Origin: Thermophilibacter provencensis
GTDB taxonomy: Bacteria > Actinomycetota > Coriobacteriia > Coriobacteriales > Atopobiaceae
Direction: 5' to 3'
NCBI RefSeq assembly: GCF_030372065.1
Contig: NZ_JAUDEA010000004.1
Span: forward strand, 62,001-126,000
DNA length: 64,000 bases
The notes under the pieces: model-generated
Seen by the model: only the letters and a program-made list of their open reading frames with translations
What the model was told of the DNA's origin: nothing
Database searches by the model: none
Translations under genes and position numbers: made by a program
In this document: in pieces, positions 1 to 64,000 of the stretch
Position numbering within the stretch: the first letter of the stretch is position 1
Layout of the letters: each line of letters starts with the position of its first letter

Positions 1-665
<665 letters not shown>

Positions 666-809
666 GCGCACATCCTTCCCGATGGGGCCTCTTGCCCCGT
701 GCTCGTTTTAGGTGCATTCTCGGTCAGGCCCAGAGCAAAATCAGGGCAGACGGAATGATGATAGCGCTTCAGAGGCCCTGAGAAGCCCTCTGAGGTAGGT
801 TTCACGAAT

Positions 810-1328
810 TTAGCTATTCTTACGCTTTTCTGCCTGCAGCGATACTCTCATCGCCTGAGAAACGCTTGGTTTAAGCGCCTCGGGAACGTCTGCGAGAAGA
901 GCCTCGACCTCGCGCTCCTCCGCGGGCGTGAGGGCGGGCAGCGGGGCTGCGGGCTCCTTCTCCCCCACGGTCCTTCTCGCCACGGTTTGCGGGCGCTTTG
1001 ACTGCCTGAAGCGAACCTCGGCAAAGGAGAGCCCCGCCTGGGCGAGGCGCGCAAGATACACCTCGCGGTTGGCCATGAAGTCGACCTCGCACGACTTTGA
1101 GTCAACGTAGACCACCAGGACGGGCGGCGCGCCGGCGCGGCGCGGCCGCTCAACGAAGACGCCCACGGTATGGGCGCGCTCCGTAACCCCGTTCACCGCG
1201 TGCCACGCCCTCGCCACGCGGTGCGTCCAGTTTGCACCGGATGCGTTCTGAGTGCTCTCCAGGATGTCTCCGAGGGCCACGGGCGCCCCGGCGCGGCGGC
1301 GTATCTCGCGCTCGATCTCACTTGTCAC
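810..1328 (-). CDS. DUF721 (DciA-like) protein
   Basis: A protein of about 172 residues between recF and gyrB, the position occupied by DUF721 genes in many Actinobacteria. The central part (ARAWHAVNGVTERAHTVGVF followed by VVYVDSKSCEVDFMANREVY) has the look of the DUF721/DciA fold: a W at the end of the first helix and then a beta-strand-rich section. DciA-type proteins act with the replicative helicase in bacteria lacking DnaC; whether this one does is inference. A GTG start is used here; a TTG one codon earlier is equally possible. It overlaps the end of recF by 11 bases, indicating translational coupling. The Pro/Glu-rich C terminus is not recognisable. Confidence 0.75.
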   Translation of the reverse strand: MTSEIEREIRRRAGAPVALGDILESTQNASGANWTHRVARAWHAVNGVTERAHTVGVFVERPRRAGAPPVLVVYVDSKSCEVDFMANREVYLARLAQAGLSFAEVRFRQSKRPQTVARRTVGEKEPAAPLPALTPAEEREVEALLADVPEALKPSVSQAMRVSLQAEKRKNS

Positions 1329-2418
1329 CAAAGCTCACCACCTCAGCGGAGTCAAGGAGCGTCGGCGAGAAGTACCCGAGGTTCGTGGTCGTGATCACGG
1401 TCTGGATGCCGCCGCTCACAAATCCCATCGCCGCCTCGCGGCGCGTGCCATCGAGCTCGCTCATCACGTCATCGAGCAGGAGCAGGGGCGTTGAGCCCAA
1501 GATCTCCCCCGCAAGCTCGACCTCGGCCATCTTGAGGGCAAGCGCCACGGAGCGCTGCTGCCCCTGGGACCCATAGGCCCGCGCGTCGCGACCCTCGATG
1601 GAGAAGACCACGTCGTCGCGATGCGGACCCACCGTGGTCTGCCCGCGCCGCAGGTCGTCCTCGCGCACCGCCTCGAGCCGCTCGAGGAAGAGGCCGCGCA
1701 GCTCGTCGCGCGAGAGATCCTCGAGGTCCTGCCCCAGTGTGCAGGCGTAGGAGCACGCCAGGCGCTCGCCGCCCGAGACCGTGGCGTACACCGCCGCGAC
1801 CTTCTCGGCAAGCCGCGAGAAGAGCCTCAGGCGCGCGGCGAGCAGCGTCGCGCCGCCCAGCGCCACGGAGGCATCCCACGCGGCAAGGAGCGACATGTCC
1901 ACGAGCTCGTCCTTGAGCAGCCGGTTTCTCTGCTCGACGGAGCGCTGGTAGGCGGTGAGGACGTTTGCGTAGCCGCGGTTGGCCTGCCGTCCAAACCCAT
2001 CGAGCTCGTCTCGGCGCACCGACGCCCCCCGCTTGACGATGGCCAGGTCATCGGGGGTAAAGAGAACCGACATGAGACTCTCGGGCATCTCGGACGCCTG
2101 AATGCGCTTGCCGTTTCTCGTGAAGCTCCGCTTGCCCGGGGCGGCGTCACAGCGAACGTCCACCACGCGACCGTCACCCTCGAGCCGCGCGTCGATGCGC
2201 GCGCTCTCGGCGCCCTCGCGGACGAGCTGCGAGGGCGTCGGGCGGCGGAATGACTGCCCGGCCGTGAGGAGCTGCAGCGCCTCGACGGTGTTGGTCTTCC
2301 CGGCGGCGTTGGGCCCCACAAAGACCGTCACCCCCGCCGAGGGCAGCACCACCAGCCGCTCAAAGCTGCGGAAGTCCGCGAGCCTGAGCTCTGTGACGTA
2401 AAGCCCCACGTGGGTCAC
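1318..2418 (-). CDS. recF: DNA replication and repair protein RecF
   Basis: RecF is an SMC-like ATPase that helps load RecA at gapped DNA. The 366-residue length is normal. The start LYVTELRLADFRSFERL is typical, Walker A is GPNAAGKTN, the signature region is YGSQGQQRSVALALKMAE and Walker B is LLLLDDVMSELD. The GTG start directly follows the TAG of dnaN, so the two are surely cotranscribed. A second GTG three codons in is possible. Confidence 0.97.
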   Translation of the reverse strand: MTHVGLYVTELRLADFRSFERLVVLPSAGVTVFVGPNAAGKTNTVEALQLLTAGQSFRRPTPSQLVREGAESARIDARLEGDGRVVDVRCDAAPGKRSFTRNGKRIQASEMPESLMSVLFTPDDLAIVKRGASVRRDELDGFGRQANRGYANVLTAYQRSVEQRNRLLKDELVDMSLLAAWDASVALGGATLLAARLRLFSRLAEKVAAVYATVSGGERLACSYACTLGQDLEDLSRDELRGLFLERLEAVREDDLRRGQTTVGPHRDDVVFSIEGRDARAYGSQGQQRSVALALKMAEVELAGEILGSTPLLLLDDVMSELDGTRREAAMGFVSGGIQTVITTTNLGYFSPTLLDSAEVVSFGDK

Positions 2419-3519
2419 CTAGAGGCGAACCGGCATGAGCAGGTAGAGGTAGTTCACCTTGCCGTTGCACTTGAAGATGCCCGGCTGCACGGAGCCCTGG
2501 AGCTCGAGGCGCAGGTCCTTGTTCTCGGACACCGCGTTCACGCAGTCAAAGACGTAGTGGTAGTTGAGGGCGATGGCCAGGCTCTGCCCCTCAATGCCGC
2601 ACGAGATGACCTCGGAGGACTCGCCCTGCTCCGGAGAGCTCGCCGAGAGGCGCATGAGGCCCGCGTCGGCATCGATGTCAAAGCGCACCGAGGCGTTCTG
2701 CTGCGCGATGACGGAGACGCGCTTGAGCGCGGCGGAGAACTCGGCAACGGAGAGCTCGACGGCCGTGGCGCAGGTGGGCGGCAGGAGCTGCTTGTAGTCG
2801 GGGAAGTTGCCCTCGATGCGGCGAGCCACAAAGGTCGTGTTGCCAAAGGTGAAGACAACCTGGCTCTCCGTGGTGCCAATGAGCAGGGTGTCGGTCATGG
2901 AGGGCATGGTGAGCACGTCGTGGAAGGTGGCGCCGCCCACGATGGCGCGGAAGGCCTCGCCGGGGGCCGCCTCGACGGAGGAGTCGCAGACGGCAAGGCG
3001 GAACGAGTCGGTGGCCACAAGACGGATGGTGTTGTCCTCAACGGTCAGGAGGATGCCCTGAAGAATGGGTCGCGAGGTCTCCTTGGAGGTCACGCGGTAC
3101 ACCTTGTCCACCATGTGGGAGAGGAGCTCGCTCGGAAGCTCGATGCTCCTCTCGGGCGCCACCTCGGGAAAGCCCGACCAGTCCGCGGGGTTGAGCGTGT
3201 TGAGGCGGAAGGTCGACTTGTCACAGGAGATGACAACGGTACGGCCCGTGCCCTCAAAGGTCACGGCGGCGTCGGGGAGGGTCTTCACGATGTTGGTGAG
3301 CACCTTGCCGGAGATGACCGCCTCGCCCTCCTCCTCAACGTTGGCCGGGATGTAGTGGCGGATGGAGATGGCGAGGTTGTTCGTCTGGAACTCGAGCTGA
3401 CCGGCCTCCGCGCGAACATAGATGCCGGAGAGGATGGGAAGCGTCGAGTTTGTGCCCATGCCCTTTGCCACAACGGACAGGGCCTTCATGAGGGAGGACT
3501 GGCTGACGGTGAATTTCAT
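2419..3519 (-). CDS. dnaN: DNA polymerase III sliding clamp (beta subunit)
   Basis: The beta clamp encircles DNA and tethers polymerase III. The 366 residues match the family. The N terminus MKFTVSQSSLMKALSVV, the internal TSKETSRPILQGI and the C terminus YLLMPVRL are all diagnostic; the final VRL-type tail lines the peptide-binding groove. GAAAGG lies before the ATG. It is separated from dnaA by about 230 bases carrying DnaA-box-like words. Confidence 0.98.
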   Translation of the reverse strand: MKFTVSQSSLMKALSVVAKGMGTNSTLPILSGIYVRAEAGQLEFQTNNLAISIRHYIPANVEEEGEAVISGKVLTNIVKTLPDAAVTFEGTGRTVVISCDKSTFRLNTLNPADWSGFPEVAPERSIELPSELLSHMVDKVYRVTSKETSRPILQGILLTVEDNTIRLVATDSFRLAVCDSSVEAAPGEAFRAIVGGATFHDVLTMPSMTDTLLIGTTESQVVFTFGNTTFVARRIEGNFPDYKQLLPPTCATAVELSVAEFSAALKRVSVIAQQNASVRFDIDADAGLMRLSASSPEQGESSEVISCGIEGQSLAIALNYHYVFDCVNAVSENKDLRLELQGSVQPGIFKCNGKVNYLYLLMPVRL

Positions 3520-3752
3520 GAGGTCCCTTTCTTCTATCTATATAGAGATCTAAGAACAGTAGTAGTAATAGGGTCTGTCGAAAAGTACAAAAACACCGAG
3601 AAGAACGAGGTAGAAGCCGTAATCCAATACTCTCGCGTGGCATGTGACTTTTCTTCCGCATTGACAGCGAGCGCCGTGTTGAAAACTTCTTCTTCCACGA
3701 AGGTTGGTTTTTCTCCCCCTTTCGACACACTTTTCTCAGACTTGTCTACATC
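3520..3752. promoter_or_regulatory. dnaA–dnaN intergenic region with DnaA-box-like words
   Basis: AT-richer gap containing TGTCGAAAA (3576–3584) and TGTTGAAAA (3677–3685), plus weaker matches CTTTCGACA (3719–3727) and TTGTCTACA (3742–3750). Read on the other strand the two best words are TTTTCGACA and TTTTCAACA, near the classical TTATCCACA DnaA box, and the same words recur on the far side of dnaA and before rpmH. In many Gram-positives this gap is one half of a bipartite oriC. It must also hold the dnaN promoter. No experimental support is visible. Confidence 0.6.
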
Positions 3753-5309
3753 CTAGAGGTTTCCGGTGATGGACTCCCGTATCTGCATGAGGCGATCGTA
3801 GAAGATCTTGTCGTCCTTTCTCGCCTCGTCCACCACGCTGATGCTGTGCATGACGGTGGCGTGGCTCCTGCCGCCGAAGTGCTTGCCGATGTCGGCGAGG
3901 GTGCGGTCGCAGAGCTCGCGCGCGAGCCAGATGGCAACGTGGCGCGCCTCCATGATGGCCTTGTGGCGCTTGGTGCCCACGAGACTCGAGTGGTCGATGT
4001 CGTAGTACTTCTCCACGGCGCGCTGGACGTCCTCGATGGAGACGGAGTGCCCGGCGCTCGGCCAGCACTCCTTGGCCACGGCCTCGATCTCCTCGCGGGA
4101 GATCTCTCCGCCGCGCCGCTCCGCTGTGGTTGCGGCAAAGAGGCAGCGCTGGCAGAATCCCTCGATGACGCGGATGTTGGTGCCCGCGCGCTCGGCCATG
4201 TACCTGCGTGCCTGCTCGGGGATGACGCCGGAGAGTCCGGTGACGTTCTCGCTCGCCGCGTCGTCGCGCATGCGCTCGCAGAAGGTCTCGATGAGGCGGA
4301 GCTTGAGCTCGTAGCTCGGCACCTGGATGGGCGCGGTGAAGCCGGAGCCCAGGCGGCTCGTGACGCGCTCGTCAAAGCCGTCCTTGCCCATGCCGAGCTG
4401 CGCGGGCGTGCGGTCGGCGGCGAGGACGATCTGCTTGCCGTTTGAGATGAGCTCGTTGAAGGTATCAAAGAAGAAGCCGATCGTTCCGGCCTTGCCCACC
4501 ATCTTCTGGATGTCGTCGATGATGAGGACGTCAATGTCGGCGTAGTTCTGGCGCAGCACGGACGCCGCCGAGCGCTCGGTGTGGCGCATGGCCTCGGTGT
4601 AGTCGGTGATGAACGTCGACGCGTCGCGATAGACGCACAGGCGCGACGGGTCGTTGCGGGCGATGTAGTTCTGCACGGCGCGCAGCAGGTGGGTCTTGCC
4701 CAGGCCGCTCTTGCCGTAGATGAAAAGCGGGTTGTAGGTGGTGTTCATGCCGTTTGCCACCTGCAGCGCCGCCTGGTAGGCGATGTCGTTCTCCTCGCCG
4801 CGGACAAAGCGCTCAAAGGTGAGCTTTGAGGTCGTGGGGGATATGTCCTCCACGAGGGGGTTCCTCGCGCGGCGGCGGAGGTTCTCCTCGTCGCGCGCCG
4901 CCTGGGCGCCCTCGTCCCAGGTGTCGTTCATGATCGCGCGCGAGGGCATGGCAAGGGAGACGGGCACGCGCTGCTCGGTCTCCGCCATCCATCGGTTTGC
5001 CTCGTCGCGGGTCATCGTCGAGCCGCGCGGGTGCTCGCCCGCCGCGGTGGCCTGCTCAAAGGTGACGACGACCTTCGTGGGCTCAAAGGCCGCCTGCGAG
5101 ACGCACTCCTCCACGAGCGGCTGGATCTTGCCGACGTTCTTGACGACGAGCCTCATGGAGGTCCTGAGCTCGAGCGTTCCGTCGGAGAGCCCTTCCGGCT
5201 CGCAGTTTCTGAGCATGGCGAGAAGGGACTCGGGCAGCTCGCGCGCGGCGAGAAGGTCGAGCGCATCCTGCCACAGCGCCTCGGCGTCTGATTCTAGGGA
5301 GAGTTCCAT
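3753..5309 (-). CDS. dnaA: Chromosomal replication initiator protein DnaA
   Basis: DnaA binds DnaA boxes and melts oriC. The 518-residue protein has an N-terminal helicase-interaction domain (about 1–85), a variable linker, an AAA+ domain with Walker A YGKSGLGKTHLL (near residue 200) and Walker B DVLIIDDIQ, a sensor region, and the C-terminal DNA-binding signature GGRSHATVMHSISVV. It is somewhat longer than the E. coli protein because of domain II and an insert in the AAA+ lid (ASENVTGLSG). DnaA-box-like words occur just upstream, which suggests autoregulation. Confidence 0.98.
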   Translation of the reverse strand: MELSLESDAEALWQDALDLLAARELPESLLAMLRNCEPEGLSDGTLELRTSMRLVVKNVGKIQPLVEECVSQAAFEPTKVVVTFEQATAAGEHPRGSTMTRDEANRWMAETEQRVPVSLAMPSRAIMNDTWDEGAQAARDEENLRRRARNPLVEDISPTTSKLTFERFVRGEENDIAYQAALQVANGMNTTYNPLFIYGKSGLGKTHLLRAVQNYIARNDPSRLCVYRDASTFITDYTEAMRHTERSAASVLRQNYADIDVLIIDDIQKMVGKAGTIGFFFDTFNELISNGKQIVLAADRTPAQLGMGKDGFDERVTSRLGSGFTAPIQVPSYELKLRLIETFCERMRDDAASENVTGLSGVIPEQARRYMAERAGTNIRVIEGFCQRCLFAATTAERRGGEISREEIEAVAKECWPSAGHSVSIEDVQRAVEKYYDIDHSSLVGTKRHKAIMEARHVAIWLARELCDRTLADIGKHFGGRSHATVMHSISVVDEARKDDKIFYDRLMQIRESITGNL

Positions 5310-5372
5310 GTGATCCTACGTTCGTAAATGTTGAAAAGTACGCACTCAGTATAGCGATTGTTGATAAGTCCC
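5310..5372. promoter_or_regulatory. dnaA upstream region with two DnaA-box-like words
   Basis: TGTTGAAAA (5329–5337) and TGTTGATAA (5359–5367) lie within 60 bases of the dnaA start in the same orientation. The second is one base from the classical box TTATCCACA when read on the other strand. They probably serve dnaA autoregulation or form part of the origin. This is inferred from sequence similarity only. Confidence 0.55.
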
Positions 5373-5433
5373 CCACCCATCCCGCCGAACGGTTCCTTGA
5401 TTGGGGCCGTGTCCGGCGCGGGTGCTGCTGGCG

Positions 5434-5555
5434 TGTCCTGAAAATCGGGGGTATGGCACGAGGTTCTTCTCGCGACCTGCGTTTCTTCTTTTCAGTGTTC
5501 TGAAATTTGGGACCGTGGCACGGCGAGTTGTGCCACGGTCCCGATTTTCAGGACA
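5434..5555. repeat. Long nested inverted repeat between dnaA and the GHKL protein
   Basis: The outer arms are a perfect 16-bp inverted repeat (TGTCCTGAAAATCGGG at 5434–5449, complement at 5540–5555). Nested on the right is a second perfect hairpin, GGGACCGTGGCAC with an eight-base loop. On the minus strand 5455–5473 reads CGAGAAGAACCTCGTGCCA, resembling the units of the array near 55.1–55.5 kb. No ORF fits here. It could act as a terminator for the GHKL gene or be a REP-like element. Confidence 0.7.
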
Positions 5556-5572
5556 TCTCTGGGGGATCGCGT

Positions 5573-6520
5573 CTATATGAGTGAGCGGCCAATGCCCGTG
5601 AGCTGATACTTCTGACCGACCTTCATGATGAGGCCCTGTGCGGAGAGATTTGAGAGGGCGCGCGACCACGTTGGCCCCGATGCCCCGTAGCTGCGGGTGA
5701 GCTCGCTTGGTCCCACGCTCTCGTGCGAGGAGAGGTACGAGAGGACCTGCTGCCCGCGCTCGTCGACGGTGAGGGCCTGCTGGTACGTTGGCTGCTGGTA
5801 GGGCATCGGCTGATAGGCGGCCGGATGGTAGGGCATCTGCTGGTAGGGAGCGCCCTGCCAGGCGGGGACGGGCTGTTGGGGGTATGCGGGCGCCGGCATG
5901 GGTGTTGCCATGGGCATCTGCTGCGGCGTGCCCCACGGCGTCGCCGGCTCCTGGGGCCCCTCCGCCTCCACGCCCGAGAGGGCACGCGCCTCCTCCTTGG
6001 GGTGTGTGGAGATGGTGACAACCGTTCCGCCTGCTATGTTGTCCTCAATCTCGAGGCTGCCGCCCTTATCGGCCATGTACTGCTGCACGTAGGGCAGGCC
6101 GCTCCCCACGCCGCGAATGTAGCGCTTCATCTCCTCCGTTGCCGAGGAGGTCCCGTACTCGAGCGCGAGCGACTTTGACTTGATCCCCGGGCCCTGGTCC
6201 GAGAAGCGGATGGTGTTTCCCCCGTCGAGGATGGTGATCGTGGGCGCCTGGAAGTAGGCGTGGATGAAGTTCTCCACGATCTCGCGAATGACCATGAAGG
6301 GGATGGTTCCCCCCTGCTCGTGCGAGAGGCGGTTTACGGCGGCGGTAATCTGCTCGAGGTATTCGCGCACGTCACAGGGCTCGATGATCACCACACGCGG
6401 CGCGGCGGAGGCGTCGTCGTACACGGCGATGCGTGCGGGGTGGTGAACCTCGCAGACCGGTGCGTCCCCCTTTGGGGCAGTGTTTTCCTCCTCCACGAAG
6501 GGGTAGAAGTCCCGCGTCAC
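5573..6520 (-). CDS. GHKL-type ATP-binding protein with C-terminal winged helix
   Basis: A 315-residue protein of uncertain role. Residues from about 75 to 180 form a histidine-kinase-like ATPase domain: N box REIVENFIHAYF, G1 box FSDQGPGI and G2 region GVGSGLPYVQQYM. There is no transmembrane segment, H box or sensor domain, so it is more like an anti-sigma-type or orphan ATPase than a normal sensor kinase. A Pro/Gln/Tyr/Met-rich linker (about 200–250) leads to a winged-helix-like C terminus (QVLSYLSSHESVGPSELTRS onwards). The GTG start has AGGGAGG upstream. Sitting between dnaA and rpmH, it may be tied to replication or cell-cycle control, but that is a guess. Confidence 0.75.
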   Translation of the reverse strand: MTRDFYPFVEEENTAPKGDAPVCEVHHPARIAVYDDASAAPRVVIIEPCDVREYLEQITAAVNRLSHEQGGTIPFMVIREIVENFIHAYFQAPTITILDGGNTIRFSDQGPGIKSKSLALEYGTSSATEEMKRYIRGVGSGLPYVQQYMADKGGSLEIEDNIAGGTVVTISTHPKEEARALSGVEAEGPQEPATPWGTPQQMPMATPMPAPAYPQQPVPAWQGAPYQQMPYHPAAYQPMPYQQPTYQQALTVDERGQQVLSYLSSHESVGPSELTRSYGASGPTWSRALSNLSAQGLIMKVGQKYQLTGIGRSLI

Positions 6521-6800
6521 CGCTTACCTCCCTTTTCGACATCAGATGAACGAATGTCGAAAACGTTTCAGTGAGAATTCGATATGAACGAAACTTTTCA
6601 TCACGAGAAGAACAGTTGTTGAAAAGTGCGTATTTCTCGCCCTCTTATGGTGGAAAATCATACCATGCTCAGCTCATGTTTCATTGAAATGAAAGGATGG
6701 TTCCAATTTTCCGGAACGCCCTGAAAGGAAAAAGAACCGCCCACGAGAAAGAAAAAGCCGCCTCAAGCGGCTGAAATGCGGCGATTCTTTGATGGATTCG
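6521..6800. other. Candidate oriC: AT-rich region with DnaA-box-like words
   Basis: About 280 non-coding bases, much more AT-rich than the surroundings. They contain TTTTCGACA (6533–6541), TGTCGAAAA (6555–6563) and TGTTGAAAA (6617–6625), and a weaker GGTGGAAAA near 6649. The first two face each other, with 13 bases between them. Runs of A/T (for example around 6700–6760) could be a duplex-unwinding element. Position between dnaA and the divergent rpmH operon is the usual place for a Gram-positive origin. GC-skew was not computed. Confidence 0.6.
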
Positions 6801-6830
6801 TTGACAACGCGCGGACGGGGCCTTTACAAT
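6801..6830 (+). promoter_or_regulatory. Sigma-70-type promoter of the rpmH operon
   Basis: A perfect -35 TTGACA (6801–6806) is followed after 18 bases by TACAAT (6825–6830), about 55 bases before rpmH. This is the clearest vegetative promoter in the window and would drive rpmH–rnpA–yidD–yidC–jag. Confidence 0.75.
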
Positions 6831-6883
6831 CTCTGAGCTTATTGCTCTAGAAGGAAGTTCATACCCAACCGGGAGGAATAGCT

Positions 6884-7018
6884 ATGAAGCGTACGTACCA
6901 GCCGAACAAGCGCAAGCGCGCCACCACCCACGGGTTCCGTGCCCGCATGGCCACCAAGGGCGGCCGTGCCGTTCTCGCCCGTCGTCGCGCAAAGGGTCGC
7001 AAGCGTCTCACCGTCTAG
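6884..7018 (+). CDS. rpmH: 50S ribosomal protein L34
   Basis: A 44-residue basic protein starting [20 protein letters not shown] and ending KGRKRLTV, which is diagnostic of L34. GGGAGGAA precedes the ATG. It is the first gene of the conserved rpmH–rnpA–yidD–yidC–jag operon next to the origin. Confidence 0.98.
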
Positions 7019-7027
7019 TGACGTTTC

Positions 7028-7348
7028 ATGAAGACCATCAAGTCCAAGAGAGATTTTGAGAGGGTCTTCGCGCGGGGGAGGCGCTACAACGACTCCCTTC
7101 TGCGAATCCGAGTAGCACCGCTCGACGAAGGCGATCCGGGAAGGGTCGCCTTCGTTGCAGCGAAGCGCCTTGGAAACGCCGTTTTTCGGAACAGGTGCAA
7201 GCGCGTCCTCAGGGAGGCCGCCCGAAGCGCCGGGCTTCCGATTGACGGGTACGACGTGATTCTCTTCTCCACGCACAACACGCACGACAGCTCCCCCGAG
7301 CAGGTCGCGAGTGCGCTGAGAAGGCTGATTGGCCGGGCGGGCCTCTAG
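7028..7348 (+). CDS. rnpA: Ribonuclease P protein component
   Basis: A 106-residue basic protein that assists the RNase P RNA in 5' maturation of tRNAs. The start MKTIKSKRDFERVFARGRRY and the RNR motif in FRNRCKRVLREA are typical. It begins ten bases after rpmH and its stop is one base from the yidD start, so the genes form one operon. The RNA partner rnpB was not found in this window. Confidence 0.96.
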   Translation: MKTIKSKRDFERVFARGRRYNDSLLRIRVAPLDEGDPGRVAFVAAKRLGNAVFRNRCKRVLREAARSAGLPIDGYDVILFSTHNTHDSSPEQVASALRRLIGRAGL

Positions 7349-7349
7349 G

Positions 7350-7586
7350 ATGGGTCCTGCCGCGCATCATGGCGTCGCCTCACGCGGCGCGCTGGCGATC
7401 ATACGTTTTTACCAGAGACGCGTGTCGCCCCTCATGTCCGCGCGGTGCATCTATGTTCCCACCTGCTCCGAGTACGCGCGCCAGGCCATCGAGAAGTACG
7501 GTTTCGTCAGGGGGTTTGGTCTCGCCGTCCGAAGGATCTGCCGGTGCCACCCCCTTCATGCTGGCGGTTATGACCCCGTTCCCTAA
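7350..7586 (+). CDS. yidD: Membrane protein insertion efficiency factor YidD
   Basis: A 78-residue protein with the YidD signature: RFYQRRVSPLMSARCIYVPTCSEYA, then a helix and the cysteine/histidine cluster CRCHPLHAGGYDPVP. YidD is a small amphipathic membrane-associated protein that assists YidC. The ATG one base after rnpA is preferred over an upstream in-frame TTG inside rnpA. The N terminus (about 14 residues before the core) is slightly longer than usual. Confidence 0.93.
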   Translation: MGPAAHHGVASRGALAIIRFYQRRVSPLMSARCIYVPTCSEYARQAIEKYGFVRGFGLAVRRICRCHPLHAGGYDPVP

Positions 7587-7609
7587 CGGGCGCGGGCCAT
7601 GGAGGAACC

Positions 7610-8368
7610 ATGTGGGAATGGTTTATTGGCTTTCTAACGACGGTGCTCGCGGGCATCGAGGGCTTTGTCGGTGACTGGGGCCTCGCGGTCATTGTCCTGA
7701 CGGTCATCGTCCGTCTCATCCTGACGCCGCTGATGGCGCACTCCACCAAGTCGACGGTGCGCATGCAGGTCATGCAGCCCAAGCTCCAGGAGATCCAGGA
7801 GCGCTATGCGGATGACCCCGAGCGTCAGGCCGAGGAGCTCCGCAAGGTCTACGCGGACATGAAGTTCAACCCGCTCGGAGGGTGCCTGCCCATCTTCCTG
7901 CAGATGCCCATCTTCTTTGGCCTGTTCTCGGTTGTGCGCGAGGTGCCCGCGGATGCCTGCTTCTACAGCATCCTCCCCTCGATCTCCCAGTCCGTGCAGC
8001 AGGTCCTCGAGGCCTCCGGCTGGGTTGCGGCGGCTCCCTATATCATCTTTGACCTGCTCTTTGGTGTGCTCACGTTCATCCCCATGGTGATGAACGTCGC
8101 CAACCAGGACTCCGCTCAGCGCTCCCAGACCATGCTCATGGGCGGCGTCATGGCCCTCATGATGCTCTGGTTTGGCTGGGGCGTGCCGTCCGCCGTCCTG
8201 CTCTACTACGTGACGTCCTCCATCTGGCAGGTCATTCAGCAGCAGGTCATCACCAAGCGCGTCATGGAGAAGGCCAAGGCGGAGGCTGAGGCCGAGGCGG
8301 CCAACAAGCCCATCGAGGTTGACGTCGTTCGCCGCGAGAAGAAGCCGCGTCAGCACAAAAAGTCCTAA
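7610..8368 (+). CDS. yidC: Membrane protein insertase YidC/Oxa1
   Basis: YidC inserts proteins into the cytoplasmic membrane alone or with SecYEG. The 252 residues match the short Gram-positive type without the large periplasmic domain. The core contains hydrophobic helices near residues 18–40, 95–115, 142–165 and 180–215; RLILTPLMAHSTKSTVRM includes the conserved arginine of the hydrophilic groove, and NPLGGCLPIFLQMPIFFGLF is diagnostic. The C-terminal tail is Lys/Glu-rich. There is no lipobox cysteine at the N terminus. Confidence 0.96.
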   Translation: MWEWFIGFLTTVLAGIEGFVGDWGLAVIVLTVIVRLILTPLMAHSTKSTVRMQVMQPKLQEIQERYADDPERQAEELRKVYADMKFNPLGGCLPIFLQMPIFFGLFSVVREVPADACFYSILPSISQSVQQVLEASGWVAAAPYIIFDLLFGVLTFIPMVMNVANQDSAQRSQTMLMGGVMALMMLWFGWGVPSAVLLYYVTSSIWQVIQQQVITKRVMEKAKAEAEAEAANKPIEVDVVRREKKPRQHKKS

Positions 8369-8421
8369 GAAACATTCGTTATTATCGATATTTAGTTTTA
8401 ATTGTTTTATAGGAGGATTTC

Positions 8422-9009
8422 ATGTCGGAGGATAGCATGACAGACGTCAGCGCGCCCGAGGAGGACGTGACCCTCGGGGGCGGCGAGCTCGACGACTTCT
8501 CCTCCATCAGAGAGCGCTACGAGGCCGGCAAGCAGCTCACCGACGAGGAGATGGACAAGATCGCCGATCTTGCCGTTGGCTACCTCAAGAGCATCCTCGC
8601 GCTCTTTGGCGAGACGTCCTCCTCCATTGACGAGTATGACGGCGAGAACGGCGAGCTCATCCTTGACGTCAACGGCGGTGACCTCGCCGTCCTCATTGGT
8701 CGTCACGGCCGCACGCTCGATGCCCTGCAGATGGTGCTCACCTCGCTGCTGAGCAGCCGCATCAAGTTCTACTATCCCGTTGTCGTTGACATTGAGAGCT
8801 ACAAGAACCGCCGCAAGCGCAAGCTCGAGGACATTGCGCTCAGCTCCGCCGCGCGTGCCAAGCAGCGTGGCGGCAAGGTGACGCTCTCCCCGATGAACGC
8901 GTACGAGCGCCGCATCATTCACCTTGCCCTGCGCAACGACGAGGGTGTTGTCACCCACTCCGAGGGCGTTGACCCCGAGCGCCGCGTGGTCATCACCGCG
9001 GTTCGCTAA
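8422..9009 (+). CDS. jag: KH–R3H RNA-binding protein Jag/KhpB
   Basis: A 195-residue RNA-binding protein of the Jag (KhpB/EloR) family. The KH domain has the loop IGRHGRTLDALQ and the R3H domain has NAYERRIIHLALR. The N-terminal Jag_N domain of many homologues is missing and replaced by an acidic stretch. It follows yidC as in most Firmicutes and Actinobacteria. AGGAGG precedes the ATG; a rho-independent terminator follows. Confidence 0.92.
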   Translation: MSEDSMTDVSAPEEDVTLGGGELDDFSSIRERYEAGKQLTDEEMDKIADLAVGYLKSILALFGETSSSIDEYDGENGELILDVNGGDLAVLIGRHGRTLDALQMVLTSLLSSRIKFYYPVVVDIESYKNRRKRKLEDIALSSAARAKQRGGKVTLSPMNAYERRIIHLALRNDEGVVTHSEGVDPERRVVITAVR

Positions 9010-9029
9010 CCTGAGTTTGTAGTATTACC

Positions 9030-9062
9030 AAGGGAGGGTGTCTTTGACATCCTCCCTTTTTC
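9030..9062 (+). terminator. Rho-independent terminator after jag
   Basis: AAGGGAGG-TGTC and GACA-CCTCCCTT form a stem with a three-base loop, followed by a T tract. It closes the rpmH–jag operon. Confidence 0.85.
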
Positions 9063-9115
9063 TGTGACAATTTCTTTTGATGCATGGGTTTTTGTCAACG
9101 AATGGTCTGGATGGT

Positions 9116-9841
9116 ATGGAAGAGACGCTTGTTGCCCAACTCCTCGATGAGATTGCCTCCTATGGCATTGCCTGTGACGAGGCCGCCGCGCGGCGCATGA
9201 TCAGGCACCTGCTCCTTGTTATCGAGAAGAACAAGGTCGTCAACCTCACGAGAATCACCAATCCTGCCGAGGCGGTCACCCTCCACTGTCTTGACTCCAT
9301 CCTGCCCCTTGCTGTAGAGGGCGTGGGCAACCGGTCCTTCTCATCCTTTCTTGACCTGGGTACCGGTGCGGGCTTTCCCGGCATTCCCTTTGGCATCATG
9401 ACGGGCTCCGCTGGCGTGCTCATTGACTCCGTGGGCAAGAAGGTCGCTGCCGTCTCAGAGTTCATTGACGCGTTGGGGCTTGATAACCTCTATGCCGAGC
9501 ACGTGCGTGTTGAGGAGTATGCAGCTCGCAAGCCCGGCTCATGCGATTTGGTGCTTGCTCGTGCGGTCGCGCAGACCAATGTGCTCGTTGAGTATGCGTC
9601 GCCCCTTCTGAGCGGGCACGGGCTGCTTGTTGTTGAGAAGGGTCGCCCCGAGGAGTCTGAGCTCGTGGCTGCCCAGCGGGCTGCCGAGCTCTGTGGCATG
9701 AGCCTTGTGTCTCAGAACGGCTTTGAGCTCACCCGCGAGCTCGGCCACCGCGAGATTCTCGTCTTCGAGAAGAGCGGCAAACCGCGTCTCAAGCTGCCCC
9801 GGCGGGTGGGTGTCGCAAAGCACGAGCCACTCGGGTTCTAA
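9116..9841 (+). CDS. rsmG: 16S rRNA (guanine-N7)-methyltransferase RsmG (GidB)
   Basis: RsmG methylates G527 of 16S rRNA using SAM. Motif I is FLDLGTGAGFPGIPFG and the upstream KNKVVNLTRI matches the family N-terminal helix. I chose the ATG giving MEETLVAQ because the distance to NLT then fits the family; a longer form from the ATG at 9080 is possible, and neither has a good ribosome binding site. The gene sits between jag and parA, as is common near origins. Confidence 0.93.
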   Translation: MEETLVAQLLDEIASYGIACDEAAARRMIRHLLLVIEKNKVVNLTRITNPAEAVTLHCLDSILPLAVEGVGNRSFSSFLDLGTGAGFPGIPFGIMTGSAGVLIDSVGKKVAAVSEFIDALGLDNLYAEHVRVEEYAARKPGSCDLVLARAVAQTNVLVEYASPLLSGHGLLVVEKGRPEESELVAAQRAAELCGMSLVSQNGFELTRELGHREILVFEKSGKPRLKLPRRVGVAKHEPLGF

Positions 9842-9859
9842 GGGTTCTCTTGTCCTCAC

Positions 9860-9875
9860 TGTTTCACGTGAAACA
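9860..9875. other. parS site 1
   Basis: TGTTTCACGTGAAACA is a perfect match to the 16-bp ParB-binding parS consensus. It lies at the centre of a perfect 34-bp palindrome (9851–9884). Confidence 0.95.
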
Positions 9876-9899
9876 GTGAGGACACTCATATGCTGTGGA

Positions 9900-9915
9900 T
9901 GTTTCACGTGAAACG
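9900..9915. other. parS site 2
   Basis: TGTTTCACGTGAAACG, with one end base different from the consensus. It lies 40 bases after site 1. Confidence 0.92.
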
Positions 9916-9945
9916 CACGAGGCCTTTCAGATAAGAAAATGTGTC

Positions 9946-9961
9946 CGTTTCACGTGAAACA
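9946..9961. other. parS site 3
   Basis: CGTTTCACGTGAAACA, with one end base different from the consensus, close to the parA start. Three sites within about 100 bases next to parAB are an evident centromere cluster. Confidence 0.92.
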
Positions 9962-10007
9962 ATCACGTATGATGCTAGTGAGGAAACGCAGCATATACGG
10001 AGGACAT

Positions 10008-10808
10008 ATGAGCTACAAAGACACGAAGAGGGGCCTCCCGCAGCGAGACAGCAAGGTTCTCGCCGTCATTAACCAAAAGGGTGGCGTTGGGAAGTCCACA
10101 ACCGTTGTGAACCTCTCGGCCTGCCTGGGTGAGCAGAAGAAAAAGGTCCTTGTCGTTGACTTTGACCCGCAGGGAAACTCAACGAGCGGCTATGGCATTG
10201 AGAAGGAAGAACTCGAGCACGATATCTATGACGTGATCCTCCATGAGTATCCTATTGAGGAAACAATCATGGAGACGTGCGAGAAGAACGTCTATATCGT
10301 TCCTGCCACCATTCAGCTCGCAACTGCGGAGATTGAGCTCGTTTCTGAGATGGCTCGTGAGTCAGTCCTCAAGGGTGCCCTCGAGAGCGTCAAGGACGAG
10401 TTTGACTACATCTTCATTGACTGTCCTCCGTCCCTTGGCCTTCTGACCATCAACGCCCTTGTGGCGGCCGACTCGCTTCTCATTCCCATTCAGTGCGAGT
10501 ACTACGCGCTCGAGGGCGTGGCCAAGCTCCTCGAGTCGATGCAGATGGTCAAGAAGCGCATGAACCCTCAGCTTGAGATCTTTGGCGTGGTCATGACCAT
10601 GTTTGACTCAAGGACCACGCTGTCCAAGCAGGTGGTCGATGAGGTTCAGTCGTACTTTGGCAAGAAGATGTTCAAGACGATCATCCCAAGAAACGTCAAG
10701 GTATCCGAGGCACCGAGCCATGGGCTTCCGGTGTCAAAGTACGCCCGCGTGAGCAAGGGTGCCCTTGCCTACGGAAAGCTGGCACGAGAGGTGGTGGCAC
10801 GTGGCTAA
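10008..10808 (+). CDS. parA: Chromosome partitioning ATPase ParA (Soj)
   Basis: ParA is the Walker-type ATPase that moves ParB–parS complexes and can regulate DnaA. The 266-residue protein has the deviant Walker A KGGVGKST, FDPQGNSTSGY, and Walker B YIFIDCPPSLGLLTINAL. The ATG at MSYKDTKRG has GGAGG seven bases before it; longer in-frame readings extend into the parS cluster and are unlikely. The 3' end overlaps parB by eight bases. Confidence 0.96.
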   Translation: MSYKDTKRGLPQRDSKVLAVINQKGGVGKSTTVVNLSACLGEQKKKVLVVDFDPQGNSTSGYGIEKEELEHDIYDVILHEYPIEETIMETCEKNVYIVPATIQLATAEIELVSEMARESVLKGALESVKDEFDYIFIDCPPSLGLLTINALVAADSLLIPIQCEYYALEGVAKLLESMQMVKKRMNPQLEIFGVVMTMFDSRTTLSKQVVDEVQSYFGKKMFKTIIPRNVKVSEAPSHGLPVSKYARVSKGALAYGKLAREVVARG

Positions 10809-11670
10809 GAAGAGTGGACTGGGACGCGGCCTGGGTCTTCTCGTTGGAGAGGCTGACGCCGAGACGGCTGGGATGAGGCCGGATTCGACGCTCTCCCTCA
10901 GCGAGATCAAGCCCAACAAGGGCCAGCCGAGAAAGACCTTCAAGCCGGAGGAACTTGCGGAGCTCACGGACTCCATCAAGAAGAATGGTGTCCTCCAGCC
11001 GATTCTTGTGCGCAAGAAGGACAGCGGATACGAGATCGTCGCTGGCGAGCGCCGCTACCAGGCCGCCAAGGCTGCGGGGCTCTCCGAGGTCCCGGTCATC
11101 ATCCGTGAGATTTCCGATGAGGACGTCTTCAAGCTCGCGCTCATTGAGAACCTTCAGCGCTCAGACCTCACGCCGCTCGAGGAGGCACGGGGGTACAGGC
11201 GCCTCATCAAGGACAAGGGCCTCACTCAAGAGGAGCTCGCCCAGGCGCTCTCCAAGTCGCGCTCGGCGATTGCCAACACGCTGCGTCTGCTCGACCTTCC
11301 CGCTGAGGTGCAGGAGCTTGTTGAGAACGGCAAGCTGACTGCGGGTCACGCGCGCGCCATTCTCGCCGTTCCTTCCGAGGAGGGTAGGATTCGTCTCGCG
11401 GAGAAGGTTGCTCGTGAGAGCTTGTCGGTGCGTCAGACAGAAAGTCTTGCTCCGTTGTTTTCTGTCACGGAGCGGGACGATCGTCCCGTCCGTGCTCCAC
11501 TTCCCCCGTCTTATAAGCGTGCCGCCCGTCAGATGCGGCTCGCCCTCGACACAAACGTGCGCGTCAAGAACGTTCGCGGCAAGAACAAGATTGAGATTGA
11601 GTTCAAGAGCGAGGATGAGCTTGCACACATTGTTGACCTTCTCGCCGGTCCGGGGACGTGGTCCGAATGA
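10801..11670 (+). CDS. parB: Chromosome partitioning protein ParB
   Basis: ParB is the CTPase that loads at parS and spreads. The 289-residue protein begins VAKKSGLGRGLG. It has the N-terminal nucleotide-binding motif GERRYQAAK, ENLQRSDLTPLEEA, a helix-turn-helix (LTQEELAQALSKSRSAIANTLRLLDLP) and a C-terminal dimerisation domain. The GTG start overlaps parA. Its cognate parS sites lie just upstream of parA. Confidence 0.96.
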   Translation: MAKKSGLGRGLGLLVGEADAETAGMRPDSTLSLSEIKPNKGQPRKTFKPEELAELTDSIKKNGVLQPILVRKKDSGYEIVAGERRYQAAKAAGLSEVPVIIREISDEDVFKLALIENLQRSDLTPLEEARGYRRLIKDKGLTQEELAQALSKSRSAIANTLRLLDLPAEVQELVENGKLTAGHARAILAVPSEEGRIRLAEKVARESLSVRQTESLAPLFSVTERDDRPVRAPLPPSYKRAARQMRLALDTNVRVKNVRGKNKIEIEFKSEDELAHIVDLLAGPGTWSE

Positions 11671-11921
11671 AGAAAATAAAGACGACGCTTGTTTTGGTGG
11701 GCGGGGTTGCTCTGGCGCTGGTGGCGGCCTACAACGTTCTTCTCTCCAACGAGGCAAAGGAGAGCCTGCGCAACGGGGCACGTGCGGTCAAGGATGCCTG
11801 CGATAAGGTCTGTGACGCCGTCAACGAGTCCTACGGAGTTGTCATGGACGACAATCTTCCCAACCGCGAGAAGACCGAGCAACAGTGGTCCAACCTCGGA
11901 TACTACAACATCAAATCTTAA
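11667..11921 (+). CDS. Small membrane-anchored protein downstream of parB
   Basis: An 84-residue protein of unknown function. It starts with Lys residues and a single hydrophobic helix (about 6–26, TTLVLVGGVALALVAAYNVL), followed by an acidic/basic helical part and a polar tail. The ATG overlaps the parB stop in an ATGA arrangement, so it is translationally coupled to parB, and a terminator follows. It could tether something at the membrane, but no family was recognised. Confidence 0.7.
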   Translation: MKKIKTTLVLVGGVALALVAAYNVLLSNEAKESLRNGARAVKDACDKVCDAVNESYGVVMDDNLPNREKTEQQWSNLGYYNIKS

Positions 11922-11931
11922 TCAATAATGT

Positions 11932-11970
11932 GGTGTCAGAAGAATAACGAGTCTTCTGACACCTCTTTTT
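11932..11970 (+). terminator. Rho-independent terminator after the parAB operon
   Basis: A perfect 12-bp stem, GGTGTCAGAAGA, with an eight-base loop, followed by TCTTTTT. Confidence 0.9.
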
Positions 11971-12058
11971 AGCAGGTAAAATAAGAAAGAGCAAAAAATA
12001 AAAAAAACCGCAAAAGAAAAAAATCTGCTAATCTCAATCAAAAGAGATTGGAGTAGCC

Positions 12059-13159
12059 ATGGCTCTGTCCCCAAACCCCTTTACGCCAACGTTTGGCAAA
12101 CGTCCGCATGTCCTTGCTGGTCGAAATGACTTACTTCAGGAAATAGAGTATGCCTTGAGAACAGGTGGAGGAGACCCAAATCTCTGCAGCCTGTTTGTGG
12201 GTTCAAGAGGAGTTGGGAAAACGGTCCTACTATCTTATGTTGCTTCTGAGGCTGCAAAATATGGTTGGGTCTCAGCGAACGTTACCGCGCGCCCCGGTAT
12301 GCTCGAGGACATATTAGAGAGAGCAACTGAGGCGGCAGATAGCTATGTTAAAGCTCAAGGAAGGGCGCGACTCACGTCGATAACCGTATCTGCACTATTT
12401 GGTGCAACGTGGGAGTATAGGGATCCTAAGTCTGGAAACTGGCGTACAAGGATGAATCGCCTGCTTGACACCCTTGAAGAACACGGCATAGGACTCTTGA
12501 TCACCGTTGATGAGGTAGATCCAACTCTCAGCGAACTCATCGACTTTGCGGCCGTTTACCAGCATTTTGTTAGAGAAGATCGTCGTATTGCGCTTTTCAT
12601 GGCAGGTTTGCCCGCAAATGTATCGGCTCTGCTCTCTGACAAAACTGCATCGTTTCTGAGAAGGGCGGCCCAACATCAGCTTGGAAGAATTGAAGATGAG
12701 GATGTGGCAGTTGCCTTTAGGGAAACCATTGAGTCTTCCGGAAAGACGATAGAAGATGATGCTCTGAATGAGGCTGTGAGCGCAGCTGACGGATTTGCTT
12801 ACATGATGCAGCTTGTGGGCTTTAGGACCTGGCAGGCTGTTGGCGAACGAGATGTTATCGAGAAGGAAGATGTGTTCCGCGGGGCAAAAAGTGCGAGAAA
12901 TGACTTTATCGATGGAGTCGTGAAGAAGACCTGTGAGGAGCTGTCTGACGGCGACCTTGCATTTCTTGAGGCAATGATGCCGGACGGTGGCGCGTCGAGC
13001 AAGCTAGCTGACATTGCCAAGCGTATGGGAAAGACGGCGAACTATGTACGTGTCTATAAGACCCGATTGCTTGAACAAGGCGTTATCGCGGCTCGAAGAA
13101 GAGGTGAAGTGACTTTTGAGATGCCTTGGCTGTATGAGTATCTAGTCGAAAAGGTTTGA
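12059..13159 (+). CDS. AAA family ATPase with C-terminal winged helix (orc1/cdc6-like)
   Basis: A 366-residue ATPase of unknown role. N-terminal AAA module: LAGRNDLLQEIEYAL, Walker A VGSRGVGKTVLL, Walker B LLITVDEVDP, then FMAGLPANV (sensor-1 region). The C terminus (about 310–366) looks like a winged helix: LADIAKRMGKTANYVRVYKTRLLEQG. This layout matches the AAA_16/ORC-like ATPases found scattered in actinobacterial genomes, often in accessory DNA. Codon use is visibly more AT-rich than in parB or rlmN, and the upstream 90 bases are A-rich. It lies between the parAB terminator and convergent rlmN, with no partner gene. Confidence 0.75.
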   Translation: MALSPNPFTPTFGKRPHVLAGRNDLLQEIEYALRTGGGDPNLCSLFVGSRGVGKTVLLSYVASEAAKYGWVSANVTARPGMLEDILERATEAADSYVKAQGRARLTSITVSALFGATWEYRDPKSGNWRTRMNRLLDTLEEHGIGLLITVDEVDPTLSELIDFAAVYQHFVREDRRIALFMAGLPANVSALLSDKTASFLRRAAQHQLGRIEDEDVAVAFRETIESSGKTIEDDALNEAVSAADGFAYMMQLVGFRTWQAVGERDVIEKEDVFRGAKSARNDFIDGVVKKTCEELSDGDLAFLEAMMPDGGASSKLADIAKRMGKTANYVRVYKTRLLEQGVIAARRRGEVTFEMPWLYEYLVEKV

Positions 13160-13193
13160 TTTTTTAACCAAGACATCTCAAAAGAACCAACTC

Positions 13194-14261
13194 CTACCGC
13201 AGGCGCTGCTTGAGCTGGCCGCAGGCGGCGTCAATGTCCGAGCCGCGCGAGTTCCTGACGGTGGCCTCCACGCCAACGCTGGCGAGGCGCCTCACAAAGT
13301 CGGCCGCGCGAGCCTCCGTCGAGGGACGGAACTTTGATCCCTCAACCTCGTTGAGCTGGATGAGGTTCACGTGCGCGAGCGTGCCCTCGCAGAAGTCACA
13401 GAGTGCCTGAAGCTCGCTCTCGGTGTCGTTGACGCCACCGATGAGCGCGTACTCGTAGGTGGGGCGCCGTCCCGTCTTGTTGACGTACTCACCCATCACG
13501 TTATAGAGGTTTATCAGGGAGTACTTTCGCACGCCGGGCATCAGCATGTTACGCGTCTTCTGAACGGCCGAGTGGAGCGAGATGGCAAGGGTGAACTGCT
13601 CGGACTCGTTGGCAAAGCGCATGATCTGGGGTATGACGCCGCAGGTGGAGACCGTGAGGTGTCGCGCGCCAATGCCCGCGCCCTCAGGGGAGTTGAGGCG
13701 CCTCAGGGCGGCGAGGGTGGCGTCGTAGTTCATGAACGGCTCGCCCTGCCCCATGAGGACCACGCTCGTGACACGTGCGTTAAAGTCATCGCGCACGTGC
13801 ATGACCTGCTCGTATATCTCCGCCGCGGTGAGCGAGCGCGCGAGGCCCGCCGCGCCCGTGGCACAGAAGGCGCACCCCATGGCGCACCCCGCCTGCGTTG
13901 AGGCGCAGACGGCAAGGCGGTTTCTCGTGGGCATGCCCACGCACTCAACGCTCACGCCGTCGGGATAGCGAAGCAGGTACTTTCTGCTGCCGTCGGAAGA
14001 GACCTGGCGGGCCACCTCGGTGGTGCCCCCGAGCGTGAGTCGCTCTCCGAGCGCGTCGCGCAGCGCCTTGGGGAGGTTGGTCATCTCGTCAAAGGACTGC
14101 GCGTTCTTCTCCCACACCCACTCCTCGACCTGCTTGGCCCTGAACTTGGGCTGGCCCATCGCGGCAAGGAGCTCCTGAAGCTCCCCGCGCGTGAGGGTGT
14201 GGAGGTCGCGCTTCTCGGTGATCTGCTCAACCGGAGCGCCGGCGTTGTTATTGGAAGGCAT
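13194..14261 (-). CDS. rlmN: 23S rRNA (A2503-C2)/tRNA (A37-C2) methyltransferase RlmN
   Basis: A radical-SAM methyltransferase of 355 residues. The iron–sulfur motif is CAMGCAFCATG, followed by GLARSLTAAEIYEQV and VLMGQGEPFMNYD. The catalytic cysteines expected in the family are present in VSTCGVIP and near the C terminus in DAACGQLK. It is transcribed divergently from ddl. Confidence 0.96.
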   Translation of the reverse strand: MPSNNNAGAPVEQITEKRDLHTLTRGELQELLAAMGQPKFRAKQVEEWVWEKNAQSFDEMTNLPKALRDALGERLTLGGTTEVARQVSSDGSRKYLLRYPDGVSVECVGMPTRNRLAVCASTQAGCAMGCAFCATGAAGLARSLTAAEIYEQVMHVRDDFNARVTSVVLMGQGEPFMNYDATLAALRRLNSPEGAGIGARHLTVSTCGVIPQIMRFANESEQFTLAISLHSAVQKTRNMLMPGVRKYSLINLYNVMGEYVNKTGRRPTYEYALIGGVNDTESELQALCDFCEGTLAHVNLIQLNEVEGSKFRPSTEARAADFVRRLASVGVEATVRNSRGSDIDAACGQLKQRLR

Positions 14262-14365
14262 TTTGTCCCCTGTCTTAGCGTCTGGCGTGCGTGTGGAGTA
14301 TCCTCATCATCAGGAAAAACCCAAGTGAGAGTCTAGCGCACGAGATGTGCTGCGAAGGAGCTTCG

Positions 14366-15322
14366 ATGGACAGAGAACAGCTGACGAGCCGTCGCGTCGT
14401 GGTCATTGGCGGCGGGTGGTCCGACGAGCGAGAGATCTCCCTCGAGTCTGCCACTGAGGTCAGAGGCGCACTTCTTGAGGCGGGGTTCACAAGCGTTGAC
14501 CTGCTCGACCTTGCCGAGAAGGACTTTGTCCGCACGCTCGTTGCCGGCAACTACGACGTGGCGTTTGTCGCCCTCCACGGCGCCTACGGCGAGGACGGCT
14601 GCATCCAGGGCCTCCTTGAGATACTGCACATTCCCTACACCTTCTCCGGCGTGGCCGCCTCTGCCGCGGCCTCCGAGAAACAGATCGCCAAGGCACTCTT
14701 TGCCGCCGCCGGCATCCGCGCGCCGCGCGGCGTTGACCTCCCCGTGGGCGCTGAGCTCACGGCCGAGCAGGTTGACGAGCTCGTTGAGGAGCTTGGGCTC
14801 CCGCTCTTTGTCAAGCCCGCGGCAAACGGCTCGAGCTTTGGCATCTCGCGCGTGACCGACCGCGCCGCCCTCAACGACGCCATCGCCGCCGCCGGTGCCG
14901 CCGGCGGGCGCGTGCTCGTTGAGGAGTGCGTGGAGGGCATGGAGATCACCGTGCCCGTCATTGGCAACGAGGACGCCCACGCGCTCCCGATCGTGGAGAT
15001 CGTGACCGGCGCCGAGTTCTACGACCTCAAGGTCAAGTACGAGCCCTCCTCGCTCCACCACGTCATCCCCGCCCGCCTTGAGCCGGGCGTCTACGCCCGC
15101 GCCCAGGAGCTTGCGGTCCGCGCCCACAAGGCGCTCGGCTGCCGCGGCTGCTCGCGGAGCGACTTCATCGTCACCGCCGCCGGCGAGCCCGTCATCCTTG
15201 AGACCAACACCATCCCGGGCATGACGGCAAACAGCCTGCTTCCGGACTCCGCGCGTCACGGCGGCATCGAGTTCCCGGAGCTCTGCGCGCGCTTTGTTGA
15301 GTGCGCGCTGGGGGAGGCGTGA
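14366..15322 (+). CDS. ddl: D-alanine–D-alanine ligase
   Basis: This ligase makes the D-Ala-D-Ala end of the peptidoglycan stem peptide. The ATP-grasp protein has 318 residues: start region VVVIGGGWSDEREISLES, LHGAYGEDGCIQGLLE, ATP-binding LPLFVKPAANGSSFGISRV, and C-terminal metal-binding DFIVTAAGEPVILETNTIPGM. I chose the ATG of MDREQLTS because AAGGAG stands before it; the upstream in-frame extension looks non-coding. The stop overlaps the next ATG (TGATG). Confidence 0.95.
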   Translation: MDREQLTSRRVVVIGGGWSDEREISLESATEVRGALLEAGFTSVDLLDLAEKDFVRTLVAGNYDVAFVALHGAYGEDGCIQGLLEILHIPYTFSGVAASAAASEKQIAKALFAAAGIRAPRGVDLPVGAELTAEQVDELVEELGLPLFVKPAANGSSFGISRVTDRAALNDAIAAAGAAGGRVLVEECVEGMEITVPVIGNEDAHALPIVEIVTGAEFYDLKVKYEPSSLHHVIPARLEPGVYARAQELAVRAHKALGCRGCSRSDFIVTAAGEPVILETNTIPGMTANSLLPDSARHGGIEFPELCARFVECALGEA

Positions 15323-18249
15323 TGGCGGGGGAGAAGACCCTGCCTTCGCTGCTGCTGCCGGGTACGCCGCAAGACGTTGCCGAGAAGTACCTCTCGCTCG
15401 CCGAGCGCGCCCAGGGGCGTGACTTTGGGCCGCTCGAGGACGAGGTGGTGGTCCTGGACACGGAGACCACCGGCCTCTCCTTCAAGGACTGCGACCTCAT
15501 AGAGATCTCCGCGGCGCTGCTCCGCGGCCGCGAGGTCGTTGACCGGTTTGAGACCTTCGTGCACCCCGGCGGGCCCATCCCGCCGGAGATCACGCTGCTC
15601 ACGGGCATCTCAAACGCCGACGTGACCGATGCTCCCAGCGCGCGCGACGCCGTGGCGGCCCTTGCCGAGTTTGTGGCAGGCCGGCCAGTGCTCGCGCACA
15701 ACGCCACGTTTGACCGCACCTTCATCGAGGGCGTTCCAGGCGGTGCCGAGGTCTCGGACACCTGGATCGACACGCTCTCCCTCTCGAGAATCGCCCTCCC
15801 GCGCCTCTCGTCACATCGCCTCGCGGACATGGCGTCGGCGTTTGGCTGCGCCTCGGTCACGCACCGCGCGGGTGACGACGTCGACGCGCTCTGCGGCATG
15901 TGGCGGGTCCTGCTCACCGCGCTCTCCGACCTGCCCCAGGGTCTTCTCGCCCAGCTTGCGGGCATGCACCCCGAGGTTGACTGGTCGTTCAGGCCGCTCC
16001 TCTCCTATCTTGCCGGCGAGAAGGATCCCGAGCCCTTCTCGCTGAAGGCGCTCCGGGCGCAGCTGGTGAGGGCGGAGTCTGGCGAGCAGCGCGTGGACGC
16101 GATGGAGCTCGACCACGTGAGCGCGCCCTCCGCGGACGAGATTCGCGCGGCCTTTGAGCCGGGCGGCGTGGTCTCGCGCATGTACGAGCACATGGAGTGC
16201 CGTCCCGAGCAGGTGGAGATGGCCCTCGAGGTGCGCGACGCCCTCGCCACCTCAACGCACCGCGCCATCGAGGCGGGCACGGGCGTGGGCAAGTCCGTGG
16301 CCTACCTCCTGCCGGAGGTGCTCTTCGCGCAGCGCAACAACGTAACCGTGGGCATTGCCACCAAGACGAATGCCCTCACCGATCAGCTCGTCTCTCACGA
16401 GCTGCCCGCCCTTGCCGCGGCCCTTCCCGGTGGGCTCACCTTCACGAGCCTCAAGGGGTACGATCACTACCCCTGCCTTCACCGTCTTGACCGAGCGGCC
16501 CTCGAGGAGCTGCCGCTTGCGGTGGCAAACCATGACGGGCGCTCGGACAACGCCGTGGCCTGCGACATGCTCACGGCCATTGCCGTCACCTACGCCTTTG
16601 CGTGCCAGTCCTCCGAGGGTGACCTCGACGCGCTGGGGATTCGCTGGCGCTACGTGCCGCGGCAGATGCTCACGACCACCTCGGGCGAGTGCCTGCGCGG
16701 GCGCTGCCCGTACTTTCCCAATGAGTGCCTCCTGCACGGCGCCCGCCGCCGTGCGGCGCGCGGTGACGTGGTGGTGACCAACCACTCCCTGCTCCTGCGC
16801 GACGTTGAGGCGGAGGGCAGGATCCTCCCGCCGGTGCGCCACTGGGTGATCGACGAGGCGCACGCCTTTGAGGCGGAGGCCCGCCGCCAGTGGGCCGTGG
16901 AGGTCTCCGGGGACGAGGCCCGCGGCGCCTTTGAGCTTTTGGGCGGCACGCGCACGGGCGCGATTCACGCCGCCATGGTGCAGGCGATGCCGCTCGAGGG
17001 CTCCACGCTCGCCGTGGGGCTGCTCACCAAGGCGGCCGCCGTGGCGTCCCGCGCGGCAACGGCCGTGGCGGACCTCTTTGTTGCCGTTCACGGGCTCACT
17101 GCCATAGCTCACGACGACGGCGGCTACGACACGCTCACGCTCTGGATTGACGAGCAGGTTCGCTCAACGCCCGAGTGGGGAGAGCTGCGCGCCGCCGCGG
17201 GCGTCTGCGAGGACGCGCTCGACGAGGCCGTGAGGGCCGTCGCCGAGGCGGCCGGGGCGCTCACCGACGAGCTTCCCCAGGTGGCGGCCTCGCTCTCTGA
17301 GTCCGCGCGCTTTCTCAAGGACCTTCTCGCGGGCATTGTCCTCATAGCCGAGGGCTCGGACAGGCGCTACGTCTACTCGGCGCAGCTCTCCCGCTCAAAG
17401 CGCCGCCTTGCAACGGAGCGCCTGGTTGCCGAGAAGATCGACGTGGGCGCGGACCTTGCCGAGCGGTGGCTCCCCGAGACCAAGAGCGCGGTGTTCACCT
17501 CGGCGACCATTGCCGTGAGCGACGACTTCTCCCACTTTGAGCAGGCGGTGGGCCTCTCCGCGCTGCCCGCCGCCACGCGCCGGGACGTGCGGCTCTCCTC
17601 GAGCTTTGACTACGACGCGCACATGTCCGTGGTGGTGGCGGGGGACCTCCCCGCGCCCAACGACCGTGCGTACCTGGGCGCGCTCGAGGACCTGCTCTAT
17701 GACGTGCACGTGGCCATGGGCGGCTCGGTGCTCACGCTCTTTACCAACCGGCGCGACATGGAGCGCGTCTACGAGGGCCTGCGACCGCGCCTTGCCGCCG
17801 CGGGGCTGGAGCTGGCGTGCCAGGAACGTGGATCGTCACCGCGCCGCCTGAGGACTCGCTTCATGGCCGAGAAGACCCTCTCGCTGCTCGCGCTGCGCTC
17901 GTTCTGGGAGGGCTTTGACGCGACGGGGGACACGCTGCGCTGCGTGGTCATCCCCAAGCTGCCCTTTGCGAGTCCCAACGACCCGCTGGTGCGCGAGCGC
18001 GACCTGCGGGAGGATCGCGCCTGGTGGCGCTACTCGCTGCCCGAGGCCGTCATCTCCGTGAAGCAGGCGGCGGGCCGCCTCATCCGCTCGGCAACGGACG
18101 TGGGCGTCCTCGTCCTCGCGGACTCGAGGGTCGTGAGCAAGGGATACGGGCGGCTCTTCGTGAGCTCGCTCCCCTCTGGCAACGTCTCGCGCCTGGAGAG
18201 CGCCAACGTTGGCCGCTACATCAGGATGTGGCGCGCGTCCCACGAGTGA
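15322..18249 (+). CDS. DinG-type 3'-5' exonuclease–helicase
   Basis: A 975-residue two-part protein. The N-terminal DEDDh exonuclease (about 35–200) has VVVLDTETTGLSF, LAHNATFDRTFI and HRAGDDVDALC. The C-terminal superfamily 2 helicase has Walker A EAGTGVGKSVAYLLPE, a cysteine-rich section (GECLRGRCPYFPNECLLHGA) that probably holds the XPD/DinG iron–sulfur cluster, DEAH-box VIDEAHAFE, and C-terminal motifs SFWEGFDATGD and QAAGRLIRSATD. This is the organisation of Gram-positive DinG. GGGGGAGG precedes the ATG. The role in unwinding damaged DNA or R-loops is inferred from the family. Confidence 0.9.
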   Translation: MAGEKTLPSLLLPGTPQDVAEKYLSLAERAQGRDFGPLEDEVVVLDTETTGLSFKDCDLIEISAALLRGREVVDRFETFVHPGGPIPPEITLLTGISNADVTDAPSARDAVAALAEFVAGRPVLAHNATFDRTFIEGVPGGAEVSDTWIDTLSLSRIALPRLSSHRLADMASAFGCASVTHRAGDDVDALCGMWRVLLTALSDLPQGLLAQLAGMHPEVDWSFRPLLSYLAGEKDPEPFSLKALRAQLVRAESGEQRVDAMELDHVSAPSADEIRAAFEPGGVVSRMYEHMECRPEQVEMALEVRDALATSTHRAIEAGTGVGKSVAYLLPEVLFAQRNNVTVGIATKTNALTDQLVSHELPALAAALPGGLTFTSLKGYDHYPCLHRLDRAALEELPLAVANHDGRSDNAVACDMLTAIAVTYAFACQSSEGDLDALGIRWRYVPRQMLTTTSGECLRGRCPYFPNECLLHGARRRAARGDVVVTNHSLLLRDVEAEGRILPPVRHWVIDEAHAFEAEARRQWAVEVSGDEARGAFELLGGTRTGAIHAAMVQAMPLEGSTLAVGLLTKAAAVASRAATAVADLFVAVHGLTAIAHDDGGYDTLTLWIDEQVRSTPEWGELRAAAGVCEDALDEAVRAVAEAAGALTDELPQVAASLSESARFLKDLLAGIVLIAEGSDRRYVYSAQLSRSKRRLATERLVAEKIDVGADLAERWLPETKSAVFTSATIAVSDDFSHFEQAVGLSALPAATRRDVRLSSSFDYDAHMSVVVAGDLPAPNDRAYLGALEDLLYDVHVAMGGSVLTLFTNRRDMERVYEGLRPRLAAAGLELACQERGSSPRRLRTRFMAEKTLSLLALRSFWEGFDATGDTLRCVVIPKLPFASPNDPLVRERDLREDRAWWRYSLPEAVISVKQAAGRLIRSATDVGVLVLADSRVVSKGYGRLFVSSLPSGNVSRLESANVGRYIRMWRASHE

Positions 18250-18262
18250 GGGCCGCCGCGCG

Positions 18263-19183
18263 CTACCGTAGAAGCGAGCGAGCGTAGTTCGCTACGAGGG
18301 CGTTGACCTCGGGGTCGTTGGTCGTGGCGGTCCCCGCGCAGGCGGCAACCATGCGGGGGAGCCACATGCCCCCGTAGTAGCTCGTCTCGGCCTGCACGAG
18401 GCCGTCCTTCTCGCCGCGCCCCACGATGCGCAGCTCGTGCCAGGGGAGCAGGTCGAGGTAACGGGCGTCGGAGAAGGTGATGAGCACCTGCCGCGTGGGA
18501 GACGGGCGGCTGCTGCGCCCTCCCGCGCGCGGCACGGCCCGCACGTCCGACATGCGGTCGAGGCGGAAGGTCCGCTCGCCACCGCAATCGAGGTCAAGGG
18601 CATCGAGGTACCACAGGCCCTCCTCGCGGCGGAGCCTCCTCGGGGCCGCCCTTCTTGGCAGGGGCTCGTCGAGTGCGCTCTTCTGGTATGCAAACGCAAG
18701 GTCGCCGCGGCTGGAGAGGGCCTGCGAGCATGCGCTGATGACGGCCCCCGTCCCCGCGTCCTCGGTTTTTCCGACGAGCCTCCTCACGAGGTCCTCGTCA
18801 ACGGGTGCCGTGTCCAGCGAGCTCTGGAGCCGCGCGCGCAGCGGGTCGCTCGGACCCACGCCCAGGCGCTCGAGCGCGGCCACGAGCGCCATGGTCTCGG
18901 AGCGGGTGAGCCGCAGGCGACGGCCCCGTATTCCCTGCGAGAAGGCGAGGGTGACGCCGCCGTCCTCCTCAACGAGCGGCAGCGCCGCGCCCTCCGCGCC
19001 GGAGAGGGTGAGCACGAGCCCAATGAGCTTCTCGGCGCGCTCTTGTGAGACGCCGAGCTTTGCGGAGACGGCCTCGGGCGTGAGCGCGTCCCCGGCCTCG
19101 GAGAGGCTGGTCACAAGGGCCACGAGCTCGCGCGCCTCGTCCAGGGCTCCGTGGCGTCCCGTTGCGGTTGACTTACGAGGCAC
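18263..19183 (-). CDS. WYL-domain transcriptional regulator (PafC-like position)
   Basis: A 306-residue protein with an N-terminal helix-turn-helix-like region (DALTPEAVSAKLGVSQERAEKL) and a C-terminal WYL domain (EGLWYLDALDL, then RTFRLDRMSDVRAV). It is the second of two tandem WYL genes; the GTG start overlaps the preceding one by 11 bases. PafB/PafC-type pairs in Actinobacteria activate DNA-damage genes, with the WYL domains sensing ssDNA; by analogy this pair may do the same next to a DinG helicase, but no proteasome/pup genes are nearby. Confidence 0.8.
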   Translation of the reverse strand: MPRKSTATGRHGALDEARELVALVTSLSEAGDALTPEAVSAKLGVSQERAEKLIGLVLTLSGAEGAALPLVEEDGGVTLAFSQGIRGRRLRLTRSETMALVAALERLGVGPSDPLRARLQSSLDTAPVDEDLVRRLVGKTEDAGTGAVISACSQALSSRGDLAFAYQKSALDEPLPRRAAPRRLRREEGLWYLDALDLDCGGERTFRLDRMSDVRAVPRAGGRSSRPSPTRQVLITFSDARYLDLLPWHELRIVGRGEKDGLVQAETSYYGGMWLPRMVAACAGTATTNDPEVNALVANYARSLLR

Positions 19184-20126
19184 GGGAGACCACCCCCTCG
19201 AGCGCGCGTCGCCAGGCCAGGACGAGCTCGTCCGCTCCGAGTGGCCGTATCCCCTGGGAGATTGCCCAGCTCGCGGCCGCGCCGACGTCGCTTGCGCCCA
19301 CCCGCCACACGCACGCGTCACCTCTGTCTTGCCAGGACCCCTGCTCGCCCGCGGCGCGGCGAACGTCGTCCGCACGCTCGGGCAAGACCTCAAAGACGGC
19401 GGTCATCGTCTCGTCCCCAAGCTGAAACGGCAGGCGCCGCCAGTCATCAACCGAGAAGTCCGCGGGGACGCGCACCGCAACGTTGGGCAGCATCTCGGCG
19501 GAGACCACGCGGTCAACGCGGTAGGTGCGGGTTGCGGAGTCGCCCTCCTCCCCGGGCGCGCCGGCGACGACGTAGCGGAGTCCCCTGAGGTCGAACATCC
19601 CGTACGGCGCGATGGTGCGCTCGGTCCTTCTGCCGCGGGCGTCCTCGTACGTGATGCGCGCGGCCACCCCATCCAGAAGACAGGAGCGCAGCGTCACAAG
19701 GGCGCGACTCTCGGACGCCGCCGGTGCGTGCGCAACTCCGGCCTCGGCAAAGGCGCGGGTAATCTTTGCGAGGGCCAGCCGCAGCTCGCCGGCAAGGGGA
19801 AAGCCGGGGTCGTCGAGCAGGGGCGCGCAGGCAACCTCGAGGGCGGACGCCTCTCTGGGCTCGAGCTCGAGCCCTCCGGCAAAGCTGTCGTCACTGATGC
19901 CCCAGGCGGACTCGCGCGCGTCCCACGGGCGCTCCTCAACAAAGACACCGCAGGTGGCAAGGGTCTCCCGATCGCGCGAGAAGGCACGGCGGAAGCTGTC
20001 GGCGGAGAGGTCCGGGTAGAAGGAGCGCGCGATTTCCGTCGAGGGAATGGGCGCGGTGGCGTTCATGAACTCGAGCGCGAGCGAGCAGATTCTTCTCGCC
20101 CGCTCGTCATCCCTTGTGAGCTGCAT
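19173..20126 (-). CDS. WYL-domain transcriptional regulator (PafB-like position)
   Basis: A 317-residue regulator and the first gene of the WYL pair. The N-terminal winged helix is RRICSLALEFMNATAPIPS and onward to FRRAFSRDRETLATCGV; the C-terminal WYL-like domain has YGMFDLRGLRYVVAGA and TRTYRVDRVVSAEML, with GLRYVVA in place of the literal WYL tripeptide. AAAGG precedes the chosen ATG; an upstream GTG is an alternative. It is divergent from the M28-like gene, with about 130 bases between. Confidence 0.8.
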   Translation of the reverse strand: MQLTRDDERARRICSLALEFMNATAPIPSTEIARSFYPDLSADSFRRAFSRDRETLATCGVFVEERPWDARESAWGISDDSFAGGLELEPREASALEVACAPLLDDPGFPLAGELRLALAKITRAFAEAGVAHAPAASESRALVTLRSCLLDGVAARITYEDARGRRTERTIAPYGMFDLRGLRYVVAGAPGEEGDSATRTYRVDRVVSAEMLPNVAVRVPADFSVDDWRRLPFQLGDETMTAVFEVLPERADDVRRAAGEQGSWQDRGDACVWRVGASDVGAAASWAISQGIRPLGADELVLAWRRALEGVVSRAS

Positions 20127-20259
20127 GGCCACCCTTTCCGCAATTGTTTGAGCCGTCTACGTCTTTCCCGCGAAAACGCAACATAAGACGTATACTCTTT
20201 TGATTGTATGCACACCTTACGGATGCAAGCGAGAGCCAAATTACTAAAGGATGCACAGT

Positions 20260-22527
20260 ATGGCCATGACACATGACTACCTGGACTACCTCAACGAGAA
20301 GGTCGACATCTCCCCCGCAAACAGCCAGGAGGAGCTTCAGGCCGCGGAGGTCATCTCCCACCTCATGGGGCAGCATGACGTCGAGCCGCAGGTGGAGGAG
20401 TTCTCCGCGCCGACGCTCGCCCCGCTCTTCCCGACGATTCTCGCCATCGTGATGTTCATTGGCGTGCTCGTCTCGGGCTTTGGGGTGATCGCCCTGACGC
20501 TCGTGGGCTTTGTGCTCGCCATCATTCCCACCGTGCTCTCCGTGATGCGCCTCTTTGGCCGCGAGTTCTCGCCGTCCTTTGGCCCCACCGCGCAGAGCCA
20601 GAACGTGGTGGCCGTCCACCGCGCCGCGGGCCCGCTCGTGACGCGCGGCAGCCGCACGATCGTCCTCGTGGCGCACTATGACACCCCGCGCGAGAACTTC
20701 CTGCTCACCACCCCCCTCGCGCCCTACCTCACCCTCATCAACAAGCTCACCGTCCCGTGCGCCTACGTCGTTGCGCTCTGCGCCTTCGTGCAGGTGCTCG
20801 GCTTCATCCCCAGCGTGGCGCGCATCGTCTTCTGGATCGTGGGCATTCTCGCCTGCGTGCCCGCGCTGATCGTTGCCGCCGGTGCCATCTCCGAGCGCGT
20901 TGGGTCGTGCACCCTGGGCGCCAACGACAACAAGTCCTCCGTCGCGGCCCTTCTCGGTGTGCTCGAGAACGTCCGCCCGAGCGGCCTCGTTCCGCGCGAG
21001 CGCCCGGTGAAGCCTGAGGTTGCCCCCGAGCGGGAGGCGGCCGAGAAGGCCGAGCCCACCGACGAGCCCGCCGAGCGCACCGTTGTTGAGCCGGTGCTCG
21101 GCGTCCGCCGCGGCGAGGAGGTCATGCGCTCCCTTGGCATCCTTCCGGAGGACTGTGAGATCGAGTACGTTGCCCCGAGGGTCGTGACGGTTCCCGCCAC
21201 GCCCGCGCCCGCTGCCGCCCCCATGGAGATTGACGAGCCGGAGATCGAGGCCGCAGCCGAGGTTGAGGCCGAGCCCGAGGTTGAGGCCACGCTCGAGACC
21301 GCGCCGGTTGCGGCCGCCGAGCCCGAGCCCGCCCAGGACGAGCCCGCCGGCTCGACCAGCCCCATTCGCGTGGTCCAGGACGAGGCCCCCGCTGAGTCCG
21401 ACGCCGAGACCACCAAGGACGCCCTGCTCTCCACCGGTCGCTTCTCCATCGTGATGGACGACGGCAGCCACGGGGTCGGCCCCAAGGACACCTCGGGCCT
21501 CTCCAACATCGACGACGTCCTCGACCCGGACAGCACCATTCCCGCCGCGCGCCCGGCTCGCCCCGAGGCCCCGAGCGACCCCGAGTGGGGCAAGTCGAGC
21601 TACCGCCCGAGCCTCTCGAGCGTGGCGCGCCGCGCCACCCTCTTCGACCTTCCCGACCCCTCGCAGAGCGAGGCGGACCCCTTTGCCACCGACCCCAACG
21701 CCAAGCGCGTCCAGCCCGCCCCGGACAAGACGGCCCCCGCGGCACCCGTTTCCGCGCCGGCCGCCGAGGCCAAGGACGACGCCCCCGTCGCCGCGCCCGA
21801 GCCCATCTCCACCATTGGCTCCGAGCGCGCCGAGCGCAAGGCCAAGAAGAACCCCTTCAGCGGCCTGCTCGATCGTCTGAAGAAGCAGGTCAGCGCCGCG
21901 GGCGAGGCGGACGCCGGGGACGATGACTCCTCCGACGACGAGAGCGGGCTTTGGCGTGGCGGTGCCGCGCCGCGTGCCGGCCTGCGCCTTGTTGGCGAGG
22001 ACGAGGCTTCGGGCGACGCCCCGAGCGAGGTCCCGAGCGAGGAGGAGCTGCGCGAGGCGGTCCTCTCCATCGGCGACGACGCCCTTATCGCTCACGACAT
22101 CTGGTTTGTTGCCCTGGGCGGCTCCTCTCTCGATCACGCGGGCATGCGCGCGTTCCTGAGGCAGCACCGCTCGGAGATCCGCGGCTGCTTTGTTGTCAAC
22201 CTTGACTGCATTGGCGCGGGCCAGCTCACGCTCCTCAAGAACGAGGGCCTCGAGAGCAACCGCCGCGCCGACCGTCGCGTTTCTCGCCTGCTCATGGGCG
22301 CCGCAGCCGACCTCCACGTTGAGCTCGACCAGAAGCCGCTCGATTGGGCCAGCACGGACGCCACCCCGGCCATGCGCTCCTCGCTGCGCTCCGTCACCAT
22401 CCGCGGCGTGGACGAGAACGGCCTGCCCGCGCTCTCCCACACGAGCGAGGACGTCCCCGAGAACGTGAGCGGCGACCAGGCCACGCACGTCACGGAGATC
22501 GTGACCGAGATGATCCGCCGCTCCTAG
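20260..22527 (+). CDS. M28-like membrane protein with a large acidic insertion
   Basis: A 755-residue protein that reads as a split M28 peptidase. N-terminal part: hydrophobic helices at about 48–90 and 165–210 surround VLVAHYDTPR (near 137) and GANDNKSSVAALLGVL (near 220), two of the M28 metal motifs. Then about 350 residues of Ala/Pro/Glu-rich, probably disordered sequence. The C-terminal part resumes with WFVALGGSSLDHAGMRAFL, VNLDCIGAG and LSHTSED. The metal-binding H, D, D and H are present, but the usual pair of glutamates in the F-x-x-x-G-x-E-E segment is replaced by Ser-Ser, so peptidase activity is doubtful. AAAGG lies nine bases before the ATG. Function unknown. Confidence 0.7.
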   Translation: MAMTHDYLDYLNEKVDISPANSQEELQAAEVISHLMGQHDVEPQVEEFSAPTLAPLFPTILAIVMFIGVLVSGFGVIALTLVGFVLAIIPTVLSVMRLFGREFSPSFGPTAQSQNVVAVHRAAGPLVTRGSRTIVLVAHYDTPRENFLLTTPLAPYLTLINKLTVPCAYVVALCAFVQVLGFIPSVARIVFWIVGILACVPALIVAAGAISERVGSCTLGANDNKSSVAALLGVLENVRPSGLVPRERPVKPEVAPEREAAEKAEPTDEPAERTVVEPVLGVRRGEEVMRSLGILPEDCEIEYVAPRVVTVPATPAPAAAPMEIDEPEIEAAAEVEAEPEVEATLETAPVAAAEPEPAQDEPAGSTSPIRVVQDEAPAESDAETTKDALLSTGRFSIVMDDGSHGVGPKDTSGLSNIDDVLDPDSTIPAARPARPEAPSDPEWGKSSYRPSLSSVARRATLFDLPDPSQSEADPFATDPNAKRVQPAPDKTAPAAPVSAPAAEAKDDAPVAAPEPISTIGSERAERKAKKNPFSGLLDRLKKQVSAAGEADAGDDDSSDDESGLWRGGAAPRAGLRLVGEDEASGDAPSEVPSEEELREAVLSIGDDALIAHDIWFVALGGSSLDHAGMRAFLRQHRSEIRGCFVVNLDCIGAGQLTLLKNEGLESNRRADRRVSRLLMGAAADLHVELDQKPLDWASTDATPAMRSSLRSVTIRGVDENGLPALSHTSEDVPENVSGDQATHVTEIVTEMIRRS

Positions 22528-22552
22528 GAGCCGCGCCCACAGGTTTTCCCAC

Positions 22553-22597
22553 AAGGCTCTCCCTCGGCTCAGCGCAGGAGGGAGAGCCTTTCTCTTC
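22553..22597 (+). terminator. Rho-independent terminator after the M28-like gene
   Basis: AAGGCTCTCCCTC pairs perfectly with GAGGGAGAGCCTT across a 12-base loop, followed by a pyrimidine run. Confidence 0.8.
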
Positions 22598-23034
22598 CCG
22601 CGTGACCCACCGCGGGAGGCTTTCCGCCAAGTGGAACGTCGCCGCCGCGCATTGGCGAGCGAGGCGACGCCCGTCGCGAGCCGCCTCCCAGCCATCCCTG
22701 TCTCCGCTCGCCGCCTTTGCGTCCTGGTCCCTGTGCCATTGCGCCTCCCTCGTCCGCGTTCCGTGATGGTTCAACGGTAGAGAAGCGACCTTGCACGGAG
22801 CTTCCCCGCAGCTGCCCCGCTACCATCGCCGAGCTGCCGCGTGCCGCGGCGCGCGTGTCATGAGCTGGGGAGCCACGGCGGGACCGTCCTTCTCGTCGGG
22901 CGCGCCTCCAGGGAAAACCACCACAGAACGCACATCCGCCGCGCCGAGACCGCAGGATGGCGTTTGTGGTGACCGGGCGGTCTCTCCCATCCTCCGTCGT
23001 GCGCGGCTGACCCTGTGATAGAATGCTTTCGCAC
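22598..23034. other. Long GC-rich intergenic region with strong secondary structure
   Basis: No credible ORF on either strand. Notable pairings: GATGGT (22765–22770) with ACCATC (22822–22827); CCACAGAACGC near 22921 with GCGTTTGTGG near 22960 (one unpaired base); GAGACCGC near 22946 with GCGGTCTC near 22977. The part around 22790–22830 (GCAGCTGCCCCGCTACC) faintly resembles the core of a cobalamin riboswitch, but the downstream genes are tRNA-Gly and an aminopeptidase, and box order does not fit. It may hold a structured RNA or degenerate repeats. The last 20 bases include TAGAAT, probably the -10 of the tRNA promoter. Confidence 0.4.
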
Positions 23035-23109
23035 GCGGGCATCGCCAAGTGGTAAGGCATCAGCTTCCCAAGCTGACATTCGCGGGTTCGAGTCCCGTTG
23101 CCCGCTCCA
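23035..23109 (+). tRNA. tRNA-Gly (CCC)
   Basis: Cloverleaf with acceptor GCGGGCA/TGCCCGC, D arm GCCAAGTGGTAAGGC, anticodon loop TTCCCAA (anticodon CCC), T arm GGGTTCGAGTCCC, and an encoded CCA end. Confidence 0.96.
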
Positions 23110-23118
23110 GGAACTCAC

Positions 23119-23139
23119 GGGCCCCGAGAGGGGCCCTTT
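23119..23139 (+). terminator. Terminator after tRNA-Gly
   Basis: GGGCCCC, four-base loop, GGGGCCC, then TTT. It separates the tRNA from the aminopeptidase gene. Confidence 0.65.
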
Positions 23140-23169
23140 GCATGTGCAGCATCCCCGAAAGGAACCGCC

Positions 23170-24450
23170 GTGTCCCCTATCCCCATGACCGACGAGGAGT
23201 GCCGCGTCTCCATTGACGGACTCTCCGAGCAGATTGACCGCTACGCAAACCTGCTGGTGCGCAAGGGCGTCTCGCTGAGGCGCGGGCAGGAGCTCGTTGT
23301 TCAGGTCCCCGTTGAGCGCGCCGACTTTGCGCGCCGCGTGGTGCGTGCGGCGTACCGCGCCGGTGCCGGCCACGTGACGGTGCTGTGGACCGACGACGAG
23401 ATTCGCCGCCTCACCTACGAGAGCTGCGAGCTCTCCTTCTTCGAGCACACCCCCACGTGGCAGGTCGAGCAGCTGAACTCCCTCGCGGAGGATGGCGCGG
23501 CGTTCCTCTTCCTCGAGGGCTCGGACCCCTCGGCCCTCAAGGGGATTGACCCCGCCAAGCCCGCCGCCGCCACGCGTGCCCGCAACCTCGAGTGCAAGTC
23601 GTTCCGCGACGGCATGGACTTCGGCCGCAACGTCTGGTGCATCGCCGGCGTTCCTGTGCAGGCATGGGCAAAGGAGGTCTTCCCCGATCTCTCCGCCGCC
23701 GAGGCACTCTACCGCCTGTGGGTCCTTATCCTCGAGGTCGCCCGCGCCGACGGCGAGGACCCCGAGAGCGCGTGGGAGACGCACAACGCCTCCTTTGAGA
23801 AGACCAAGCGCTTCCTCAACAGCCACCGCTTTGACGCCCTGCGCTACGAGTCCGACAACGGCACCGACCTCGTGGTCGGCCTGCCCTCGGGCCACGTGTG
23901 GGACGGCGGCGCCGGTCGCACGCAGGACGGCGTGACCTTCTTCCCCAACATCCCCACCGAGGAGGTCTTCACCTCACCCGACCGCCTGCGCGCGGACGGC
24001 GTGGTCCACTCGGCGCTGCCCCTCGTGCGCGCGGGGCAGATCGTGCGCAACTTCTGGCTGCGCTTTGAGGGTGGCCGCGTGGTGGACTTTGGCGCCGAGC
24101 AGGGCCACGACGTGCTGCGTCACATCATCGAGACGGACGAGGGGTCGCGGCGCCTCGGCGAGGTTGCGCTCGTCTCCAAGAACACGCCCATCCGTCGCAG
24201 CGAGACCCTCTTCTTTGACACGCTCTACGACGAGAACGCGAGCTGCCACCTCGCGCTGGGCATGGGATTTCCGGAGTGCCTCATGGGAGGCGTGTCCATG
24301 AGCAAGGAGGAGCTCGAGGCGCGCGGCGTCAACCAGAGCAGCGCGCACGTGGACTTCATGATCGGCACGGACGACATGAACATCTACGGAGTTGACGTCG
24401 ATGGCAACGAGACGCCCATCTTCGTGAACGGCCAGTGGGCCTGGGAGTAG
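23170..24450 (+). CDS. M29 family aminopeptidase (AmpS/PepS type)
   Basis: A 426-residue metallo-aminopeptidase of the thermophilic aminopeptidase family, which releases N-terminal residues from peptides in the cytoplasm. Expected motifs: FPNIPTEEVFTSPD (first Glu ligand), NFWLRFEGGRVVDF (second Glu), TLFFDTLYDENASCHLALGMGFP (His) and SSAHVDFMIGTDDM (His and Asp). The GTG start follows AAAGGA; an ATG five codons later is possible. Confidence 0.92.
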   Translation: MSPIPMTDEECRVSIDGLSEQIDRYANLLVRKGVSLRRGQELVVQVPVERADFARRVVRAAYRAGAGHVTVLWTDDEIRRLTYESCELSFFEHTPTWQVEQLNSLAEDGAAFLFLEGSDPSALKGIDPAKPAAATRARNLECKSFRDGMDFGRNVWCIAGVPVQAWAKEVFPDLSAAEALYRLWVLILEVARADGEDPESAWETHNASFEKTKRFLNSHRFDALRYESDNGTDLVVGLPSGHVWDGGAGRTQDGVTFFPNIPTEEVFTSPDRLRADGVVHSALPLVRAGQIVRNFWLRFEGGRVVDFGAEQGHDVLRHIIETDEGSRRLGEVALVSKNTPIRRSETLFFDTLYDENASCHLALGMGFPECLMGGVSMSKEELEARGVNQSSAHVDFMIGTDDMNIYGVDVDGNETPIFVNGQWAWE

Positions 24451-24499
24451 GCCGGCACGCGCCTCGCCGCCTCCCGCTCCGTGCTAGAATCAACCACGC

Positions 24500-24575
24500 G
24501 CGCCGTTAGCTCAGTTGGTAGAGCAGGGGACTTTTAATCCCAAGGTCCAGGGTTCGAGGCCCTGACGGCGCACCA
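24500..24575 (+). tRNA. tRNA-Lys (TTT)
   Basis: Acceptor GCGCCGT/ACGGCGC is fully paired, D arm GCTCAGTTGGTAGAGC, anticodon loop CTTTTAA (anticodon TTT), T loop GGTTCGAGG, and an encoded CCA. The first anticodon-stem pair is a G·A mismatch. Confidence 0.96.
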
Positions 24576-24586
24576 CCGCAACCGCG

Positions 24587-24625
24587 CGGGCCGGACGTCC
24601 TTCTCGGCGTCCGGCCCGTTTTGTT
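24587..24625 (+). terminator. Terminator after tRNA-Lys
   Basis: CGGGCCGGACG and CGTCCGGCCCG form an 11-bp stem with a ten-base loop, then TTTTGTTT. Confidence 0.88.
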
Positions 24626-24738
24626 TCAAGAAGGATTCTTTTCTCGCAGTCAACGCCTCCAAGGAATATAGTCAGCCACGTCAGACAGCCGCGAGCCAAT
24701 AGCCCGCGCCCGCTCAACTACTGAGGAGGCCAACGTTT

Positions 24739-24813
24739 ATGAACGTTCACAGCGCGCACATGCCCGCTGCCCTCCTCGCCGCCCGACGCCAGAACCGACG
24801 AATCACGCCCTAG
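24739..24813 (+). CDS. Probable arginine-sensing leader peptide upstream of argG
   Basis: A 24-codon ORF preceded by GAGGAGG, beginning MNVHSAHMPA and ending in the run LLAARRQNRRITP. Four of its last nine residues are Arg, encoded CGA, CGC, CGA, CGA, in a genome that clearly prefers CGC; CGA is likely to be slowly decoded. The Arg codons overlap the 5' arm of a stable hairpin that precedes a terminator in front of argG. This is the classical layout of a leader peptide for transcription attenuation. A likely -10 element TATAGT lies at 24667–24672. Inferred from sequence only. Confidence 0.7.
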   Translation: MNVHSAHMPAALLAARRQNRRITP

Positions 24814-24890
24814 ATGTCGCGTGCCGCTTCAGCTTGTCGGTTCTCGTTGCCTGTCTAGCTCCAGCGCCCCGCGACGTCGGGGCTTTCTTA
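24791..24890 (+). promoter_or_regulatory. Candidate arginine attenuator of argG
   Basis: Segment 24791–24801 (AGAACCGACGA, within the Arg codons of the leader) pairs with 24834–24844 (TTGTCGGTTCT) over 11 bp including one G·U. A terminator follows: GCCCCG, six-base loop, CGGGGC (24866–24883), then TTTCTT. A possible antiterminator pairs GTCGCG (24816–24821) with CGCGAC (24870–24875), disrupting the terminator stem. A ribosome stalled on the Arg codons would cover the first segment and change the pairing. The direction of switching is inference. Confidence 0.6.
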
Positions 24891-24925
24891 TGTCGCTGAA
24901 CACCAACCCAGAAAGGGAAACAACC

Positions 24926-26155
<1,230 letters not shown>

Positions 26156-26162
26156 CCCGACA

Positions 26163-26189
26163 TGACAAAGGTGACAGGGTAGATTGTCA
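26163..26189. repeat. TGACAAAGG-type hairpin motif (copy 1)
   Basis: TGACAAAGGTGACAGGGTA followed by GATTGTCA; the ends form a TGACAA/TTGTCA stem. The same words recur at 39411–39449 and, in both orientations, at 59309–59502, always just after a gene. Confidence 0.6.
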
Positions 26190-26191
26190 TG

Positions 26192-26228
26192 AACTGCCGG
26201 CCGAGGCTCCCTCGGCCGGCAGTTTTTT
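26192..26228 (+). terminator. Rho-independent terminator after argG
   Basis: AACTGCCGGCCGAGG pairs with CCTCGGCCGGCAGTT across a three-base loop, followed by TTTTTT-rich sequence; one of the strongest terminators in the window. Confidence 0.92.
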
Positions 26229-26242
26229 GTGCCGCGGGCAGT

Positions 26243-26373
26243 CTCTACCCGGCCGCCCCGGAAAATAACGGGCACAGGTCGGCTATTTTCCGTGTGGTTG
26301 ATCGCATAATCCCAGTTGAGCTCGATTGAGTGAGGGACCTGTGCCCGTTATTTTCCAGGGCGGCCGGGTAGAG
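26243..26373. repeat. Pair of 38-bp inverted repeats between argG and the next gene
   Basis: Left arm 26243–26280 and right arm 26336–26373 are complementary over 38 bp with one mismatch, separated by 55 bp. The arm contains CGGAAAATAACGGGCACAGG. Arm length is close to the 40-bp units of the mirrored arrays near 33.6 and 55.3 kb. The right arm ends 12 bases from the 3' end of the following minus-strand gene, so it could be its terminator or a mobile-element trace. Confidence 0.75.
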
Positions 26374-26385
26374 GCCTTCTTGAGG

Positions 26386-27486
26386 TCAATAGTTTCCGAG
26401 AGAAGTGCCGCCAGACCATGGATAGAGAGACCAGATAAGCCTCTGTCTCCGAATGCTGCGCTCGCGCGCGAGCGCGCGCCGAACATTATCGGCCACAGCC
26501 CCGCCCATTCCCGCAATGCGTTCCGAAGCGCTAATCGCTGCAAGAACGGCGGCATCGAGCCCTCCCGACTCAAACAGGTCTTCGGCAACTATGGGAAGCA
26601 CAATCCGACCACCTGCCAGCAGCTCTCTGTTTCTTCGCAGGTCGTCGACATATTTCTCTCTGACTTGCACAAGCGCCGCGCGAATCTCATCCTTTTCAAG
26701 CGAGCCAACGTCTATCGCCGCCAAATCGAGGTGTCCATAGCCGTCATAGTTAAATCCGACGGGCAGATCGTCCAGCGCGATGTCGGGAATGCGCTTCTCC
26801 TTGGCTCCCTTGAGCCTAAGCTCCCTGCCGGGACCCTCCGGAACATTGAGCCGAATGTTTGGTATTCCGTACCCCTCTTGTTCGATTGATCGAACAAGAA
26901 GCATGGCCACGATGGCCTCCATGACGGACCACGCATTGTCGCGGACATTTTCGAGTGCGGCGAGAGCGAGGCTTCGCGTCCGAGTTGCCGGGAACTTGAG
27001 TAAGTAGCGCCTGATGTTATGCACCGTCGTGAGTGGCCTGACCCCATGTGTGACGTTTCCAGTCCGAGGGTCTGCGGAATCTCGTGTAAAGGTTCCGCAG
27101 AGCTCGTATCCCACAAGCTCCAAGGAGGCTTGTTCCATCACGCTCGCAAGTTCTAGAAAGAGCAGCTCGGGGCACGGGATGGCGAACTCGTGGCTTACGC
27201 GGATAAACGAACCTGCTGGAATCTGGTCTCTGTAGACAGTTGCATGGACGAAGCTTGCCTTTGGTCGAGATGACGCAGATGGCACAGCAATCTCAAAAGG
27301 ATGGGAGAGACTTGGCGGATTGGCGAGTCCAACCAGCTGGTAAGGGATGATGCGTCTGGTCCATCGGTGCTGGGGCCAGGGGTCGGGAGACGACACCCCA
27401 CACCTTTCTGCATCGGAGAAGTCCCCCTCCGTCCTGCAGCGCCTTAACAAAGACAGCGCAGTTAGTCTGTTGACACAAACGTTCAT
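26386..27486 (-). CDS. Hypothetical protein, possibly with a nuclease-like (DUF559/AbiEi-type) fold
   Basis: A 366-residue protein of unknown function, inserted between argG and argH on the opposite strand. The pattern of a middle domain (VHATVYRDQIPAGSFIRVSH, then IPCPELLFLELASVM and LVGYELCGTF) followed by RDNAWSVMEAIVAMLL, GYGIPNIRLN and FNYDGYGHLDLAAID resembles the actinobacterial proteins annotated as AbiEi-like or DUF559 (very-short-patch-repair-like) proteins; the D-G…H-x-D element could be a nuclease core. This likeness is by eye and weak. The ATG and composition (AT-richer upstream) suggest acquired DNA. A 38-bp inverted-repeat pair flanks its 3' end. Confidence 0.55.
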   Translation of the reverse strand: MNVCVNRLTALSLLRRCRTEGDFSDAERCGVSSPDPWPQHRWTRRIIPYQLVGLANPPSLSHPFEIAVPSASSRPKASFVHATVYRDQIPAGSFIRVSHEFAIPCPELLFLELASVMEQASLELVGYELCGTFTRDSADPRTGNVTHGVRPLTTVHNIRRYLLKFPATRTRSLALAALENVRDNAWSVMEAIVAMLLVRSIEQEGYGIPNIRLNVPEGPGRELRLKGAKEKRIPDIALDDLPVGFNYDGYGHLDLAAIDVGSLEKDEIRAALVQVREKYVDDLRRNRELLAGGRIVLPIVAEDLFESGGLDAAVLAAISASERIAGMGGAVADNVRRALARERSIRRQRLIWSLYPWSGGTSLGNY

Positions 27487-27657
27487 CTAACCCCATTTAC
27501 CATACATCGGATTACATTAAGATAGTATCATTATCTCTTTCAATCGGGAAAAGAAATCGAGTGAAAAAATAACCAATTGCGTTAAAGAAGCTAGGATGAG
27601 ACACACCGACCCCATCCCTTTGATAAGCTAGACGCGGCAAATCGTGAGGAAGGAGCC

Positions 27658-29052
27658 ATGATGGCGCTGTGGGGCGGCAGATTCGAGAAGGGCGTGGACC
27701 AGTTCACGCAGGAGTTTGGCGCGAGCCTCGAGGTCGATAAGAACATGGCCCAGCAGGACATTGCCGGTAGCCGCGCCCATGCGCGCATGCTCGCCGAGCA
27801 GGGCATCATCTCTGTCGACGACCAGGCGGCCATCGACCAAGGCCTCGCCCACATAGCCGACCAAATTGAACAAGGCACCTTCGCCTGGGACGTCAACGAC
27901 GAGGACGTCCACATGGCCGTGGAGGGCGCGCTCACCCGCAACATCGGGACGCCGGGTGGTCGCTTGCACACGGGTCGCTCCCGCAACGACCAAGTTGCCA
28001 CGGATATTCGTCTGCTCGCCAAGGACCTCTGCGACCAGCTTCTCGCCGGAAACGCCGCCCTGCGCCGCGTGCTCCTTGACGCCGCCGAGAAGAACCTCGA
28101 CGTCGTGATGCCCGGCTACACGCACCTCCAGCACGCTCAGCCGGTGCTGTTCTCTCATCACCTGCTCGCTTACTTCTGGATGTTCACGCGCGACTTCACG
28201 CGTCTCGTCGCGTCGCGCACGGCGGCCGACGCCAACCCGCTCGGCGCGGCGGCGCTCGCCGGTACCACCTACCCGCTCAACCGCCAGCGCACCACGGAGC
28301 TCCTGGGCTTCTCGCGCACAATCCCCAACTCGCTCGACGCCGTCTCCGACCGCGACTACCTGCTCGATCTTGAGTACGCCTGCGCCGTGAGCATGATGCA
28401 CCTCTCACGCCTCTGCGAGGAGATCGTCCTGTGGAGCTCCACCGAGTTTGGCTTCATCACGCTCTCGGACGCCTACTCCACCGGCAGCTCCATCATGCCG
28501 CAGAAGAAGAACCCGGACTTTGCCGAGCTCACGCGTGGCAAGACCGGCCGCGTCTACGGCGACCTCATGGCACTTCTCACCACGATGAAGTCCCTGCCGC
28601 TGGCGTACAACAAGGACCTCCAGGAGTGCAAAGAGGGTCCGCTCGACGCTGCCCGCACGCTCAGCGATTGCATGGAGATCGCTGCGGGCATGGTGGAGAC
28701 CTGGACCGTCAACGCCGACGCCATGCTGGCCCAGGCGGGCACGGGCTTCTCGGCAGCCACGGACGTTGCCGACTACCTGGCCAAGAAGGGCATGCCCTTC
28801 CGTGAGGCTCACCGCGTGGTGGGCGAGCTCGTGCTCTACTGCGAGAAGCACGGCAAGGGCCTCGAGGATCTCACGGCCGAGGAGTTTGCCGCTGCGAGCC
28901 CGCTCTTTGAGGCGGACATTGCGCAGGACCTGGACCCCGCGGGCATCGCCAACGCGCGCGTGACGTATGGCGGAACCGGCCACGATGCCGTTGTGGTGCA
29001 GCTCGGCGAGGCGCGCGAGGCGCTTGCGGCGGACGAGGCGAGCCTCGCCTAG
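27658..29052 (+). CDS. argH: Argininosuccinate lyase
   Basis: ArgH splits argininosuccinate to arginine and fumarate. The 464-residue protein has the family signature TGSSIMPQKKNPDFAELTRGK, HTGRSRNDQVATD and PGYTHLQHAQPV. GGAAGGAG precedes two consecutive ATG codons. It is separated from argG by an unrelated minus-strand gene and has its own AT-rich upstream region of about 170 bases. The 3' end is followed by a weak GC hairpin near 29106–29135. Confidence 0.96.
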   Translation: MMALWGGRFEKGVDQFTQEFGASLEVDKNMAQQDIAGSRAHARMLAEQGIISVDDQAAIDQGLAHIADQIEQGTFAWDVNDEDVHMAVEGALTRNIGTPGGRLHTGRSRNDQVATDIRLLAKDLCDQLLAGNAALRRVLLDAAEKNLDVVMPGYTHLQHAQPVLFSHHLLAYFWMFTRDFTRLVASRTAADANPLGAAALAGTTYPLNRQRTTELLGFSRTIPNSLDAVSDRDYLLDLEYACAVSMMHLSRLCEEIVLWSSTEFGFITLSDAYSTGSSIMPQKKNPDFAELTRGKTGRVYGDLMALLTTMKSLPLAYNKDLQECKEGPLDAARTLSDCMEIAAGMVETWTVNADAMLAQAGTGFSAATDVADYLAKKGMPFREAHRVVGELVLYCEKHGKGLEDLTAEEFAAASPLFEADIAQDLDPAGIANARVTYGGTGHDAVVVQLGEAREALAADEASLA

Positions 29053-29175
29053 CCACCGCGCCGTCCCCGTCCGGATGGCGTGCTCGCAATTAAATTGTTG
29101 ATAGAAAGGCCGCAGGTTCGCTCCCTACGGCCTCTCTCGCGACACGAAAACTTGCAACTGTGAGCACAGTCTCCT

Positions 29176-29463
29176 GTGAGGGTGCGTCGATGCATGATCA
29201 CCGAGAACGGCACTGTGACGGACATGAAAGCCACCGTAGATGCTGGCACGCGCACGGTGAGCTTTGTCACCACGCACTTCTCGACGTTCGCACTCGTGAG
29301 TGAGTCCGCACAACCCGTGGCGCCGCTGCGCCTCTTCAACCCGTACGAGCTCACGGTTACGCACCTCTGCACAGCCGACGAGGAGGAGTACGAGTCGCTT
29401 GCTGAAATTGGCTGGCGCCAGGAGGGCATCGCCTGGTACGGAATCTCGCCCGCAGAGAAGTAG
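29176..29463 (+). pseudogene. Remnant of a secreted DUF5648-repeat protein
   Basis: This reading frame has no signal peptide and no convincing start. Its last 45 residues (PLRLFNPYELTVTHLCTADE, then WRQEGIAWYGIS) closely match the third DUF5648 repeat of the intact surface protein 2 kb downstream, and the part before it (TVDAGTRTVSFVTTHFSTFALV) looks like the end of a repeat region in bacterial surface proteins. I read it as the 3' end of a decayed paralogue. Confidence 0.65.
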
Positions 29464-29928
29464 GGGCTGCAGGCATCACGACGGCGCGCTTTGGGCGGGG
29501 CTCGGTGACGGGCCCCGCCCTTCTCGCGTGATCTGAAACATAGCAGGTAGTGGAAGTTGAGCAAAGTTATAGAATGATCAAATTATATAGCGCTTTGTAC
29601 AGCAAACAGTACCTGCTAGGTTTGAGCGGGAAGCAGCGAGAAGAACGGCGCGGGACGGCGAGAAGAACGGTAAATCTGCACTAGCGCAGCAGCGCCACGC
29701 TCTGCCGCTCACCGAAAAAAGTTGAGACTCAATAGATGCCCCCGTCTGCCGTTTGGCGAAACCTCAGAAACCTTTGAAGAGCCGCACGTCTTGACTTCGT
29801 ATTGTTGGGGTCAAGTCGTTGCCCGCCACCCGAAAACTAGTTGAAAGAGGACGGGAGGGGGTCTAACATCGCTTGACAATCGGCCGAGGCCGGCGGGGCT
29901 TTGGCCAAAGGTTAGGAAAGGAGAAGGA
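29464..29928. other. Intergenic region before the surface-protein gene
   Basis: No gene seen. It starts with a terminator-like hairpin (GGGCGGGGC, ten-base loop, GCCCCGCCC, 29493–29525), then an AT-rich stretch framed by AGCAGGTA near 29541 and TACCTGCT near 29610. GCGAGAAGAACGG occurs twice, 22 bases apart (29636–29648, 29658–29670). A possible -35 TTGACA lies at about 29873, but no good -10 follows at the right distance. Confidence 0.5.
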
Positions 29929-32025
29929 ATGCGTACGTACACCAAGCTCCTTGCTACGGCGTTTGCCGGTGCGCTGGCTCTGACCATCGCCCCGACGTTT
30001 GCGCTGGCAGAGGGCACGGACGTCGCCTCGGTGGGCGACACGCCTTACAAGACGCTCCAGGATGCCATTAACGCCGATGGTGAGGTCACCCTGCTCGAAG
30101 ATGTGACGCTCACCGCGCCCGTCACGATTGAGCCCGGAGCGACCGAGGTCATCAACGGCGCTGACAAGACGATCACGATTGCGGGCGGCGCCGCGTTCAA
30201 CTACCGTGATGAGTTGAACCGTGAGGGCCTTGCGTCAGACACTTCCCTCACGGTGAAGGATGTCACCATTGCCAGCACCACCCCTGAGACCGGTCACGCG
30301 ACCGTCACCGGCATCAACGCCAGTGGTGTTGACGTTGCCTTCAATGGCTGCACCTTCAAGGGCCTCCATGACGCCGTCTATGCCAACTTCGTGAGTGATG
30401 TCAAGGCCGAGGCCAACACCATCACCATCTCCGGCTGCACGTTCGAGAAGGTCTCCTACATCTACGGCGTTGATGACGGCGCCACCGCCGGCGCTCGCGT
30501 CGACAAGCTCGAGGTCACCCTCGACAACAACACCGGCACCGAGAACATGACGCCTGAGACCTTTGCCGTCGCCTCCGTTGACGGCGTTGGCTACATGAGC
30601 CTTCAGGCGGCGCTTGATGCCGTCGAGAAGGACGGCGTAGTTGAGCTCCTCAAGGACGTTGTGACTCCGCAGAGCCTCGTGCTCGCCACGGACGGCGTGA
30701 CCATCAACGGCAACGGCCACAAGATCACCGCTGCGGCCGAGTTTGAGCCTAATGCCGGTATCAGCGGCACGGGCGCCAGCTCGCTGCTCGCCATCACCGG
30801 CAACGGCTGCACCGTCGAGAACGTCTCCATGGTGGGCACCGCCAACACCACCCACCTGCTCAACATCTGGGCCGGCGAGGATGCCAAGGACGTCACCGCA
30901 ACGGTCAAGGACGTCACGCTCAATCACAGCGGGTCCAAGAGCGGCGCTGCCGTCGTGGTCAACCATGTCAACGTTACCGTTGACGGCGCGTTCGACGTCA
31001 CCACGGGCACCAACTCGTGGGGCGGCGTGAACCTTGACAACAAGTACGGCGCCACCAACCTCAACTTCGCCGAGAACGCCAACCCCGTCCTCACGGACGT
31101 GAGCGGCAAGAACCTCCCGCTCGTCTACGTTGAGAACAGCGGCGACGTTGTTGACGAGCTCCCCACTATCACGAGCGACAACCCCAACATCGCCACTGAC
31201 ATTGACGAGAACGGCATTTCCAACGTGCATGTCCACACCACCGAGCTCCAGGGCGCCAAGGACGCTACCTGCACCGAGGAGGGCTTCACCGGCAACGAGG
31301 TCTGCACCGTCTGCGGCAAGACCATCGCCGAGGGCGAGAAGATCGCCAAGCTCGACCACAAGCTCGAGCTCAAGGGCGCCGTCGACGCCACCGTCGACGC
31401 CCCCGGCTACACCGGCGACCAGGTCTGCTCCGTCTGTGGCCAGACCATCGTCAAGGGCGAGGTCATCCCGGCCCTGCCCGCCGAGGCGCGCGTGATGTAC
31501 CGCCTGTACAACAAGTACACCGGCGAGCACTTCTACACCTCAAACACCGAGGAGCGCACCCTGCTCGTTGGCCTCGGCTGGACCGACGAGGGCGTCGCGT
31601 GGGTCGCCCCGGGCGAGGGCGAGGCGGTCTACCGCCTGTTCAACCCGTTCGCCGACGACCACCACTTCACCATGAAGGCCGATGAGCGCGACGCGCTCGT
31701 CAAGCTCGGCTGGATTGACGAGGGCGTCGCCTGGTACTCCGCCGACAAGGACGACGAGGGCGCGACCCCGCTGCTCCGTCTCTTCAACCCGTACGAGCAG
31801 CGCGCCACCCACCTCTACACTGCCGACGAGAAGGAGTACGACGCTCTCGAGACCCTCGGCTGGATCAAGGAGGGCATCGCTTGGTACGGCCTGAACGTCA
31901 CCGATGACGACGCCACCGACGAGCCCGCTGCCGACGACGAGCAGACCACGACGGACACCGAGAAGCCCGCCGAGGACGAGAAGCCCGCGGAGGAGCAGCC
32001 CGAGACCGACGCCGACGCTAAGTAG
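29929..32025 (+). CDS. Secreted protein with beta-helix-like region and three DUF5648 repeats
   Basis: A 698-residue exported protein. Residues 1–27 form a Sec signal peptide (hydrophobic LLATAFAGALALTIAPTFALA). About 30–400 has repetitive strands with Gly/Asn/Thr turns (LTVKDVTIASTTPETGHATV and similar), as in parallel beta-helix surface proteins. Two KGAVDAT…VCxVCG modules with CxxC pairs follow. Three DUF5648-type repeats of about 40 residues come next (RLYNKYTGEHFYTSNTEER; RLFNPFADDHHFTMKADER; RLFNPYEQRATHLYTADEK). The tail is Glu/Asp/Thr/Pro-rich, with no LPXTG motif or membrane anchor, so it is probably released or held non-covalently. AAAGGAG precedes the ATG. Confidence 0.85.
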   Translation: MRTYTKLLATAFAGALALTIAPTFALAEGTDVASVGDTPYKTLQDAINADGEVTLLEDVTLTAPVTIEPGATEVINGADKTITIAGGAAFNYRDELNREGLASDTSLTVKDVTIASTTPETGHATVTGINASGVDVAFNGCTFKGLHDAVYANFVSDVKAEANTITISGCTFEKVSYIYGVDDGATAGARVDKLEVTLDNNTGTENMTPETFAVASVDGVGYMSLQAALDAVEKDGVVELLKDVVTPQSLVLATDGVTINGNGHKITAAAEFEPNAGISGTGASSLLAITGNGCTVENVSMVGTANTTHLLNIWAGEDAKDVTATVKDVTLNHSGSKSGAAVVVNHVNVTVDGAFDVTTGTNSWGGVNLDNKYGATNLNFAENANPVLTDVSGKNLPLVYVENSGDVVDELPTITSDNPNIATDIDENGISNVHVHTTELQGAKDATCTEEGFTGNEVCTVCGKTIAEGEKIAKLDHKLELKGAVDATVDAPGYTGDQVCSVCGQTIVKGEVIPALPAEARVMYRLYNKYTGEHFYTSNTEERTLLVGLGWTDEGVAWVAPGEGEAVYRLFNPFADDHHFTMKADERDALVKLGWIDEGVAWYSADKDDEGATPLLRLFNPYEQRATHLYTADEKEYDALETLGWIKEGIAWYGLNVTDDDATDEPAADDEQTTTDTEKPAEDEKPAEEQPETDADAK

Positions 32026-32050
32026 CGCCAGCGCCACAAGCACCACCTAT

Positions 32051-32082
32051 GAGGGGCGGCCTTCGGGCCGCCCCTCTCTTCT
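32051..32082 (+). terminator. Terminator after the surface-protein gene
   Basis: GAGGGGCGGCC, tetraloop TTCG, GGCCGCCCCTC, then TCTTCT. Confidence 0.8.
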
Positions 32083-32151
32083 CGCCGGGGCACTTCTCGC
32101 CTGCGGTAGAATCTATGTCGCATGCATCGCGCAACCGCCGAGGAGGCCGCC

Positions 32152-33498
32152 ATGATCGATCGCTACACCCGTCCCGAGATGGGACACATCTTCTCCCTGG
32201 AGAACAAGTACCGCATCTGGCAGGAGATTGAGGTCCTGGCCTGCGAGGCACACGCCGAGATGGGCAAGATCGGCATCACCAAGGAGGAGGCCGCCTGGAT
32301 TCGCGAGCACGCGGACTTCAACAAGGACGAGGTCGATGCCATCGAGGCCGTGACCAACCACGACGTCATTGCCTTTCTCACCAACATGGGCGAGTACATC
32401 GACAAGGACGTCCCCGAGGGCGAGCCCAAGCCGTCCCGCTGGGTGCACTTTGGCATGACGTCCTCCGACCTGGGCGACACGGCCCTCTGCTACCAGCTCG
32501 TCCAGGCCACCGACATCCTCATCGAGGACTGCAAGAAGCTCGGAGAGATCTGCAAGCGCCGCGCCTTTGAGGAGCGCGACACCCTCTGCGTGGGCCGCAC
32601 GCACGGCATCCACGCCGAGCCCATGACCTTTGGCATGAAGTTCGGCAGCTGGGCCTGGGAGCTCAAGCGCGATTACGACCGTCTCAAGCACGCCCGCGCC
32701 AACGTGGCCTTTGGTGCCATCTCCGGCGCGGTGGGCACCTACTCCTCTATCGACCCATTCGTTGAGGAGTACGTCTGCGAGCACCTGGGTCTCGTGCACG
32801 ATCCGCTGTCCACGCAGGTCATTTCGCGCGACCACCACGCCTACCTCGCCGGTGTCCTGGCCACCACCGCCGCTACCTGCGAGCGTATTGCCACGGAGAT
32901 CCGCAACCTCCAGAAGACCGATACCCTCGAGGCGGAGGAGCCGTTCCGCAAGGGCCAGAAGGGCAGCTCCGCCATGCCGCACAAGCGCAACCCCATCACG
33001 GTGGAGAAGGTCTGCGGCCTCTCCCGCGTGGTGAAGGCTAACGCTCAGGTTGCCTTTGACAACGTGGCCCTCTGGCACGAGCGCGACATCAGCCACAGCT
33101 CCGCCGAGCGCGTGGCGCAGGCCGACAGCTTCATCGCGCTTGACCACATGTTCCAGTGCCTCACGCGCATCGTGGACGGCCTCATCCTCTACCCGGCGCA
33201 GATGCTCGCCAACCTCAACAAGACGCGCGGCCTGATCTTCTCGTCCAAGGTGCTCCTTGCCCTGGTTGAGACCGGCATCACGCGCGAGGAGGCCTACGCC
33301 ATCGTGCAGGAGAACGCCATGGCCACGTGGCGCGAGGTGCAGCAGTGCGCCGGTGGCACCACGTTCCGCGAGAAGCTCGAGGCAGACCCGCGCTGCACCG
33401 TCCCCGCCGAGGAGCTGGACGCCATCTTTGACCCGCGCGCCTTCCTCACGCGCGCTGGCGTGGTCTTTGACCGCCTGGAGCAGCTCAGCTTTGAGTGA
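32152..33498 (+). CDS. purB: Adenylosuccinate lyase
   Basis: PurB acts twice in purine synthesis (SAICAR to AICAR, and adenylosuccinate to AMP). The 448-residue protein has the superfamily signature KGSSAMPHKRNPITVEKV and VGRTHGIHAEPMTFGMK. I used the ATG of MIDRYTRPEM because GAGGAGG stands seven bases upstream; an ATG ten codons earlier is less likely. purC and purH are elsewhere in the window, so the purine genes are dispersed. Confidence 0.96.
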   Translation: MIDRYTRPEMGHIFSLENKYRIWQEIEVLACEAHAEMGKIGITKEEAAWIREHADFNKDEVDAIEAVTNHDVIAFLTNMGEYIDKDVPEGEPKPSRWVHFGMTSSDLGDTALCYQLVQATDILIEDCKKLGEICKRRAFEERDTLCVGRTHGIHAEPMTFGMKFGSWAWELKRDYDRLKHARANVAFGAISGAVGTYSSIDPFVEEYVCEHLGLVHDPLSTQVISRDHHAYLAGVLATTAATCERIATEIRNLQKTDTLEAEEPFRKGQKGSSAMPHKRNPITVEKVCGLSRVVKANAQVAFDNVALWHERDISHSSAERVAQADSFIALDHMFQCLTRIVDGLILYPAQMLANLNKTRGLIFSSKVLLALVETGITREEAYAIVQENAMATWREVQQCAGGTTFREKLEADPRCTVPAEELDAIFDPRAFLTRAGVVFDRLEQLSFE

Positions 33499-33515
33499 GA
33501 AGCCAAAAAGTTGCT

Positions 33516-33709
33516 CTCGTGTAGCGTAGCGCCAGCTTGATTTGAAAAAACCGCCCTCGTGTAGCGTGCGAGGGCGGCTAAAGCGCGATTCAAACTCGTG
33601 CGAAAATCCGCCAACTGGTGTTTTGATGTCCGTGAATGCTCGCTGCACGGAAAATCACGCTACACGAAGAGACATTTTTGGTTCCCGGGAGCGCCAGCGC
33701 TACACGAAG
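33516..33709. repeat. Mirrored array of 40-bp repeats downstream of purB
   Basis: CTCGTGTAGCG occurs at 33516 and 33556 (40-bp step), with a degenerate CTCGTGCG at 33595. Past the middle the sense flips: CGCTACACGAAG occurs at 33658–33669 and 33698–33709, again 40 bp apart. The intervening bases differ from unit to unit. The array could fold into a long imperfect hairpin. No ORF fits. A similar mirrored array of about 41-bp units lies at 55057–55463. Confidence 0.75.
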
Positions 33710-33794
33710 GGCCTTTTCTAGAATGCGGGGGCCCAGTACGTTTGCTGTCGTGCACCGGGTATACTGCTAGGGTACCTAACCTGAGGGGAGAATC

Positions 33795-34061
33795 ATGCAC
33801 TTTGACTACACGCCGCGCGGCGTCTGCTCCCGCGCCATTCACATTGACCTTGACGATGACGGCAAGACCATCGAGGAGGTCTCCTTTGAGGGCGGCTGCA
33901 ACGGCAACCTCAAGGCCGTGAGCAAGCTCGTGAAGGGCCACGCCGTCGACGAGATCGTGTCCATTCTCGCGGGCAACACCTGCGGCCCCCGCAAGACCTC
34001 CTGCGCCGACCAGCTCTCGCGCGCCCTCACCGAGGCTGCCGCCGCTGCTCAGCAGGCCTAG
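33795..34061 (+). CDS. TSCPD-domain protein
   Basis: An 88-residue protein of the TSCPD family (TIGR03905 type), named for the C-terminal motif seen here as TSCADQL. Features: YTPRGVCSRAI, EEVSFEGGCNGNLKAVSKLV and GNTCGPRKTSCADQLSRAL. The conserved cysteines suggest metal binding; similar modules sit at the C terminus of vitamin-B12-dependent ribonucleotide reductases. The job of the stand-alone form is unknown. GAGGGGAG precedes the ATG. Confidence 0.88.
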   Translation: MHFDYTPRGVCSRAIHIDLDDDGKTIEEVSFEGGCNGNLKAVSKLVKGHAVDEIVSILAGNTCGPRKTSCADQLSRALTEAAAAAQQA

Positions 34062-34067
34062 AGCGGC

Positions 34068-35270
34068 ATGCGCCCACCCAAGCTCACACGAAGGTCCTTT
34101 CTCAAGACCGCGGCCGCCGGCTCTGCCGTTGCCGCCTCGGTGAGCATTCTCGCGGGCTGCACCCACGAGGCAGAGGAGCCCACGAACGACCCCGTGGTCG
34201 TGGACGAGGACTCCGCGGAGGACATCCTCTCCACCTTTGAGGAGTCCGACGCTCCCATCGAGGTGGAGAACACCTGGTCCATCCCGCTGGGAAACGTCCT
34301 TCACCCGGGCGAGGGGTCGTGGATTCCCGTGACAACGGCGGGCTCCTCGGCCACGCCCATGGTGAAGGCCTCCGCGCTCTCCCTTGAGACGGGCCAGCTC
34401 AGCGAGGTGGTCCCGCAGCCCATCGAGGACCGCACCACCAACGTCATCTATGACGCGCGGTGCTCGGACTCCGTCTTTGCCTGGACTGAGCTCGACTATA
34501 CCTCGCGGAGCTGGAAGCTCTACGCCTCCTCCTTCGCAAACGGTGCGCTCACGGGGGAGATCACAACGCTCTGGGAGGGCGACGCCAACTTTGATCCGGC
34601 GCCCTTTGCCGTCTCCGGCTCGCACGTGATCTGGCAGGTCCAGCCCTCGACCTCCGGCACCCGCACCTCGGAGCACTCCTTCTGCTACCTCTGGCGCGCG
34701 GGCGACGCCGAGGCCAAGGCGGTTGTGGAGTCGTTCGGTCGCTTTGCCACACAGCCGCAGGTCTCGGGTGACGCGGTGGTTCTCGCCCCGCGCGTGCGCA
34801 GCGACTCCGTGATCTACTACGGAGTGACGGCCTACTCCCTTTCTGACGACCTCTCCACCCAGCTTGACCAGCTCGTGATGCCCCAGAACGTCCGCCCCTT
34901 CCGTGCCACGCGCGTGGGCGAGCGCTTTCTGGTCTCGGTTGAGGCGAGCTACAGCGCGGGCGGGCTTCTCGGACAGATGGGCACCTACATTGGTACGGCG
35001 TCAGGGGGCTTTGCGCGCCTCAACCGCGAGCCGTCGGAGTGCGGCTGCGGCAAGGGCGACCTCTTCATCATCAAGAGCAACGCAACGTATCTGACAGTTG
35101 ACCTCGCCAACAAGCGCCTCTCCAGCCTCCCCTCCGCCGACCGCATCGTGGACTACGGAGAATACCCAGCTCGTACGGGGGAGTGCGACCTGTTTGTGAC
35201 CTTCTCCACGGTCAAGGACCAGGACACGGGATACCCCGCTTCCGTAACGGTACGTACCTTCCGCCTGTAA
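34068..35270 (+). CDS. Tat-exported lipoprotein with beta-propeller-like body
   Basis: A 400-residue lipoprotein. The signal has the twin-arginine motif TRRSFLK and the lipobox LAGC (mature Cys at about 31), followed by an acidic linker. The rest consists of strand-rich segments with Trp/Tyr repeats (VFAWTELDYTSRSWKLYAS, HVIWQVQPST, FCYLWRAGD), suggesting a beta-propeller. No enzyme motif is seen. It starts six bases after the TSCPD gene and ends about 90 bases before a two-component system, so a sensing role at the surface is conceivable but unproven. Confidence 0.75.
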   Translation: MRPPKLTRRSFLKTAAAGSAVAASVSILAGCTHEAEEPTNDPVVVDEDSAEDILSTFEESDAPIEVENTWSIPLGNVLHPGEGSWIPVTTAGSSATPMVKASALSLETGQLSEVVPQPIEDRTTNVIYDARCSDSVFAWTELDYTSRSWKLYASSFANGALTGEITTLWEGDANFDPAPFAVSGSHVIWQVQPSTSGTRTSEHSFCYLWRAGDAEAKAVVESFGRFATQPQVSGDAVVLAPRVRSDSVIYYGVTAYSLSDDLSTQLDQLVMPQNVRPFRATRVGERFLVSVEASYSAGGLLGQMGTYIGTASGGFARLNREPSECGCGKGDLFIIKSNATYLTVDLANKRLSSLPSADRIVDYGEYPARTGECDLFVTFSTVKDQDTGYPASVTVRTFRL

Positions 35271-35360
35271 GCCGGATTCGTCCGACGGCGGGTAGGGTAA
35301 ACTAAATGCACGTACGGACCGCGCTTTGGCGCCAAGACGCAGACCACAAGGAGGCCCCTG

Positions 35361-36083
35361 ATGGCTTCGGACGAGAAGAAGATTCTGCTGGTTGAGGACG
35401 AGAAGGCCATTCGTGATGCCGTCGCGGCCTACCTCGAGCGCGAGAACTACATCGTGCGAGGCGTGGGCGACGGCCAGAGCGCGGTTGAGGAGTTTGAGAA
35501 GCACACCTTCGACCTCGTGATTCTCGACCTCATGCTCCCCAAGCTCTCCGGCGAGCGCGTCTGCCGCGCCATCCGCGAGACCTCCAACGTGCCGATCATC
35601 ATGCTCACTGCCAAGGGCGAGGTCGAGGACAGGATCATCGGCCTTGAGCTCGGCGCGGACGACTACCTCATCAAGCCCTTCTCGCCGCGTGAGCTCGTGG
35701 CCCGCGTGCGCGCGCTGCTCCGCCGTGCCCACACCGAGGCCGAGCCCGCCCTCGAGGTGCTCGACTTTGGCGACCTCGTGATCGACATCTCCGGTCACAA
35801 GGTTCTTGTGGAGGGTAAGGAGGTTGACCTCACCGCCTCCGAGTTCAAGCTGCTCACCACCCTCGCGCGCTACCCCGGCCGCGTCTACACCCGCATGGAG
35901 CTTGTCGAGAAGGTCCTGGGCTACGACTTTGAGGGCTACGAGCGCACCATTGACTCCCACGTCAAGAACCTGCGCGCCAAGCTCGGCGACGACCCGCGCA
36001 ACCCGCGCTGGCTCTACACGGTGCACGGTGTGGGCTATCGCTTTGAGGCGTCCGAGAAGGCTGCCGACGGCTCGTCCAAGTAG
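35361..36083 (+). CDS. OmpR/PhoB-family response regulator
   Basis: A 240-residue regulator. Receiver domain: ILLVEDEKAIRDAV, phospho-acceptor Asp in LVILDLMLPKLSG, MLTAKGE and DDYLIKPFSPRELVARV. The C-terminal winged helix has DLTASEFKLLTTLARYPGRVYTR, RTIDSHVKNLRAKLGDD and VHGVGYRF. The kinase gene follows after seven bases, forming a classic pair. The signal is unknown. Confidence 0.95.
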   Translation: MASDEKKILLVEDEKAIRDAVAAYLERENYIVRGVGDGQSAVEEFEKHTFDLVILDLMLPKLSGERVCRAIRETSNVPIIMLTAKGEVEDRIIGLELGADDYLIKPFSPRELVARVRALLRRAHTEAEPALEVLDFGDLVIDISGHKVLVEGKEVDLTASEFKLLTTLARYPGRVYTRMELVEKVLGYDFEGYERTIDSHVKNLRAKLGDDPRNPRWLYTVHGVGYRFEASEKAADGSSK

Positions 36084-36089
36084 CCCCTC

Positions 36090-37610
36090 ATGTCGGCGCG
36101 CTTCGTAACGGGCGGAGGCGCTCACGAGGACGGCCCCGACCAGGGGCGCTCGCCCTCCTCGAGCGGCTCGTGGAAGACAATCAAGAGAATTCCCAAGGGA
36201 GGCCGTCCGTATGCGACGAGCCTCACCTTTGCCTTTGCGCTCACGGCGATCATGACCGCCCTCGTGCTGGTGGCGGTTCTCGGCGTTGTGTGGGAGGGCC
36301 AGTTCATGGCCTACACGCGCCGCAACATGCAGTCCATTGCCACCTCAACGGCACAGGCCATCTCCGGCCTCTATGCCACCGAGGGCGAGTTCACGGACAA
36401 CGTCATCTCCGCGGCGGAGTCCGCCTCGTCCATATCCTCGGACATCGTGGTGCAGGTGACGGACGCCGAGGGCAACGTCCTCTATGACGACACGTGGGCC
36501 ACGACGGACGCCACCTCCACAACCGGAAAGAAGACCGAGACCAACCCCGTGCCCACGTCGCGCGAGGCTGTGGTGAGCGCGCCCATCGTGGCGCCCAACG
36601 GAGACACCGTGGGAACTGTCCGCCTCTGGGCCCTTGGGTCCGACGCGCTGCTCACCAAGAGCGACTCGGCCTTCCGCTCCAACTCCTACGGCGCCATCGC
36701 AACGGCTGCGGCCATCGCCGCCGTGATCGCGTGCGTCATTGGCTACTTTGTCTCGCGCGGCATCGCCCGGCCCATCCAGCGCATCACCTCGACGGCCAAG
36801 CAGATCAGAAACGGCGACCTCACCGCGCGCTCCGGCGTCACGGGCCCCGACGAGGTGGGCCAGCTCGGCGAGACCTTTGACGACATGGCAAGCACCATCG
36901 AGCGCGACCTCAAGCTCGAGCACCGTCTCACCGGCGATGTGGCCCACGAGCTGCGCACCCCGCTCATGGCGCTGCAGGCCACCGTGGAGGCCATGCAGGA
37001 CGGCGTGCTCCCCGCAGACGACGAGCACTTTGAGACCGTTGCCTCCGAGGTGCGCCGCCTTTCTCGCCTCATAGACGCCATGCTGCGCCTCTCGCGCCTG
37101 GAGAACGGCACCACGGAGATCAAGATCGAGAAGACCGACATGGTCTACCTCGTGAAGAGCCTTGTCTCCGCGCAGCACCAGCTCTTCCACGAGCAGGGCC
37201 TTCACCTGCGCTTTGTTGACGAGACGCCCCATGGCGAGCTCTACGCGGACGTTGACCCGGACCTCATCCGCGAGGCCGTGGTCAACCTCATGAGCAACGC
37301 CATGCGCTACACCAACGAGGATGGTTGGGTGAAGGTGTCCCTGCGCCAGGATCACGCAGACGTGCTCATTGCGGTGCAGGACACGGGCATCGGCATTGCC
37401 AAGGAGGACATCCCGCAGACCTTCTCGCGCTTCTGGCGCTCCGACGTGAGCCGCGAGCGCGTCTCGGGCGGCCTGGGCGTTGGCCTGGCCATCACCAAGG
37501 AGATCGTCGACCGCCACAACGGCACCATCCTCGTGGAGTCCGAGCTCAACAAGGGCACCACCTTCACGCTGCGCATCCCCCAGCGCCAGCCGCGCAAGCA
37601 GGAGCGCTAG
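36090..37610 (+). CDS. Membrane sensor histidine kinase
   Basis: A 506-residue kinase paired with the preceding regulator. It has a cytoplasmic N-terminal segment, TM1 at about 47–70, an extracellular sensor of about 120 residues, TM2 at about 206–228, a HAMP domain (SRGIARPIQRITSTAKQI), an H box with HELRTPLMALQ, an N box NLMSNAMRYT, G1 VQDTGIGIA, an F box FSRFWRSDVS and G2 GGLGVGLAITKEIV. Overall architecture resembles BaeS/PhoR-type kinases. What it senses cannot be told from sequence. Confidence 0.94.
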   Translation: MSARFVTGGGAHEDGPDQGRSPSSSGSWKTIKRIPKGGRPYATSLTFAFALTAIMTALVLVAVLGVVWEGQFMAYTRRNMQSIATSTAQAISGLYATEGEFTDNVISAAESASSISSDIVVQVTDAEGNVLYDDTWATTDATSTTGKKTETNPVPTSREAVVSAPIVAPNGDTVGTVRLWALGSDALLTKSDSAFRSNSYGAIATAAAIAAVIACVIGYFVSRGIARPIQRITSTAKQIRNGDLTARSGVTGPDEVGQLGETFDDMASTIERDLKLEHRLTGDVAHELRTPLMALQATVEAMQDGVLPADDEHFETVASEVRRLSRLIDAMLRLSRLENGTTEIKIEKTDMVYLVKSLVSAQHQLFHEQGLHLRFVDETPHGELYADVDPDLIREAVVNLMSNAMRYTNEDGWVKVSLRQDHADVLIAVQDTGIGIAKEDIPQTFSRFWRSDVSRERVSGGLGVGLAITKEIVDRHNGTILVESELNKGTTFTLRIPQRQPRKQER

Positions 37611-37700
37611 CCCCTCGACTGCCGAGAAGAACCGCGGCTCGGCGGCCCCGCACTAACGGTATACTGATACGTTGACTGCAACGACGTTGGAGGGACGGCT

Positions 37701-38576
37701 ATGGCTATGGAACTTCGTCCGGACTCGCACGGCAAGGTTCGCGACATCTATGACTGCGGCGACAGCCTGCTCATGGTTGCCTCGGACCGCATCAGTGCCT
37801 ACGACTTCATCCTGCCCGACGAGATTCCCCACAAGGGCGAGATCCTCACGCGCATCTCGGCGTTCTGGTTCGAGCGCTTCAAGGACCTCATCCCCAACCA
37901 CATGATCTCCTGCGACGTGGCGGACCTGCCGGCCGAGTACCAGCCCTATGCCGACTACCTGGCCGGCCGCTCCATGCTGGTCAAGAAGGCTCAGACCGTG
38001 CCCATCGAGTGCATCGTCCGCGGCTACCTCACCGGCTCCGGCAAGAAGACCTACGACGAGGACGGCACCGTCTGCGGCATCAAGCTGCCCGAGGGCCTGG
38101 CCGAGGCCTCCAAGCTGCCCGAGCCCATCTTCACCCCCTCCACCAAGGCGGAGCTGGGCGACCACGACGAGAACATCTCCTTTGAGCGCTGCTGCGAGAT
38201 CGTGGGCACCGACGTTGCCGAGCAGCTGCGCGACGCCTCCCTCTCCATCTACAAGGCCGCCGCGGACTACGCCGCCGAGCAGGGCATCATCATCGCAGAC
38301 ACCAAGTTTGAGTTTGGCTTCATCGACGGCAAGCTCACGCTCATCGACGAGTGCCTCACGCCCGACTCCAGCCGCTTCTGGCCCGCCGACTCCTACGAGG
38401 AGGGCAAGGTCCAGCCGAGCTACGACAAGCAGTACGTCCGCGACTGGCTGCGCGCCAACTGGGACATGACCGGCGAGCCGCCGCGCATCCCAGCGGAGGT
38501 CATCGAGGGCACGTCCAGGCGCTACCAGGAGGCCTTCCAGATCATCACCGGCACCGAGTTCACGCCCGCCCGCTAA
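37701..38576 (+). CDS. purC: SAICAR synthase (phosphoribosylaminoimidazole-succinocarboxamide synthase)
   Basis: PurC joins CAIR and aspartate in purine synthesis. The 291-residue length fits the longer family branch. Motifs: GKVRDIYDCGDSLLMVASDR, SAYDFILPDEIPHKG, ECIVRGYLTGSG, and LTLIDECLTPDSSRFWPAD. GGAGGGA precedes the ATG; a second ATG two codons in is possible. Confidence 0.95.
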   Translation: MAMELRPDSHGKVRDIYDCGDSLLMVASDRISAYDFILPDEIPHKGEILTRISAFWFERFKDLIPNHMISCDVADLPAEYQPYADYLAGRSMLVKKAQTVPIECIVRGYLTGSGKKTYDEDGTVCGIKLPEGLAEASKLPEPIFTPSTKAELGDHDENISFERCCEIVGTDVAEQLRDASLSIYKAAADYAAEQGIIIADTKFEFGFIDGKLTLIDECLTPDSSRFWPADSYEEGKVQPSYDKQYVRDWLRANWDMTGEPPRIPAEVIEGTSRRYQEAFQIITGTEFTPAR

Positions 38577-38610
38577 GAGGGGCGCGGCACACGTACCTGT
38601 AAGGAGTCCC

Positions 38611-39234
38611 ATGTCACTGCGAGACACCATCGAGGGCGCCCGCCGCGAGGCCGAGGGCAACGCCGTTGGAAGGCCGAGCAAGGAGGCCGAGAGCGTAAGC
38701 GCGCCCGAGGAGGAGAAGAAGGGCTTCTCGCGCAGCTCTGCCGCCAAGGCCCGTCCTGCCCGCGAGGCCGCCGCGTCCGTGCGCGTGTCCTCAAAGCCCA
38801 AGGCGGCCTCGGTCACCGAGACCAAGGAGGAGAAGCGCGACCGCAAGCGCCGCGAGCGCGAGGAGCAGGACATGCGCACGCGCGCCTACGACGCGCTCCT
38901 GCGCAGCGACCCCGATTACCGCAGGACCGAGAAGGTCTTCTGGATTGCGGTGGGCGTGGGCTTTGTCCTGGCCGTGGCCTCGCTCGTGCTGGCCTATGCC
39001 TTTGGCGACCAGACCGACGTCTCCACCCCGATGGGCGTTGCCTCGGTGGTGACGCTCGTTGCGGCCTACGTGCTCATCATCGGCAGCTTCATTTACGACT
39101 TTGCCAAGCGTCGTCCCATCCGCAAGCGCGTTGAGTCCCAGCTGCGCGGCATCAGCGACAAGAAGCTGCTCGAGATCTTTGAGAAGCAGCGCGACGCCCA
39201 GCTCAAGAAGGACGCCAAGAAGGGCAAGAAGTAG
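38611..39234 (+). CDS. Hypothetical protein with two membrane helices
   Basis: A 207-residue protein of unknown function. The first 100 residues are charged and probably disordered (Ala/Lys/Glu/Arg-rich). Two hydrophobic helices follow at about 111–130 and 139–160 (WIAVGVGFVLAVASLVLAYAF and VASVVTLVAAYVLIIGSFI), then a basic Lys-rich tail. AAGGAG precedes the ATG. It follows purC after 34 bases and may be cotranscribed, but shares no known role. Confidence 0.7.
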   Translation: MSLRDTIEGARREAEGNAVGRPSKEAESVSAPEEEKKGFSRSSAAKARPAREAAASVRVSSKPKAASVTETKEEKRDRKRREREEQDMRTRAYDALLRSDPDYRRTEKVFWIAVGVGFVLAVASLVLAYAFGDQTDVSTPMGVASVVTLVAAYVLIIGSFIYDFAKRRPIRKRVESQLRGISDKKLLEIFEKQRDAQLKKDAKKGKK

Positions 39235-39289
39235 AGGGTCCTTATCGCGTTTTGTCAGCGGGTTGTGCCGGTGATAGAATAGCGTTCAC

Positions 39290-39365
39290 GCCTTCGTAGC
39301 TCAGGGGATAGAGCACCGCTCTCCTAAAGCGGGTGTCGGCCGTTCGAATCGGCCCGGGGGCACCA
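39290..39365 (+). tRNA. tRNA-Arg (CCT)
   Basis: Acceptor GCCTTCG/CGGGGGC with two G·U pairs, D arm GCTCAGGGGATAGAGC, anticodon stem CCGCT/AGCGG with loop CTCCTAA (anticodon CCT), and an encoded CCA. TAGAAT lies about ten bases upstream. Confidence 0.95.
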
Positions 39366-39373
39366 GTAAACTC

Positions 39374-39410
39374 GCAGGTCAGTGGCCATATGGCTGCTGA
39401 CCTGCTTTTT
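39374..39410 (+). terminator. Terminator after tRNA-Arg
   Basis: GCAGGTCAG, 14-base loop, CTGACCTGC, then TTTTT. Confidence 0.85.
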
Positions 39411-39449
39411 ATGACAAAGGTTGACAAAGGTGACAGGCACTTTTGTCAT
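39411..39449. repeat. TGACAAAGG-type hairpin motif (copy 2)
   Basis: ATGACAAAGG, a second TTGACAAAGGTGACAGG, and TTTTGTCAT closing the stem. Same word family as after argG and after purH. Confidence 0.6.
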
Positions 39450-39450
39450 G

Positions 39451-39483
39451 AAAAGACCCCGCCGAGAAGGTCTCGACGGGGTC
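39451..39483 (-). terminator. Terminator of the cell-wall kinase operon
   Basis: On the minus strand GACCCCG-CGAG and CTCG-CGGGGTC form a stem with a short loop followed by TTTTC, just after the pknB stop. It closes the six-gene operon. Confidence 0.8.
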
Positions 39484-39495
39484 GTGCGCGGGCTG

Positions 39496-41634
39496 CTAGT
39501 TGCTGCTTAGCCCGGTGTGGGTGCCGGACTCGGCGCCCGTGGTGGTGCCGTTGTTGTCGCCGGTGGTGGTACCGGTATTGTCTCCCGTAGTGGTGCCGGT
39601 ATTGTCTCCCGTGGTAGTGCTCGTGTTATCACCCGTGGTGGTGCCGGGTGTGCTGGGCTCATCATCGGGGTCCTGGCCAGGGAGCTCGGGATCGGTCTGC
39701 CCGGTGCTGGGCTCGGTGACGGTGGGCGTCTGGGTGGTGAGGACAATTTCGGCGCCCCTGGGGGCGGTGCCGGTGATGGACTGGCTCGTGACCTTGCCCT
39801 CGGCGGAGTTGCCTGACGCGAGGATGGGCGTGAAACCCTGGTTGCGCAGGGCGGCGGCCGCGTCGTAGTAGGAGTACGAGACCACGTACGGGACGTTGAT
39901 CTCCTCGGGCTGCTCGGGCCCAAGGGAGACGTAGAGCGTCACCGTGGTGCCCCTGTCGTGGGACTCCCCGGCGCTCGGCGTGGTGTAGACGACGTTGCCC
40001 TCGCTCACGCTGTCGCTGTAGATGTACTGCGTGGGCGCAAGCTCAAAGCCGGCCTCCTCGATCTCGCTGGCAGCCGTCTCCTCGTCCTTGTTTGAGACGT
40101 CGGGGACGCTCTCCTGGCCGCTGCCGGAGGAGAGGTAGTAGGTGACGGTCTGCCCAACGCGGATCTTGGAGCCGGGCTCGTCGCTCTGGTCGCACACGCG
40201 GCCCTGCTCGATGTTCTCGTCCTCGCGAGACTCGCCCTCACGGCCGAGAAGGCCAACCTCCTGGAGCTTCCTCTCGGCATCCTCGGGCGTGAGGTTGGTG
40301 AGGTCGGGGACCTCGGTCTCCTCCGCGCCGGACGGGCCGCGGGAGATGCGGATGTTCACGCGCGTTCCCTCGGGGACCTCGCGCAGGGCGCTCGGGTCCT
40401 GGTCGTAGATCTGACCCTCGGGGTAGTCCTCGCTAAAGCCGCGGTCAATGTCGCCAAGCTCGAGCCCGCGCTCCGCGAGGGCGTCCTCGGCCTGCTCCTG
40501 CGTCATGCCCGCAAGGCTGGGGATGGTTGCCATCGCGGTCCGGTTGCCCAGCACGCTCACCAGCGCAACGATGGCAATGGCCACGGCGGCTACGCCGCCA
40601 ATGACGCCGAGAACCACATTGCGCTTGTGCTTTCTCGCGCGCTCGGCCTCCTGCTCGGCGGCCTGCTCCGTGGCGCTCTGCCCACGGTAGCGGTTGGTGC
40701 GCTCCACGCGCGGCATCGAGGCCGTGCCGCTCGTGGCGGGGACCACGCCCGCGCCGCGCTCGAGCTTGTTGGTGGGCTGGGCGGGCAGCATGGAGGTTGC
40801 GGTGTTGACGGCCTGCATGCGCCCGGCGAGGTAGTCTCGCAGGGTGCGATAGAGCTCGTCGGCCGTCTGGAAGCGGTCGGCGGGGCTCTTCTGCATGCAC
40901 TTGAGGATGATCGACTCAAGGGACGGGTCCACGGCGGGGTTGAGCTGGCTGGGCGGCTTGGGCTGCTCGTTTACCTGCTTGAGGGCAACGGTGATGGCGT
41001 CGTCGCCCTGGAAGGGCACCTGCCCCGTGACGGCCTCGTACATGACGATGCCGAGCGAGTAGATGTCCGTGGTGGGGCCGAGGTCCTTGCCCTGCGTCTG
41101 CTCGGGGGAGACGTAGTGCGCGGTGCCGAGGACGGAGTTGTCCTGCGTGAGGTGGCTGTTCTTGGCGCGCGCGATGCCGAAGTCCATCACCTTGATGTTG
41201 CCGTCGGGCTGCACCATGATGTTCTGCGGCTTGATGTCGCGGTGGATGATGTCGTGCTTGTGGGCCACGGAGAGCGCCTGGGCGATCTGCGAGCCAATCT
41301 GCGCGACCTTCTTGCAGTCGAGGGCGCCGTGCTTGCGGATGCCGCTCTTGAGGTCGGTGCCGCGCAGGTACTCCATGACGATGTAGTAGGTGTCCGCGTC
41401 CTTGCCCCAGTCGTAGACGGAGACGATGTAGGGGCTCTGCAGTGCCGCTGCGGCCTGCGCCTCCTGCTTGAAGCGCGCCGCGAAGGACGGGTCGTTGGCG
41501 TACTGCGGCAGCATGGTCTTGATCGCCACGGTGCGGCCGAGGACCTCGTCAAGGCCGCGGTAGACCGTGGCCATGCCGCCCGCTCCGATCTTGTCCTGGA
41601 CCTGGTAGCGTCCCCCGAGAACCATCGCTGACAT
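39496..41634 (-). CDS. pknB: PASTA-domain serine/threonine protein kinase
   Basis: A 712-residue membrane kinase. The kinase domain (about 10–275) has GAGGMATVYRG, invariant Lys in VAIKTML, HRDIKPQNIMV, DFGIA and APE-like SPEQ. After a juxtamembrane linker comes one TM (about 345–367) and four extracellular PASTA domains (about 372–620; starts at IPSLAGMT, VPDLTNLT, VPDVSNKD and VPYVVSYS), which bind muropeptides/lipid II in homologues. The tail is four TTTGDN-type repeats. It is last in the operon with FHA proteins, phosphatase and RodA–PBP, as in actinobacterial pknB loci. Confidence 0.95.
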   Translation of the reverse strand: MSAMVLGGRYQVQDKIGAGGMATVYRGLDEVLGRTVAIKTMLPQYANDPSFAARFKQEAQAAAALQSPYIVSVYDWGKDADTYYIVMEYLRGTDLKSGIRKHGALDCKKVAQIGSQIAQALSVAHKHDIIHRDIKPQNIMVQPDGNIKVMDFGIARAKNSHLTQDNSVLGTAHYVSPEQTQGKDLGPTTDIYSLGIVMYEAVTGQVPFQGDDAITVALKQVNEQPKPPSQLNPAVDPSLESIILKCMQKSPADRFQTADELYRTLRDYLAGRMQAVNTATSMLPAQPTNKLERGAGVVPATSGTASMPRVERTNRYRGQSATEQAAEQEAERARKHKRNVVLGVIGGVAAVAIAIVALVSVLGNRTAMATIPSLAGMTQEQAEDALAERGLELGDIDRGFSEDYPEGQIYDQDPSALREVPEGTRVNIRISRGPSGAEETEVPDLTNLTPEDAERKLQEVGLLGREGESREDENIEQGRVCDQSDEPGSKIRVGQTVTYYLSSGSGQESVPDVSNKDEETAASEIEEAGFELAPTQYIYSDSVSEGNVVYTTPSAGESHDRGTTVTLYVSLGPEQPEEINVPYVVSYSYYDAAAALRNQGFTPILASGNSAEGKVTSQSITGTAPRGAEIVLTTQTPTVTEPSTGQTDPELPGQDPDDEPSTPGTTTGDNTSTTTGDNTGTTTGDNTGTTTGDNNGTTTGAESGTHTGLSSN
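39552..39648. repeat. 24-bp tandem repeats in the 3' end of pknB
   Basis: Four near-identical 24-bp units encode TTTGDN-T-G/S octapeptides in the extracellular tail of PknB. The in-frame length makes slippage harmless to the frame, so copy number may vary between strains. Confidence 0.75.
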
Positions 41635-41750
41635 TGTCTCTCCTATCCACGCGCGGGATGCGCCCGCGTCTCCTCATGTTCGTCGTAGTTCGTTTCTGGC
41701 TGCGTCTCTGCTCGTCTTCCGTGCTCTTCTCGCCGTCTCGCCCCCCGTGC

Positions 41751-44726
41751 CTAGTTGCCCGTGCCCGAGGCCTGAATTGCAAGCGCCTCGGCGAGAACCT
41801 GTCCCGCAAACCCCGCGGCAAAGCCCTCGACGTCCTCGCCCTGGCCCTCAACGCACGCGGAGATGACGAGGGTGGGGTTGTCGTAGGGGGCAAACCCGAT
41901 GAAGAACGAGTTGATGTTGCCGTTCTCCACCTGCGCGGTTCCGGTCTTGCCGGCAACCTGCACGCCCCAGACCTGGGCGCGCGTGCCGGTTCCGTGGTCC
42001 ACGACGGCGAGCATGGCCTCCTTGACCTGCTCGGCAGTGGTGGACGAGATGACCTGTCCCAGCGAGCGCGGGGAGGTCTTGGAGGTCTCGATGCCCTCCG
42101 GCGAGAGCACGTGGTCAACAACGTAGGGGTTCATCGCCACGCCGCCGTTGGCGATTGCCTGGGCGACGACGGCGTTCTGCATGACGGTGGTCTGCGGTCC
42201 CGCCGGGCTCTCGTGCTGGCCAACGGGCTGGCCGCAGGAGGCCCATGCGGTCTCCCACTCCGTCATCTCGTCCGGGTCCGGCATGAGCGAGGGCAGGCAG
42301 TCAAAGTCCTGACCGATGTTCTGGCCGTAGCCAAAGGCGTTGGCGTAGCTCACGAGGGTGCCCGCGCCAACCTCAACGCCAAGCGCGCCGAGCGCGGTGT
42401 TGGACGAGAGGGCAAAGGCCTCCCTGAGGCTGGGGCTGCCGTAGTCGTTGTGGCCGTAGTTGCTCACCTCGGCGCCGCCGATCTCGAGCGAGGGGCCGGC
42501 GTAGATGGTCTCGTCGAGCGTTGCCGTGCCGGAGTCCAGCGCGGCGGAGAGGGTGATCGCCTTGAAGGAGGAGCCGGGGGCGTAGAGTGCCTGCGTGGTG
42601 CGGTCGAGCAGCTCGCCGCCCGTGCCCTGCATGGCCTGCTCGAGGTTCTCCACGGTGTAGGTGGGCGAGGAGGCCTTGGCAAGGACGGCGCCCGTCTTGG
42701 GGTCGAGCACCACGATGGCGCCGGTGTAGCCCACAAGCGCGTCCTCGGCGGCCTTCTGGATCCTCGAGTTGATGGTGAGCGCCACCGTTGAGCCGGACTG
42801 CGAGACGCCGGCCAGCGAGTAGAGCGCGCTTCTCCAGTTGGAGTAGTCCTTGCGGCCGGTGAGCGTCTCGTTCATGGTGGACTCGATGCCCGCGCTGCCG
42901 TACTGCGTGGAGACGTAGCCAACGGTGTGGCGCGCGAGCGAGCCCTGCGGGTAGCTGCGCAGGTAGCTGCCGTCGGACTGCTGCACGCTCTCCGCGAGGG
43001 TCACGCCGTCCGAGGTGATGATCGCGCCGCGCTGCACGTAGGCGCTGCGGGCGATGGTGTGGTTGTTGCTCGGCATGTTCTGGACGCGCTCGGCGTCGAT
43101 CTGCTGCACGTAGGTGAGGTTGGCCACCAGCGCGGCAAAGAACAGCGCAAAGACGGTGATGAGCGTGGTGAGGCGCTTGCTCAGCGCCACGCGGCCGAGC
43201 ACGCCGGACTCGGCGGTGGTGAGGCCAAAGTGGCCGCGCGCGTGGCTGCCGTGCACCACGGAGGCAACGTGGGCGCCCGCCTGGGAGCCTGTGGGCGCCT
43301 GGCTCGCGAGCGTGAGGATGGGGTCGCGCCGCTCGCTCTCGCGCTGCGAGGCGCTGGCCATCTCGGCCTCGTGCCCGGTGCCCTCGTCGCCCGCGCGCAG
43401 GAGCAGGCCCACGATGACAAAGCTCGCCAGGAGCGAGGTGCCGCCCTGGCTCATGAAGGGCAGCGTGACGCCCGTGAGCGGGAGGAGCTTGGTGACGCCT
43501 CCCACGATGAGAAACGCCTGGAAGGAGATGGCGCAGGTGAGGCCAACGGCCGCAAAGGCGGAGCAGTCGGACTTGGCGCGCGCCGCGGTTGCGAGGCCGC
43601 GCACGCAGAAGAGCAGGTAGAGAATAAGGATGGCGGAGCCGCCCAGAAGGCCCATCTCCTCGGCGATGGCCGAGAAGATGAAGTCGCTCTGGACAAAGGG
43701 GATGGTGGTGGCAAGTCCGTTGCCAATGCCCACGCCCGTGAGCCCGCCGTCTGCGAGCGAGTAGAGCGACTGGACGATCTGGTAGCCGCCGGTGGCCGCC
43801 GCCGACCACGGGTCGATCCAGATGTTGATGCGGTTCTGGACGTGCCCAAAGAGGAAGTAGCAGGCCACGCCGCCCAGGGCCAGGAGCCCCAGACTCACGG
43901 CAACGTAGCTCACGCGGCCGGTGGCCACGTAGATCATGATGACGAAGAACGCAAAGAAGAGCAGGGCGCTGCCGAGGTCCGTCTCAAAGACCACCACAAG
44001 AAGGCTGATGCCCCACATGACGAGCAGCGGCAGCAGCATGCGCAGGCGCGGCAGGTGGATGGGCCCAAAGCTGCGCATGGAGGCGGAGAGCGCCTCGCGG
44101 TTGGTGGCCAGGTAGAACGCGAGGAAGAGCGTGATGAGAATCTTGGCAAACTCGCCGGGCTGGAAGCTAAAGCTGCCGATGTAGATCCAGAGCTTGGAGC
44201 CGTTCTGCTCGGTTCCCAAGATCATGGGCAGCACGAGAAGCACCACGCCGGCTATGCCGAGGGTGTACTTGTAGTCCGCGAGGCTGTCGAGGTCGCGCAC
44301 GACGGCGAGAACCGCCACCATGGCGGCTACGGAGAGGAAGAGCCACACGATCTGGTTGACGGCGGAGTCCGGCGCCAGGCGCGTGAGGAAGGTTATGCCC
44401 ACGCCCGAGAGGACAAAGACGATGGGGAGAATGGCCGGGTCAGCTTCTGGCGCGAGGAAACGGATGGCCACGTGGGCCGCCGCAAACGCGGCAAAGAGGC
44501 CGAGCGGCACCCCAAGCGTGGAGAGGCTCAGCGTGAGACTCGAGTTGACCACGTACATGGCGTAGAGCAGCACCACGGGGATGGCGGCGATGCAGAGCAG
44601 GAGAAGCTCGGTGTTGCGGCGCCCATGGCCGCGGTCAGCCAGCGGCGCGGCGGCCGGCGCGGGCGCTGACATCGCATCCATCTCGGCGCGGGAGGCCGCA
44701 CCGGCATATCTCGTCCTTCTCAGCAT
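41751..44726 (-). CDS. RodA/FtsW glycosyltransferase fused to a class B penicillin-binding protein
   Basis: A single 991-residue chain. The N-terminal half (about 30–460) is a SEDS polymerase with about ten membrane helices: [20 protein letters not shown], the catalytic-type Asp in [15 protein letters not shown], and [17 protein letters not shown]. After a linker and one TM comes a transpeptidase: SxxK serine in [11 protein letters not shown], SxN in [11 protein letters not shown], and KTGT in [17 protein letters not shown] and bPBP normally work as separate partners (RodA–PBP2, FtsW–FtsI); here they are joined. The ATG of MLRRTRY follows GGAGG and starts one base after the phosphatase stop. 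Confidence 0.92.
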
Positions 44727-44727
44727 G

Positions 44728-46086
44728 CTACTCACCTCCGTCCTGCGACTCGGCGCCCGTCTGCTCCGTCTGTTCCGGAGCCGGCGCCTCGGGCTCCTCC
44801 GCCGGCTGCTCCTCCTGGCCGCCCTCCGGCGCCGCGTCCTGCGGCGTGTTCGCGGGCGCGTCCTCGGGAGCGTCTGCAGGGGTCTCGGTCTCGGAGCGGG
44901 CCGTCTCCGCAATCTCGGCGGCGCGCAGCTTCTCCTCGTCAATCTGCTGGTGGTAGGAGTTGATGACCTCGCGCCCCGCATCCTCGCCGTTGACCCTGAT
45001 GCCCTGCTCGAGCTGGTCCTGGATGGCAACGGGGAGGTCGGAGACGTTGACGGCGCTCGTTCCCACGAGCTCGTAGGTGGGGACGCCGAGGAAGCTCCCC
45101 TGGACGCCGCGGTACAGGCCCACGGTGCCGTTGTTGATGCCGAGGAACCACTCGCCCCTGATGAAGGTGAACGCTATCAGGGCAACGACGAGGGCAATCC
45201 CGATGATGATGGCGGCAATGCCCGCAACGCTCTTGGCGATCCTCTTGCGGACCTCGTCCACGAGGCCGTCGTCGAGCACGTCGACCACGACCACCGTCAC
45301 GTTGTCGGCGCCGCCGGCCGTGAGCGCGGCGGAGACGAGGTTGTCCGCCGCCTGCTGGGGCGTTGCGCTGGAGACGGCCACGGACTCGATCTCGCTGTCG
45401 GAGATCATGCTCGAGAGGCCGTCCGAGCACAGGATGATGCGGTCGCCGTCGTTGACCTCAAGCGAGAAGTGATCGGCGTACATGTCTGGGTCGGAGCCCA
45501 GGGCGCGGGTGATGATGGAGCGCGAGGGGTGCGTGCGCGCCTCGTCCGCGGTGATCTCGCCGGCGTCGACGAGCTCCTCAACGTAGGAGTGGTCGTGCGT
45601 GATGCGCACGAGCGTGCCGTGGTGCAGCACGTAGACGCGCGAGTCGCCCACGTGCGCCACGGCCATCTTGTTCTTCTCGATAAGTACGGCGGTTGCGGTG
45701 CAGCCCATGCCGGGCTTGCCCACGCCCTCCTCGGCCGCCTTGATGACGCTGGCGTTTGCCGCCTCAACGGCCGCGCCCAGAAGAACGTCGTCGGCCGTGC
45801 CGGGCGCGCGCTCGCCGATGGTCTCAACGGCAATGGAGCTCGCGACCTCGCCTGCCGCATGTCCGCCCATGCCGTCCGAGACCACGAAGAGGGGCGTTCT
45901 AAGAAGGAAGGAGTCCTCGTTGTGACCGCGGACCAGGCCCACGTCGCTGCGCGCGCCCCAGGAGATGAACTCGTTGGCGCCCGAGGCAACGTCCGCGCCG
46001 GCTCGCCCCTCAACGGGGATCTCGGCGCGGCCGGGAGCGTTTGCGGGCTCCTGGGTGGCGGGGATGTGGGTCTCCTCCGTCGTCAT
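44728..46086 (-). CDS. PP2C-family protein phosphatase (PstP/Stp)
   Basis: A 452-residue phosphatase that would reverse the kinases of the operon. PP2C motifs: [46 protein letters not shown] and [12 protein letters not shown]. One TM (about 287–310) separates the catalytic domain from an outer domain and a Pro/Glu-rich C-terminal tail. The start overlaps fhaB by four bases (ATGA). Confidence 0.93.
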
Positions 46087-46496
46087 CCGCGGCTCACCCG
46101 CATGATGGTGTCACCAACCTGCACCTCGTCATCCTCGCGGAGGGTGACGGGCTGCTCGATGGGGTGGCCGTTGACGAGCGTGCCGTTGGTGGAGCCGAGG
46201 TCCTCGAGCACGAGCGCGGGGCCCTGGAGGGTGAAGCGCGCGTGGGTGGACGAGACGTACGGCTCGTCAACGACGATGTCCGAGGAGGGCGAGCGCCCAA
46301 TGACAACGGGGCCGAGGATGTCCACGTGGAGGCCGCGCAGCGACCTCGTGCCCTTCTCGACGTCGATGGACCAAATCGCCGAGTCGCGGCGCTGGCCCTT
46401 GACGAGGCCCACGCCCGTCCGCATGACGGCGAAGAGGAAGAGGTACAGGACGACGATGAGGAGCACGCGTCCCACAAAGAGGACGAGCTCGATCAT
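46083..46496 (-). CDS. fhaB: FHA-domain protein with membrane anchor (FhaB/FipA type)
   Basis: A 137-residue protein with one N-terminal TM (about 3–25) and a C-terminal FHA domain that reads phosphothreonine: VIGRSPSSDIVVDEPYVSSTHA, LEDLGSTNGTLVNG. In mycobacteria FhaB is a substrate of PknA/PknB and interacts with cell-division and wall-synthesis proteins. Overlaps both neighbours by four bases. Confidence 0.9.
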   Translation of the reverse strand: MIELVLFVGRVLLIVVLYLFLFAVMRTGVGLVKGQRRDSAIWSIDVEKGTRSLRGLHVDILGPVVIGRSPSSDIVVDEPYVSSTHARFTLQGPALVLEDLGSTNGTLVNGHPIEQPVTLREDDEVQVGDTIMRVSRG

Positions 46497-47506
46497 CGCG
46501 GGTTCTCCCTAAACTCTAGGTTCACGAGGCCGACGGTGATGAGGTCGCCGTCGCGCAGGACGCAAGTCTTGACGTCAACGTCGTTGACGAGCGTGCCGTT
46601 GGTGGAGTTGAGGTCGGTGATGCGCCAGTCGCGCCCGTCAAAGGAGAGCTCGGCGTGCGCGCGGGAGACGTTGGGGTCCCTCAGGACCACGCCGGCGCGG
46701 GAGCGCTCGCGGCCGATGACCGTCGAGGGGGCCCTGCCCGTGAAGGTCTGGCCGGTCTGGCGGTCTATGAGCAGGCAGGAGGCCTCGGCCTGAGGCGCGC
46801 CCTGGGCGATCGGCTCGTCCTGCATGCCGGGGATGCTGGAGCTCACGGTCCTCATGTTGACGAGGGGGACGCTGCGGCGCTGCGTCTGCGGCACGCCCGC
46901 GGCGGGCGTGGGCGCCATGACGGGCACGGGCATGGGGGTGGACTCCGAGGCCGAGGCAACGGGCTCGGGGGTCGCGTAGTCCGCGGGCATCACGTCGAGC
47001 CCGGTGTCGGAGTCGTGGCGCGGGCTGGGGACGTTGGTGGGGCGCTTGGCCCTGGGGTGGAGCTGCGCCGCCGCGCCGCCCGAGCTCGAGTTGCCGGCGA
47101 GAAACGCGCGCTCCTCCTCGCGCAGGCGGGCGAGCGTGCCGGCGTCGACGTTCTCGGCAAAGACGGCAAACTTCCCGGGCTTGAGGGAGGGGTCGACCAT
47201 AAAGCGCACGAGCGGGCTGCCCACAAAGGCGTAGCCCTTCTTCTGGGCCTGAGAGGTCACAAAGGCCGAGGTCTCGTACGTGATCTGCTCGTAGAGCGGG
47301 CGCATGAGCGAGTCATCGGACGCGGAGACGAGCACGGTGTAGAGCGCCGGCGCGGTGTCCACGCCGTCAATCTCGTACGTCTCGCTCTCCATCTCGCGCG
47401 CGGCGCGCTTGGCGAGCTTCTTAAAGGAGAAGGGCTCGGTGTAGCCCTGCGGAGCGGCGCCAAAGACGGAGCCTATGCGCGCCTCAAAGTCACTCAGAAA
47501 ACTCAT
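46493..47506 (-). CDS. fhaA: FHA-domain protein with DUF3662 (FhaA type)
   Basis: A 337-residue cytoplasmic protein. The N-terminal DUF3662 domain (about 1–115) has the typical FEARIGSVFGAAPQ. A Pro/Ala/Ser linker leads to the FHA domain (about 255–330): VIGRERSRAGVVLRDPNVSR, AHAELSF, DLNSTNGTLVND. FhaA in mycobacteria binds the MviN/PknB system. It starts inside the end of the upstream kinase gene (17-base overlap). Confidence 0.9.
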   Translation of the reverse strand: MSFLSDFEARIGSVFGAAPQGYTEPFSFKKLAKRAAREMESETYEIDGVDTAPALYTVLVSASDDSLMRPLYEQITYETSAFVTSQAQKKGYAFVGSPLVRFMVDPSLKPGKFAVFAENVDAGTLARLREEERAFLAGNSSSGGAAAQLHPRAKRPTNVPSPRHDSDTGLDVMPADYATPEPVASASESTPMPVPVMAPTPAAGVPQTQRRSVPLVNMRTVSSSIPGMQDEPIAQGAPQAEASCLLIDRQTGQTFTGRAPSTVIGRERSRAGVVLRDPNVSRAHAELSFDGRDWRITDLNSTNGTLVNDVDVKTCVLRDGDLITVGLVNLEFRENPR

Positions 47507-49232
47507 TGGTACCCCCGCCTTCTTGGTCCTCGTAGAGGGGACCCCTCAGGACAGTCGCGATGCACAAAAGCACAAACCAGAGTACCGCAAGTGTCACCGT
47601 CTCCCAATCGAGGGCTGACAGTATGCGGGCATTCTCCATCCTAGCTGCGAGAACCGAGAAAAGAATCACGCTTCCCAGCCCGAGCGCCTGCCCCGTGACC
47701 CCCGCGGCCACGCTCCCCCTGAGGGCAACGATGCTCGAGACCCAGGCGCAGGCCGTCGAGCCCGCCAGCATGACCCAGAACGCCGGGCGCAGCCAGGACG
47801 CGGCGAGCGCGGCGAGAAGCGCCTCCGAGGAGGGCCCCACCGTGGCGGCAATGTGGAAGAGGCTGCCCAGCGCGTAGCCGAGCGCGCCCGTGGCCGCCGC
47901 GGGGAGCGGGTCCAGGGCAAACCCCGCGAGTGCCGCGCCCGAGACCGGGGACGGGAGGCAGCAGGGCAGAAGCAGCGGCAGCGAGGAGAGCCGGTCGTGC
48001 CTGCCAAAGAGGGCGAGCCAGAGGACAAGGAGAAGGGCGAGGGCCCAGGCGAGAAGGGTCGCCGTCCCGGTGATGCTCGCCGAGGCGATGGCCCAGGCGA
48101 GTGCCAGGCCGGCGAGCGGGCCCCCAAAGGGCGGCCACACGGCGGCGAGGGCGCACCCCAGAAGCGGCGCCACGGCGAGGGCCTGCCCCTGCGTTCCGGC
48201 GGCGAGCAGCACAACGCGCAGCGCGGCGAGGGTGGCCACGGCCGTGAGGCCGCGGGTGAGGACGCCCTCAAGGCGGGGCAGGCGCACGTCGAGGCCCGGG
48301 CGCGCCCTCCTTCCCGCGGCGATGGCGCCGTCGTCCTCCTCGGCCTGCTCAACGAGGTCGCGCAGGGACGTGGCGCCCTCGCGCTCGTCCCCAAGGAGCG
48401 GTGCGAGCTCCCCGGCCAGGTCGTCAACGGAGGGGGTTCTCTCGGAGGCCGCCGGCGCGAGCGCGTCGAGAAGCACCAGCTCGGCGTCAGGTGACAGCTC
48501 GGGACAGGTGCGGGCGAGGCCCCGCCCCGGGCCGCGGCGAATCCTCGTGAGGGACTCCTCGGCGCTTCTCGCCAGGAAGGGGTCCGAGCCGGTGAGGGAC
48601 TGCCAGATGACCGTGGCGAGCGAGAAGACGTCCGTGCGCTCGTCAACGAGCATCCCCTCGATCTGCTCGGGGGGCATGTAGCCCACGGTTCCGCCGCGCG
48701 CGCCGCCATAGCCGGCGGCGGATGCGAGCGAGGCCATGCCAAAGTCCGCGAGCTTCACGGTCCCGCGGCGGTCGACCATGATGTTGGTGGGCTTGATGTC
48801 GAGGTGCAGCACGCGGTTCTCGTGCGCGTAGGAGAGGGCGCGCGCCACGCACGCAAGAACGTGCGCGCACTCTTCCGGCGTGAGGACGCCCCCCTCAACG
48901 CGGGCGAGAAGCTCGGCGAGGTTGAGGCCGTCCACGTACTCCATGACAAGGTAGGCGTAGGCCCCCTCCGCCTCGAAGTCGTAGACGGTGACGATGTTGG
49001 GGTGGGCGAGCATGCAGGCGGTTCTTGCCTCCGCGAGCGCCTCCTCGGCGGTGGTGCCCGAGTCCGCGGCAAGGGGGATGCGCTTTATCGCCACGCGGCG
49101 CTGCAGGCGGGTGTCCCAGCACGTGCAGACCGTGCCAAAGCCGCCGGTGCCCCTTCGCTCGAGCACGCGGTAGCGCCCGAGCAGGACCTCCTCGCGCTCA
49201 CCCATGGCGTCGCTGTGCGGCGTCTCGATCAC
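47490..49232 (-). CDS. Serine/threonine kinase with polytopic membrane domain
   Basis: A 580-residue protein, first in the cell-wall operon. N-terminal kinase (about 18–280): RRGTGGFGTVCTCWD, VAIKRIPL, LHLDIKPTNIMV, ADFGMASLA, MPPEQIEGM. The HRD motif reads HLD, with the Asp kept but the Arg gone. There are no PASTA domains; instead the C-terminal 250 residues are very hydrophobic with about eight predicted helices. It occupies the place of pknA-type kinases but its C-terminal half is unlike PknA. GAGGAGG precedes the GTG start. Confidence 0.85.
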   Translation of the reverse strand: MIETPHSDAMGEREEVLLGRYRVLERRGTGGFGTVCTCWDTRLQRRVAIKRIPLAADSGTTAEEALAEARTACMLAHPNIVTVYDFEAEGAYAYLVMEYVDGLNLAELLARVEGGVLTPEECAHVLACVARALSYAHENRVLHLDIKPTNIMVDRRGTVKLADFGMASLASAAGYGGARGGTVGYMPPEQIEGMLVDERTDVFSLATVIWQSLTGSDPFLARSAEESLTRIRRGPGRGLARTCPELSPDAELVLLDALAPAASERTPSVDDLAGELAPLLGDEREGATSLRDLVEQAEEDDGAIAAGRRARPGLDVRLPRLEGVLTRGLTAVATLAALRVVLLAAGTQGQALAVAPLLGCALAAVWPPFGGPLAGLALAWAIASASITGTATLLAWALALLLVLWLALFGRHDRLSSLPLLLPCCLPSPVSGAALAGFALDPLPAAATGALGYALGSLFHIAATVGPSSEALLAALAASWLRPAFWVMLAGSTACAWVSSIVALRGSVAAGVTGQALGLGSVILFSVLAARMENARILSALDWETVTLAVLWFVLLCIATVLRGPLYEDQEGGGTNEFSE

Positions 49233-49379
49233 GGCACCTCCTCGATTAAGTTGCGTTTGCCGTGCGTGCGGCTATTCTACCGCGCCGTTTGCGCCGCGGC
49301 CAGCGCGCGGGAGACGCGCGGCGGCTCTCAAGAAAACCCCTTGGCAGCGCGTGGTCGTTGCGCTACTATTAACCGGCAC

Positions 49380-49466
49380 GCGGGCGTGGCGGAATTGGCA
49401 GACGCGTACGGTTCAGGTCCGTATGGGGGCAACTCCATGAAGGTTCAAGTCCTTTCGCCCGCACCA
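49380..49466 (+). tRNA. tRNA-Leu (CAG)
   Basis: Acceptor GCGGGCG/CGCCCGC, anticodon stem TACGG/CCGTA with loop TTCAGGT (anticodon CAG), long variable arm TGGGGGCAACTCCA, T loop GGTTCAAGTCC, and an encoded CCA. Confidence 0.96.
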
Positions 49467-49475
49467 TAAAAGAGC

Positions 49476-49512
49476 AGGGCCGCCGGGTTTTCTCGCCCGG
49501 CGGCCCTTTTGT
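49476..49512. terminator. Terminator after tRNA-Leu
   Basis: AGGGCCGCCGGG, eight-base loop, CCCGGCGGCCCT, then TTTTG. The reverse strand has AAAA upstream, so it may also serve the convergent small membrane-protein gene. Confidence 0.85.
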
Positions 49513-49548
49513 GTGCGCATGGCCGGACGGGCCGGCAGGAGGGTCGCG

Positions 49549-49734
49549 CTACTCGTCCTCTCCGAAGAGGTCCCAGTCGCCCTCGCTCTTCTCGTGATTG
49601 AAGTAGCGCTTCTTGGTCTTGCGCTCCATGAGCAGGGCGATGAGCAGGCACAAGACGATGCCGCCCACGATCAGGCAGATGACGCCCATGCGGTCGTTGA
49701 AGAGCCATGTGAAGAAGTCGCCGATTGCCTGCAT
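49549..49734 (-). CDS. Small single-pass membrane protein
   Basis: A 61-residue protein with an amphipathic start ([14 protein letters not shown]), one TM at about 15–34 ([19 protein letters not shown]) and a charged tail ending in acidic residues. GGGAGG stands before the ATG. No family recognised. It is divergent from serS. Confidence 0.65.
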
Positions 49735-49841
49735 GTCCTGCCTCCCAAGTGCGGTCGAAGATTCACCGCACAAGTATATACTTGGAGGGCCGTCGGCCCG
49801 CGCGTCGATGGCGAAGGCACAGCACGAAGCGAGGAGCCAGC

Positions 49842-51137
49842 ATGCTCGACATCAAGTTCGTCCGAGAAAACCCTGACATCGTGGACAAGTCCTGCGAGTC
49901 CCGCCAGAACGCCCACTGGGACCGCGAGAAGTTCTTCGAGCTCGACGAGGAGCGCCGCTCCGTCATCGCCGAGGTGGAGAAGCTCCAGGCCGAGCGCAAC
50001 TCCGTCTCCAAGGAGATCGGCCTGCTCATGCGCGAGGGCAAGAAGGACGAGGCGGAGGCCGCAAAGCAGCGCGTGGCGGCAAACAAGGACCGCATCGCCG
50101 AGCTGGACGCCCGCCGCACCGAGGTGGAGGACGCCCTCTTTGACCTCGTCTCCCGCATCCCCAACATTCCGCACGAGAGCGTCCCCTACGGCAAGGACGA
50201 CTCGGACAACCCCGAGGTGCGCCGCTGGGGCACCCCGCGCGACTTCGCGGCGGACGGCTTTGAGCCCAAGGCGCACTGGGACCTTGGCCCCGCCACGGGC
50301 ATGATCGACTTCGACCGCGGCGTCAAGATTGCCGGCACCCGCTTCTACGTGCTCGGCGGCATGGGCGCCCGCATGGAGCGCGCGCTCATCAGCTTCATGG
50401 TGGACATGCACGTCAAGGCTGGTTTCAAGGAGTGGTGGATGCCCGTCATCACCAACCGCGAGACCCTCTTTGGCACGGGCCAGCTGCCTAAGTTCGAGGA
50501 CGACCTCTACCACGTGAACCCCGACCTCTATCTCATCCCCACCGCGGAGGTCATGCTCACCAACCTGCACCGCGGCGAGGTGCTCGACGCGTCCCAGCTG
50601 CCGCTCTGGTACACCGCCTTCACCCCGTGCTTCCGCGAGGAGGCGGGCTCGGCCGGCCGCGACACGCGCGGCATCATCCGCGTGCACCAGTTCGACAAGG
50701 TCGAGATGGTCAAGTTCGCCAAGCCCGAGGACTCGATGAACCAGCTCGAGAGCATGGTCGCCGAGGCCGAGGCCGTCCTCCAGGCGCTGGAGCTGCCCTA
50801 CCACGTGGTGACGCTCTGCACCGGTGACATCGGCTTCTCTGCCTGCAAGTGCTACGACCTCGAGGTGTGGCTGCCCAGCTACAACGCCTACAAGGAGATC
50901 TCCTCCTGCTCCAACTGCTGGGACTTCCAGGCGCGCCGCGCCAACATCCGCTACAAGGACCCGGCGGAGTTCAAGGGCACGCGCTTCGTGCACACGCTCA
51001 ACGGCTCCGGTCTTGCCGTGGGCCGCACCATGGCCGCCATCATGGAGAACTACCAGAACGCCGACGGCTCCATCACGGTGCCCGAGGCCCTGCGCCCGTA
51101 CATGGGCGGTGTGGAGGTCATCAAGCCCGAGGCCTAG
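49842..51137 (+). CDS. serS: Seryl-tRNA synthetase
   Basis: This class II synthetase charges tRNA-Ser. The 431-residue protein starts [14 protein letters not shown], with the N-terminal coiled-coil arm about 25–105. Class II motif 2 is [27 protein letters not shown] and motif 3 is [27 protein letters not shown] precedes the ATG; longer in-frame starts run into the intergenic region. No T-box element is seen upstream. Confidence 0.96.
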
Positions 51138-51158
51138 CGCTCATACGCAGGGTGCGCC

Positions 51159-51192
51159 GAGGGTCGCCCGCGCTGGCGGGCGGCCCTCTTTG
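51159..51192 (+). terminator. Terminator after serS
   Basis: GAGGGTCGCCCG, short loop, CGGGCGGCCCTC, then TTTGC. Confidence 0.75.
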
Positions 51193-51222
51193 CGTGACGC
51201 GCGGAATCTCAAAAATAGTTCA

Positions 51223-51250
51223 GAACAACTGTTCCAAAGAACAATTGTTC
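51223..51250. promoter_or_regulatory. Two LexA/SOS-box-like operators over a promoter
   Basis: GAACAACTGTTC (51223–51234) and GAACAATTGTTC (51239–51250) both fit the Gram-positive/actinobacterial LexA core GAAC-N4-GTTC, with centres 16 bp apart. A -10 element TATACT follows at 51254–51259, so repressor bound here would block the -35 region. Another dimeric regulator with the same half-sites cannot be excluded. Confidence 0.6.
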
Positions 51251-51289
51251 TGGTATACTGAGATCACGGAGCCGAGGGAGGGAGAAGAG

Positions 51290-51646
51290 ATGCAGATGAC
51301 GGAGGTCGCGCGGTTTGAGAGTGCGGGGGACGTTCGCACGATGCTCGTTGGCGAGGAGGATGGCTACGTTGTGGTGCGAGAGGACCTTGCCGGACCGTCC
51401 GCGCTCGTCGTGTACGGAGACGAGGAGCGGAGCATGCGGGCGATGTTTGCGCCGGAGGCCGTGCGGGGCCTGCTCGACGCGGTGGGTGCTGCGGGAGAGG
51501 AGTCTCTGAGCGCCTACCTCTCTCGGGAGGAGCATGACATCGTCGATCTCATGGATCTCTGCGACGCTCGCGGGGTGCCCTATGCCTTTACGGGGCTGGG
51601 CGCCCAAAGTGGGGCACAGTTCAGGCCGGCCCGGCAGTTGGGCTAG
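51290..51646 (+). CDS. Small protein of unknown function behind LexA-like boxes
   Basis: A 118-residue protein with no recognised family: MQMTEVARFESAGDVR start, two predicted strand-rich halves (GYVVVREDLAGPSALVVYG), an acidic helical centre (EEHDIVDLMDLCDARG) and a polar tail. GGAGGGAGAA precedes the ATG. No signal peptide or TM. The two GAAC-N4-GTTC sites in its promoter suggest damage-inducible expression. It converges on the GntR gene, 22 bases away. Confidence 0.65.
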   Translation: MQMTEVARFESAGDVRTMLVGEEDGYVVVREDLAGPSALVVYGDEERSMRAMFAPEAVRGLLDAVGAAGEESLSAYLSREEHDIVDLMDLCDARGVPYAFTGLGAQSGAQFRPARQLG

Positions 51647-51668
51647 GGCGCGAGCGCCCCGCCCGTGC

Positions 51669-52376
51669 TCAGGCTCGACTGACGTTGAGCTCAAAGCTGT
51701 TGCTCTCCCCGCGGTAGGTTGCCACGGAGTACTCCACGGCCGTCCCACTGGCGTCGTGGGCAACAGTGTGGAAGAGCAAGAGCGGGTCTCCGGGCTCGAC
51801 GTCGAGGAGCGCGGCGATCGCACCGTCGGCTTTGATGGCCTCAAGGCGTCGCTGTGCCGTCATCACGGGGTTTCCGCAGGCATCCATTGCGGCGTAGAGG
51901 CTCGACTCGTTGAAGTCGAACGAGTCGAGCTCTGGGTAGAGCGCGCAGGGGATGTAGCTTTCCACAAAGACGTTGGGCAGGTTGTCGGCATAGCGAAGTC
52001 GGACGAGTTTGAAGACGTCCTGACCGCGGGTGAGCTCGAGGCGCTTCTCGACCTCGGTGTTCGCGCGCTCACGCTTGAACACGAGGACTTTGGTTTTGGG
52101 GAGGCGCCCGGCAAGACGCATGGCGTCTTCGAAGCTCGAGATGCTCATGGTGAAGGACTGTCTCACCTTGGGCCTGGTCACCACCGTGCCACGACGCCGG
52201 CGCTTCTCGAGATAACCCTCGTCCGCAAGAAGCTGAAGGGCTTGGCGTACCGTCGGCCTGCTCACCCCGTAGATTTGAGCAAGCTCAAGCTCTGAGGGTA
52301 TGGTCTGTCCTTCGGGGTAGGTCCCGTCCTTAATCTTGGAGAGGAGGTCTTCGCGGACCTTATCATAGAGGGTCAT
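51669..52376 (-). CDS. GntR/HutC-family transcriptional regulator
   Basis: A 235-residue regulator. The N-terminal winged helix is typical (IPSELELAQIYGVSRPTVRQALQLLADEGYLEKRRRRG), and the C-terminal UTRA ligand-binding domain spans about 95–235 (KLVRLRYADNLPNVFVESYI, AVEYSVATYRGESNSFEL). UTRA domains usually bind a sugar phosphate or similar. It is divergent from deoC–manA-like–epimerase and probably controls that operon. AGGGAGG precedes the ATG. Confidence 0.93.
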   Translation of the reverse strand: MTLYDKVREDLLSKIKDGTYPEGQTIPSELELAQIYGVSRPTVRQALQLLADEGYLEKRRRRGTVVTRPKVRQSFTMSISSFEDAMRLAGRLPKTKVLVFKRERANTEVEKRLELTRGQDVFKLVRLRYADNLPNVFVESYIPCALYPELDSFDFNESSLYAAMDACGNPVMTAQRRLEAIKADGAIAALLDVEPGDPLLLFHTVAHDASGTAVEYSVATYRGESNSFELNVSRA

Positions 52377-52487
52377 CGGACCTCCCTTGTGTCAATAGTG
52401 TGTACTGACATATACATAACATATTGAGAAGAACCAGTTGTTATGTTACCAACATATCGATTCTAGGGGAAATGGAGGGAAGCCGCC
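52377..52487. promoter_or_regulatory. Divergent promoter/operator region between gntR and deoC
   Basis: AT-rich 110 bases with several dyads: ATGTTACCAACAT (52443–52455) and TGTCA…TGACA around 52390–52410. One or more is probably the operator of the neighbouring GntR regulator. The exact -35/-10 elements are unclear. Confidence 0.45.
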
Positions 52488-53198
52488 ATGAAACGCTATA
52501 CGCTCGACGACCTTGCCCAGCTGATTGACCACACCAATTTGCGTCCCGACGCTACGCGCGAGGACATGGAGCGGCTCTGCGACGAGGCCAGGCGTCATCA
52601 CTTTAGGATGGTGGCGGTGAACTCGGTGCAGTCCGCACTCTGCTCGCGGCTTCTTGCAGGGACGGACGTTCACACGGGCGCGGCGATTGGCTTTCCTCTG
52701 GGTCAGACCTCTATTGCTTGCAAGGTTTTCGAGACAAAGGACGCGCTCGCCAACGGTGCCAACGAGATTGACTATGTGGTCAACCTCACCGAGGTCAAGG
52801 CCGGCAACTGGGCGTATGTGACTGACGAGATGACGCGGATTGTGGAGGTGTGCCGCGAGGCGCAGGTGCCCTCCAAGGTCATCTTCGAGAACTGCCTGCT
52901 CACGCACGACGAGAAGCTCAGGCTCTGCGAGATTGCGAGCGAGGTCCTGCCCTCCTTCGTGAAGACCTCGACGGGCTTTTCGAAGGGGGGAGCCACCGTT
53001 GAGGACGTGCGCCTCATGCGCGAACACGTTGACGCCCGCGTGAAGGTCAAGGCGGCGGGCGGAATTCGCACCGCTGACGCGTTTCTTGATATGGTGAGCG
53101 CTGGTGCCGAGCGCATTGGCTGCAGCGCCGGAGTTCCAATCATTGAGGAGATCGGCGCGCGCATGGCGGCCGACGGCGTCTCCTCGCTCGAGCTTTAG
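52488..53198 (+). CDS. deoC: Deoxyribose-phosphate aldolase
   Basis: DeoC cleaves 2-deoxyribose-5-phosphate to glyceraldehyde-3-phosphate and acetaldehyde. The 236-residue protein has the Schiff-base lysine in [13 protein letters not shown], the proton-relay Lys in [11 protein letters not shown], and [21 protein letters not shown] precedes the ATG. It is grouped with an isomerase and an epimerase, not with the usual nucleoside phosphorylases, so the natural substrate may be another sugar phosphate; that is inference. Confidence 0.92.
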
Positions 53199-53207
53199 GG
53201 GGGCGGG

Positions 53208-54155
53208 ATGGGACCGCTGCTTCTGCGCCCCAACTACATCTCGCCGGTTTGGTCGGGTCCGCGCATCAACGAGGCCCGCGGGATGACAGGCGACGTTTGC
53301 CACGGAGAGTCCTTTGACGTCTCGGTTCACGAGGGGCTCGTCAACGTGGTTGAGGGCGGGCCGTATGGCGGGGTCCCGCTCGATGAGCTCATTCGCGAGC
53401 ATCGAGCTGAGATCATGGGAGACCTCGAGGACGACGGCATCGTGCAGGTGCTTGTCATGGACGCTGCGGATAACCTTTCCGTGCAGGTCCATCCTGACGA
53501 GGCGTATGCCCAGGCGCACGAGGGCGACCACGAGAAGACCGAGTCCTGGTACATCCTTGCCGCCAATCCCGGTGCCTTCATCTACTGCGGAACCATTACC
53601 AATGACGTCGATGTCATCCGAGCGGCCGCGCTTGACGACACGGTGGGCGAGAAGTGCTGTCGCAAGGTGCCTGTCTCTGAGGGTGACTTCGTCCTCATAC
53701 CGGCGGGGACGCTTCATGCCCTGGGCAAGGGCGTTTTTGCCCTCGAGGTTGGCAGCCTTGGCTTCAAGACCTACCGCGTCTGCGACTGGGGGCGCGGGCG
53801 CGAGCTTCACGTGAAGCGGGGCTTTGACGTGCTGCGGACGGACAGCCGCCCAGAGCCCGGCCACTTTGGCGCCTTTGACGCTCAGGCACCGGCCTCCGTG
53901 CGGCGCGGCGTGACGCATCGCCTGTTTGTGAGCGACGTCGTTGACGTGCGCGGAGGCTGGGAGGCACGGACAAACGGACGCTACGAGGTCATCTCGTGCG
54001 TTGCGGGTCGCGCTCGGATTTGCACGACGGACGGGATGGTCGAACTCCCCTTCACGCGCTCCGCGCTCGTTCCCGCGAGTGTGGGCAGTTACTCGATAGA
54101 GGGCACGTGCCGAGTGCTGAGGAGCTACGCAACAAGGCCGGGCGAGACTTCCTAA
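53208..54155 (+). CDS. Class I mannose-6-phosphate isomerase-like protein
   Basis: A 315-residue cupin of the ManA type. Zinc-site motifs: LSVQVHPDEAYAQ (Gln, His), HEKTESWYILA (Glu) and IPAGTLHALGKGVFALEV (His). The length matches the short Bacillus-type isomerases that convert mannose-6-P and fructose-6-P. Starts ten bases after deoC behind GGGGGG-rich sequence. Some short ManA proteins act on other sugars, so the substrate is unsettled. Confidence 0.85.
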   Translation: MGPLLLRPNYISPVWSGPRINEARGMTGDVCHGESFDVSVHEGLVNVVEGGPYGGVPLDELIREHRAEIMGDLEDDGIVQVLVMDAADNLSVQVHPDEAYAQAHEGDHEKTESWYILAANPGAFIYCGTITNDVDVIRAAALDDTVGEKCCRKVPVSEGDFVLIPAGTLHALGKGVFALEVGSLGFKTYRVCDWGRGRELHVKRGFDVLRTDSRPEPGHFGAFDAQAPASVRRGVTHRLFVSDVVDVRGGWEARTNGRYEVISCVAGRARICTTDGMVELPFTRSALVPASVGSYSIEGTCRVLRSYATRPGETS

Positions 54156-54165
54156 GGAGGAGACG

Positions 54166-55035
54166 ATGCAACGAATTCTCATCACCGGGGCAAACGGCTA
54201 TCTTGCAAGCTTGGCCCAGCTCTACAACGCGGGGCGCTATGAGTTCCTTCGCGTCTCGCACTCTGACGTTGACTTTCGAGACCCTGAAGGTGTGGAGGCG
54301 TTTGTCCGCGCGGCGGACTTTGACGTGTGTCTGCACATGGCGGCGGACGCCACGACCGCCCATTGCGAGCAGGACCCCGAGGGCACGCGCCTCGTGAACA
54401 CCGAGTCCGCCATCGCCATCGCGCGCGCCTGTCACGAGCTGGGAAGGCAGGTCGTGTTCATCTCTACGGAGCAGTGCTTCAACGCCTCTCCCGGCGCGGC
54501 GCCCTTCTCGGAGGAGGACGAGCAGGCCTCCACGACGCGCTACGGTCAGCAGAAGATGGAGGCGGACGCCTGGATCAGGGAAAACGTCGACGACTATCTC
54601 ATCCTGCGCTTCTCGTGGATGTTTGGCCTGGCCATGCCCGGTGTGCGACCCTCTCCCAACATCCTCACCAACGTGATGGGCGCGCTGCGCTCCGGCAGAC
54701 CTACGGTGTTTAGGGTGCATGAGCGTCGCAACATGACCTATGCCCAGCGCTTTGCGGGCCAGCTTCCCGCGATTCTCGGGCTTCCGAGCGGGGCATATCA
54801 CCTTGCCAGCCAGAACGGTCGCACCACGTATGAGACCGCGCGCCTGGTCGCGGAGCGCCTGGGATGCCCTGTCGCCGAGGTTGACCGCCTCATCCTTCCG
54901 GACGAGAGCACCTATGCCGAGCACCCGCGCGACTTTCGCCTTGCGTCGGACAAGATACGGGCTGCGGGTATTGAGCTGGGGAGCTTTGAGGAGGACCTCG
55001 ATCTCTGTCTGCGGGACTTCGGCCTTGGCGCGTGA
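54166..55035 (+). CDS. NAD(P)-dependent epimerase/RmlD-like reductase
   Basis: A 289-residue extended short-chain dehydrogenase. N-terminal nucleotide site TGANGYLASL, in which the third Gly of GxxGxxG is Ala; LHMAADATTAHCEQDP, VFISTEQCFN, and YxxxK in RYGQQKMEAD. The closest look is the dTDP-4-dehydrorhamnose reductase group. AGGAGGAG precedes the ATG. It is the third gene of the GntR-linked operon. Substrate unknown. Confidence 0.85.
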   Translation: MQRILITGANGYLASLAQLYNAGRYEFLRVSHSDVDFRDPEGVEAFVRAADFDVCLHMAADATTAHCEQDPEGTRLVNTESAIAIARACHELGRQVVFISTEQCFNASPGAAPFSEEDEQASTTRYGQQKMEADAWIRENVDDYLILRFSWMFGLAMPGVRPSPNILTNVMGALRSGRPTVFRVHERRNMTYAQRFAGQLPAILGLPSGAYHLASQNGRTTYETARLVAERLGCPVAEVDRLILPDESTYAEHPRDFRLASDKIRAAGIELGSFEEDLDLCLRDFGLGA

Positions 55036-55056
55036 CGGCGAGGAGGCCGTGGTCCC

Positions 55057-55463
55057 GTGCCACGTCTCGGAGCCATGTCGAGAAATACCTGCCCTTGTGC
55101 CACGTCCCGGGTCCGAGGTCGAGAGAACTCGGGGTCTGTACCACGCTCTCAGATCTGTGCCGAGAAAACCCGGGGCGTGTGCCAGCGGCGCCGCCCACCC
55201 GTCGAGAAAACCTGGGGGGTGTACCGCACGACGCGATTCTTGCCGAGAAAACTGGTCCTCTGTACCGTGCCGGCGCCACCGCGGTGTTGGCGCGTGGTAC
55301 AGCGCGCGGATTATATCGGCAAGAATTCTCAGATCTGGTACAGGGGCGAGGTATTCTCGGCATGCGGTCTGAGCGCGCCGTACAGACCCCCGGTTCTCTC
55401 GGCGTGATTTGCCAAAACTGGTACAGGGGAGCTGTTTTCTCGACGCGCTCGTGACGGCGATAC
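55057..55463. repeat. Mirrored array of about ten degenerate 41-bp repeats
   Basis: Five forward units begin GTRCC at 55057, 55097, 55138, 55179 and 55221; a central palindrome-like unit spans 55262–55300; then four reversed units end in GTAC/TAC near 55341, 55383, 55424 and 55463. Steps are 39–42 bp. Forward units share CGAGAAAACC-GGGG before the next GTRCC, and reversed units carry its complement (GGTTCTCTCGG, TTTTCTCGAC). About 14 bases per unit are variable. No ORF fits. It lies after the epimerase operon and before convergent tRNA genes. Confidence 0.8.
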
Positions 55464-55496
55464 ACAAAACGGGAGGCTCCCAAGGGAGCCTCCCGT
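55464..55496 (-). terminator. Terminator of the minus-strand tRNA-Arg
   Basis: ACGGGAGGCTCCC pairs perfectly with its complement across two bases; on the minus strand TTTTGTG follows. It lies just after tRNA-Arg(ACG). Confidence 0.8.
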
Positions 55497-55504
55497 AACT
55501 TGCG

Positions 55505-55581
55505 TGGTGCGGCGTATAGGATTCGAACCTATGACGCCCTGATTCGTAGTCAGGTCCTCTATCCAGCTGAGGTAACGCCGC
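55505..55581 (-). tRNA. tRNA-Arg (ACG)
   Basis: On the minus strand: acceptor GCGGCGT/ACGCCGC, D arm CTCAGCTGGATAGAG, anticodon stem CCTGA/TCAGG with loop CTACGAA (anticodon ACG), T arm ATAGGTTCGAATCCTAT, CCA encoded. Confidence 0.95.
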
Positions 55582-55674
55582 GTGCGATTGGATATATTGC
55601 CACGCAAGAGGGACCGCGTCAAGCGTCAGCGAGAAAAAAGTCGAAGATGTGGTGAGGCCGTGGCCCGCCAAACG

Positions 55675-55707
55675 AAAAGACCCGCCTTGCGCGCAGCAAG
55701 ACGGGTC
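55675..55707 (-). terminator. Terminator of the minus-strand tRNA-Ser
   Basis: On the minus strand GACCCG-CTTGC and GCAAG-CGGGTC form a stem with a five-base loop, followed by TTTTCG. Confidence 0.8.
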
Positions 55708-55717
55708 CCAAACAGTC

Positions 55718-55809
55718 TGGCGGAGAGCTGGGGATTCGAACCCCAGATAGGATTTGCATCCTATACTCGCTTAGCAGGCGAGCACCTTCGGCCTCTCGGT
55801 CAGCTCTCC
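55718..55809 (-). tRNA. tRNA-Ser (GCT)
   Basis: On the minus strand: acceptor GGAGAGC/GCTCTCC, anticodon stem CTCGC/GCGAG with loop CTGCTAA (anticodon GCT), long variable arm TATAGGATGCAAATCCTAT, T arm CTGGGGTTCGAATCCCCAG, discriminator G and encoded CCA. Confidence 0.95.
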
Positions 55810-55901
55810 ATTAGGTGCTAGAGCATGATACCCCACAACGGCTCAACTCACAACGCCCGTATTTCTCGGCAACGAGAAATACCTAGAGATCGTCTGCACG
55901 C

Positions 55902-56870
55902 TCAGAAAAGCCGCGCGAGGAACCGCTCGTCAACGATGACGTCTCCGTGGCGCGCGGCAAGCTTGTTCCACGAGAAGAGAGGGACAAGCTCTTGGGGCGT
56001 GACGTCGGCGCCGGGCTCGCAGAGGCCAACTGCGGCCCCGAGCGCGCCCACGATGCGCTCGGGGCGCACGCCGCGCTCGCGCAGCGCGCCGAGGTCGAGG
56101 TCCTTCTCGCGCTTTGAGAGGCGCCTTCCGTCTGCGGCAACGAGCAGGGGGACGTGCCCGTAGGCGGGTGCCTCGTATCCGAGCAGGCGCCCCAGATAGA
56201 TCTGTCGCGCGCACGAGCCGAGAAGATCGCGCCCGCGCACCACCTGGTTCACGCCCATGAGGGCGTCGTCTACCACCACGGCGAGCTGGTAGGCCACAAC
56301 GCCGTCGCTGCGTCGCACGAGAAAGTCTCCGCACTCGCGCGCGAGCACCTCGCGCCGCGCCCCGAAGGCGAGGTCGGAGAACTCGATGGTGCCCGCGGGG
56401 TCGTCCTCGTCCGGAACCCGCAGGCGCACGGCCGGCGGGCGCGTCGCACTGCGGCGGGCAACCTCATCCGCGGAGAGCTCCCGGCATGTGCCGGGGTAGA
56501 TGGGCGCGCCGTCGGAGGCGTGCGGCGCGGTTGCCGCATGGAGCTCGGCGCGCGAGCAGAAGCAGGGGTAGGTGAGCCCGCGCGCGGAGAGCTCCTCGAG
56601 CGCTGCGCCGTAGAGCTCGGCGCGCTCGCTCTGGTAGTACGGTCCCTCGTCCCAGGCGAGTCCCAGCCACTCGAGGTCGTGCATGAGCAGCTCGGCGCGC
56701 TCGCGGCTCTGGGCACGCGGATCAAGGTCCTCGACGCGCATCACCATCTCTCCGCTCGCCGATCGCGCGGAGAGCCAGGCCATGAGCGCGGAGAACGCGT
56801 TTCCCAGGTGCATGCGACCCGAGGGCGTTGGCGCAAACCTGCCGCGCACGCACGGTGTTGCGTTGCTCAT
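55902..56870 (-). CDS. gluQ: Glutamyl-Q tRNA(Asp) synthetase
   Basis: A truncated glutamyl-tRNA synthetase that attaches glutamate to queuosine in tRNA-Asp. The 322 residues lack the anticodon-binding domain. Motifs: RFAPTPSGRMHLGNAFSAL (HIGH-type, here HLGN), MRVEDLDPRAQ, zinc ligands CFC and a later Cys in YPGTCREL, and the KMSKS-equivalent LSKREKDLDL. A full GluRS would be about 480 residues, so GluQ is preferred. Confidence 0.9.
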   Translation of the reverse strand: MSNATPCVRGRFAPTPSGRMHLGNAFSALMAWLSARSASGEMVMRVEDLDPRAQSRERAELLMHDLEWLGLAWDEGPYYQSERAELYGAALEELSARGLTYPCFCSRAELHAATAPHASDGAPIYPGTCRELSADEVARRSATRPPAVRLRVPDEDDPAGTIEFSDLAFGARREVLARECGDFLVRRSDGVVAYQLAVVVDDALMGVNQVVRGRDLLGSCARQIYLGRLLGYEAPAYGHVPLLVAADGRRLSKREKDLDLGALRERGVRPERIVGALGAAVGLCEPGADVTPQELVPLFSWNKLAARHGDVIVDERFLARLF

Positions 56871-56954
56871 TCCTCACCCCCCATGAACAGGCAGAACCGA
56901 AAATCAGGACATCCGGGCGCCAGAAATCCGAATCGCCATCCCGCGCGCCGGGCG

Positions 56955-57605
56955 CTACAGACGCTCCGAGTAGACGTAGATGCCAAAGTCGGCGCCCGGT
57001 TCCTCGCCCGGCCACGTGACCTCCGAGCGCCGCCGCAGCTCCTGCGTGAGCCCCATGTGGTCGTAGAAGGAGACGTCGCAGTTATCGTCGGTGAGCAGGT
57101 AGTAGCCCGCCGCGCCGCGCTCGCGCAGGTGCGCGCGGACGCGGTCGAGAAGCCGCCGGCCAAGGCCGAGCCCGCGCGCCTCCGGCGAGACGATGAGCAG
57201 CTTGAGGGCGGCCGCGGCCTCGGGCGCGCCGGCCTTCTCGTAGTCCAGCGCGAGGCCCGCGCCCTCCACCACGCCCGCCATCTCAAGGTCCATGGCGAGG
57301 GTGGCCTCCGGGCTGCGCGCGGCCTCGCGCTCAGCGACGGACCCGCGGTCGCGCCACTCGTCCGCGTCGGCGACAACGCCATCCTTCTCGGCAAGCAGAA
57401 CGGCGCCGAGCGGAGCGCCGTCGCGCTCGGCCACGAGCGACCACGTGGTGTGGCTCAGGTAGTCGCAAAGCTCCACGGTTGCCGCGAGCTCGCCGGGCTC
57501 GCCCGGGAAGTCCGCCAGCCACGTCTGGGCGATGAGGCTGACGAGCGGATAGAAGTCTCGCTCCTCAAAGGGGCGCAGCGCGAGTTCCCCGACGTTCTCT
57601 GACAT
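56955..57605 (-). CDS. GNAT-family N-acetyltransferase
   Basis: A 216-residue acetyltransferase. Acetyl-CoA binding motif A is LLIVSPEARGLGLGRRLLDRVRAHL, and motif B ends with SFYDHMGLTQ. The N-terminal part (ALRPFEERDFYPLVSLIAQTWLADF) is a usual GNAT start. An insertion rich in Asp/Glu/Ala lies between strands. The ATG at MSENVGE follows GGAGA. Substrate unknown. It is divergent from purH with about 70 bases between. Confidence 0.85.
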   Translation of the reverse strand: MSENVGELALRPFEERDFYPLVSLIAQTWLADFPGEPGELAATVELCDYLSHTTWSLVAERDGAPLGAVLLAEKDGVVADADEWRDRGSVAEREAARSPEATLAMDLEMAGVVEGAGLALDYEKAGAPEAAAALKLLIVSPEARGLGLGRRLLDRVRAHLRERGAAGYYLLTDDNCDVSFYDHMGLTQELRRRSEVTWPGEEPGADFGIYVYSERL

Positions 57606-57674
57606 ATCGTCTCCTAGCTGAGGTATCGTAAGAGAGACGGTACCGCAAGCGGTCCACATTTCCAAGGAGGGCTT

Positions 57675-59306
57675 ATGGCAGACACTCCCATCAGGCGCGC
57701 GCTCGTCTCGGTAACCGACAAAACCGGCGTCGTTGACTTCGTCAAGGCGCTCGAGGACGAGTTTGGGGTCGAGGTGATCTCAACCGGCGGCACGGCTCGC
57801 GTGCTCGAGGAGGCCGGCGTCCATGTGGTGCCCATCGAGCAGTACACGGGCTTCCCGGAGATGATGGACGGCCGCGTGAAGACCCTTCACCCCAAGGTGC
57901 ACGGCGGCCTTCTTGCCCGCCGCGACAACCCCGCCCACATGGCCGAGGCTGCCGAGCACGGCATTGGTATGATTGATCTTGTGTGCGTGAACCTCTATGA
58001 GTTTGAGAAGACCGTGTCCAAGCCGGACGTTACGTTTGACGACGCCATCGAGCACATTGACATCGGTGGCCCCTCGATGCTGCGCTCCGCGGCAAAGAAC
58101 GCCGCGTCCGTGACCGTGGTCTCCGACCCGGCGGACTACGACGAGGTCCTCGAGGAGATGCGCGCCAACGACGGCTGCACCTCCCTCGAGCTGCGACGCT
58201 ACCTGCAGCTCAAGGTCTACGAGACCACGGCCAACTACGACGCGGCCATCGCCATGTGGCTCGCCGACCGCTACGACGAGGACTTCGCGGACGACGAGTG
58301 CGACGATGCTCCCGCCATGCCCGAGGAGCTGGGCTTCTATCTCGAGAAGGTCGACGACCTGCGCTACGGCGAGAACCCCCAGCAGACCGCCGCGGTCTAC
58401 CGCTTTGCCGACGAGATGGCCGACGCCTGCTCCTCCGCCAACCCGCTCGTGGGCGCCGAGCAGCTCCAGGGCAAGCCGCTCTCCTACAACAACTACCTGG
58501 ACGCGGACGCCGCGTGGAACCTCGTGCGCGAGTTCGACGGACCGGCCTGCGTGATCCTCAAGCACCAGAACCCCTGCGGCTCCGCCGTTGCCGAGGACAT
58601 CACCACCGCCTACGACCGCGCCTTTGCGTGCGATCCCAAGAGCGCATTTGGCGGCATCATCGCCTGCAACCGCGAGGTGCCCTTTGAGCTGGTGGAGCAC
58701 GCCTTTGACGAGAACGGCCAGTTCGTCGAGGTCATCATTGCCCCGAGCTACACCCCCGAGGCCATCGAGCGCATGGCCAAGCGCCCCAACCTGCGCGTCC
58801 TTGCCACGGGTGGTGCCGAGGGGCACGCTGAGTTTGAGCTGCGCTCCATCGATGGCGGCATCCTCGTCCAGAACGTCGACACCGTTGCCGAGGACCCCGA
58901 GACCTTCACCTGCCCCACCGAGCGCAAGCCCACGCCGGAGGAGATGGACGAGCTCATGTTTGCGTGGCGCGTCTGCAAGGGCGTGAAGTCCAACGCAATT
59001 CTCGTCTCCAAGGACAAGTCCGGCATTGGCATGGGCCCGGGTCAGCCCAACCGCGTTGACTCCGCGCTTCTGGCCTGCCAGCGAGCGGACGAGGCCTGCG
59101 AGCGCATGGGCATGGAGAAGGGCGGATACGCCTGTGCGTCCGACGCATTCTTCCCGTTCCGCGACAACGTGGACGTGCTCGCCGAGCACGGTGTGACCTG
59201 CATCATCCAGCCCGGCGGCTCCAAGCGCGACGACGAGTCCATCGAGGCCTGCAACGAGCACGGCATTGCGATGGTCTTCACCGGCAACCGCCACTTCCGC
59301 CACTAA
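57675..59306 (+). CDS. purH: Bifunctional AICAR formyltransferase/IMP cyclohydrolase
   Basis: PurH performs the last two steps to IMP. The 543-residue protein has the cyclohydrolase (MGS-like) domain at about 1–195 ([48 protein letters not shown]) and the formyltransferase domain after it ([56 protein letters not shown]). AAGGAGG precedes the ATG. Confidence 0.96.
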
Positions 59307-59308
59307 CC

Positions 59309-59502
59309 TGACAAAGAAACCTGTCAAAAGTGACAGGGTAGTTTGTCATGTGCGCCCCGGACGGCCCCAACGCCGCCCGGGGCGCCGCTCTATACCTTCT
59401 CGGCGCGGTGGGCGCCCCGAGAAGGCCCGGCGGCCAAAATGATGACACTTTACCCTGTCACCTTTGTCATCATCACCTTTGTCATCACCTTTGTCGGGTC
59501 GT
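59309..59502. repeat. TGACAAAGG-type motif in inverted pair after purH (copies 3 and 4)
   Basis: The left side (59309–59348) is a nested hairpin: TGACAAA…TTTGTCA around CCTGTCA-AAAG-TGACAGG. The right side (about 59449–59502) carries the complement, ATGACACTTTACCCTGTCA, and CACCTTTGTCAT-like words three times. Between them is a GC stem (GCGCCCCGG/CCGGGGCGC, 59352–59384). The right side reaches the 3' end of the DUF4143 gene. It probably acts as a bidirectional terminator or REP-like element. Confidence 0.65.
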
Positions 59503-60785
59503 CACATCGTGAGCGCGCCGATGGGGAAGGCGTACACGCCCGTCTTCTTGTCGAGCCGAGGTCGCGTACAACTGCCCATGATGACGGCGAGGAACGTGGG
59601 GTCGGGGCAGCCGGCGGCAGGGTTCTTGCGGAGCTTGCTTCTCAGGCGCGTGAGCCCGCGGGCCGCCTCATCAAACTGAGTCTCGCCAATCGCAACGTTG
59701 ATTGCTCCCCACCTGCCGTCCGACAGGGTGATCACGGCGTCGGCGCGCGCCCCGTCGGAGTCCGCGTAGTACCTCACCGTGGGCGCGGCCTCCATCTCGA
59801 GCACGGACGCGTAGACGTTGAGGTCGCGCAGAACGAGGCAGCGCAGAAGCGAGAGGAGCGCGGGGGCGTCTTGGAGCAGCGTGTCCGGCGTGTGCGTGAG
59901 CCACATGGCGGGGATGGATGGGTCTACGAACTGCATTCGCGGCTTGAACCTCACGCGTGAGGTGGAGCGAATGGGCGCCCGCCATCCCTCAACGACATAG
60001 GCAAGATACGTATCAAGGAAGAGCTGCCGGTAATCGCGCGCGGTGTTTCTCGAGAAGGGCTTCTCGCCGCGGTCGCGGGCATATGCCGCATAGTCCTCGT
60101 AGGTTGCCTGCCAATCGCAGGCGGCGTGCGCGCAGGCGACCTTTACCGCCATGGGGATCCGCTTGCCCCGCTTTGGCAGCTCGTTCTCCATGACGGTCTG
60201 CAGCAGAACTCGGATGAGTCGCGCGGAGGCATCCGCCCCCAGACCCTGCAGGCGGGGCCACCCGCCCTGACAGATTGCCTCGGCAACCTCGGGGAGGCCC
60301 ATTGGACACGACATCGGATAGAAGTTGTGGGTGAAGAGCCCCATAAGGGAGACGCTCACGTTGGAAAGGCCGGCCTCGGCAAGCGAGAGGGGCCAGAGCC
60401 GGACGATCGGGGTGCTCGCAAGATGGCGCTCCTCCTCGGGTCGTCCATCAACTGAGCTCACGAGAAGGAACGACCCGTCGCGAGACTGCGCCGCCGACTT
60501 GGCGAGGGAGGGGATGAGCTGCCACTCGTCGATAACGTGCGGCGACAGACCGCCCTGCAGCGCGCGATCCGGGTTGGTTTCGATGATGGGGCGGATGCCC
60601 TCGTCGTCTGCGGCAATGACGCTTCGGGCCTGGGCGAGCGCGGTCCAGCTCTTTCCCGCACCGTGGGGGCCAACAAGGCGCACGATTGTGTGGTTTTTGA
60701 GGAGATGGCGGAGCTTTCCGTCAATGAGCCTCATTCGGTAGCCGTGAGGGCACAGATATCCCTGGTCCTGCTTGTCCATCTTCAT
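59502..60785 (-). CDS. ATP-binding protein with DUF4143 (AAA_14 family)
   Basis: A 427-residue ATPase. Walker A is VGPHGAGKSWTALAQA near residue 45; VIDEWQLIPSLAK is the family Walker B/sensor; LWPLSLAEAGLSNVSVSLM is the usual lid. The C-terminal half is DUF4143-like: YEDYAAYARDRGEKPFSRNTARDYRQLF, VDPSIPAMWLTHTP, and the final strand set RADAVITLSDGRWGAINVAIG that resembles a PD-(D/E)XK fold. Such proteins are common, variable and of unknown function. It has an AT-rich promoter region shared with the divergent PTS operon. Confidence 0.85.
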   Translation of the reverse strand: MKMDKQDQGYLCPHGYRMRLIDGKLRHLLKNHTIVRLVGPHGAGKSWTALAQARSVIAADDEGIRPIIETNPDRALQGGLSPHVIDEWQLIPSLAKSAAQSRDGSFLLVSSVDGRPEEERHLASTPIVRLWPLSLAEAGLSNVSVSLMGLFTHNFYPMSCPMGLPEVAEAICQGGWPRLQGLGADASARLIRVLLQTVMENELPKRGKRIPMAVKVACAHAACDWQATYEDYAAYARDRGEKPFSRNTARDYRQLFLDTYLAYVVEGWRAPIRSTSRVRFKPRMQFVDPSIPAMWLTHTPDTLLQDAPALLSLLRCLVLRDLNVYASVLEMEAAPTVRYYADSDGARADAVITLSDGRWGAINVAIGETQFDEAARGLTRLRSKLRKNPAAGCPDPTFLAVIMGSCTRPRLDKKTGVYAFPIGALTM

Positions 60786-61088
60786 AAAAAAGTACCTCTA
60801 TTCTGATTAAAAAAAATAACTGACCAAAATAGAGCAAATTCACTTTGCAAAACAGAGAGCAAAAAACACGTGAAATAGAGCAAAATTTCCTTCTTTAATA
60901 TCTAATTATCACCCTATCTGACGACAAATCAGCGAGAAATTCGACAACAAGCGAAAAAATGCCGCTCACCCCTGCCAAAAGATGGCCTGTCGAGGCTTAG
61001 GTAGAGTGCTATGCAACCCAAAGCGCGCACTAGGAGCAGTTTTGAAGAAATTGTGACGTTCAAAAGTAATCAAAAGTAAGGAGGATGA
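60786..61088. promoter_or_regulatory. AT-rich divergent promoter region of the DUF4143 gene and PTS operon
   Basis: No gene seen. It has A-rich sequence with the direct repeat AAATAGAGCAAA (60827–60838 and 60873–60884), a related CAGAGAGCAAAA between them, and near the PTS start a tandem TCAAAAGTAA (61070–61089 region) that merges with the AAGGAGG ribosome binding site of EIIA. I did not find a convincing sigma-54 or catabolite-response site. Confidence 0.45.
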
Positions 61089-61496
61089 ATGGTCGGAATC
61101 GTCGTCATGACTCACGGCGGCCTTGCGGAGGGGCTCGTGAGCGCCAGCGAGGTCATCATGGGGCCCGCTCAGCAGGTGAAGACGCTCGCGCTCAGGCGCG
61201 AGGGAAACGTCGACGAGCTCAGCTCCGAGTTTGCCGCGGCGCTCGAGGAGGTTGACACCGGCGACGGCGTGCTCGTGCTCTGCGACCTCTTTGGTGGGTC
61301 GCCCTGCAACGTCGCGAGCATGGGCCTTCGCACCGCACGCAACTACCACCTCGTTTCGGGCGCGAACCTTCCCATGCTCATCGAGGCGATCAACAGCCGC
61401 GACGAGGGGCTTGACCCCGAGGCGCTCGCAAAGCGCTGCATCGAGACCTCGCATGAGGGCATTCGCCACATCAACGAGCTTCTCGCCCAGGCATAG
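61089..61496 (+). CDS. Mannose-family PTS enzyme IIA
   Basis: A 135-residue EIIA of the mannose/fructose/sorbose class. The phosphorylated His is in MVGIVVMTHGGLAEGLV (residue about 9), and VLVLCDLFGGSPCNVA is typical. It accepts phosphate from HPr. AAGGAGG precedes the start. First gene of the PTS operon. Confidence 0.93.
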   Translation: MVGIVVMTHGGLAEGLVSASEVIMGPAQQVKTLALRREGNVDELSSEFAAALEEVDTGDGVLVLCDLFGGSPCNVASMGLRTARNYHLVSGANLPMLIEAINSRDEGLDPEALAKRCIETSHEGIRHINELLAQA

Positions 61497-61562
61497 GGGT
61501 TGCGACCGGGTGCGCCCGGTCTGTTGGGTATCAGACAAGGCACGACAGGAAAAGGAGAGGAA

Positions 61563-62054
61563 ATGGCAAAGATTACGTGGGCCCGCGTTGACTACAGGCT
61601 TATCCACGGCCAGGTGATCACCAAGTGGTCCAAGATCGCCTCCGCCAACGAGATCATCATCGTTGACGACGTGCTCGGTCAGGACGAGTTCATGGCGAGC
61701 ATCTACAAGATGGCCGCGCCCTCCGGCGTGAACGTCGACATCAAGACCGCCGCCGACGCCGCTGCCGCCTATCAGGCCGGCACGCTCGGCACGGGCAACA
61801 TCTTCCTGCTGTTCAAGGATGTTCACGCGGCGCGCGCCTCGCACGAGGCGGGCCTCGCGTTCGAGACGCTTCAGCTCGGCGGTATCCCCGCCGAGGCCGG
61901 TCGCAAGGTTGTCTTCCCTGCGGTCGCCTTCGGTCCGTCTGAGGCTGAGGACGTTCGCGCCCTTCATGACGCAGGCGTGAACATCGAGATTCAGGTCGTC
62001 CCCGAGGAGGCAGGCATCTCCTACGAGGAGGCCATGAGGAAGTACGAGTCGTAA
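61563..62054 (+). CDS. Mannose-family PTS enzyme IIB
   Basis: A 163-residue EIIB. The phosphorylated His is in RVDYRLIHGQVITKW (residue about 15). IIIVDDVLGQDEFMAS and IPAEAGRKVVFPAVAF fit the family. The ATG at MAKITWAR follows AAAGGAGAGG. It passes phosphate from EIIA to the incoming sugar. The substrate cannot be read from sequence. Confidence 0.93.
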   Translation: MAKITWARVDYRLIHGQVITKWSKIASANEIIIVDDVLGQDEFMASIYKMAAPSGVNVDIKTAADAAAAYQAGTLGTGNIFLLFKDVHAARASHEAGLAFETLQLGGIPAEAGRKVVFPAVAFGPSEAEDVRALHDAGVNIEIQVVPEEAGISYEEAMRKYES

Positions 62055-62066
62055 AGGAGAAACGTC

Positions 62067-63665
62067 ATGGGTCTCAACCTGTTCTTTGCCATAGTTGGCG
62101 GCCTGTGGTTCTGGTGGGCGGCCGGCCTCGCGGGCTACTCGTTCATCCAGACCATGAAGTCGCCGCTGCTCGTGGGCACCGTCCTTGGCGCGCTCACCGG
62201 CAACCTCGAGACGGGCGTCGTCACGGGCGGCAGCATCGAGATGGTGTATCTCGGCATGGTCGCCGCCGGTGGCAACATTCCGTCCGACCGCGTCTTCGCG
62301 GCCCTCATCGCCGTTCCCATCGCCATCCAGACGGGCTGCACGCCGGAGACCGCCGTCTCCATCGCCGTGCCCCTCGGCGTTCTTGGCGTCCTCGTCAACA
62401 ACGTCCGCCGCACCGGCAACGCCGTCTTTGTGCACTGGGCCGATAAGTACGCCGACAAGGGCGACGTCAACGCCGTCTGGCGCTGCGCCACGGTCTACCC
62501 GCTCATCTTTGGCTTCATCCTGCGCTTCCCGCTGATGTTCGTCATCAACTACTTCGGTGCCGACCTGGTGACCTCGCTGCTCAACGTCTGCCCGCAGTGG
62601 ATCCTCACGGCGTTCAACGTCATGGGCGGCCTCCTGCCGGCCCTCGGCTTCGCCACCGTCGTGTTTATGATCGGCAAGATGAAGTTCCTGCCGCTGTTCA
62701 TCATCGGCTTCTTCCTGGTCCAGTACCTCCAGATCCCCACGATGGCCGCCGCCATCTTTGGCATCTGCCTTGCCCTTCTCGTTACCTTCATGGGCGAGGA
62801 CGACTCCTTTGCCACCCTGCGCGAGCTCTCCGAGAAGGCCGCGGCCGCCGGCGAGCAGCGCATGCTCAGCAAGAAGGACGTGAACGGCGTCTTCCTGCGC
62901 TGGCAGTTCACCGCCGAGATTTCCAACTCCTTCGAGCGCATGCAGTCCGTGGCCGTCTGCGCCTCCTTTGCGCCCGTCCTCAAGAAGCTCTATCCGGAGC
63001 AGGCCGACCTTGAGGCCGCCCTCAAGCGTCACCTCGGCTTCTTCAACACCAACGCCAACTGGGGCTGCCTGATCCACGGCACCGTCCTCGCCATGGAGGA
63101 GCAGCGTGCCATGGGCGCCGACATCCCCGAGGAGATCATCACCGGTGTCAAGAACGGCCTCATGGGCCCGCTCGCCGGCGTTGGCGACACGGTTGACTTT
63201 GGCACCGTCCAGGTCATCCTCTTCGCCCTTGGCGCCTCCTTCGCCACCCAGGGCAACGCCTTCGGCGTCTTCTTTGTGATCCTCTTCGGCCTCCTCACCT
63301 TTGCCGAGGCCCGCGCCCTCTTTGGCCTGGGCTACAAGCTCGGTCGCGAGTCCGTCCAGAAGATCCTCGCCGGCGGCATTGTCAACAAGCTCATCGACTG
63401 CGCCTCCATCGTGGGCATGTTCGTCATGGGCGCCCTCTCCGCCAGCACGGTCAAGGTTTCCACCCCGCTTGCCTGGACCTTTGGCGAGAAGACCATCGTC
63501 CTTCAGGACACCCTGAACTCCATCGCCCCCGGCATCCTCGCCCTCGCGGCCGTGATGTTCGTCTTCTGGGGCATCAAGTACAAGAAGTGGACCATCACCA
63601 AGCTCCTGGTGATCCTCATCGTGGTCTCGCTCGTGGGCGCCTTCCTCGGCATCCTCAGCGCGTAA
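62067..63665 (+). CDS. Fused mannose-family PTS enzymes IIC and IID
   Basis: A single 532-residue membrane protein. Residues 1–255 are EIIC (TMKSPLLVGTVLGALTGNLE, GGSIEMVYLGMVAAGGNIPSD), and after a charged linker, residues 275–532 are EIID (LKRHLGFFNTNANWG, IITGVKNGLMGPLAGVGDTVDF, and a hydrophobic C terminus). In most bacteria IIC and IID are separate genes, but their joint complex makes a fusion functionally sensible. AAAGGAG precedes the ATG. Confidence 0.9.
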   Translation: MGLNLFFAIVGGLWFWWAAGLAGYSFIQTMKSPLLVGTVLGALTGNLETGVVTGGSIEMVYLGMVAAGGNIPSDRVFAALIAVPIAIQTGCTPETAVSIAVPLGVLGVLVNNVRRTGNAVFVHWADKYADKGDVNAVWRCATVYPLIFGFILRFPLMFVINYFGADLVTSLLNVCPQWILTAFNVMGGLLPALGFATVVFMIGKMKFLPLFIIGFFLVQYLQIPTMAAAIFGICLALLVTFMGEDDSFATLRELSEKAAAAGEQRMLSKKDVNGVFLRWQFTAEISNSFERMQSVAVCASFAPVLKKLYPEQADLEAALKRHLGFFNTNANWGCLIHGTVLAMEEQRAMGADIPEEIITGVKNGLMGPLAGVGDTVDFGTVQVILFALGASFATQGNAFGVFFVILFGLLTFAEARALFGLGYKLGRESVQKILAGGIVNKLIDCASIVGMFVMGALSASTVKVSTPLAWTFGEKTIVLQDTLNSIAPGILALAAVMFVFWGIKYKKWTITKLLVILIVVSLVGAFLGILSA

Positions 63666-63737
63666 CCAGCACAGACAGCCGGGGCGCGGCGGCGAGGGGA
63701 TTGCCGTCGCGCCCCCCCCAAGAAAAAGGAGAGAGAC

Positions 63738-64000
63738 ATGTCCGACAAGCAGACCTTCACGCGCGAGGAGTACCTCGAGGGCGTCCGTGGCGCCAACGGC
63801 ACCCGCGCGCAGTGGTTCCACCTCATGCTCGAGGAGGCCAAGAGGCACGGCATCGATCCTGACGAGTTCTGCAAGGCCACCATCTACGCCTTTGGCGTGG
63901 AGCGCGGCCGCAAGTACGGCGTCTGCGAGGGCAACCCGGGCAAGATGGCCGAGATGCTCTATAACTCCAACGGCCAGGACGTCTTTGAGATGGAGCTCGT
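63738..64000 (+). CDS. Hypothetical protein, 5' part (runs off the window)
   Basis: The first 87 codons of a gene that continues beyond the window: MSDKQTFTREEYLEGVRGAN, a helical amphipathic stretch with WFHLMLEEAKRHGIDPDEF, and FGVERGRKYGVCEGNPGKMA. AAAAAGGAGAG precedes the ATG and it follows the PTS genes by about 70 bases, so it probably belongs to the operon, perhaps as an enzyme acting on the imported sugar. I do not recognise the family. Confidence 0.6.
   Translation, partial: MSDKQTFTREEYLEGVRGANGTRAQWFHLMLEEAKRHGIDPDEFCKATIYAFGVERGRKYGVCEGNPGKMAEMLYNSNGQDVFEMEL

Follow-up and report, generated by a model that had tools for sequence, protein, structure and literature searches.

The argG gene of Thermophilibacter provencensis is preceded by what is very likely a real regulatory element, and we put at about 0.87 the probability that this element works as a ribosome-mediated transcription attenuator sensing arginine through charged tRNA-Arg. 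The window referred to throughout is the whole stretch of 64,000 nucleotides that was analysed; argG and all elements described upstream of it lie on its + strand. The leader transcript would encode a short peptide carrying the motif RRQxRR. With arginine plentiful, the ribosome would pass the Arg codons, reach the stop codon and cover a segment that we call B (24807–24821), whereupon the terminator at 24866–24883 would form and end transcription before argG. With charged tRNA-Arg scarce, the ribosome would instead stall on the CGA/CGC codons, leaving B free to pair with the terminator sequence, and argG would be transcribed. That stalling at low charged tRNA-Arg prevents termination had been proposed in an earlier note on this DNA, and it appears to be the best-supported reading: an Arg-rich leader, a Shine–Dalgarno (SD) sequence, an alternative pairing and a terminator recur together upstream of argG in relatives, and the folding calculations mostly agree. 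What we infer is the stalling itself, the role of arginine as signal and which way regulation runs in cells.

The support is computational throughout, and what it shows is a conserved coding ORF, a conserved Arg block, the terminator, the complementarity of B to the terminator, and a calculated terminator fold that depends on ribosome position. The regulated gene, argG (24926–26155), encodes argininosuccinate synthase (NCBIfam TIGR00032, 494.8 bits against a cut-off of 268.2) and is followed downstream by argH (27658–29052); its nearest named relatives are from Thermophilibacter and Olsenella (Atopobiaceae). The host genome also holds argJ (by Pfam), with an apparent argCJBD cluster around it as judged by eye, and ArgR. 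The gap between argG and argH is 1.5 kb in the window and about 90–260 bases in two other genomes (G111 and G056); the minus-strand ORF lying in it (26386–27486) matches nothing in Pfam or NCBIfam and is perhaps not a gene. A further genome, G057, carries one argG match on contig 1 and additional ones on contig 2, with 4 in the whole genome.

The 24-codon ORF with a strong ribosome binding site described in the earlier note is indeed present, with the SD sequence GAGGAGG at 24723–24729 and the ORF running from ATG at 24739 to TAG at 24813, a 24-residue peptide with the translation MNVHSAHMPAALLAARRQNRRITP. Judged from the letters, it would supply the short, SD-led translatable ORF that this class of regulators places before the gene. 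Its last nine sense codons, CGA CGC CAG AAC CGA CGA ATC ACG CCC, include four for Arg, three of them CGA as had been noted, and the first six (RRQNRR; 24784–24801) form the putative sensor block, whose core is conserved in relatives. Among the Arg codons of argG and argH, CGC is used 34 times, CGT 5 times, AGA once and CGA never, and CGA is absent from all 97 Arg codons of four window ORFs combined. The window also contains a tRNA-Arg with anticodon ACG (55505–55581), which we expect to read CGA via inosine. Folding, which had been put forward as a check, gave a structure better than chance for 24667–24926, with 3 of 200 dinucleotide shuffles folding at least as well (z −2.38).

The GC stem and T-rich run that had been seen before argG correspond to a predicted intrinsic terminator between leader and gene (24866–24890; GCCCCG CGACGT CGGGGC, then TTTCTTA), in which the stem at 24866–24883 has 6/6 G–C pairs and is followed by TTTCTTATGT. 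In relatives, a terminator hairpin candidate was found in 75 of 76 stretches with the element, the limits of five loci being set by hand; the exception, L121, has the Arg block and no terminator that we could find. The tail has at least four T in 62 of the 75 scanned elements and fewer than four in the other 13 (hairpin picked).

Segment B, the candidate antiterminator strand, consists of GCCC at 24807–24810 and GATGTCGCG at 24813–24821, and can pair with the terminator along its loop and 3′ arm, forming a calculated duplex of −27.5 kcal/mol in the window. Across 53 distinct pairs, duplexes of B with its own terminator averaged −23.06 kcal/mol against −20.60 when partners were swapped, with 0 of 5000 permutations as low, a comparison that rests mainly on differences between clades and is uncorrected for relatedness; for 38 of the 53, the own duplex was better than the average of the others. 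As controls, pairing of the Arg block with the terminator gave 251 of 5000 permutations, and pairing of B with segment C (below) was worse than swapped. By eye, B and the terminator change together in several lineages (L014, L016, L030 and L128). In A2, an alignment of 28 sequences of the better-aligning type, the B–terminator pairing is kept in 82% of cells, compared with 22–54% when slid, and shows no covariation beyond shuffles. The earlier note had proposed to look for covarying stems. The arrangement is conserved; on covariation of the antiterminator pairing the results diverge, the swaps across clades giving 0 of 5000 and A2 no excess over shuffles. For P3, a stem lying between B and the terminator, 72% of cells are paired and 3 of 500 shuffles reach the covariation score; this applies to the A2 type only. 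A local hairpin in the minimum-free-energy fold, P2 (24804–24823; CACGC at 24804–24808 with GCGTG at 24819–24823), holds part of B and is paired in 84.3% of A2 cells; as a covarying stem it was set aside, its covariation not exceeding that of shuffles.

The earlier note had instead drawn attention to an 11-bp pairing between the Arg codons and a downstream segment. This pairing exists, joining 24791–24801 to segment C (TTGTCGGTTCT, 24834–24844) with one G·U, and in a swap test of 62 pairs it gave 0 of 5000 permutations with a small gain (−12.18 versus −11.03). As the main switch it fares less well, since C is variable in relatives and the pairing is weakened in several genus members with ATG as the fourth block codon. 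We regard pairing of B with the terminator as the better candidate antiterminator.

The influence of ribosome position was calculated by folding the RNA downstream of the ribosome with each leader codon in turn in the A site, assuming 11 nt protected beyond the codon, and taking the mean probability of the terminator stem as readout; this is an equilibrium and not a co-transcriptional calculation. The set comprised 65 distinct leaders, with L121 dropped here and from all fold counts (no terminator) and L091 dropped from these folds as its terminator alone gave fewer than 4 pairs. In the window, each of the four Arg codons gave a terminator probability of 0.00, which became 0.98 from ACG (codon 23) onward up to the stop, as predicted for a mutually exclusive antiterminator set by ribosome position. 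Over the 65 leaders the mean rose from 0.25 on the first Arg pair and 0.40 on the second to 0.93 at the stop codon. In 49 leaders the value at the stop was higher than on the first pair by over 0.2, in 45 it was higher than on the second by that margin, and in none was the order reversed to that extent; the terminator remained above 0.7 despite a ribosome on the first Arg pair in 14. When the leader was shuffled, the Arg-codon value became 0.72, compared with 0.33 observed; the observed value was the lower in 54 of 65, and in 40 of 65 at most one of 20 shuffles was as low. Eight of the ten elements from a second family, none of which contributed to the covariance model described below, were folded as well: L208 (partly), L209, L212 and L215 switch; the other four have terminators too stable to do so in an equilibrium calculation. 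By these folds, termination would need a ribosome that has moved past the Arg block. A low terminator probability is not special to the Arg codons, being below 0.3 in 38 of 65 leaders for the first six codons and in 36 of 65 with no ribosome at all; the specificity would therefore lie in codon identity, and the Arg codons are taken as the place where the ribosome waits because it is they that are conserved.

Conservation was assessed on argG upstream stretches from the genus, the family, named relatives and ten members of the second family, which left 129 distinct stretches after strict removal of duplicates, or 119 excluding the second family. The alignment of related Atopobiaceae proposed in the earlier note bears out the conserved Arg codons: the nucleotide core of the RRQxRR block occurs in 75 of the 129 stretches (65 of the 119). 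Some of our earlier block counts used a pattern demanding CGA or CGT; a search prescribing no codon, for an SD-led ORF of 15–60 aa with xRxxRR, found 78 of 129, of which a few are chance hits. The fifth block codon is CGA in 73 of these 78 leaders and the third is CAG in 72. For the 75 stretches with both Arg block and terminator (67 distinct), an in-frame start could be traced in every case (73 ATG, 2 TTG), giving leaders of 22–33 codons; an SD-like match is present at 73 of the 75, with the start chosen partly by SD match. The N-terminal half of the leader varies across genera while RRQxRR is conserved, providing ahead of argG the conserved run of codons for the pathway end product that is typical of this class. 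Between Q and the second RR the codon is variable at each of its bases and encodes N, D, G, M, A, S or I. In three genus members (L012, L014 and L019) the leader is poor in Arg (SQMRRI or NRQMRRI) and the terminator is of another kind and shorter; these are perhaps decaying or retuned. In Collinsella ihumii (L086) and an uncultured Collinsella (L087), a GTG-started ORF upstream of argG ends in ATRRQRAISRRR and is perhaps a diverged Arg-rich leader, and in two further loci (L088 and L089) an upstream ORF ends in PRRR.

Because CGA is fixed at two Arg positions though the checked window genes avoid it, the element might be a CGA-reading sensor that reports not arginine in general but charging, or A34-to-inosine editing, of tRNA-Arg(ACG), and the nearly invariant CAG codon might add a glutamine input, glutamine being the nitrogen donor for carbamoyl phosphate. 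We offer this refinement tentatively and think it unlikely.

The same conservation bears on nascent-peptide arrest, in which, on the model of the fungal arginine attenuator peptide, the RRQxRR peptide, with arginine as co-effector, would halt the ribosome at high arginine so that it covers B and causes termination; the signal would then be free arginine and not tRNA charging. The Gln is conserved though it is not Arg, and the positions and spacing of the Arg residues are fixed, as a functional peptide would have it. Conservation at the level of codons (CGA at the fifth position and never in argG or argH) would however be needless for a mechanism acting through the peptide only, and the varying residue between Q and R and an N-terminal half unconserved across genera also speak against it. 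We judge both this mechanism and its free-arginine signal quite improbable next to codon-specific stalling.

The distribution of the element was traced with a covariance model. RNAalifold on all 43 sequences (alignment A1) gave only 3 pairs, and the model, R1, was built on A2 with a structure drawn by hand. Its 28 sequences include none from the genus of the window, which R1 matches at 41.5 bits (E 5.6e-10); family genomes that contributed sequences match by construction. With strict filters that lose weak matches, as in all our large family and phylum searches, R1 matched 86 of 140 family genomes at E≤0.05 and 74 at E<1e-4. Comparison of coordinates by eye places all 74 strong matches, one per genome, immediately upstream of argG and on its strand, and none of the 140 family genomes has a strong match (E<1e-4) before another gene. 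Collinsella stretches and the family's genus g31 gave no strong match. A second R1 match in the window (58286–58408; 16.4 bits, E 0.0033) is probably chance.

Of 138 genomes from the second family, 12 have an R1 match at E≤0.001. Ten of them, all of genus g62, do so at E≤2.6e-12 with the leader block present and argG following. The two weak matches (E about 2e-4) were rejected, L243 having a look-alike block but no argG after it and L244 having no block. A phylum sample of 396 genomes yielded 7 matches at E≤0.001, the 4 strong ones from the window's genus and g62; two of the three weak matches (L248 and L249, E about 1e-4) have no block. Generality in Coriobacteriia, raised as a possibility in the earlier note, is not borne out: within the window's family only some members have the element, and in the second family one genus. 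The element needs four changes on a midpoint-rooted ArgG tree built from 58 selected rows, of which 36 have it and 22 lack it; the rows without it include L012, whose leader is the degenerate one ending SQMRRI. One old origin with later losses would fit, as far as a midpoint root allows, and the element is probably ancient within this ArgG clade, with a patchy distribution.

Control of arginine genes is usually ascribed to ArgR, and argG could be controlled by it at an operator, with the leader ORF and stems incidental. ArgR is encoded in the host genome, and the region upstream of the host argC has an AT-rich operator-like palindrome (TGCATATT..AATATGCA), which was not seen by eye in G111, a genome that lacks an ArgR hit; the ARG-box score there was reached by 22 of 300 shuffles and is only suggestive. 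Upstream of argG, however, we found no ARG box: the best score was 9/14, reached by 249 of 300 shuffles, the scoring consensus being one that is not specific to this class. In addition, ArgR (searched with Pfam PF01316 only) is absent from the hits in 13 of 30 other genus members, some of whose genomes are incomplete, and of the 12 such members for which the argG upstream region was available, 11 keep the Arg block or model match and one has a degenerate leader. We therefore consider ArgR control of argG very improbable; the observations suggest a division of labour, with ArgR acting on argC and attenuation on argG.

Leader translation could also act on translation of the gene, the leader ribosome altering access to the argG ribosome-binding site, and an Arg-codon leader of that kind is described for S. 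aureus rbfL in the available part of PMC13009471. We accord this reading very little probability, given that a hairpin with a tail of at least four T lies between leader and gene in 62 of 75 elements and that the argG SD is not part of the switching pairing. That the short ORF overlaps by chance with a T-box, or with a riboswitch binding arginine directly, would suit a structured region, and is nonetheless highly implausible: only tRNA matches Rfam at gathering score in the window and in six loci, a T-box covariance model found nothing in 24630–24960 at E up to 5, and the leaders analysed preserve the frame of their SD-led ORF.

Transcription attenuation by the argG leader would share its main features with the classical leader-peptide attenuators of the enteric trp, his, leu, thr and ilv operons, namely a peptide rich in the regulated amino acid, exclusive antiterminator and terminator, and a switch set by ribosome position. 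It differs from them in the amino acid, arginine, in the gene, argG, and in the position of the antiterminator strand, which comes directly after the sensor codons and in the window overlaps the stop codon of the leader. Another arginine-responsive upstream peptide is the fungal arginine attenuator peptide, which arrests eukaryotic translation at high arginine, whereas codon-specific stalling with transcription attenuation is proposed for argG. Within the same phylum, the part of a 2005 survey of Actinobacteria available to us (PMC1262725) describes attenuators of Streptomyces trpS and leuS, with leader peptide and terminator, and leader peptides of cys and leuA genes, and it reports no conserved RNA structures before arginine operons. 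According to the available part of PMC13009471, S. aureus rbfL resembles the argG leader in having rare Arg codons in an upstream ORF and in sensing arginine by ribosome pausing; its target is the translation initiation of a regulator gene, with repression when arginine is low, in contrast to the argG leader, which is proposed to induce transcription of a biosynthetic gene. The Salmonella speF leader, as far as the part of PMC6386406 available to us describes it, is also arginine-responsive with alternative RNA conformations, and differs in serving a polyamine gene under what is described as multi-level control. Among the matches listed in the open-licence literature we found no description of a leader-peptide transcription attenuator for arginine or argG, and the word argG is absent from the available portions of PMC2965389 and PMC8632094. 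Arginine would very likely be a new signal for leader-peptide attenuation in this group, with the classical mechanism limiting the surprise. The attenuator spans a deep ArgG clade, including genus members in which no ArgR was found, and would be a switch common to many related gut bacteria. It offers a testable account of how these anaerobes control arginine synthesis, and a natural example of a sensor in which use of a rare codon (CGA) is fixed.

The region upstream of the leader was aligned in 28 rows, 27 of the window's genus and G057. It contains a conserved DNA element, TGTTTCAAGAAGGATTCTTTTCTCGC (24622–24647), in which TGTTTC is invariant in all 28 rows and which is possibly part of a promoter or protein site; the strict pattern of this element occurs once in the host genome. 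At 24667–24672 lies a −10-like TATAGT, which by eye is TATAGT or TACACT across the 28 rows, and a conserved block follows the two. Since these elements are shared in all 28 rows, transcription probably starts near 24679, which would place the whole leader in the transcript; a generic sigma-70 promoter scan gave no site upstream of the leader. Some relatives have an extra ∼10–11 bases, one helical turn, between TGTTTC and TATAGT, as if a protein site were keeping its phase to the promoter. Ahead of the leader SD lies a 5′ stem-loop (24691–24707; GCGAGC CAATA GCCCGC) that is strongly conserved in the genus and appears as GCGGGC..GCCCGC in many relatives, as aligned by eye.
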